Origin: Albibacterium bauzanense
GTDB lineage: Bacteria; Bacteroidota; Bacteroidia; Sphingobacteriales; Sphingobacteriaceae
Assembly (NCBI RefSeq): GCF_004339765.1
Contig: NZ_SMGO01000004.1
Coordinates: 1-32,936, forward strand
Direction of reading: 5' to 3'
Length of the DNA stretch: 32,936 bases
The notes below the pieces were generated by a model. That model was not told the DNA's origin. It saw only the letters and a list, made by a program, of their open reading frames with translations, and searched no databases. The first letter of the stretch is position 1, and each line of letters starts with the position of its first letter. This document shows positions 1 to 32,936 of the stretch, piece after piece. The translations under genes and the position numbers were made by a program.

Positions 1-1
1 A

Positions 2-88
2 TTTGATTTTATCCAGGCGAGATACAACCTGATATTCAGAACCAAGGTAATCGACTACTATTTAGGAAAGCCTATTACTTTTAACTAA
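2..88 (+). CDS. TolC-family outer membrane efflux protein, C-terminal end (partial)
   Basis: Only the last 28 codons and the TAA stop are in the window. The frame reads FDFIQARYNLIF, then a tail ending YYLGKPITFN. An aromatic 'F-x-x-A-x-Y-x-x-I-F' helix followed by 'YYxGKPxT' is the usual carboxy end of Bacteroidota TolC-like outer-membrane factors. The next gene, 21 bases downstream on the same strand, is an RND/MacA-type periplasmic adaptor, the normal partner of a TolC channel, so the two probably form one efflux or secretion operon that starts outside the window. The identification rests on a short tail plus context; the family is likely but the exact subtype cannot be judged. Confidence 0.7.
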   Translation, partial: FDFIQARYNLIFRTKVIDYYLGKPITFN

Positions 89-109
89 AATAAATTATAT
101 TTATAAACT

Positions 110-1498
110 ATGGCAAAGAAAAATAAATCGCTTAAATATGGCGTTATTGCGATTGTGATTATACTGGTTTTTGTGATTATAGCAAATAAGGCTGGTTGGA
201 TTGGACAGGGAGACGTTATTAAAGTTGCTACTGAAAAAGCTGAGAAACGAACCGTAAATGAAATGGTTTCTGCGAGTGGTAAAATTCAACCGGAAATTGA
301 AGTAAAGTTAAGTTCTGAAGTTTCGGGTGAAATTGTTGAATTGAACATTCGTGAAGGAGATATCGTAAAGAAAGGACAAGTATTATGTCGTGTAAAACCT
401 GATATTCTTCAGTCTGGTTATGATAAGGCTGTAGCATCATTAAACTCACAACGTGCAAATCTGGCTGCAGCGCAAGAACAGTTAAAGCAAATGGAAGCTA
501 CTTTTGCAAATAGCGAAGCTAACTATAATCGTAATTTAGAACTCTTCAATAAGAAAGTTATTTCGGCTTCAGAATTTGAAAACATTCGTTCAGAATACTT
601 AGGTGCAAAAGCAAACTTAGAAGCTCAACGTCAGAATGTTATAGGTGCTCGTTATGGCATCGATCAATCTCAGGCAACCGTTAAAGAAGCTTCAGATAAT
701 TTGGCAAGAACAACAATTTATGCGCCAGTAGATGGTGTAATTTCATTATTAAGTGTAGAATTGGGCGAACGTGTAGTAGGAACAGCACAAATGGCGGGTA
801 CAGAAATTATGCGTATTGCTAATATGTCATCTATGGAAGTGAATGTGGATGTGAATGAAAATGATATCAATCGTATATCAGTTAATAATGAAGCAACCAT
901 TGAAGTTGATGCATTTAGAGGTAGAAAATTTAAAGGGATAGTTACAGAAATTGGTAGCTCAGCAAAAGGGGTAGCAACTTCAACAACGACTTCAGCAGAA
1001 CAGGTAACCAATTTCAATGTGAAAGTTCGTATTCTTGCTGAATCATATACTGATCTTGCTGAAGGTAAATCAGAATTAGATTCTCCTTTTAAACCAGGAT
1101 TATCTGCAACGGTAGATATTCATACACAAAAAGATAATGGATTATCTGTACCTATTCAAGCAGTAACAACACGTGAAATTAATGCTCAAGGAGAAAGCAC
1201 GCCTCCAGGTGAGGAAGCAGCATCGACGCCAACGGATACCCCTGCAGGAGGCCCTGAAGCTAATGCAAGCACTACTGCACCAGTTAATGCAAGTCTTAAA
1301 GAATGTGTTTTCGTATATAGAAACGGTAAAGTTTATCAGGTTAACGTTACAACAGGTATTCAGGACGATCAGTATATTCGAATTTTAAGTGGTTTAGAAG
1401 AGGGTGAAGAAGTAGTAATAAGCCCTTTTACCGCTATTTCTAAAACATTGAAAGATAATACAGCAGTAGAAAAAGTAAGTAAAGAACAGCTTTTTTAG
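110..1498 (+). CDS. Efflux RND/MacA-type periplasmic adaptor subunit (HlyD family)
   Basis: This 462-residue membrane-fusion protein would bridge an inner-membrane pump and a TolC channel across the periplasm. It has one N-terminal membrane anchor (about residues 10-26), a first lipoyl half (about 55-95, 'REGDIVKKGQVLCRV'), a coiled-coil hairpin (about 97-195, rich in A, Q, E, N), the second lipoyl half ('TTIYAPVDGVIS', from about 201), a beta-barrel domain (about 240-345) and a C-terminal membrane-proximal domain. It is longer than typical MacA (about 370) mainly because of a Thr/Pro/Ala/Glu-rich, probably disordered stretch at about residues 358-395 inside the C-terminal domain. The TolC-like gene lies just upstream. 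No pump gene follows; the next gene is a desaturase with its own apparent promoter, so the permease must be elsewhere. The substrate is unknown. Confidence 0.88.
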   Translation: MAKKNKSLKYGVIAIVIILVFVIIANKAGWIGQGDVIKVATEKAEKRTVNEMVSASGKIQPEIEVKLSSEVSGEIVELNIREGDIVKKGQVLCRVKPDILQSGYDKAVASLNSQRANLAAAQEQLKQMEATFANSEANYNRNLELFNKKVISASEFENIRSEYLGAKANLEAQRQNVIGARYGIDQSQATVKEASDNLARTTIYAPVDGVISLLSVELGERVVGTAQMAGTEIMRIANMSSMEVNVDVNENDINRISVNNEATIEVDAFRGRKFKGIVTEIGSSAKGVATSTTTSAEQVTNFNVKVRILAESYTDLAEGKSELDSPFKPGLSATVDIHTQKDNGLSVPIQAVTTREINAQGESTPPGEEAASTPTDTPAGGPEANASTTAPVNASLKECVFVYRNGKVYQVNVTTGIQDDQYIRILSGLEEGEEVVISPFTAISKTLKDNTAVEKVSKEQLF

Positions 1499-1504
1499 AA
1501 AGCT

Positions 1505-1535
1505 TTTAAATTTGCTGGCCAAATACGTACCTTTG
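1505..1535 (+). promoter_or_regulatory. Candidate Bacteroidota promoter for the acyl-ACP desaturase gene
   Basis: TACCTTTG at 1528-1535 matches the TAnnTTTG -7 element exactly. A weak -33-like TTTA lies at 1505-1508, with a 19-base spacer. The desaturase ATG begins at 1544, only 8 bases after the element, so the transcript would have almost no 5' leader. The -7 match is clear and the -33 match is poor. Confidence 0.4.
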
Positions 1536-1543
1536 GCTTAGAT

Positions 1544-2539
1544 ATGCAAGAGAAACAACAGCCAATACATATAGGTTCAAGAAAAGAAGTAATGTCTTAT
1601 CTTGAACCTTTTATGCTCAATGAAATGAGCGAATATCTAAAACCTATAGATGAAAATTGGCAGCCTTCAGATTTTCTTCCCGATGCAACCCGAGATACTT
1701 TTTTTGAGGAAATCAGAGACCTTCAGGATTCTGCAAAAGAACTTTCATATGATACCGTTGCTGTATTAGTAGGTGATACGATTACAGAAGAAGCGCTTCC
1801 AACTTATGAATCATGGTTATCTATGGTTGAAGATGTTTCTAAGAATGGACAAGGAGGCTGGATGAAATGGGTGAGAGCCTGGACCGCAGAGGAAAATCGA
1901 CACGGCGATTTGTTGAATAAGTATTTATATCTATCCGGTAGAGTTGATATGCGTCAAATGGAAATATCCACTCAATACTTGATTAGTGATGGCTTTGAAA
2001 TAGGTACTGGTCATGACCCTTACCGTAATTTTATATATACTTCTTTCCAAGAACTGGCAACTAATGTTTCTCATAGGCGTGTTGCAGGTTTAGCAAAGCA
2101 ATCAGGTGATAAATTATTAGCAAAAATGTGTGGAGTCATTGCATCTGATGAAGCACGCCATGCTAAAGCATATATGTCATTTATTAAAAAAGCAATGGAG
2201 GTTGATGCTAACGAAGTTCTTATTGCTTTTGAAGATATGATGCGACATAAAATAGTGATGCCGGCTCATTTTCTTAGAGAGATGGGAATGAATATCGGAC
2301 AAACATTCGGCCATTTTACCGATGCAGCTCAAAGACTAGGAGTTTATACTTCAGTAGATTATGTTGATATCTTAAAAGAACTAATCTTAGAATGGAAGTT
2401 AGATTCTATCCGCGATTTAAACGAGGCTGGTGAAAAAGCACGTGATTATGTAATGAAATTACCGAACCGTTTAAGCCGTGTAGCAGAACGTATGCGTATC
2501 CCTACAATGGATTATAAATTTAAATGGATTCATGCGTAA
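1544..2539 (+). CDS. Soluble acyl-ACP desaturase (stearoyl-ACP desaturase family)
   Basis: A 331-residue protein of the ferritin-like di-iron acyl-ACP desaturase family (FA_desaturase_2), which inserts a cis double bond into a saturated acyl chain carried on acyl carrier protein. The two iron-binding repeats are visible as EENRHG (residues 116-121) and DEARHA (202-207). Additional helix carboxylates sit at E82/E83 and at E170 in 'FQELAT', matching the plant-type layout. There is no signal peptide or membrane span, consistent with a cytosolic enzyme. Length fits the family. A TAnnTTTG element lies 8 bases before the chosen ATG, which supports this start and a monocistronic transcript. Its 3' end overlaps the convergent PepSY gene by 20 bases. 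The position of the double bond made cannot be deduced. Confidence 0.93.
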   Translation: MQEKQQPIHIGSRKEVMSYLEPFMLNEMSEYLKPIDENWQPSDFLPDATRDTFFEEIRDLQDSAKELSYDTVAVLVGDTITEEALPTYESWLSMVEDVSKNGQGGWMKWVRAWTAEENRHGDLLNKYLYLSGRVDMRQMEISTQYLISDGFEIGTGHDPYRNFIYTSFQELATNVSHRRVAGLAKQSGDKLLAKMCGVIASDEARHAKAYMSFIKKAMEVDANEVLIAFEDMMRHKIVMPAHFLREMGMNIGQTFGHFTDAAQRLGVYTSVDYVDILKELILEWKLDSIRDLNEAGEKARDYVMKLPNRLSRVAERMRIPTMDYKFKWIHA

Positions 2540-3788
2540 CCAAAACTGGTTTACGCGATACTTTAACTTTACTTCCCTTTTTCTTTTTTAGTTTATTAAT
2601 CCAGATCAATGTTCCGGTAACTGGTAGGCTTGTAGCAATTAAACAAGCTAGGAAATAGATTAATTTACTAAACTGACCGTATACATCGCCCACATGCAGG
2701 GCTTTAATTGAGCCACTTACTCTTTCGTTAAATGGTTTGTCCCTGAAAATCATCGTTTCATGAACACTTGCATCCTGAACTTTTAGTTTAATTTGATTAG
2801 CTGCTGCTGGTGTAAAGAATCCCGCTTTAAATTTGCTAATGCTTATAATATCCTCATTATCTGCAGGTATTGTAACTCTTATATCCCCTTCGTACGGAAA
2901 TGATGTATTTACAGTTTCTAGATACGATGACATAGGTAATAATGTAATTGCAGCTTGACTTATATTTTCTGTATTCTCTTTTGAATCTGCACCTCTTGCA
3001 TTTCCTCCTTTAGCTGGAGCTGCTGGTGCCTCGTAGGTTCCTAAAGCTTTTCTTAGTCCTGTCCTATACCATTCAAACGACCATTGTGGGCCTGTTATAC
3101 CCATCAATAGTAGAAATACAAAAGAATATAAAGAAAGACTGTTGTGGATATCGTGATTGATACGTTTCCAGTTGCTATTAAATTTAATAGTAAGACCTTG
3201 TCGCCATCTTTTTATTTTCCTGGGAAACCAAATTACAATACCTGTTAACAGACCTATAGTAAACAGGATAGTCATTGCTCCGGAAATATAGCTTCCTAAT
3301 TTCTGATTTGCTAATCCTTCAAATATTGGAGTTTCAACCTTGTCCAGCAACAGCCAGCGGTGTAAACTGAACATAGAGCCCATAAATGTAGCAACCTTAC
3401 TTTCCTCTTTTGAGTTTCCTAAAATCTCCCCGTTATAAGGGTTAATATAGTATGTAACGCCACCTCTGCTATTATCTCCTTCTTTTCTTGTACTAATTTG
3501 ATATGATTTTGATTGACTTGACGGAATAGTAAAACCTGTTATCCTGGCATTACTTTCAACCTTAACAATTTCTGATAATTGTTCAATATCAATCTTATTA
3601 GCTTCAGGAGTTACTTTATGTAAATGAGAGGATGCCAGCTCTCTGATTTCTGTATTGTAAACATAAATAGTTCCACTCAAACAGATTACAAAAACGAAAA
3701 TCCCTGCAATTAATCCAACCCATAAATGGATATCATTAAATAGCTTTCTTATTATTTCCCAGTTACTCTTGGTTCTTGTATTTCTCAT
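2520..3788 (-). CDS. PepSY-associated TM-helix membrane protein (PiuB-like)
   Basis: A 422-residue inner-membrane protein with the four-helix layout of the PepSY_TM family: helices at about residues 22-44, 164-188, 217-236 and 375-397. The periplasmic part after helix 1 holds a PepSY-like segment ('YYINPYNGEILG', about 113-124). Histidines near membrane edges (H21, H143, H212/H215, H365) are typical of these proteins and could bind heme or metal. A low-complexity Ala/Gly/Lys/Asn linker lies at about 254-275. Family members are often iron-regulated and adjoin TonB-dependent siderophore receptors; some act as ferric-siderophore reductases. Here the divergent neighbour is an AraC-type regulator, which fits iron control, but no receptor is in view. 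Its 3' end overlaps the desaturase gene by 20 bases. Confidence 0.87.
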   Translation of the reverse strand: MRNTRTKSNWEIIRKLFNDIHLWVGLIAGIFVFVICLSGTIYVYNTEIRELASSHLHKVTPEANKIDIEQLSEIVKVESNARITGFTIPSSQSKSYQISTRKEGDNSRGGVTYYINPYNGEILGNSKEESKVATFMGSMFSLHRWLLLDKVETPIFEGLANQKLGSYISGAMTILFTIGLLTGIVIWFPRKIKRWRQGLTIKFNSNWKRINHDIHNSLSLYSFVFLLLMGITGPQWSFEWYRTGLRKALGTYEAPAAPAKGGNARGADSKENTENISQAAITLLPMSSYLETVNTSFPYEGDIRVTIPADNEDIISISKFKAGFFTPAAANQIKLKVQDASVHETMIFRDKPFNERVSGSIKALHVGDVYGQFSKLIYFLACLIATSLPVTGTLIWINKLKKKKGSKVKVSRKPVLVTHESI

Positions 3789-3821
3789 GATTGAATCACT
3801 TAGTGCTAATAGTTGAATTTA

Positions 3822-3853
3822 TTTAGGCTTATTCCAATAAAAAGCTATATTTG
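3822..3853 (+). promoter_or_regulatory. Candidate promoter in the AraC/PepSY divergent region
   Basis: TATATTTG at 3846-3853 is an exact TAnnTTTG -7 match, with TTTA at 3822-3825 and a 20-base spacer. It points toward the AraC-type gene at 3939. A small inverted repeat, CTATAT (3845-3850) and ATATAG (3866-3871), overlaps the -7 element and might be an operator. The 150-base intergenic region must also hold the PepSY promoter, which I could not place. Confidence 0.45.
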
Positions 3854-3938
3854 TACGCTATTTGGATATAGTCTAAATAAAACCAATCGCAAAAGTAGGA
3901 GATTTTGATAATTTCTTATTACGAATTACGGAGCAAAT

Positions 3939-4862
3939 ATGACGCAAGACGGAATTTTAAACGATAAATTATTAAATAGCGATATAAGCCTCGTAAATAC
4001 TGCCATAAGTATGGAGTTAAAAATGGATGAGATTTATATCTGGCATATTTTACCTAAACAAAATCAATCCAAACGTTTTGATTTCCAGGATAATGAATCA
4101 TATATTCAAATGGTTTTCTCTCTTGATTATTTGAAAGATTATCAAGAACATAATGTCGGCAATGCGGCTTATGATTTGCATCCGGAACAGAATGATTTAT
4201 TATTTATTCCTCGTGATTATAAAGATTTCTCGACTATACAGATCAGCGAAGAGCGCGAATTATTTGGAATAAATATTAGCACAGATTTATTTCTAAAGGT
4301 TCTTCCTAAAGAGAGCCCCATTTCAGATACCTTCAAAGATGGAATGTTGAATAATCAATCTATAATTGTTAAATCTGAAAATCGATTGGTTACTATAGCA
4401 ATGCGTCATGTTATTGAACAAATTATGCGTTGTATGCGTGACGATCATTACAGGTTCATTTATTATCAGGCTAAAGTTATGGAGCTGTTAAGCTTGCAAC
4501 TAGCTCAAATTGAAAATTCAACCAAAGAATCTCAACAATTAAAATACGATGAACTTAAAAGAGTCCATCGGGTAAAAGCTATTCTAGAACAAAATCCAGA
4601 ACATAATTACACTTTATTAGGTTTGGCACATGCTGTTGGAACCAATGACTCAACCCTTAAAAAGCATTTTAAATTAATTTTTGGAATAACAGTTTTTGGC
4701 TATTTAAATGCATATAGAATGGAAATGGCTAGAAAAGTGTTATTAGAGCAAGATTGTAAAGTAGCTGTTATTGCAAGCCAATTTGGTTATAAACATGCTA
4801 CCCATTTTAGTGCTGCCTTTAAAAAATACTTTGGTTATCCGCCAACGAAATTAAAAGTGTAG
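3939..4862 (+). CDS. AraC-family transcriptional regulator
   Basis: A 307-residue regulator. The last 100 or so residues form the AraC double helix-turn-helix: the first around 'TLLGLAHAVGTNDSTLKKHFK', and the second ending in 'FGYKHATHFSAAFKKYFGYPPTKLK', the family signature with its conserved F-x-x-x-F-K-K-x-F-G-Y-x-P. The N-terminal two thirds is a sensor region without an obvious named domain; its shape resembles PchR-type regulators that sense ferric siderophores. The start is supported by GGAG eight to eleven bases upstream of the ATG, one of the few clear Shine-Dalgarno-like sites here. It is divergent from a PepSY membrane protein and probably controls it. The iron/siderophore link is inferred from family and context. 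Confidence 0.88.
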   Translation: MTQDGILNDKLLNSDISLVNTAISMELKMDEIYIWHILPKQNQSKRFDFQDNESYIQMVFSLDYLKDYQEHNVGNAAYDLHPEQNDLLFIPRDYKDFSTIQISEERELFGINISTDLFLKVLPKESPISDTFKDGMLNNQSIIVKSENRLVTIAMRHVIEQIMRCMRDDHYRFIYYQAKVMELLSLQLAQIENSTKESQQLKYDELKRVHRVKAILEQNPEHNYTLLGLAHAVGTNDSTLKKHFKLIFGITVFGYLNAYRMEMARKVLLEQDCKVAVIASQFGYKHATHFSAAFKKYFGYPPTKLKV

Positions 4863-4868
4863 AAACGG

Positions 4869-5084
4869 TCAATTCTTTTTGCCTTGTCTATCTGGATTTT
4901 GATTCCCACGATTTACATTGCCTTGTTTATTGTCTGTTTGAAATGAATACTGACCACCACTATTTGGAATCCCTTGATTTTTATTCATCTTTTTTATATC
5001 TGAATGTTCCCGGTCAGTTGTTGATTTTGGATGTTGGGTTCCTTTTCTATCTGCAGGATTAACTCCTTTTTCTTTATTGTTCAT
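4869..5084 (-). CDS. Small hydrophilic hypothetical protein
   Basis: A 71-residue protein of no recognised family. It is almost entirely polar (Asn, Gln, Lys, Gly, Asp, Ser, Thr), has no cysteine, no tryptophan and hardly any hydrophobic residue, and is therefore probably disordered. The N-terminal part ('GVNPADRKGTQHP') is followed by Asn/Gly/Gln-rich segments such as 'GNVNRGNQNPDRQGKKN'. It is convergent with the AraC-type gene (6 bases between stops) and divergent from the radical SAM gene. It lies in a gap that would otherwise be empty, and no better frame exists on either strand. The composition recalls hydrophilic stress-type small proteins, but that is only an impression. Confidence 0.6.
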   Translation of the reverse strand: MNNKEKGVNPADRKGTQHPKSTTDREHSDIKKMNKNQGIPNSGGQYSFQTDNKQGNVNRGNQNPDRQGKKN

Positions 5085-5160
5085 AATAATAGAATTATTT
5101 TAATTTTAAAGTATCCATATATAAAATAACGCTTGAACCAAGACTTTGTTTAAATATATC

Positions 5161-5168
5161 TAACTTTG
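5161..5168 (+). promoter_or_regulatory. -7 promoter element abutting the radical SAM start codon
   Basis: TAACTTTG matches TAnnTTTG exactly and ends 4 bases before the ATG at 5173. Transcription would begin at or within a few bases of the start codon, giving a leaderless mRNA. No -33 TTTG lies at the usual distance. The same 15-base arrangement recurs at 27519-27533. Confidence 0.45.
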
Positions 5169-5172
5169 TTGC

Positions 5173-6132
5173 ATGAGTACATTATTAGATTCTGGCCAAA
5201 AACCTTATAATCACTACGGAGCATACCTGCGTAAAAAATACGATGGAAAGAGGGTATTCAAGATCATTGTAGATGGCCATTTTACATGCCCTAATCGCGA
5301 TGGGAGTAAAGGTTATGGTGGCTGTTCCTATTGTAATGTAGATTCTTTTACTCCAGATTCTGCCAGAAAATTGCCGAGCATTAAAGAACAGGTAGAAGAG
5401 GGGATTGAACGTGCTATTAACGGTTACAGAGCAGAGAAGTTTATTATTTACTTTCAGCCCAATACCAATACATATGCACCCGTTCATGCATTAAAATCCA
5501 TGTATGATGAAGCTTTAAGCATAGCTCCGGAACATGTTGTAGGTCTTTCTATCGGCACCAGGCCTGATTGCATTGATTTCGAAAAGGTCGCTCTTTTAGA
5601 AAGTTATTCTGATCGTTACGATGTCGATTTAGAAATGGGAATGGAATCTATTTACAACGATACTTTAAATCGTATTAATAGAGGTTGCAGTCACGAAGAG
5701 CTTGAAAAAGCTTTGAATCTGGTTAAAAATAGCCCCTTAGATATTTGCGTACATAGCATTTTTGGCTTCCCATGGGAAACTCATGAAATGATGTTACGTT
5801 ATGCAGATGAGATTAACCGTTTCCCTCAAATAAAGTTTGTTAAACTGCACCATCTTCATATTGTAGAAGGTTCTATTATGGGTGTTCAATATAAAAGAGA
5901 GCCATTTAAGGTATTTAGCTTGGAAGAATATACTGATTTTCTATGTGAGTTTATCCCGCTTCTACGTCCCGATATTGTCTTACAACGCTTGTTCGGTTTA
6001 GCAGATCAAGATCTTTTAATTGCACCTAATTGGGGATTAGGCAAGTCGTCGATTCAAACCCATATAGACAAAGAATTAGAAAGAAGAGGAGCTATCCAAG
6101 GATCCAATTATAAGGTACCTCACCTAATTTAA
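5173..6132 (+). CDS. TIGR01212-family radical SAM protein (YhcC-like)
   Basis: A 319-residue radical SAM protein. The cluster-binding cysteines are C39, C51 and C54, spaced C-x11-C-x2-C ('CPNRDGSKGYGGCSYC'). This unusual spacing is characteristic of the TIGR01212/YhcC group rather than the standard CxxxCxxC. Other family features include 'FQPNTNTYAP', 'GLSIGTRPDC', 'LEMGMES', 'HSIFGFPWET' and 'KLHHLHIVEG'. Length fits the family. The protein is expected to bind a 4Fe-4S cluster and S-adenosylmethionine in the cytosol; its substrate is not established. The start is supported by the promoter element directly before it. It is convergent with ilvA, and a hairpin lies between and partly inside the ilvA end. 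Confidence 0.9.
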   Translation: MSTLLDSGQKPYNHYGAYLRKKYDGKRVFKIIVDGHFTCPNRDGSKGYGGCSYCNVDSFTPDSARKLPSIKEQVEEGIERAINGYRAEKFIIYFQPNTNTYAPVHALKSMYDEALSIAPEHVVGLSIGTRPDCIDFEKVALLESYSDRYDVDLEMGMESIYNDTLNRINRGCSHEELEKALNLVKNSPLDICVHSIFGFPWETHEMMLRYADEINRFPQIKFVKLHHLHIVEGSIMGVQYKREPFKVFSLEEYTDFLCEFIPLLRPDIVLQRLFGLADQDLLIAPNWGLGKSSIQTHIDKELERRGAIQGSNYKVPHLI

Positions 6133-6164
6133 GATAATAACATTAAAGGAGGCTATCTATTGAA

Positions 6165-6198
6165 ACTATTCGAATACTATATAAAGTACTCGAATAGT
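6165..6198. terminator. Hairpin between the convergent radical SAM and ilvA genes, overlapping the ilvA stop
   Basis: ACTATTCGA (6165-6173) pairs with TCGAATAGT (6190-6198). After one mismatch the stem continues TACT/AGTA, giving 13 pairs around a 6-base loop. The ilvA stop codon (6177-6179) lies inside it. Modest T-runs follow on both strands (GTTTT on +, GTTTC on -), so it may be a weak bidirectional terminator. Confidence 0.5.
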
Positions 6199-7427
6199 GT
6201 TTTATCGTTATTGATCTCTTTAAAGTCAAAACCCTTTAGTTTCATCCGTTCAACAAGTGCCTGGTAATCTTTTGCACATTGAACTTCTATACCAACCAAA
6301 GCAGGGCCTCTTTCTCTTTGAGTTTTCTTAATAAATTCAAAACGGGTAATATCATCTGTAGGCCCCATCACTTCAGTAACAAAAAGTTTTAATGCGCCTG
6401 GTCTTTGTGGAAAATGAACTAAGAAATAATGTTTCTTTCCCTCATATTGTAAGGAAAGCTCTTTTATTTCGGCCATTCGATCGAAATCGTTATTGCCACC
6501 ACTAATAATACATACTACTTTCTTACCCTTTATTTCATCCTTAAACATGTCAAGTGAGGCAACTGTTAATGCACCTGCCGGTTCAGCAACAATAGCGTCA
6601 TTATTGTACAAGTTTAAAATGCTCGAACAAACTTTTCCTTCGGGTACCAGCTCAATCCTGCTTATATATTTTTGACATAATTCGAAGGTTAGATCACCCG
6701 CCCGTTTAACTGCTGCACCATCTACAAAGGTGATAATGTTATCAAGCGTTACTGGTTTACCAGCAGAAAATGCTGCCTTCATACAAGGCGCTCCTTCAGG
6801 CTCAACACCAAAACAGGTGACTTCCGGGCGTGCATGATTAAAATAATATCCTACTCCAGAGGCTAAACCACCACCACCAATAGGTATAATTACAACATTA
6901 ACATCCGGTAAATCCTCTAGAATTTCTACCCCTACAGTTCCCTGACCCTCAATTATTGCAGGATCATCAAAAGGAGGAACAAAGGTCATATTATGTTCCT
7001 TGGTATAAATTAAAGCTTCTCTAAGGCAATCATCAAATGTATCGCCTGTCAGAATAATTTCCACAAAAGATTCTCCAAACATACGAGTTTGGTCAATCTT
7101 TTGTTTCGGAGTATGGCTAGGCATAAATATTACACCTTTGATCTGTTGATTCTTACAAGAGAATGCAAAACCCTGAGCATGATTTCCTGCACTTGCACAC
7201 ACTACTCCATTTTTTCTTTCCTCGTCATTTAAACGAGATATTTTATTATAGGCACCTCTTAATTTATAAGATCGTACAACTTGCATATCCTCACGCTTCA
7301 GATAAATTGAAGCATTGTATTTTTTGGAAAGCCTGCTGTTATATTGAAGAGGAGTTCTATTGATTACCGATTGGATACGTTTTAAAGCAGCAACTGAATC
7401 AAGAGTTATATCCGAATGTTCGGCCAT
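6177..7427 (-). CDS. ilvA: Threonine ammonia-lyase (threonine deaminase)
   Basis: A 416-residue PLP enzyme converting threonine to 2-oxobutanoate, the entry step to isoleucine. The PLP lysine is K55 in '[10 protein letters not shown]', with the fold-type II phosphate-binding loop 'IGGGGLASG' and '[10 protein letters not shown]'. Residues from about 330 form a single ACT-like regulatory region ('[17 protein letters not shown]'). This matches the short (about 420-residue) Bacillus/Corynebacterium-type IlvA rather than the 514-residue E. coli form, which carries two such units. Its start lies 3 bases after the leuA stop, so it is the last gene of the branched-chain amino acid operon and probably translationally linked to leuA. 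Isoleucine feedback is expected from the family but not shown by sequence. Confidence 0.96.
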
Positions 7428-7430
7428 GTT

Positions 7431-8603
7431 TTATACTTTTATAGTTGTATTTTGTGCTAAATTAATTAAATCCTGATCGGTTATTTCCTTTTTACCATCG
7501 GCTAAATCAAGGAACTTAGTATATAGACTATCTAAATCACTTCGTTCTAAATTATAGCCTAAACGTTGTAGATGATATTTTATGGCGTGTCTTCCGCTTC
7601 TTGCTGTTAAGATGATGCCTGCTTCATCTAAACCCACATCTTCCGGTTTGATAATTTCATAGTTTTCACGATGCTTTAAAAAACCGTCCTGATGAATTCC
7701 TGAACTATGAGCAAATGCATTCTTTCCAACAATTGCCTTGTTAGGTTGCACAGGCATATCCATCATCATACTTACCTGGCGGCTAATAGCAGTAAACAGT
7801 TTACTATTTATGTTTGTTTTTAAGCCATCAAAACTATTATGATGAACTTGAAGAATCATGGCCACTTCTTCTAAAGAAGTGTTTCCTGCACGTTCTCCTA
7901 TTCCATTAATAGTACATTCTACTTGTCTGGCACCAGCTTTCACTCCAGCAATCGAATTCGCAGTAGCTAAGCCCATATCATTATGACAATGCACAGAAAT
8001 AATAGCATTATCAATATTCTTAACATTCTCTTTTAAGAATCTGATTTTATCAGCATATTGTTCAGGTAAACAATAGCCATTTGTGTCTGGAATATTGACT
8101 ACGGTTGCGCCGGCTGAGATAACAGCTTCGATCATTTTAGCAAGATATTCATTGTCAGCACGACCTGCATCTTCAGCATAAAATTCCACATCCTCAACAA
8201 AAGACTTGGCATATTTCACAGCAGCAACCGCGCGTTCTAAAATCTCCTCTCGTGTGCTGTTAAATTTATATTTGATATGCATATCAGAAGAACCAATTCC
8301 TGTATGAATTCTTCCTCTTTTAGCAAACTTTAATGATTCAGCTGCAACCTTAATGTCGTTTTCATTAGCCCTGGTCAAAGCACAGATAATTACATCATTT
8401 AGATTCTTAGACAGCTCAACAACACTTTGAAAGTCGCCCGGACTAGATACCGGGAAACCTGCTTCAACGATATCAACGCCCAAGCGTTCCAGTTCAATTC
8501 CAATTTCAATCTTTTCTGAAGTAGTTAATTGGCATCCTGGCACTTGCTCTCCATCCCGAAGAGTGGTGTCGAATATGTATAAATGATTTGGATCGTGTAA
8601 CAT
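7431..8603 (-). CDS. leuA: 2-isopropylmalate synthase, short form without regulatory domain
   Basis: A 390-residue enzyme of the HMGL-like/DRE-TIM family that condenses acetyl-CoA with 2-oxoisovalerate, the first committed step of leucine synthesis. Catalytic features are '[13 protein letters not shown]' (R16, D17), '[10 protein letters not shown]' with the metal-binding HxH, and '[14 protein letters not shown]'. After the barrel and the linker helices ('[16 protein letters not shown]') the protein ends near '[17 protein letters not shown]'. It lacks the roughly 110-residue C-terminal LeuA allosteric domain of the 500-residue forms. Citramalate or homocitrate synthase activity is possible for such short forms, but the position in a leu operon between leuB and ilvA favours isopropylmalate synthase. 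leuB ends 26 bases upstream. Confidence 0.9.
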
Positions 8604-8629
8604 ATGAATTTCTTTTTGAAGATTAATAA

Positions 8630-9727
8630 TTATGAATAGACGACATTCTTTTTCTCAGCAAAAGCCTCTAAAACTTTGGCTCCCATCTCTTTCGTCCCTA
8701 AAATTAATTCAGGAGAGGTAGTGTTATCTGCTATATCCAGTGTTCTAAAACCAGCTTTCAGTGTATCAGCAACCGCTTTCGTAACAAAAGCTGCTTCCTC
8801 TTTTAGTCCAAAGCTAATTTCCAGCATCAATGCAACCGATAGGATAGAAGCCAACGGATTTGCTTTATTCTGACCTGCAATATCATGTGCAGAACCATGG
8901 ATAGGTTCAAAGAAACCAGTTCCGTCACCAATAGATGCAGAAGCCAGCATGCCCATAGAACCTGCTATCTGCGATGCCTCATCTGTAAGTATATCCCCAA
9001 ATAAATTCGCTGTAAGAACTACATCAAACTTCTTAGGATTCTTAACCAATTGCATAGCCGCATTATCAATGAACATATGTTCCGTTTCAACATCCGGATA
9101 TTGTTGAGCAATTTCTTGAACAACTTCTCTCCATAAACGCGATGTCTCTAAAACGTTTGCTTTATCTACAGAACATAAACGTTTACTTCTTCTTTGTGCA
9201 GCTTCAAATGCTTTTATTGTAATTCGTTCAATTTCATAACGATTATAATTCATGAGGTCAGAAGCAAAATTCCGATCGTTTGAACGGTGTTTCTCACCAA
9301 AATATACATCGCCTGTTAGTTCTCTGAAGAATAATATATCAGTTCCTTTCAGAATTTCCGGTTTTAAGCTTGAAGCATTCAAAAGTTCATCAAAAAGTAA
9401 GATAGGTCTTAAATTAGCATATAGGCCTAACTCTTTTCTGATTTTTAATAAACCTTGTTCTGGTCGTACTTTAGCCGATGGGTCATTATCATATTTAGCG
9501 TGTCCAATTGCACCAAACAGAATAGCATCACTTTTTCTGGCCTTTTCCAAGGTTTCATCAGGAAGCGGATTTCCAGTTGCTTCAATAGCAACATGGCCCA
9601 TAATGGCTTCATCGAATGCAAAGTCATGACCGTACTTCTCGGAGATCTTCTCTAAAACCTTTTTACCCCAGGTAGTTACCTCTTGTCCGATACCATCACC
9701 CGGAATAATTAATATATTTTTCTTCAT
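8630..9727 (-). CDS. leuB: 3-isopropylmalate dehydrogenase
   Basis: A 365-residue NAD-dependent decarboxylating dehydrogenase that converts 3-isopropylmalate toward 2-oxoisocaproate in leucine synthesis. The family marks are clear: N-terminal '[10 protein letters not shown]', the substrate arginines in '[14 protein letters not shown]', '[14 protein letters not shown]', '[18 protein letters not shown]', and the metal/NAD-binding '[27 protein letters not shown]' region with '[18 protein letters not shown]'. Length is normal for LeuB. Its ATG lies 2 bases after the stop of the upstream ABC ATPase gene, implying tight co-translation within the operon. Confidence 0.96.
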
Positions 9728-9729
9728 TT

Positions 9730-11196
9730 TTAAAAAATACTTTCTGTTAAACTTTCAATGGCTTCAACCCGGCCATTCTTTAATATAATTCTTTTTTCAA
9801 TACAAGTAGGCAACTGTGTTTCAAAATGACCTACATAAATTAATGTTTTTCCGTGAGTACAAAGCTCATCAACAATATCGTTAAAATGTTGGGTCTGTAC
9901 TGCATCTAAACCCTGACAAGGTTCATCCAGAATTAATAGTTCTGGATTCTTGATAATCGTTCTGGCTAATAAAACTAAACGCTGTTTTCCTAAAGGCAGA
10001 GTATTCAATAACTCGTATTTATATTCTTTCAGATCAAAAAACTCAAGAACCTCATCTACCTTTCTTTGCTTGTCATGAGTTAAATCATGAAATAATCCAA
10101 TACTATCATAAAAACCTGAGGCAACGCTCTGCCATACTCTAGCTGTACTATCAAAATACCAATGCAATTCAGGAGAGATAATTCCAAGATGTTCCTTGAT
10201 ATCCCAAATACTTTCACCGCTCCCTCTTTTCTTTCCAAATAGGTAGATATCACTGGTATAAGCTTGCGGATGATCACCATTGATTAAACTTAACAAGGTT
10301 GATTTCCCAGAACCATTGGGTCCTTGTAATAGCCATTTCTCACCAGCTTTTACCTCCCAGCTAACATTATGTAATACCTGCTTATCGCCGTATTTTACAT
10401 TTACATTATTCATTCTGACCATACTTTTGGCAGAAATATCAGGAGCCTGCTGAAGAAAATAGGGGAGTACCTTTTTAATCCTGGTCTCTTCTTTCGTTAT
10501 TCCTTCTTTATTATTAACAATCACTAAGCGACTGTTTTTTATTTCAGCAAACCGGTTAATACAGTCCGGTAATTCATCATCGTTGCTAATCAATATTAAA
10601 TGCAAGCCTTGACTTGTAAGATCATCAAATACCCGATTTAAATTTTTGCGCGATGCTGCGTCCAAACCAGTATAAGGTTGGTCGATAATAAGCAGTTGAG
10701 GTTTTAGCCACAGTGCTTTTATCAATTGCATCTTTTTATTCTCACCGCTCGAAAGTTCGATGAGTTGCGTATTTTTAGAATTTGAAAACCCAAATAGATC
10801 TAAATAATAGCTAACATCGTCAATATCCAACGCCTCTTCCTGAGCAAATTTCAGCAGCTCTGCATATACCGTTAATGTATCGTTTTGCTGATGCTTATTA
10901 TAACGTTGTTGATAATAGAAATTACGGTCTCCCTCAAGATTGGTAAACTGATACCAGCTTGAAACAAAAACTACTTGCTTTGGAAGCACGCTCGAAGGGT
11001 CAAAGTTAATTTCAATATCTCCTGAGCTTTTCTCTAAGCCTGCAATGGCTCTGGCCAGAGATGTTTTCCCCGAACCGCTTTTGCCGCCTAATAACCAATT
11101 TTCCCCATAAAATATTTGCCAATTCAATCCCTTTAATACCTCATTCTGTTGGTATTCCAGATTTAAATTAGTGATATTTACAAGAGGCTTCGGCAT
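9730..11196 (-). CDS. ModF-like soluble ATPase with two ABC domains
   Basis: A 488-residue protein with two nucleotide-binding domains and no membrane span. NBD1: Walker A GGKSGSGKT (37-45), signature LSSGE (148-152), Walker B LLIIDQP, with Gln at 173 where the catalytic Glu is expected and Asn at 205 in place of the switch His. NBD2: Walker A GPNGSGKST (292-300), atypical signature LPLGKQ (400-405), intact Walker B LILDEP (421-426) and switch H457. The segment 'GDHPQAYTSDIYLFGKKRGS' followed by GESIWDIK closely resembles E. coli ModF (PhrA), a protein of unclear function linked to molybdate genes. Here it sits inside the leucine operon: its ATG shares one base with the leuD stop, and leuB follows after 2 bases. 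No molybdate gene is nearby. The family assignment is firm; the function is unknown. Confidence 0.87.
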   Translation of the reverse strand: MPKPLVNITNLNLEYQQNEVLKGLNWQIFYGENWLLGGKSGSGKTSLARAIAGLEKSSGDIEINFDPSSVLPKQVVFVSSWYQFTNLEGDRNFYYQQRYNKHQQNDTLTVYAELLKFAQEEALDIDDVSYYLDLFGFSNSKNTQLIELSSGENKKMQLIKALWLKPQLLIIDQPYTGLDAASRKNLNRVFDDLTSQGLHLILISNDDELPDCINRFAEIKNSRLVIVNNKEGITKEETRIKKVLPYFLQQAPDISAKSMVRMNNVNVKYGDKQVLHNVSWEVKAGEKWLLQGPNGSGKSTLLSLINGDHPQAYTSDIYLFGKKRGSGESIWDIKEHLGIISPELHWYFDSTARVWQSVASGFYDSIGLFHDLTHDKQRKVDEVLEFFDLKEYKYELLNTLPLGKQRLVLLARTIIKNPELLILDEPCQGLDAVQTQHFNDIVDELCTHGKTLIYVGHFETQLPTCIEKRIILKNGRVEAIESLTESIF

Positions 11197-11780
11197 TATT
11201 TCGACTGTTCGTACTCTTCTATTAAGTTTTTATTGTTCAATATAAAATCGATGTCATCATAACCATTGATAAGGCACGATTTCTTATAAGGATTGATTTC
11301 AAAGCTTTCCTGATCGCCGGTTTCAGCCAATAAAACGGTTTGATTTTCCAGATCTATAACCAGCTCTGTATTCGGATTCTTAGTTACTGCTTGAAATATA
11401 ACATCTAAGAATTCATCAGAAACCTGTATAGGAAGTAAGCCATTGTTCAATGCATTTCCCTTGAAAATATCAGCAAAGAAACTACTGATCACTACATCAA
11501 AACCATAATCTTGTATAGCCCAGGCTGCATGTTCACGGCTACTGCCACAGCCAAAGTTTTTACCAGCTACCATAATTTTCCCACTATAAGTAGGATTATT
11601 CATGATAAAATCTGCTTTAGGCTGATTGTTGCTATCAAAGCGCCAATCGCGAAATAGGTTTTCACCAAACCCTTCCCGTGTAGTTGCTTTTAAGAAGCGG
11701 GCAGGAATGATTTGATCCGTATCTATATTTTCTATTGGTAGTGGAACTACCCTTGATTTTAATTTTTCAAATTTTCTCAT
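11196..11780 (-). CDS. leuD: 3-isopropylmalate dehydratase small subunit
   Basis: A 194-residue small subunit of isopropylmalate isomerase, which partners LeuC to convert 2- to 3-isopropylmalate. The swivel-domain marks are present: '[19 protein letters not shown]', the substrate-binding '[19 protein letters not shown]' and '[21 protein letters not shown]'-type sequence. Length matches bacterial LeuD (about 200). It follows leuC by 51 bases, and its TAA overlaps the ATG of the ABC ATPase gene by one base (TAATG), an arrangement that favours reinitiation. Confidence 0.96.
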
Positions 11781-11831
11781 TCGAATATCTTGTTTAATGT
11801 AAAGGTGCGATAGTGGGTATTAAAGCACCTA

Positions 11832-13229
11832 TTACAATAATTCCCTAATATCGCTAATCTTGCCAGTTACTGCAGCTGCAGCAGCCGTCAATGGGCTTAC
11901 CAACATGGTACGTGCATTGGGCCCTTGCCTACCTTCAAAGTTCCTGTTTGATGTAGATACGCAATATTTTCCAGCAGGTATTTTATCCTCGTTCATTCCC
12001 AGACAAGCACTGCAGCCCGGTTCGCGAAGTTGAAAACCTGCAGCTTCAAAGATCTTGTCTAAGCCTTCTTGTATGGCTTGTTTTTCTACTTGTTTAGATC
12101 CTGGAACAATCCATACCTCTACGTCAGAAGCTTTTTGTTTACCCTTTACAAAGCTGGCTATCTCTCGTAAATCTTCGATTCTGGAATTAGTACAGCTTCC
12201 TATGAAAACATAATCAACAGGTCTTCCTAATATTTCCTTATCATCTTCAAAGCCCATATATTCCAATGCCTTTTGATAAGAGAATTGTTCACTTTCTGGT
12301 TGAGACTTAATCGCCGGAATATGTTCTGTAATTCCCATTCCCATTCCCGGGTTCGTACCATAAGTAATCATAGGGGAAATATCTTCAGCTTTAAAGCTTA
12401 ATACTTTATCAAACTGAGCATCTGCATCGCTATAAAGGGTTTTCCAATAGGCTAATTCCTTATCCCACTCTGCGCCCTTAGGTGCAAATTCACGTCCTTT
12501 GATATAGTCGAAAGTTGTTTGATCCGGAGCAATTAAACCGCCACGAGCGCCCATTTCTATACTCATATTACAGATAGTCATACGAGCTTCCATGCTAAGC
12601 GCCTGAATGGCTGTACCAGCATATTCAATAAAATATCCCGTTCCTCCTGCTGCAGAAATCTGCGCAATAATATAAAGAATAATATCTTTTGCTCCTACAC
12701 CTTTACCTAAGGTACCATTTACTTCTATTTTCATGGTCTTGGGTTTCTGCTGCAATAAGCACTGTGTAGCAAAAACCTGTTCTACTTGCGAGGTTCCGAT
12801 ACCAAATGCGATAGCGCCAAAGGCACCGTGAGTAGAAGTATGGCTATCTCCACATACCATTGTTTTACCGGGCAAAGTTATGCCAAGCTCGGGGCCAATA
12901 ACATGAACAATACCTTGATAAGGATGACCTAAACCATAAAGCTCGATACCGAACTCAGCACAATTTTTGGTCAGCATATCTACCTGATATCTTGATAATT
13001 CTTCTTTAATAGGTAAATGTTGATTGAGGGTAGGAACGTTGTGATCGGCCGTCGCAACAGTTTGTTTTGGGCGAAATACGGGAATCCCTCTTTTACGCAA
13101 TCCGTCAAATGCTTGAGGTGAAGTAACCTCGTGGATTAAATGTGTGTCAATATATAGAATATCCGGAAAACTCTCTTCGCGCTTGACGACGTGCGCGTCC
13201 CATATTTTTTCTACTAATGTTCTCGACAT
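11832..13229 (-). CDS. leuC: 3-isopropylmalate dehydratase large subunit
   Basis: A 465-residue aconitase-family catalytic subunit that binds a 4Fe-4S cluster. The cluster cysteines appear in '[14 protein letters not shown]' and '[13 protein letters not shown]'. Other signatures are '[20 protein letters not shown]', 'QTFDYI' and the C-terminal '[13 protein letters not shown]'. Length equals the usual LeuC (about 466). It acts with LeuD, encoded immediately downstream. The gene follows a long inverted repeat that separates it from ilvC, so the leu half of the operon may be expressed at a different level from the ilv half. Confidence 0.97.
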
Positions 13230-13246
13230 ATTTTTAATATTTTAAA

Positions 13247-13294
13247 AGGCTGTATAAAGAAGCGCCTATGCAAAGCATATACTTTATACAGCCT
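13247..13294 (-). terminator. Long hairpin between ilvC and leuC (possible attenuator, terminator or processing site)
   Basis: AGGCTGTATAAAG (13247-13259) and CTTTATACAGCCT (13282-13294) are perfect 13-base complementary arms. The 22-base interior holds a second small stem, TATGC/GCATA, with a 3-base AAA loop (TTT on the transcribed strand). On the transcribed strand the hairpin follows the ilvC stop by 14 bases and is followed by TTTAAAATATT, a weak U-tract, before leuC starts at 13229. The stem is certain from sequence; whether it terminates, attenuates or stabilises mRNA is not. Confidence 0.55.
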
Positions 13295-13308
13295 CTTATA
13301 TTTCTTAT

Positions 13309-14790
13309 TTAAACTGTTTTAATTGTTTTCATCGCGGTCATTGCTTTTCTTAATACACTGCCTACTTTTTCAACAGGGTGGGTACGAATAGCATCGTTAA
13401 CAGCTATCAAAGTTTTGTTATCAACAGCTCCGTCTTTACCATCATTGTAATTCTTACCAATGATATCAGTATCTACAGTCTTCATGAAATTCGCCAATAA
13501 TGGTTTACAAGCATGATCGAATAAATAACATCCGTACTCTGCTGTATCAGAAATTACACGATTCATTTCAAATAATTTCTTACGGGCAATCGTGTTTGCA
13601 ATTAATGGAGTTTCATGTAGAGACTCATAATAAGCTGATTCAGGTTTAATGCCTGCCTCAACCATGGTTTCGAAAGCTAATTCAACACCTGCTTTAATGT
13701 AAGCAACCATGAATAAAGCATTATCAAAATATTCTTGATCTCCGATTTTTACATCTCCGGCTGGAGTCTTTTCGAAAGCAGTTTCACCTGTTTCAGCTCT
13801 CCATGTCAATAAGTTTTTATCATTATTAGCCCAGTCTTCCATCATAACGCGGCTAAATTCGCCACTCATAATATCATCTTGATGTTTTTGGAATAAAGGA
13901 CGCATAATTGTCTTTAATTCATCCGCAACTTCAAAGGCTTTTATTTTAGCTACATTGCTCAATCTGTCCATCATAGCAGTAATACCACCTTGCTTTAAAG
14001 CTTCTGTGATAACTTCTACACCATACTGAACTAATTTAGAAGCATAACCCGGATCAATTCCCTTTTCTACCATTTTATCAAAAGATAAAATAGATCCGGT
14101 TTGTAAAAGACCACAAAGGATGGTTTGCTCACCCATTAAGTCAGATTTAACTTCTGCTACAAAAGATGATCTTAAAACACCGGCTTTATGTCCGCCTGTT
14201 CCTACACAGTAAGCTTTGGCTTCTACAAGACCTTTTCCTTGAGGGTCATTCTCAGGGTGTACAGCAATTAAAGTAGGTACACCAAAACCACGTAAATATT
14301 CAGCTCTTACTTCACTACCCGGGCATTTTGGAGCAACCATAATAACTGTTAAGTCTTTACGGATTTCCATGCCTTCTTCAACTATATTAAAACCATGAGA
14401 GTAAGAAAGAGTTGCTCCTTGTTTCATCAAAGGCATAATTGCTTTTATTACTGAAGTATGTTGCTTATCCGGTGTTAGGTTAATAACTAAATCAGCGTTT
14501 GGAATAAGCTCTTCATAAGTACCAACTTTAAAGTTGTTATCGGTAGCATTTTTCCATGAATCTCTTTTTTGTTCAATTGCTTCCTTGCGTAAAGTATAAG
14601 AAACATCTAAACCGCTATCTCTAAGGTTCAATCCTTGGTTTAATCCTTGAGCACCGCAACCTACAACCACAATCTTTTTTCCTTTTAAGGCATTTACACC
14701 GTCTGCAAATTCCGTACGGTCCATAAATTCTGCAACGCCTAATTGGTTTAATTTTTCTCTAAGTGGTAATGTGTTAAAATAATTTGCCAT
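13309..14790 (-). CDS. ilvC: Ketol-acid reductoisomerase (class II, long form)
   Basis: A 493-residue NADPH- and Mg-dependent enzyme that isomerises and reduces acetolactate and acetohydroxybutyrate in valine, leucine and isoleucine synthesis. The Rossmann loop reads '[20 protein letters not shown]', followed by basic residues for NADPH. Catalytic segments include '[19 protein letters not shown]', '[12 protein letters not shown]' and '[18 protein letters not shown]'. The length is that of class II KARI as in E. coli (491), with the duplicated knotted C-terminal domain, rather than the roughly 330-residue class I form. ilvN lies 110 bases upstream and leuC 79 bases downstream, beyond a hairpin. 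Confidence 0.97.
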
Positions 14791-14900
14791 TGTTTTAATT
14801 GCTTGTTTTTAATGTATTTTTCATTTGATTGAGACAGGCATGTTTTAATTAAGCCTGCTCGTTTCGATTTAAACGTAATATTTTTGAAAGCTATAATTTC

Positions 14901-15488
14901 TTACATCGTGAAAATCTTATCCTGTTTATCCAGGAATTCATTTTCAACCATTTCAGAAACCTCTTCGTTCTCAAACTCTTTTAGCTTCTTATGGAAACCT
15001 TCACTGGCTTTGATAATAGCAATTCTTCCGCTGCGTACAAACTCTATTAAGCCAAATTTTCCTAAAGCCTTAGTCAGACCATTAATTTCTTCACTATGTC
15101 CAGAGGTCTCAAAGATAGTATAGTCATTTCTAATAACCACAGCTCTGGCACCATATTGTCTTAATAGGCGCTCTACACTTGCTCGCTCTGCAATTTCAGA
15201 AGTAGGGACTTTGAAAAGTGCCTGTTCTTGCCAAACTATTTCTTCATTGGTGTTATAATAAGCTTTTAATATATCCACCTGCTTTTCAAGTTGGCGACAA
15301 ACCTTTCTTACCACTTCTTCACTTTCGTTAATGACAAGTGTGAAGCGAAAGATGCCACTTACCTCAGACGGAGAGCCAGTAACACTTTCAATATTAATTT
15401 TCTTACGAGAAAACTGGATGGCGATCCTTCCGATGATGCCAACTTTGTTTTCTGTATATATCGTTAATGTAAATTCCTTCTTTAACAT
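14901..15488 (-). CDS. ilvN: Acetolactate synthase small (regulatory) subunit
   Basis: A 195-residue regulatory subunit of acetohydroxyacid synthase. The N-terminal ACT domain begins 'FTLTIYTENKVGIIGRIAIQ' and carries the expected 'INIESVTGSPSEVSGIFRFT'. A second ACT-like unit follows from about residue 80 ('RASVERLLRQYGARAVVIRN', 'TSGHSEEINGL'). It is somewhat longer than E. coli IlvH (163), with an acidic C-terminal tail ('KKLKEFENEEVSEMVENEF'). ACT dimers of this kind bind valine and confer feedback inhibition on IlvB. Its start lies 11 bases after the ilvB stop. The symbol ilvH would serve equally well. Confidence 0.94.
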   Translation of the reverse strand: MLKKEFTLTIYTENKVGIIGRIAIQFSRKKINIESVTGSPSEVSGIFRFTLVINESEEVVRKVCRQLEKQVDILKAYYNTNEEIVWQEQALFKVPTSEIAERASVERLLRQYGARAVVIRNDYTIFETSGHSEEINGLTKALGKFGLIEFVRSGRIAIIKASEGFHKKLKEFENEEVSEMVENEFLDKQDKIFTM

Positions 15489-15499
15489 CTTCCAATGAT

Positions 15500-17251
15500 T
15501 TATTTTAACCTGATTTCTGAAACACTACTACCTTGAGCCACCATTGGGAAAACATTGTTTTCCTTTCCTACCATTACTTCTAATAGGTAAGAACCATCGT
15601 GGTCAAGCATGGTTTTCAACGCGCTCTTCAGTTGAGAACGCTCACTGATTCTTTGTCCATCAATGTAATAACCCTTGGCCACCGCAACGAAATCCGGACT
15701 GGTAATGTTTACGAAAGAATAGCGTTTGTCATTAAATAACTGCTGCCACTGACGAACCATTCCTAGAAACTCATTGTTTAAAATCAATATTTTAACCTTT
15801 GCACCAAACTGCATAATGGTACCCATTTCTTGCAAAGTCATTTGAAAGCCACCATCGCCGATTATTGCAACAACCGTACGTTCAGGTGCTCCATACCAGG
15901 CACCAATTGCTGCCGGCAAACCAAATCCCATGGTTCCCAATCCACCTGAAGTAACATTACTTTTCGACTGATTGAATTTTGCATACCTGCAAGCCACCAT
16001 TTGATGCTGACCAACATCAGTTACAATAACAGCATCACCTCCGGTTAATTCATTTAAGGTCTTAATAACTTCGCCCATTGTCATGGTATCCGTCGAAGGG
16101 TTCAGCTCTTCATTAATAACCTCTTTAATCTCCTCCTTCTCTAATTCACGGAATTTATTAAGCCATTCTGTATGCGTTTTCTTCTCAACTAATTCCGTTA
16201 ATAAAGGTAAGGTTTCTTTACAGTCTCCCCAAACCGGAACGTCTGCTTTAACGTTTTTATCAATCTCCGCAGGGTCAACATCCATGTGGATGATCTTTGC
16301 CTGCTTCGCATATTTATCTAAACGGCCGGTAACCCGATCATCGAAACGCATTCCGATAGCAATTAATACATCGCAATCATTCGTCATTACGTTAGGAGCA
16401 TAGTTACCATGCATCCCTAACATTCCTACATTAAGAGGATGGTCAGTATTTAAAGCACTTAAACCCATTACGGTCCATGCTGACGGAATGCCTGTTTTCT
16501 CTATAAAGGCTTGAAATTCTTTCTCTGCTTTACCCAAAATAACCCCTTGTCCAAAAAGGATGAAAGGTCTTTTTGCTTTGTTTATTAAATCAGCAGCTTG
16601 TTTAATATATTCAGTTCTAACAACTGGTCTCGGGCGATAGCTCCGGATATGATGACAAGGTTTGTAGCCTAAGTAATCAAACAGTTGTATTTGAGCATTT
16701 TTAGTAATATCAATCAATACCGGACCCGGGCGACCTGAGCGGGCAATGTAAAATGCCTTTGCAAGCATCTCAGGAATTTCCGTAGCATCCGTTATCTGGT
16801 AATTCCATTTAGTAACAGGGGTTGTAATATTGATTACATCCGTTTCCTGAAAAGCATCTGTTCCCAATAAATGAGCAAATACCTGACCAGTTATACAAAC
16901 TATCGGATTGCTGTCAATCATTGCATCCGCTAAACCGGTTACCAGGTTGGTAGCTCCCGGACCGCTGGTTGCAAAAACAACACCTGCTCGTCCCGATGTA
17001 CGAGCATAGCCTTGAGCAGCATGAATTCCACCTTGCTCATGACGTACTAGTATGTGCTTTAATTTATCATTATAATCATATAAAGCATCGTATATGGGCA
17101 TAATGGCACCACCAGGATAACCGAAGACTGTATCAACGTTTTCTGCTAATAAAGCCTCTAATACTGCTTGTGATCCAGATAACTGAGTCTTAACAGCAGT
17201 CTCTTCAACAGTTCCTATGTTGCCTTCTTTATTTGTTTCTACCGTATTCAT
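15500..17251 (-). CDS. ilvB: Acetolactate synthase large (catalytic) subunit
   Basis: A 583-residue thiamine-diphosphate enzyme that condenses two pyruvates, or pyruvate and 2-oxobutanoate. It has the three-domain layout of the family: an N-terminal pyrimidine-binding domain ('FGYPGGAIMPIYDAL', then the catalytic Glu in 'VRHEQGGIHAAQGYAR'), a central FAD-type domain ('FGQGVILG', 'GMLGMHGNYAPN'), and a C-terminal ThDP-binding domain with the 'GDGGFQMTLQEM' to 'ILNNEFLGMVRQWQ' metal motif. The first 25 or so residues precede the conserved core and are variable. ilvD lies 29 bases upstream and ilvN 11 bases downstream. Valine sensitivity is expected through IlvN. Confidence 0.97.
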   Translation of the reverse strand: MNTVETNKEGNIGTVEETAVKTQLSGSQAVLEALLAENVDTVFGYPGGAIMPIYDALYDYNDKLKHILVRHEQGGIHAAQGYARTSGRAGVVFATSGPGATNLVTGLADAMIDSNPIVCITGQVFAHLLGTDAFQETDVINITTPVTKWNYQITDATEIPEMLAKAFYIARSGRPGPVLIDITKNAQIQLFDYLGYKPCHHIRSYRPRPVVRTEYIKQAADLINKAKRPFILFGQGVILGKAEKEFQAFIEKTGIPSAWTVMGLSALNTDHPLNVGMLGMHGNYAPNVMTNDCDVLIAIGMRFDDRVTGRLDKYAKQAKIIHMDVDPAEIDKNVKADVPVWGDCKETLPLLTELVEKKTHTEWLNKFRELEKEEIKEVINEELNPSTDTMTMGEVIKTLNELTGGDAVIVTDVGQHQMVACRYAKFNQSKSNVTSGGLGTMGFGLPAAIGAWYGAPERTVVAIIGDGGFQMTLQEMGTIMQFGAKVKILILNNEFLGMVRQWQQLFNDKRYSFVNITSPDFVAVAKGYYIDGQRISERSQLKSALKTMLDHDGSYLLEVMVGKENNVFPMVAQGSSVSEIRLK

Positions 17252-17280
17252 TATTTCTATGCCTTAATCAATTAATCTAT

Positions 17281-18960
17281 CTATTCATCCGTAACGCAGC
17301 CTTTGCTGGCATCTTGCACACTCTTATGATATTTGTAAAGAGCTCCTTTAGTAACAGGGACGGGAGGTTGTTTCCAGTTTCTTTTACGTTCTTGAAGTTC
17401 TTCATCACTTATTAAAACATTAATTTCATTTTTAGTGGCATCAATCCGAATGATATCATTTTCTTTAATTAATGCGATGTTCCCACCTTCCCATGCTTCC
17501 GGAGTAACGTGGCCTACAACAAAACCATGTGTACCACCAGAAAAACGACCGTCAGTAACCATCGCAACCGAAGCACCCAAGCCTGCACCAAAAATAGCAG
17601 AGGTAGGTTTCAGCATCTCAGGCATTCCAGGAGCTCCTTTTGGTCCAACGTGACGGATAATAACCACATCACCTGCATGAACCTTGCCTGATGAAATTCC
17701 ATCAATCAGATCATACTCACCTTCAAATACGCGAGCCGGGCCTTCAAATTGTTCACCCTCTTTACCGCTTATTTTTGCTACTGACCCTTTCTCTGCAATA
17801 TTTCCATATAAAATCTGAAGGTGACCTGTTTCCTTAATAGGTCTTTCAATAGGTACGATAATATCTTGCTCTTCAAAATTTAAATCCTGAGCATCTGCTA
17901 AGTTTTCAGCTATGGTCTTTCCAGTAACAGTTAAACAGTGACCGTGGATCATTCCCTTTTTTAATAAGTATTTCATAACAGCAGGTACACCGCCAATGTT
18001 ATGAAGATCTTCCATTAGGTATTTTCCACTTGGCTTCAAATCTGCAAGTACAGGTGTAATATCACTTACCTTTTGGAAAGTATCAGGTGTAATCTCAACG
18101 CCTATAGCTCTTCCTATTGCAATAAAATGTAATACAGCATTGGTTGATCCTCCTAAAACCATTAAGGTTACAATAGCATTGTGAAATGCATCGGCCGTCA
18201 TAATATCAGAAGGTAAAATATTTTTCTCAAGCAGATTTCTAATGGCTTTTCCTGCATCAGCACATTCTTGTTCTTTTTCCCTGCTTAAAGCTGGGTTTGA
18301 AGAGCTATAAGGAAGACTCATACCCAATGCTTCAATTGCCGATGACATGGTATTTGCAGTATACATACCACCACAGGCGCCTGCACTCGGACAAGCATGA
18401 CGGATAATGCCTTGGAAATCTTCTTCATTTAAAGTTCCTGCTATTTTTTGGCCCAGAGCCTCAAAAGCAGAAATAATATTTAAATCTTTGCCTTGGTATC
18501 TTCCCGGGTGAATACTTCCACCATAAAGCATAATAGAAGGACGATTTAACCGTGCCATGGCAATTATTGAGCCCGGCATATTTTTATCACAACCAGGAAC
18601 AGTAATAAGTCCGTCATAATATTGGCAACCCATTACTGTTTCAATTGAATCTGCAATGATATCACGGCTAGCTAATGAATAGCGCATGCCGGGTGTTCCA
18701 TTAGACATACCATCACTCACACCAATGGTGTTAAATACCAAACCTACCATATCTTCTTCCCAGACAGACTTTTTGACAAGTGCGGCTAAGCCATTTAAGT
18801 GCATGTTACAAGTGTTACCATCGTAACCCATGCTAGCTATACCCACTTGTGCTTTATTCATATCTTCAGGTGTGAAGCCAACTCCATAAAGCATCGCCTG
18901 CGCAGCTGGTTGCGTAGGATCTTGCGTCAATATTTTACTGTATTTGTTTAATTCAGACAT
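17281..18960 (-). CDS. ilvD: Dihydroxy-acid dehydratase
   Basis: A 559-residue Fe-S enzyme converting dihydroxyisovalerate and dihydroxymethylvalerate to the 2-oxoacids. Cluster cysteines are visible in '[11 protein letters not shown]', '[11 protein letters not shown]' and '[15 protein letters not shown]'. Other marks are '[10 protein letters not shown]', '[11 protein letters not shown]' and 'TDGRFSGG'. I chose the ATG at 18960 (protein begins [11 protein letters not shown]), which matches the usual N-terminus of the family. The frame is open 14 codons further to 19002, but that would start at TTG and add an unconserved basic peptide. This is the first gene of the ten-gene operon; a candidate promoter lies about 110 bases upstream. 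Confidence 0.95.
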
Positions 18961-19065
18961 GTTTATTTTATAATAGACCGTGATGTATTTTTCCGATTTC
19001 AATTTACACCCTTAGTTTATATTCATCAAGGAAATGTGTAAATAAATAAATTTAGAATTAAATTC

Positions 19066-19085
19066 CGCCAAATGTAACAATGGCG
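19066..19085 (-). promoter_or_regulatory. Candidate ilv-leu operon promoter with overlapping inverted repeat
   Basis: On the - strand TACATTTG (19069-19076) matches the TAnnTTTG -7 box. No TTTG lies at the usual -33 distance. The element sits between the arms of a small inverted repeat, CGCCA (19066-19070) and TGGCG (19081-19085), suggesting a regulator-dependent promoter or operator. The predicted leader is about 105 bases. The gene-free stretch 18961-19285 otherwise holds only the atpC terminator. I found no leader peptide rich in Leu/Ile/Val codons and no T-box-like element. Confidence 0.35.
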
Positions 19086-19230
19086 ATATTTAATATTTTT
19101 TAAAGCTAGAATATTGGACGGCTAAATCGAATTTAATACCATAAACGAAATCGGTATTTGGTTCAATAATATGCTTGCATAGATTTATTCGAGTGTTTTC
19201 GGCGTATTTTCCGAAAATGGAGAGAGAAAA

Positions 19231-19268
19231 TATAAAAAAAGCCTGCAAAATTTGATTTTGCAGGCTTT
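19231..19268 (-). terminator. Rho-independent terminator of atpD-atpC
   Basis: A perfect 14-base stem, AAAGCCTGCAAAAT (19238-19251) with ATTTTGCAGGCTTT (19255-19268) and a 3-base loop, lies 17 bases past the atpC stop. On the - strand it runs into seven T residues followed by ATATTTT. It also shields the ilv-leu operon promoter from readthrough. Confidence 0.9.
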
Positions 19269-19285
19269 CTAATTTTTAAGCTTTA

Positions 19286-19531
19286 TTAAGAGATAATTGC
19301 TTCCGCTAAAACAATGATTTTATTGTCAAGAACTTCTACAACTCCACCCTTAATTCCGATGGTTTGTTCTTGATTATTTATCTTGATAATGATATCTCCA
19401 TCTGCCAAAGTTGAGATAATAGGAGCGTGATCTTTAAGAATCTGGAAAGACCCGCTAACCCCGGGAACTGTTACAGCAGTTACTGTTCCTTCATACACTA
19501 ATTTGTCAGGGGTAAGAATGTTTAAAGTCAT
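19286..19531 (-). CDS. atpC: F-type ATP synthase epsilon subunit (short form)
   Basis: An 81-residue epsilon subunit of the F1 central stalk. It has the N-terminal beta-sandwich signature 'LNILTPDKLVYEGTVTAVTV', 'GSFQILKDHAPIISTLADGD' and 'GIKGGVVEVLDNKIIVLAE'. The chain ends at the point where the beta domain finishes, so the C-terminal helical hairpin found in E. coli epsilon (139 residues) is absent. That hairpin is the part that inhibits ATP hydrolysis. The gene follows atpD by 11 bases and is followed by a strong terminator, so it forms a two-gene operon apart from the other ATP synthase genes, as is common in Bacteroidota. Confidence 0.93.
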   Translation of the reverse strand: MTLNILTPDKLVYEGTVTAVTVPGVSGSFQILKDHAPIISTLADGDIIIKINNQEQTIGIKGGVVEVLDNKIIVLAEAIIS

Positions 19532-19542
19532 GCTTTTTTATT

Positions 19543-21063
<1,521 letters not shown>

Positions 21064-21115
21064 TTAATTAAATAGTTAACGATAAAGGCCTCTTTTCAGA
21101 CCTAATTTCGGACTG

Positions 21116-21145
21116 CAAAAATAAGGTTTATAGTCGAATTTCAAA
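21116..21145 (-). promoter_or_regulatory. Bacteroidota-type promoter of atpD-atpC
   Basis: On the - strand TTTG (21142-21145) is followed, after 18 bases, by TATTTTTG (21116-21123), an exact TAnnTTTG. This is the best -33/-7 pair in the window. The implied leader is about 60 bases. The remainder of the 276-base gap to the divergent symporter gene shows only AT-rich sequence; a TACTTTAG at 21269-21276 is a near match for the + strand promoter. Confidence 0.65.
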
Positions 21146-21324
21146 CACATAATGCAAAAGATTTTTTCTTCTCTGCTTTTATAAGCTTTAAGCACTGTAA
21201 ATGATGCTGTTTGTGAAGAATAATGAGCTTTGTTTAACGTCGATTCTTTTATAAAAAGATAATTATATTACTTTAGTGATCTCAACCTATTATTTTCTTA
21301 GCCTTAGACTAAATTATTGTACTT

Positions 21325-22656
21325 ATGACCAAAGTAAAAAAGATAGCCTTACATACACGAATCTTAGCCGGAATGGGAATTGGGGTGCTAGCCGGATTAA
21401 TCGTAAAACAAATAGGTCTGGAACCTGAAACTTTAAGTACCATTATTAAATGGGTTGAGCCGGTTGGACAGATATTTCTCCGGATGGTATTTATGACCGT
21501 TATTCCACTGGTATTTGCAGCTTTAGTACTCGGTATTGCAGAAATAGGAGACCTGAAGCGTGTTGGCAGGATAGGAGTTCGCTTGTTGATTTACAGCCTG
21601 GTTGTAAGCTCAATTTCGGTTTTTATTGGAATAGCACTGGTCGATACTTTTCAACCCGGGCATAGCCTGTCTCCGGAAACACGCGATTATTTAACAGAGC
21701 AGTTTCAAGAGAATTCTGAAGCTGCAAGTGTAAATGCAGCCATAGCACAAGAGCGTACAGTAGGTGATATTCTGACTAATATTGTTCCTAAAAATCCTTT
21801 GGCAGACATGGTAGGCGCATTTGACTCCAGTTATACCGGTGGCGGATTATTGGCAGTTATGTTTTTTGCACTCATCTTTGGGATAGCGATGGCCTCGGTA
21901 GATGAAGAAAAAACTGCCACATTGAAATCTTTCCTGGAAGGCATGTACGAGGTAGTTATTAAAATCATTGGCTTTGCTATGCAATTAGCACCTTACGGCG
22001 TGGCTGCTCTTTTGTTTAATTTAACCGTTAATGTAGGTGCTTCTTTCCTGATCGTTTTACTAAAATATGTGCTGATTGTATTGGGGGGCCTGGCTATTCA
22101 TCAATTTGTAACCTATTCTATTGTTCTGAAATTCTTTGCTAATCGTAACCCCTTAGATTTCTTTAAAAAATCGACAGAAGTAATTCTAACCGCATTTTCT
22201 ACCAGCTCCAGCAATGCCACTTTACCAACAGCGATTTCGGTTAGTATTAATAAACTGAACATTCCCAAGCCGATTGCGAATTTTGTTTTAACAATAGGAA
22301 GTACCGCTAATCAAAACGGAACTGCTTTATTTGAAGGCATCACCGTGTTATTTCTAGCACAATGCTTTAATATTGAACTAAGTTTACTATCTCAGATTAC
22401 CGTTGTTTTTCTTGCTATCTTAGCAGGAATAGGAACAGCGGGTGTGCCTGGTGGATCGCTTCCGGTTATTGTCACCATTTTAGTTTCCATTGGAGTTCCC
22501 GGAGAAGCTATCGGACTTATTTATGGCGTCGATCGAATTCTGGATATGTCGAGGACAGTTTTAAATGTTACAGGCGATATTACTGCCGCTGCCTACATTC
22601 AACACGTTGAAGAAAAGGCCGATTTCGAAAATTTAATACTCGATAAAGAGCTGTAA
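21325..22656 (+). CDS. Dicarboxylate/amino acid:cation symporter (DAACS, GltP/DctA type)
   Basis: A 443-residue sodium- or proton-coupled carrier of the glutamate transporter fold. HP1 carries the serine-rich 'STSSSNATLPTAI' (about 292-304), and HP2 has 'GIGTAGVPGGSLP' (368-380). TM8 has 'DRILDMSRTVLNVTGD' with D407, R410, N414 and D418 conserved, matching the acidic-substrate-binding Asp and Arg of GltPh. TM7 reads N329-Q-N-G-T333 where most relatives have NMDGT, so the sodium-coordinating Asp is replaced by Asn. A periplasmic loop of about 50 residues (112-160) follows TM3. It stands alone between divergent atpD and downstream floA. The substrate is probably glutamate, aspartate or a C4-dicarboxylate. 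Confidence 0.9.
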   Translation: MTKVKKIALHTRILAGMGIGVLAGLIVKQIGLEPETLSTIIKWVEPVGQIFLRMVFMTVIPLVFAALVLGIAEIGDLKRVGRIGVRLLIYSLVVSSISVFIGIALVDTFQPGHSLSPETRDYLTEQFQENSEAASVNAAIAQERTVGDILTNIVPKNPLADMVGAFDSSYTGGGLLAVMFFALIFGIAMASVDEEKTATLKSFLEGMYEVVIKIIGFAMQLAPYGVAALLFNLTVNVGASFLIVLLKYVLIVLGGLAIHQFVTYSIVLKFFANRNPLDFFKKSTEVILTAFSTSSSNATLPTAISVSINKLNIPKPIANFVLTIGSTANQNGTALFEGITVLFLAQCFNIELSLLSQITVVFLAILAGIGTAGVPGGSLPVIVTILVSIGVPGEAIGLIYGVDRILDMSRTVLNVTGDITAAAYIQHVEEKADFENLILDKEL

Positions 22657-22679
22657 GATTAATACTTTGTTATACCCAT

Positions 22680-22723
22680 GCATTACCCTTGCTTTACATG
22701 CTTGAGTTGTTCGCGGGTAATGC
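22680..22723. repeat. Inverted repeat in the symporter-floA gap
   Basis: GCATTACCC (22680-22688) and GGGTAATGC (22715-22723) are perfect 9-base inverted arms separated by 26 bases. They lie 24 bases past the symporter stop. A run of seven T residues begins about 17 bases after the second arm, too far for a standard terminator. The rest of the 260-base gap (22657-22916) shows no gene and no convincing promoter; TATCTTTA at 22877-22884 is a near match to a -7 box. Confidence 0.4.
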
Positions 22724-22916
22724 CTTCGTTGAGTCTGCGTTTTTTTGGGTGTTTTAACACACTTACTATTTAGGTTTTGCTTTGTGCATCTTCATGTATG
22801 TAAAATGAGCTTAAGGTTTATGTGAGAGATGTACACCTTAATGTAATTAATATTAGGAAATTCGGGCTTATGCGATTATCTTTAAGGAATTAAAACGAAC
22901 AAAATAACTTAATCTG

Positions 22917-23906
22917 ATGATCGAAATGGATCCTTCTTTAATTGCAATTGTAGTAGGCGCAGTAGTCGCTCTCTTTATATTCTTTTACTTTTTACCGGTA
23001 AATCTTTGGTTCACAGCCCAGCTTTCGGGTGTACGCGTTAGCTTATTGAATTTATTGTTGATGCGTTTACGGAAGGTTTCGCCTTCTTTGGTGGTAAATT
23101 CCATGATCATTTCAACAAAAGCAGGTTTGAATATTACCTCCAACGAGATAGAAACTCATTATCTGGCTGGTGGAAATGTTAGTCGGGTAATTAAAGCCCT
23201 GATTTCTGCCGATAAAGCTAATATACCATTAACTTTTAAATCGGCTACGGCTATTGATTTGGCAGGTAGAGATGTGTTTGATGCGGTTCAGATATCAGTA
23301 AATCCGCGTGTAATTAATACGCCGCCGGTGGCTGCTGTTGCAAAAGATGGTATTCAGTTAATTGCAAAAGCCCGGGTTACGGTTCGTGCAAATATCAACC
23401 AATTAGTTGGGGGTGCCGGCGAAGAAACTATTTTAGCAAGGGTAGGAGAAGGTATTGTAACTACCATCGGTTCTTCAGAAACACATAAATTAGTATTGGA
23501 AAATCCGGATCGTATTTCTCGTACGGTATTGGAAAAAGGACTGGACAGCGGTACAGCCTTCGAAATTCTTTCGATTGATATTGCTGACATTGATATTGGT
23601 GAAAACATTGGTGCAAAGCTTCAAACAGATCAGGCTGAAGCCGATTTAAAAGTAGCGAATGCCCGTGCGGAAGAGAGACGTGCTATGGCTGTGGCATCTG
23701 AACAAGAAATGCGTTCTAAAGCCCAAGAAGCTCGTGCAAAGGTAATTGAAGCAGAAGCACAGTTGCCTTTGGCAATGGCAGAAGCTTTCCGTAGTGGAAA
23801 TTTAGGCATCATGGATTACTATAAGATTCAAAACATTCAAGCGGATACAGATATGCGTGAGTCTATCTCGAGACCAGGCGATAAAAAAGGGAACGACAAG
23901 AAATAA
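22917..23906 (+). CDS. floA: Flotillin-like protein FloA
   Basis: A 329-residue membrane-scaffold protein of the FloA (UPF0365/YqfA) family, associated in bacteria with ordered membrane microdomains. It has one N-terminal membrane segment (about residues 8-28), a hydrophobic membrane-associated stretch ('[20 protein letters not shown]'), and an SPFH-like core. A C-terminal Ala/Glu-rich coiled coil follows ('[20 protein letters not shown]', about 235-285). The family mark '[11 protein letters not shown]'-type segment is present as '[16 protein letters not shown]'. Length equals Bacillus FloA (331). FloA is often encoded beside an NfeD-type protease-like partner, but none is seen here. ATG at 22917 is the first of two close Met codons; the second (residue 4) is also possible. 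Confidence 0.93.
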
Positions 23907-23992
23907 TATTTGATATTCTCCCTTTTTTAACAATTTGTTTTACATTTATCCATTCGTTTACGATAAACCTGTATTAATCAAATTATCATTGT

Positions 23993-25657
23993 ATGAATTC
24001 TCTAGCTTTAGAAGATTACTTAGTATTTCTTGTATACTTTTTGTTTGTTGCGCTTTATGGATTTTGGATCTATCAAAAGAAGAAATCAAAAGTCGCCGAT
24101 TCCAAGGATTATTTCCTTGCTGAAGGTTCTTTAACATGGTGGGCTATTGGAGCTTCTTTGATTGCTTCTAATATTTCTGCTGAGCAATTTATAGGAATGA
24201 GTGGCTCGGGCTTTCAAATGGGCCTGGCAATAGCTACTTATGAATGGATGGCTGCCTTTACACTTATCATTGTTGCGGTATTCTTTATTCCTGTTTATTT
24301 AAAGAATAAGATATTTACGATGCCGCAGTTTTTGGGTCAGCGTTATAACGAAACGGTGGCTATGATTATGGCAGTCTTTTGGTTATTACTATATATCGTT
24401 GTAAATCTTTCTTCAATCCTTTTCTTGGGTGCACTTGCAGTAAGCAGTATTTCTGGTATTGACTTTACTGTTTGTATGATAGGCCTGGCCATTTTTGCTA
24501 TTATCATTACGCTGGGAGGAATGAAAGTAATTGGTTATACAGACGTTATTCAAGTATTCTTCTTGATTTTGGGAGGTTTAGCAACTACTTATTTAGCTCT
24601 TGAATTGGTTGCTTCTCATTATGGCGAAACTGGTGTGGTAAAAGGATTCAGCCTTCTGACCACTCAAGCCAATGAGCATTTTCATATGATATTTACGAAG
24701 GACAATCCAAATTATATTGATCTGCCCGGACTTTCTGTTCTTATTGGAGGTATGTGGATTGTTAACCTGAGCTATTGGGGTTGTAATCAGTATATTACGC
24801 AACGTGCTTTGGGTGCAGACCTTAAAACAGCTCGTGCAGGTTTATTATTTGCAGCGGTTCTAAAGCTTTTTATGCCGCTTATCGTGGTTGTTCCTGGTAT
24901 CGCAGCTTACCTGTTATACAAAGAAGATGTATTTAGCGGAGAGATGTTTGTAGATGGTAAGCTAATGGCTGATAGAGCCTACCCAGTTTTGTTAAACTTA
25001 TTGCCTACCGGACTTAAGGGTTTATCTTTTGCGGCTTTAACAGCTGCGGTGGTTGCTTCTTTAGCGGGTAAGGCTAATAGTATTGCTACTATTTTTGCAT
25101 TGGATATTTATAAAAAAGCATTCAAAAAAGATGTCAGCGAAAAGAGTTTGGTGAAGGTAGGTAAGATCGTGATCGTTGTTTCATTGTTATTAGCGGTGGT
25201 AATTTCTCCATTCTTAGGTATAGAAAAAGGTGGATTTCAATATATTCAAGAATATACAGGCTTCGTTTCGCCGGGTATATTTGCCATGTTTGTATTGGGT
25301 TTCTTCTGGAAGAAAACCACTTCAAATGCAGCTTTGTTTGCAACCATAGGAGGTTTTATACTATCTGTTATCTTTAAAGTATTACCTAATTTCGTTGATC
25401 TTGAATTCCTTTATCAATTTGGATTTGCAGTTCCTGTAAATGGAGTGTTTGAAATTCCATTTATTGACAGAATGGGCTTTGTATTTGTTATTTGCGTTAT
25501 CGGTATGGCAATTATCAGCATTTATGAAACCAATCGTGGGTTGGTAACTAAAGGGCTTGAGATAGACTCAAGTATGTTTAAACCTGATCCTAAATTTACT
25601 GTTGGAGCCTTATTGGTTATTGGAATTATTGTAGCTTTGTACTCCGTTTATTGGTAA
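23993..25657 (+). CDS. SGLT-like sodium/solute symporter (SSS family)
   Basis: A 554-residue permease of about 14 membrane helices in the sodium:solute symporter family. It resembles the sugar branch (vSGLT): 'ASNISAEQFIGMSGSGF' in TM1, 'IPVYLKNKIFTMPQFLGQRY' next, and 'VNLSYWGCNQYITQRALGA' in the substrate/sodium-site helix. It also has 'FAALTAAVVASLAGKANSIA'-type sequence around the second sodium site and a large extracytoplasmic loop (about 215-245). A hexose or other polyol-type substrate is likely by family, not proven. It follows floA by 86 bases and precedes the ureohydrolase by 28 bases on the same strand, so the symporter and ureohydrolase may be co-transcribed. Confidence 0.9.
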   Translation: MNSLALEDYLVFLVYFLFVALYGFWIYQKKKSKVADSKDYFLAEGSLTWWAIGASLIASNISAEQFIGMSGSGFQMGLAIATYEWMAAFTLIIVAVFFIPVYLKNKIFTMPQFLGQRYNETVAMIMAVFWLLLYIVVNLSSILFLGALAVSSISGIDFTVCMIGLAIFAIIITLGGMKVIGYTDVIQVFFLILGGLATTYLALELVASHYGETGVVKGFSLLTTQANEHFHMIFTKDNPNYIDLPGLSVLIGGMWIVNLSYWGCNQYITQRALGADLKTARAGLLFAAVLKLFMPLIVVVPGIAAYLLYKEDVFSGEMFVDGKLMADRAYPVLLNLLPTGLKGLSFAALTAAVVASLAGKANSIATIFALDIYKKAFKKDVSEKSLVKVGKIVIVVSLLLAVVISPFLGIEKGGFQYIQEYTGFVSPGIFAMFVLGFFWKKTTSNAALFATIGGFILSVIFKVLPNFVDLEFLYQFGFAVPVNGVFEIPFIDRMGFVFVICVIGMAIISIYETNRGLVTKGLEIDSSMFKPDPKFTVGALLVIGIIVALYSVYW

Positions 25658-25685
25658 TAGTACCTTTAAAAATACGTGTACAGAT

Positions 25686-26762
25686 ATGACAAAACAGCAA
25701 AAGATAGCTGAATTTGATCCCAATCAGCCGGGTTTAGCTGATGCTTCAATTTTTGGATTACCATTTACTGCTGAAGAGAGTGAAATCATAATCATTCCGG
25801 TTCCCTGGGAGGTAACGGTTAGTTACGGTGCCGGTGCTTCTGCTGGCCCGCAAGCTATATTGGATGCTTCTTTTCAGGTAGATCTGTTTCATCAAGAATA
25901 TCCAGAGCTATGGAAGCTGGGTATCTACATTGTAGATGCACCTGCTTATTGGCAAGAAAACAGTGAATTGCTAAAGGCAAAGGCACAAGCTATTATTAGT
26001 GTTCTTGAAGATGGGGGCGATCTGACAGATCATCCTGCTTTGCAACAGAGTTTGAAGGATATTAATCTTGCTTGTGAGAACCTGAATAAAGAGGTAAAGG
26101 AGCAAGTTATATACTGGACTAAGAAAGGGAAGAAGGTTGCTCTTTTAGGTGGAGATCATAGTGTTCCGCTAGGATACTATCAAGCTTTGGCAAAATCGCA
26201 TACCGAATTCGGAATACTTCATTTGGATGCTCATATGGATTTGCGTATTGCCTATGAAGGCTTTACCTATTCGCATGCCTCCATCATGTATAATGCCTCG
26301 CAATTGCCGCAAGTAACAAAGATTGTTCAGGTTGGCCTGCGCGATTTTTGTGAGCAGGAAGTAGCGGTTGCTAAAGATGCCGGAGACCGTATTAAAGTTT
26401 TCACTGATTTGGATTTGAAAGCGGCTGGCTTTAAAGGTAAGACCTGGGAAGAGCAGTGTAATGAGATTATAGCATCATTGCCGGCAAAAGTAAGCATCAG
26501 TTTTGATATAGATAGTTTATACCAATGGTATTGTCCGAATACAGGAACTCCTGTTCCAGGAGGGCTTTCCTTTGAGCAGGTAACTTACCTGTTATCAGCT
26601 TTGGCTAATAGCGATAAAGAGATTATTGGTTTTGATTTAGTTGAAGTATCTCCGGGTACTGATGACTGGGATGGGAATGTTGGCGCCAGGTTATTGTTTC
26701 ATTTATGCGGGGCATTCGCGAAATCTCAAGGCTTAAAAGTAGGGGATAGGATTTCGTTTTAG
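25686..26762 (+). CDS. Arginase/agmatinase/formiminoglutamase-family ureohydrolase
   Basis: A 358-residue binuclear manganese hydrolase. All six metal ligands are in place: H158 in 'LLGGDHSVPLG', D181, H183 and D185 in 'HLDAHMDLR', and D274 and D276 in 'ISFDIDSL'. After the last motif the usual 'DP' is replaced by Y279-Q280, and the strand continues 'CPNTGTPVPGGLSFEQ', as in relatives. The protein is about 50 residues longer than typical agmatinase, mainly through an N-terminal extension and a helical insertion (about 92-145). Substrate (agmatine, arginine, formiminoglutamate or another guanidino compound) cannot be fixed from sequence; nearby genes do not decide. Its stop overlaps that of the convergent DUF2490 gene. 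Confidence 0.88.
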   Translation: MTKQQKIAEFDPNQPGLADASIFGLPFTAEESEIIIIPVPWEVTVSYGAGASAGPQAILDASFQVDLFHQEYPELWKLGIYIVDAPAYWQENSELLKAKAQAIISVLEDGGDLTDHPALQQSLKDINLACENLNKEVKEQVIYWTKKGKKVALLGGDHSVPLGYYQALAKSHTEFGILHLDAHMDLRIAYEGFTYSHASIMYNASQLPQVTKIVQVGLRDFCEQEVAVAKDAGDRIKVFTDLDLKAAGFKGKTWEEQCNEIIASLPAKVSISFDIDSLYQWYCPNTGTPVPGGLSFEQVTYLLSALANSDKEIIGFDLVEVSPGTDDWDGNVGARLLFHLCGAFAKSQGLKVGDRISF

Positions 26763-27418
26763 AAATCGTGCGACCAGCCAATTGATAACCACAGTTCATG
26801 TTCTGTTTTTGTAATCAATTGTTCGGCACGATAATCTAATCCTACTTCAAACTGATCTTTTTCGGAGATGTTATAGCCCACGGCAGCAGCAGCACGAATT
26901 TCTAGGTTGCCCTTTTTACTTTGTAATGTACCCAGGTATTCGTTGTTGAATTCAAGGAAAAAATCGTTGGAGTTACCGATGGGTTTCTTTAATCCAATTC
27001 GATAGCGTAAACGGTATCTTGTTGCTTTATCCTCTTCTAAAGTTTGATCGGTTCTTATGCGATGTGAGATTTGAAGGTTGGTTAGTTTCTTTGAGAAGGC
27101 GTACTGTTGAATGAAACGATGAATAAAATAATCGCCATTATATCGTAGTAAATAACCGACTCCAAATCCTGATAAAGGGCCTTTGGTTCGGGTGAATACT
27201 GATTCGAAGTCTATTCTTTCAAATTCTATCTCTGATTCGCCATCAGGATAGGGGTTTTGAAAGAATATCTGTTTTGCTTCTAATTTAGAGCTTGCAGCCC
27301 AGCCGTCACTGATTTTTATTTTGGTGTTAATTTGAGGTAATACACCAAATTTATTTTGAGCAGAAGCTGTTATAATGATACACAGGAATACAGATAGAAG
27401 GGCAATCCGTTTTTTCAT
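26759..27418 (-). CDS. DUF2490 family outer-membrane-type protein
   Basis: A 219-residue exported protein of unknown function. It begins with a signal peptide (MKKRIALLSVFLCIIITASA, cleavage probably before QNKFG). The mature part is a series of alternating, aromatic-rich beta-strands with Arg/Glu/Asp, ending in 'HELWLSIGWSHDF', whose terminal Phe is typical of outer-membrane beta-barrels. 'RFIQQYAF', 'HRIRTDQTLEE' and 'RYRLRYRIGLKKPI' are characteristic of DUF2490. I place the start at the ATG at 27418 because the longer reading to 27424 begins with TTG and adds only two residues. Its stop codon overlaps the ureohydrolase stop (TTAG). A TAnnTTTG element lies 36 bases upstream. Confidence 0.85.
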   Translation of the reverse strand: MKKRIALLSVFLCIIITASAQNKFGVLPQINTKIKISDGWAASSKLEAKQIFFQNPYPDGESEIEFERIDFESVFTRTKGPLSGFGVGYLLRYNGDYFIHRFIQQYAFSKKLTNLQISHRIRTDQTLEEDKATRYRLRYRIGLKKPIGNSNDFFLEFNNEYLGTLQSKKGNLEIRAAAAVGYNISEKDQFEVGLDYRAEQLITKTEHELWLSIGWSHDF

Positions 27419-27453
27419 TTGCAAGATTTCAATGTTAATTTAATGTTAAGCTG

Positions 27454-27461
27454 CAAATGTA
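27454..27461 (-). promoter_or_regulatory. -7 element upstream of the DUF2490 gene
   Basis: TACATTTG on the - strand is an exact TAnnTTTG match, 35 bases before the ATG at 27418. No clear -33 TTTG is present at the expected distance. Confidence 0.4.
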
Positions 27462-27518
27462 TTACTATTTTACCTGAGTTGAATTAAAATGAATACTTTT
27501 CTGAGTAAAATTAGTTAT

Positions 27519-27526
27519 TAACTTTG
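27519..27526 (+). promoter_or_regulatory. -7 promoter element abutting the MBL hydrolase start codon
   Basis: TAACTTTG ends 4 bases before the ATG at 27531, exactly as at the radical SAM gene (5161-5168). A TTTT at 27497-27500 lies 18 bases upstream as a poor -33 match. The transcript is expected to be leaderless. Confidence 0.5.
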
Positions 27527-27530
27527 TTAC

Positions 27531-28343
27531 ATGTCTTTATATATATCGTCTTTGAATTCCGGGAGCAATGGAAACTGCTATTATATTGGTAATGATAAAG
27601 AGGCAGTTCTTGTAGATGCCGGTTTATCTTGTCGGGAAACTGAGAAAAGAATGGCTCGTTCCGGACTTTCAATGCAGACAGTGCAAGCAATTTTTGTAAG
27701 TCATGAACATTCAGATCATATACGTGGAATAGCAAATTTAGCAAGGAAGTATCAACTGCCGATTTATATTACTGCTAAAACTTTGCAGAATAGCAGGCTT
27801 ACGATAGCCGATCATTTGGTAAAAAGCTTTATCGGCCACCAGACCTTTCAAATTGGAGATTTAATAGTATCTACTTTTCCTAAATTTCATGATGCTGTTG
27901 AACCACATAGCTTTATGGTATCATATAATGCTATCAATGTGGGTATCTTCACCGATATAGGCAATGTTTGTGAAAATTTGATCAATCATTTCAAACAATG
28001 TCAAGCTGCATTTTTGGAAAGCAATTATGACGATGAACTCTTAGAAAGAGGCACTTACCCATTCTTTTTAAAGAACCGTATTCGTGGAGGGATGGGTCAT
28101 TTATCGAATGAGCAGGCTCTAAACCTTTTTAAGGTTCATAGATCTCCTCATTTGAGTCATTTGCTGCTTTCTCATTTATCTAAAAACAATAATAATGCAG
28201 TAATGACTCAACAACTATTTCAAGAACAGGCTACTAATGTAAAGGTTGTAATAGCTTCACGAGAAGTTGAAACTCCTGTTTTTAAAATAGTCGCTGAGAG
28301 TGAAATTTTATTTACAGAACAGAGTCGTGTACAACAACTTTAG
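27531..28343 (+). CDS. MBL-fold metallo-hydrolase (YycJ/WalJ-like)
   Basis: A 270-residue metallo-beta-lactamase-fold hydrolase. The zinc-binding motif H58-E-H60-S-D62-H63 ('SHEHSDHIRGI') is intact, with further ligands in 'FHDAVEPHSF' and 'GIFTDIGNV', and 'SNYDDELL' and 'HLSNEQAL' downstream. The N-terminus 'SLYISSLNSGSNGNCYYIG' is the hallmark of the YycJ group, soluble enzymes proposed to act on DNA or nucleic acid near cell-wall stress genes in Firmicutes. Length matches the group (about 265). A promoter element 4 bases before the ATG supports this start. Its last 32 bases overlap the convergent Dabb gene. Confidence 0.92.
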   Translation: MSLYISSLNSGSNGNCYYIGNDKEAVLVDAGLSCRETEKRMARSGLSMQTVQAIFVSHEHSDHIRGIANLARKYQLPIYITAKTLQNSRLTIADHLVKSFIGHQTFQIGDLIVSTFPKFHDAVEPHSFMVSYNAINVGIFTDIGNVCENLINHFKQCQAAFLESNYDDELLERGTYPFFLKNRIRGGMGHLSNEQALNLFKVHRSPHLSHLLLSHLSKNNNNAVMTQQLFQEQATNVKVVIASREVETPVFKIVAESEILFTEQSRVQQL

Positions 28344-28725
28344 TCCAGTTTTTACTGTATTTTTCTATAGCCGCTAAGTGGATAGGATGCGTTTCGTAAA
28401 CTGTAATATCTTCCATACTCTTGAATTGAACTAGCAAGTTATAAGAGAAACTGTTATCTACTACCCCCCGTGCGTTGGTTTTGGCAGCAGGTCCATATTG
28501 TAATGTGTGGATATTAGGTATCTTTCTTAATTCTTCGAAGAAGCCTGTAAAATCTTTAATTTCTTGTTGCGAGAGGTCTTCTCGTAACCAAAAGAGTACA
28601 TAGTGAACTATCATTTTTTCGTTTTGTTTTTTTGTGGAAGCTAATACCGATGGAACGGAAGTACCTAATAGGCCACCAAGTACTGCTGTGCCAGCTACGT
28701 TTTTTATAAATTTTCTGCGTTGCAT
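28312..28725 (-). CDS. Dabb-domain protein with twin-arginine signal
   Basis: A 137-residue protein. The N-terminus MQRRKFIKNVAGTAVLGGLL carries a twin-arginine motif (RRKFIK) and a hydrophobic stretch, followed by an Ala-rich region with a likely signal-peptidase site around residue 30. The remainder (about 37-137) is a single Dabb (stress-responsive dimeric alpha-beta barrel) domain, with 'IVHYVLFWLREDLSQQEI', 'FSYNLLVQFKSMEDITVYET' and 'HPIHLAAIEKYSKNW'. Most Dabb proteins are small and cytosolic; Tat export suggests a periplasmic role or folding with a cofactor before export. The ligand is unknown. It overlaps the convergent MBL gene by 32 bases and lies 72 bases downstream of the LLM oxidoreductase gene on the same strand. 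Confidence 0.87.
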   Translation of the reverse strand: MQRRKFIKNVAGTAVLGGLLGTSVPSVLASTKKQNEKMIVHYVLFWLREDLSQQEIKDFTGFFEELRKIPNIHTLQYGPAAKTNARGVVDNSFSYNLLVQFKSMEDITVYETHPIHLAAIEKYSKNWTKVVVHDSVL

Positions 28726-28797
28726 TATTATCCAGGGTTTATACTACGTTTATAGTACGAATATAATAAATGATTTACTAAATAGTATTTAAATTAT

Positions 28798-29799
28798 TTA
28801 TTTAGTTAATTCATTTGTTATTTCATAAGAATGAAGACGATCTTGATGATCATAGATAGGAGATGTTATCATCAGTTCATCGACTTGTGTTTTATCTAGA
28901 AACTGCTGTAATTCTTCCTTCACTTTTTCAGGTCCGCCAATAAAAGAGTAAGCAATCATTTGTTGAAGTGCTGCTTCTTCCATTGGATCCATAAAGTCTT
29001 CATCTGGGTTTACAGGAGCTTGTAGTAACTCTCTATGTCCGGTAATTATTCCTAAGAAGAGCCTTTTGAATGAGGTAGCTAATCGTTCTGCTTGTTCATC
29101 AGAATCTGCTGCTATCACGTTTACGCAAGCCATTGTATAAGGTTCTTTGAGGTATATGGAAGGTCGGAAACTCTGGTGGTAGATAGCCAATGCTGCATGT
29201 AATTGAGCAGGAGCAAAATGACTTGCAAAAGCATAAGGCAGACCAAGGGCTGCGGCTAAATGAGCACTATCTGTGCTTGAGCCTAATATCCAGATAGGTA
29301 TATCTAAACCTTCTCCGGGAAAAGCTCTGACACGACCATTGCTATTGGCTGCAGACAGGTAAGTTTGTAATTCCTGAACATTTTTAGGAAATTCCATAGC
29401 AGCGCGTTGATCTCTGCGAAGTGCCATAGCTGTGAATTGATCGGTGCCGGGAGCACGCCCAAGGCCCAGGTCAATGCGATTCGGAAATAAGGTTGCTAAG
29501 GTTCCAAACTGTTCGGCAATAATTAACGGAGCATGATTTGGAAGCATAATGCCTCCTGAACCTACCCTGATGGATTTAGTGCCTGATGCAATGTGTGCAA
29601 TCAAAATGGATGTTGCTGAGCTGGCGATGCCTGGCATATTATGATGTTCGGCTAACCAGTATCTTTTATAACCCCACTCTTCTGTATGCTGAGCCAAATC
29701 AAGACTGGTAGCGAAGGTGTCATTGGCTGTTTTTCCTTGTACAACCATGGCTAAGTCCAAAACAGATAATGGAGTGTTTGATAAGCTCTTTTTATTCAT
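28798..29799 (-). CDS. LLM-class flavin-dependent oxidoreductase (luciferase-like)
   Basis: A 333-residue luciferase-like monooxygenase of the MsnO8/YhbW type. It begins with a '[10 protein letters not shown]' strand and has '[19 protein letters not shown]'-like sequence ('[20 protein letters not shown]', about 40-59), '[20 protein letters not shown]', '[11 protein letters not shown]' and '[20 protein letters not shown]'. These are the flavin-binding and fold signatures of the group. It should use FMNH2 and oxygen in the cytosol; the natural substrate is unknown. A TAnnTTTG element lies 30 bases upstream. The Dabb gene follows 72 bases downstream on the same strand and may share the transcript. 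Confidence 0.9.
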
Positions 29800-29829
29800 T
29801 TTATATTTTTAACTTTTTGTGAGAAGAAG

Positions 29830-29837
29830 CAAAAATA
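29830..29837 (-). promoter_or_regulatory. -7 element upstream of the LLM oxidoreductase gene
   Basis: TATTTTTG on the - strand is an exact TAnnTTTG match, 30 bases before the ATG at 29799. I see no TTTG at the -33 position. The surrounding 124-base gap otherwise has no feature I can support. Confidence 0.4.
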
Positions 29838-29923
29838 CCAAAACAAAATGCGATAGGGGGATTAAGAAAAGAAACTTGACATCTACCGGACTATATTCAG
29901 TCTAGGTGATTAACATAATTTGT

Positions 29924-31114
29924 TTAAGATGAGTATTTATTGACACCAGCCAGAATAACATCGCAGGCTGTTTTAATTTCATCTTCACTTATAATAAGGG
30001 GAGGAGCCAGGCGAAGGGCTGTTTCACAATGTAAGAACCAATCGATCATTACACCATGGTCTGCACAATATTTACTGATATTTTCTACCTGGTAAAAGGT
30101 ATCGAGCTGAATTGCCATCATAAAGCCCTTGCCTCGAATCTCTTTAATAGAAGGATGTTGGAGGTGTTTTCGAAATAAGTCGGCTTTTGCTGTTACAGAA
30201 TCAACTAAGTTGTTTTCCTGAATTACTTGTATGGATGCCAGTGCTGCTGCACAACATACCGGGTGGCCTCCAAAGGTGGTAATATGACCTAATATTGGAT
30301 TATGGGTAATGACATCCATAACTTTTTTGTCGGCGATAAAAGCACCTATAGGCATACCGCCGCCTAAAGCTTTTGCTAATAGAAGGATGTCTGGTTTAAC
30401 TCCAAAATGCTCGAATGCGAAGAGTTTGCCGGTTCTGCCGAATCCTGTTTGTATTTCATCCAGAATTAATAGTGCTCCGGTTTCATCGCAACGTTTTCGG
30501 ATACGCTGAAGCCATTCTGTATTAGGCACACAAACTCCAGCTTCCCCTTGTATGGTTTCTAAAATAACGGCTGCTGTTTTAGCCGTTATTTTATTGATAT
30601 CGGCTTCTTCGTTAAAGCCGATGAAGGATATATTGGGAAGTAAAGGTCCGTAGGCACTGCGATATTCATCGTTTCCGATTAGACTTAATGCACCTTGCGT
30701 ACTACCGTGGTAGGCTTTTTTGGCTGCTATTATTTCTGATCGACCGGTATATCGTTTGGCAATTTTCATTGCTCCTTCGGTCGCTTCAGTACCGGAGTTT
30801 ACAAAATAAACGGAATTTAATGTTTCAGGTAGTAGTGAAACTAACTTCTCTGCAAGTTTCACTTGTGGGGTCTGCACGAATTCACCAAACACGGTGACAT
30901 GCATGTGTTTATCTAATTGATCTTTGATAGCATCAATTACTTGCTGGTTTCTGTGTCCAATATTATTTACGGCAAATCCGGAAACAAGATCCATGTACTT
31001 TTCTCCGGCCGGACCGTATAAGTAAATGCCCTCTGCTGAAGCTATCTCTGTTAAACGTGGATTATTGGATGTTTGGGCAGTATTTAATAAAAATATTTGT
31101 CGGTTGCTAAGCAT
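29924..31114 (-). CDS. Class III aminotransferase (acetylornithine/ornithine-type)
   Basis: A 396-residue PLP-dependent transaminase of class III. The PLP lysine is K248 in 'ILLLAKALGGGMPIGAF', with D219 in 'LLILDEIQTGFGRTGK'; phosphate-binding 'NSGTEATEGAMKIAKR' and 'KKAYHGSTQGAL' are present. Length fits acetylornithine, succinylornithine or related omega-amino acid transaminases, but the arginine-binding details that decide substrate cannot be read reliably. It is the fourth gene of an ECF sigma operon, starting 6 bases after the Spy-like gene stop. No arginine biosynthesis gene is nearby, so a role in that pathway is not supported by context. Confidence 0.9.
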   Translation of the reverse strand: MLSNRQIFLLNTAQTSNNPRLTEIASAEGIYLYGPAGEKYMDLVSGFAVNNIGHRNQQVIDAIKDQLDKHMHVTVFGEFVQTPQVKLAEKLVSLLPETLNSVYFVNSGTEATEGAMKIAKRYTGRSEIIAAKKAYHGSTQGALSLIGNDEYRSAYGPLLPNISFIGFNEEADINKITAKTAAVILETIQGEAGVCVPNTEWLQRIRKRCDETGALLILDEIQTGFGRTGKLFAFEHFGVKPDILLLAKALGGGMPIGAFIADKKVMDVITHNPILGHITTFGGHPVCCAAALASIQVIQENNLVDSVTAKADLFRKHLQHPSIKEIRGKGFMMAIQLDTFYQVENISKYCADHGVMIDWFLHCETALRLAPPLIISEDEIKTACDVILAGVNKYSS

Positions 31115-31120
31115 TAAGGG

Positions 31121-31534
31121 TTATTGTCTTCTGTCTCTACTTCTACTTTCAAGTTCTCTGAATAACTGATCTCGGAAGTCTCGTTCTACATCAAAAAACT
31201 TGACGGCTTTTGCTGATGGAATTACTGCTTTAAACTTTTCAAGATATTTCTTTTTACAAGCTAATATATCACTATCAAAGTCTAGTGCATTCATGGAACC
31301 GGGACCTGAAGAACGAGCAGGACGCTTCTTTCGAATGATATTTACTATTTCTCGTTGATATTGATTGTATATTGGAAAGAATTTTTGAGCTTCTTGTGGA
31401 GAGAGATCTAATCGATTTGAGATGAAAGCAACCTTTGCTGTCTCAATTCTTTCAAACTGCTCTTTATTATCTTGTGCTAGAATTGGAAAGCACGAGAATA
31501 CTATAAAACAAAATGTAATATATAACTGTCTCAT
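31121..31534 (-). CDS. Spy/CpxP-like periplasmic protein of an ECF sigma operon
   Basis: A 137-residue exported protein. A signal peptide covers about residues 1-20 (MRQLYITFCFIVFSCFPILA). The mature protein is short, highly charged and helical, with 'LDLSPQEAQKFFPIYNQYQR', a motif equivalent to the LTxxQ/LSPEQ helices of Spy, CpxP and zinc-resistance proteins. The C-terminus is Arg/Ser-rich. Bacteroidota relatives next to ECF sigma genes are often named 'sensor of ECF-type sigma factor'. It lies 10 bases after the anti-sigma-like gene and 6 bases before the aminotransferase gene. It may sense misfolded envelope protein and modulate the upstream membrane protein; that is inference. Confidence 0.78.
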   Translation of the reverse strand: MRQLYITFCFIVFSCFPILAQDNKEQFERIETAKVAFISNRLDLSPQEAQKFFPIYNQYQREIVNIIRKKRPARSSGPGSMNALDFDSDILACKKKYLEKFKAVIPSAKAVKFFDVERDFRDQLFRELESRSRDRRQ

Positions 31535-31544
31535 TTCTATAATT

Positions 31545-32189
31545 CTATATACTATTCTTAAGATATAATTCTATTTCGTCTGACGAGAAAGAATCTGGGT
31601 AAATATCGGATTCTTCTGTGAAATGATCACTTAAAATTAATAAATCACCTGTTTCTGGATAGAATGCTAAATAATTGATGATTGTTTCCGTAGGAAGAAC
31701 ATCAATATTGTGAAGCTCACTTGGCAAATTAGCTATGTTTGCTTCAGTAGCTTCGTCGCTTGGTTGATTTTGATAAGTGATCATAAATATAGAAACTGCT
31801 AATGCTAAACATGCAGCAGCTCCGTAAGATAACCAGGAAGTTTTAAATCTTTTTATTGGAACAACTTTCGGTTGTTTCGTTGTTTGCGATAAAATTTCTT
31901 TATGAAGGTCATTGAAATAGCCATCAGGTACAGAGAAGCCATCTTCTTGTATATGAGCTTTTAGCTTTTCTTCGCTAACTCTTGATAAAATATCCTGTGT
32001 TAATTGTGTTTGATAATCAGAAGGTGTAGAAAATGTAGACTCAGCTAGTTTAATTACTTTTATACTTTGAAGAATATCTTTCTTTGAGGTTTGAAAATAG
32101 TCTTCAGGAACTAAAAAAGGATTCTCCTTAAGGTTTGGATTTAATCCAACCTCATTCTTTTTGTTTCCGTTTTGACCTATATTCTTCAT
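31545..32189 (-). CDS. Membrane anti-sigma-like protein with three repeats of an F-x-x-P-x-x-Y motif
   Basis: A 214-residue single-pass membrane protein. The cytosolic half carries three copies of a 16-residue motif with fixed spacing, F-x-x-P-x-x-Y-x7-I-L, at residues 25-40, 53-68 and 85-100. A membrane helix follows at about 121-139 ('YGAAACLALAVSIFMITYQ') and then an acidic exported domain of about 75 residues. There is no zinc-binding HxxxCxxC (ZAS) motif. Its place 35 bases after the ECF sigma gene, with an N-in topology, suggests that it is the cognate anti-sigma factor. The repeats may be the sigma-binding part. No named family is recognised with confidence, so the function is inferred from context and topology. 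Confidence 0.68.
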   Translation of the reverse strand: MKNIGQNGNKKNEVGLNPNLKENPFLVPEDYFQTSKKDILQSIKVIKLAESTFSTPSDYQTQLTQDILSRVSEEKLKAHIQEDGFSVPDGYFNDLHKEILSQTTKQPKVVPIKRFKTSWLSYGAAACLALAVSIFMITYQNQPSDEATEANIANLPSELHNIDVLPTETIINYLAFYPETGDLLILSDHFTEESDIYPDSFSSDEIELYLKNSI

Positions 32190-32224
32190 ACTATTGTGCT
32201 TTGATGCTTCTATATCAAAAAGGT

Positions 32225-32770
32225 TTAATCTGATTCCAATAAAAAACGCTCTATTTTCTTAACAGCTATATGATAAGATGCTTTTAGAGCTCCAACACTG
32301 GTTCCCAAAATTTCAGACATCTCATCGTATTTAAGATCGTCAAAATATTTCATATTAAATACGAGTCTTTGTTTATCTGGTAATGTAAGTAAAGCTTGCT
32401 GCAATTTTAATTGCGCCTGATCTCCATTGAAGTAAGAAGTGTCAGCCAAAGATTCAGCCAGGAAGCTTGAATTCTCATCATCTAATGAGATGTTTAATTT
32501 TTGTTTCCTGCGATTGAGAAAGGTGATGCTTTCATTGGTTGCTATGCGGTAGATCCACGTATATAGCTGTGCATCGGCTCTGAAATTATCTAGATTTTTC
32601 CAGACTTTAATGAATATATCCTGAACCAGGTCATTTGCGTCTTCGTGATCTAACACAAAGCGACGGACATGCCAATAGACTTTTTGTTGATACTTTGTTA
32701 AAAGTATTTCAAATGCCTCGTCGCGCGTCCGACTATCTGCAAACTTCTCTAAAATCAGTGCATCATCCAT
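32225..32770 (-). CDS. RNA polymerase ECF-type sigma factor
   Basis: A 181-residue sigma-70 factor with only regions 2 and 4. Region 2 (about 18-95) contains 'YQQKVYWHVRRFVLDHEDAN' followed by 'DLVQDIFIKVWKNLDNF' and 'LYTWIYRIATNESI'. Region 4 (about 125-178) reads 'LLTLPDKQRLVFNMKYFDDL' followed by 'KYDEMSEILGTSVGALKASY', a helix-turn-helix for -35 recognition. It heads an operon with a membrane anti-sigma-like protein, a Spy-like periplasmic protein and an aminotransferase, so it is probably an envelope-responsive regulator that may also activate its own operon. The ATG at 32770 fits family N-termini. A perfect inverted repeat lies only 8 bases upstream, over the expected ribosome-loading site. 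Confidence 0.95.
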   Translation of the reverse strand: MDDALILEKFADSRTRDEAFEILLTKYQQKVYWHVRRFVLDHEDANDLVQDIFIKVWKNLDNFRADAQLYTWIYRIATNESITFLNRRKQKLNISLDDENSSFLAESLADTSYFNGDQAQLKLQQALLTLPDKQRLVFNMKYFDDLKYDEMSEILGTSVGALKASYHIAVKKIERFLLESD

Positions 32771-32778
32771 ATGAATAA

Positions 32779-32805
32779 GGATAAGTACGATTAACGTACT
32801 TATCC
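32779..32805. terminator. Perfect 11-bp hairpin between the transketolase and ECF sigma genes
   Basis: GGATAAGTACG (32779-32789) and CGTACTTATCC (32795-32805) form a perfect stem around a 5-base loop. A C plus five or six T residues follows on the + strand. The - strand side, the direction of both flanking genes, is followed only by TTATTCAT and then the sigma ATG. It may terminate the transketolase transcript weakly, block antisense transcription, or fold over the sigma ribosome-loading site. Confidence 0.55.
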
Positions 32806-32813
32806 CTTTTTAA

Positions 32814-32936
32814 TTATTTACGTTTTATCACTTTTTGTACAGCTTTAACGATATCATCTGCAGACAGGCCATATTTGACCATCAGGTCTGCCGGTTTTCC
32901 GCTTTCCCCGAAACTGTCATCCACAGCAATGTATTC
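32814..32936 (-). CDS. Transketolase C-terminal subunit, 3' end (partial)
   Basis: The window ends inside this gene; 40 codons and the TAA are visible, reading EYIAVDDSFGESGKPADLMV and ending in KAVQKVIKRK. The 'DDxFGESGKPxxLMxKYGL' segment is the C-terminal signature of transketolase-family proteins, the part that closes the last domain. In many Bacteroidota transketolase is split into N- and C-terminal genes, and this would be the C-terminal one, acting in the non-oxidative pentose phosphate pathway. Whether the gene is the split or the full-length form cannot be seen here. A hairpin follows the stop codon. Confidence 0.82.
   Translation of the reverse strand, partial: EYIAVDDSFGESGKPADLMVKYGLSADDIVKAVQKVIKRK

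Follow-up and report, generated by a model that had tools for sequence, protein, structure and literature searches.

A ModF-like twin-NBD ABC ATPase encoded within the branched-chain amino acid operon of one Bacteroidota clade

RESULTS

The window, a 32,936-nucleotide stretch of the Albibacterium bauzanense genome, carries on its minus strand a run of branched-chain amino acid (BCAA) genes in the order ilvD, ilvB, ilvN, ilvC, leuC, leuD, ABC, leuB, leuA, and ilvA. The ABC open reading frame (ORF; positions 9730-11196, ATG start) encodes a protein of 488 residues, two stretches of which match PF00005 (ABC_tran). Among curated families it scores best with ModF (NF008186), but its 328.4 bits fall short of the cut-off of 459; within that limit, the ModF-like affinity proposed in an earlier sequence-only reading of this DNA was borne out. 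That reading had also described a tight fit to the neighboring genes, and this was confirmed on the minus strand: the start ATG at 11196 and the leuD stop overlap by one base (TAATG), and 2 bases separate the ABC stop from leuB. The genes of the operon are as follows.

17281-19002, minus strand: ilvD, in the upstream part of the operon
15500-17251, minus strand: ilvB, in the upstream part of the operon
14901-15488, minus strand: ilvN, in the upstream part of the operon
13309..14790, minus strand: ilvC, long class, 493 residues, with two KARI_C stretches
11832..13229, minus strand: leuC, by family matches
11196..11780, minus strand: leuD, overlapping the ABC start by one base
9730..11196, minus strand: twin-NBD ModF-like ABC ATPase, 488 residues (ORF, PF00005, NF008186, AF2 model)
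8630..9727, minus strand: leuB, 2 bases downstream of the ABC gene
7431..8603, minus strand: leuA, by family matches
6177..7427, minus strand: ilvA, by family matches

The companions of the ABC gene in this operon are all BCAA enzyme subunits, and no membrane protein is encoded within the ilv/leu run. The ABC protein itself has no hydrophobic segment (maximum 19-residue hydropathy, 0.93). No Rfam family reached threshold anywhere in the window. An ATP synthase alpha/beta-type gene (19543-21048) lies upstream of ilvD and is kept beside the operon in many relatives. An anti-phage role was considered and rejected, as PADLOC matched ATPase components only (best, mad3, at 1.7e-32) and Pfam scans of the window found no other defense gene.

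Next, the genomic context of relatives was examined on gene maps built from mechanical ORFs, in a neighbor survey that covered the Bacteroidota. Among 151 genomes of the window's family, 119 had a relative at E ≤ 1e-60, one apiece, and two groups were plain: 64 genes at 47 to 67% identity to the window's protein (not counting the window's own gene) and 55 at 36 to 48%. Every gene of the first group lay within 5.6 kb of ilvC (64/64), and none of the second lay within 10 kb of it (0/55). BCAA genes were present in all 21 first-group loci of 15 to 20 kb (L038 and L058 to L077) and in none of the 19 second-group loci inspected. We refer to the two groups as the operon form and the other form.

A relative was counted as operon-borne if a BCAA gene of at least 45% identity lay on the same strand within 3.5 kb. 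By this test, 65 of the best 80 named loci of at least 587 confirmed relatives, a selection that favors the window's clade, were operon-borne (47 from Sphingobacteriaceae, 10 from Chitinophagaceae, 3 from Weeksellaceae, and 5 unplaced, by hand tally). An evenly sampled draw of 296 genomes from the phylum gave 37 genomes with a relative at E ≤ 1e-45. Thirty of these lay outside the window's family, and only 1 of the 20 examined among them (L106) was operon-borne; thus, the operon link is a trait of one clade and not of ModF-like proteins at large. More distant relatives occupied mixed genomic places, whereas within the clade neither random placement nor an association with mod genes was found. 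No common partner of the non-operon form was evident from the first 40 residues of 29 close codirectional ORFs at 53 loci. At one such locus, in Niastella (L207, 3496-9162), the neighborhood includes a DUF1835 gene and genes of topoisomerase IV type, and ORFs of similar length occur at these positions in several other Chitinophagaceae loci.

The 142 candidates for a quick LG+G4 tree were Escherichia coli ModF and 141 loci, the window among them; 11 near-copies (at least 92% identical) and one short row were left out, and the resulting tree of 130 rows has 39 open forks and carries a long-branch warning. One clade of 73 distinct rows (SH-aLRT, 99) was operon-borne throughout (73/73), five more operon rows (from Sediminibacterium and uncultured organisms) stood apart from it, and two changes of the operon label were needed on the tree. 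The location with BCAA genes, which the sequence-only reading had described for this one operon, is therefore a clade-wide trait that extends over three named families. Seven relatives outside the operon (L118, L119, and L121 to L125) have short open frames of 412 to 435 residues and form a deep group of their own.

The genes that flank the ABC gene have been rearranged repeatedly. At least 10 changes of flanking genes were counted among the operon rows, 7 of them forced by starred branches (74 of 78 operon rows were labeled, and four with no clear label were left out). The architectures of 88 operon loci were leuD>ABC>leuB (58 loci), ilvC>ABC>leuA (17 loci), ilvC followed by ilvA (5 loci, including L106 and L194, in which other ORFs lie between ABC and ilvA), and others (8 loci). 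In Chitinophaga silvisoli (L187), ilvC was the sole BCAA companion within seven ORFs on either side, with no ilvD seen nearby, and leuCD was absent beside the ABC gene in L199, L200, and three Weeksellaceae loci. No single BCAA enzyme is a constant neighbor of the ABC gene, and coupling to LeuCD alone is refuted by the operons with no leuCD beside it. Some of these rearrangements would be expected to have parted a chance passenger from the pathway, and no row of the 73-row clade was found away from the BCAA genes, which disfavors chance linkage. Since the ABC gene has stayed in the BCAA operon through repeated rearrangements, its product probably serves the BCAA pathway rather than a transporter.

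The strongest rival to a role in the pathway is a general one, in which the protein does housekeeping work that has nothing to do with BCAA, the operon and non-operon forms can substitute for one another, and the operon is a convenient home, suitably expressed and itself mobile as an exchanged block. We consider this a serious possibility, although an unlikely one. Several observations fit it. The two forms are mutually exclusive, with no overlap at E ≤ 1e-60 in the 151 genomes (64 with the operon form and 55 with the other form), and the loci of the other form have no single common context. In a congener of the window's species (G017), the operon is flanked by the same outer genes as in the window (L135) and has a short-class ilvC and no ABC gene; the ABC form of this genome lies elsewhere (L052), adjoining a gene that reads from sequence as a MATE exporter. 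The window's genome keeps this MATE-type gene (78% identity) and its other-side neighbors, with no ABC form beside them; a search of the same genome for the gene that flanks the congener's ABC form on its far side, run without a positive control, gave no hit. Because sister species combine an ABC-less BCAA operon with a diverged form that stands in for the operon form, the function may not be pathway specific, and a general role is kept among the readings.

The composition of the operon itself also bears on this alternative. Percent identities of the window's genes to the congener (L135) and to Sphingobacterium faecium (L146), respectively, were 84 and 89 for leuB, 72 and 84 for leuD, 81 and 91 for leuC, and 28 and 86 for ilvC, against 81 and 69 for ilvN, 88 and 85 for ilvB, 87 and 71 for ilvD, 87 and 82 for leuA, and 81 and 65 for ilvA. 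The operon is therefore a mosaic in which the ilvC-leuC-leuD-ABC-leuB segment (8630-14790) is closest to Sphingobacterium or Rhinopithecimicrobium and the remaining genes (ilvN, ilvB, ilvD, leuA, and ilvA) are closest to the congener, with its short-class ilvC and no ABC gene. As judged from these identities, the split pattern fits an exchange of ilvC-leuC-leuD-ABC-leuB as one block, in either direction. Such an exchange can be argued either way: the ABC gene is part of the block, yet the two forms appear to replace each other. What tells against a mere passenger is that the gene has remained beside BCAA genes through at least seven rearrangements, which chance linkage does not predict, that ilvC and the ABC gene stay paired in L187 with no other BCAA gene nearby, and that all 73 rows of the clade are operon-borne.

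The class of ilvC largely follows the form of the ABC gene, as 63 of the 64 family genomes with the operon form have the long class and 51 of the 55 with the other form have the short class. A strict coupling to long-class ilvC was rejected, since the short class occurs in G049 (L038), in Pedobacter duraquae (L196), and in 6 of 10 Chitinophagaceae operon loci. Of 71 family genomes with a long-class ilvC of known position, 8 lacked the operon form. Three of their loci are long-class ilvC operons with no ABC gene, in genomes that have no form at E ≤ 1e-60: L126 (from ilvD to a second leuA-like gene), L127 (from ilvB to leuD), and L129 (from ilvD to leuC, at a contig end); tblastn found no ABC remnant in these three. 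Four more (L131 to L134) have a long-class ilvC with no adjacent ABC gene and a diverged form elsewhere in the genome, and L128 is too short to judge. Given these seven loci, and the failure to detect any form in the genomes of three, the ABC gene is dispensable for the operon. In L126 (9692-11174) and L127 (2882-4329), ilvC aligns in two pieces near the N terminus, possibly reflecting a frame break or an assembly error.

Either form of the ABC gene was present in 119 of 132 KARI-positive family genomes and in 0 of 19 KARI-negative ones (G009, which has KARI with no recorded position, is among the 132 and outside the positional counts). In the wider draw, genomes of the same class had a relative in 37 of 63 KARI-positive and 0 of 10 KARI-negative cases (hand comparison), genomes outside the class had none, and KARI was present in all 37 relative-bearing genomes (hand check). 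Across the phylum draw, KARI was present in 215 genomes, of which only 37 had a relative at E ≤ 1e-45. KARI-less genomes are often small (no more than 2.4 Mb in 16 of the 19 from the family), so that the co-occurrence may reflect genome reduction, and we give it little weight.

To characterize the ATPase sites, residues were counted in the alignment of 130 rows, with the 73 rows of the operon clade (window included) taken as a set. The motifs are as follows.

11053..11097, minus strand: NBD1 Walker A region, residues 34-48, GKSGSGKTS; K44 in 73/73 clade rows
10729..10767, minus strand: NBD1 signature region, residues 144-156, LSSGE, completing composite site 2; S149, G151, and E152 in 73/73
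10678..10680, minus strand: codon 173, Gln replacing the catalytic Glu of NBD1 Walker B; Q46 E16 N4 L3 S2 T1 K1 in 73 rows
10582..10584, minus strand: codon 205, Asn at the NBD1 switch-His position, placed by phmmer opposite the His of YheS; N63 D5 S3 G2 in 73 rows
10291..10329, minus strand: NBD2 Walker A region, residues 290-302, GPNGSGKST; K298 in 73/73
10168..10173, minus strand: codons 342-343, Pro-Glu at the Q-loop position of NBD2 (phmmer); P342 and E343 in 73/73
9982..9999, minus strand: NBD2 signature LPLGKQ, residues 400-405, completing composite site 1; G403 in 69/73 and Q405 in 73/73
9826..9927, minus strand: NBD2 Walker B (D424 and E425) to switch H457; D424 and E425 in 73/73 and H457 in 72/73

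The residues singled out by the sequence-only reading were all found as it had given them in the translation and alignment: Q173 (within LLIIDQP), N205 (within ISNDD), the L400-P-L-G-K-Q405 signature, and an intact NBD2 Walker B (E425) with H457. Composite site 2 is nearly invariant in the clade (K298, D424, E425, S149, G151, and E152 in every row; H457 in all but one). In site 1, K44 and D172 are kept in 73/73 rows and the catalytic Glu is gone in most; Glu at position 173 is not conserved among close homologs, and the presence of Gln in 46 of 73 rows rules out a sequencing error or a private change. Column 205 is never His in the clade, although one row has His in the adjacent column, and a His anywhere in residues 202-208 was found in 11 of 122 rows (5 in the clade and 6 others). 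The NBD2 signature is LPLGK-like across the clade. By sequence, then, this is an asymmetric ABC ATPase with one canonical and one degenerate composite site.

The asymmetry is wider than the clade, because the rows outside mostly have N173 (28 of 44 full-length rows outside the operon groups) and E. coli ModF also lacks the switch His; as read from the alignment, the wider group pairs a degenerate site 1 with a canonical site 2, and the exact letters drift. The retention of K44 and Asp172 in all 73 rows suggests that site 1 still binds nucleotide, presumably without hydrolyzing it. The earlier statement that one site is ATPase-dead thus holds as far as the degeneracy of site 1 goes; loss of hydrolysis is something we infer for site 1 only, since residue 173 varies (Glu in 16 of 73 rows) and the missing His is common to E. 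coli ModF.

Site 2 departs from a transporter ATPase at one position. Pro342 aligns by phmmer with a Gln of ABCB1 that we take to be the Q-loop Gln, and Pro is present in 73/73 clade rows and 43 of 44 outside rows, so that the Q-loop Gln of canonical transporters is absent from the catalytic NBD. This is one reason why we consider it improbable that the protein is the ATPase subunit of a transporter, for example of BCAA or keto acids; the window's ilv/leu run also lacks a membrane protein, although such a transporter would have its membrane part encoded at another locus. A transporter would account for the generic ABC_tran domains and for the best single-NBD structural relatives, 2ihy (Staphylococcus aureus) and 4hzi (Leptospira), which are the closest solved relatives by sequence, match NBD2 (E values of 1.8e-34 and 4.5e-29), and are described as putative or orphan ABC transporter ATPase subunits; both differ from the window's protein in having a single NBD.

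An AF2 model of the protein, made with 44 rows, had a pLDDT of 88.6 and a pTM of 0.85. Its inter-NBD linker (residues 228-257) is about 30 residues long, with a single 4-residue helix (246-249). The best structure matches were twin-NBD proteins; matches by TMq included apo-state ABCB1 (0.75), the A2 ATPase (8s7v_K; 0.72), ATP-bound DppABCD (0.71), ribosome-bound EttA (0.69), and the free EttA crystal (0.36); Z scores were 30.9 for VgaA-LC, 30.4 for EttA, 28.9 for ABCB1, and 28.5 for A2. An assembled NBD pair is suggested by the model, in a state that the matches do not fix, and the fold does not pick a function, because many matches are tied.

The sequence-only reading had suggested a translation-type ATPase, and an ABC-F-type ribosome factor that tunes translation to BCAA supply was weighed on that basis. 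ABC-F proteins (EttA, VgaA, and VmlR) also have two NBDs per chain and head the structure list, but exporters of unrelated role score almost equally, and NF000355 matches 34 of 44 relatives at E ≤ 1e-40 where AztA (43) and FtsE (37) match more. ABC-F proteins have a long two-helix linker between the NBDs, and both of their sites are usually canonical. The linker of the window's protein is short, which speaks against ABC-F, and its site 1 is degenerate; the suggestion found no support beyond generic ABC-F similarity, and we regard such a role as quite improbable.

E. coli ModF (b0760, NF008186) resembles the window's protein in its twin NBDs, its length of about 490 residues, a collinear full-length alignment, the missing NBD1 switch His, and a GDHPQ...RGSGE.IWDIK stretch common to NBD2 of both. 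ModF differs in that its NBD1 Walker B retains Glu and its NBD2 has LSWGQ, and its gene lies with modE and near modABC whereas the window's gene lies in a BCAA operon. That the protein is a true ModF serving molybdate metabolism is hardly credible: NF008186 is the best curated model at 328 bits but falls under its 459-bit cut-off, and the molybdate role was rejected when a search of the 141 loci (ORFs of at least 70 residues) with E. coli ModA, ModB, and ModE gave no hit at 1e-3 (sole control, E. coli against itself).

DISCUSSION

The two-NBD anatomy, the near-invariant site 2, the degenerate site 1, the Pro at the NBD2 Q-loop, and the retained operon link are all read directly from sequence. 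The reading that we favor, tentatively, is that this soluble ABC ATPase, with its two asymmetric NBDs and its lasting place in the BCAA operon of one Bacteroidota clade, remodels or activates a BCAA enzyme or complex. The protein would work as an ATP-driven clamp in which nucleotide held at site 1 would form a structural latch and site 2 would cycle. The cycle would remodel or activate a BCAA biosynthetic enzyme or complex, in the manner of A2 (below), and would move no membrane substrate. A BCAA enzyme is favored as the client because the operon companions are all BCAA enzyme subunits and because A2 offers a precedent. IlvD and LeuCD carry Fe-S, and these Fe-S dehydratases and the ketol-acid reductoisomerase IlvC would be the first candidates.

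Dual ABC ATPases that work on enzymes form the precedent for the favored reading, and carbon-phosphorus lyase is reportedly remodeled by one of them, in one study. A2 belongs to the methyl-coenzyme M reductase (MCR) activation complex; PMC12176620 describes A2 as a dual ABC ATPase and the activation of the enzyme by the complex as ATP-dependent. Like A2, the window's protein has a twin-NBD fold with no membrane part in both the AF2 model and the sequence. The analogy has its limits: identity is 14 to 16%, A2 acts on MCR and has a Zn loop (PMC12176620), and the fold match is tied with many twin-NBD chains and exceeded by ABC-F chains and some exporters.

A bolder form of the favored reading is that BCAA synthesis in these Bacteroidota uses a dedicated ATP-driven remodeling or activating ATPase that acts on IlvD, LeuCD, IlvC, or IlvBN; this we regard as doubtful. 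To our knowledge, such a component of the pathway is known from no model organism. If the ATPase does act on a BCAA enzyme, the classical pathway has an unrecognized ATP-dependent component, and a BCAA client would be the first tested role for the ModF-like family. If there is no such client, the mutual exclusion of the operon and non-operon forms still lends itself to a clean complementation test.

The protein family and the type of site asymmetry are known; that a ModF-like twin ATPase belongs to the BCAA operon throughout a clade appears, judging from the open-access literature, to be new. A clade with all sampled members beside BCAA genes gives the ModF-like family a concrete, testable pathway. 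The yeast (Saccharomyces cerevisiae) YDR061W group, which we presume to be homologous to ModF, offers a further likeness. Its members are soluble two-NBD fungal ABC proteins of obscure role, according to excerpts of PMC4692070 and PMC6071951; the appearance of YDR061W as entry 621 of a long Nfs1 pull-down list (excerpt of PMC5675994) was given no weight. E. coli ModF is labeled a molybdenum transport protein in an excerpt of PMC555942. In the open-access literature, including the available parts of PMC555942 and PMC3149613, we found no tested function for ModF-like twin ATPases, and we found no open-access report of a ModF-like or other ABC gene linked to BCAA operons.

The operons of relatives also carry genes that are absent from the window. 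In several operons of Pedobacter and Chitinophagaceae, leuC and leuD are separated by a methyltransferase-domain gene of about 253 residues (for example, L158, 8435-9196, and L203, 8638-9396; PF08241 was tested in L158 only). A DinB-like gene of about 158 residues lies between ilvN and ilvC in L146 (4755-5231; PF12867, tested in L146), and ORFs of similar length occur between ilvN and ilvC in many relatives. Some operons have, alongside the same ABC gene, a diverged leuC-leuD-leuB set and a second leuA-like gene (29%); in L061 (2943-7756), the set is 51 to 64% identical to the window's.
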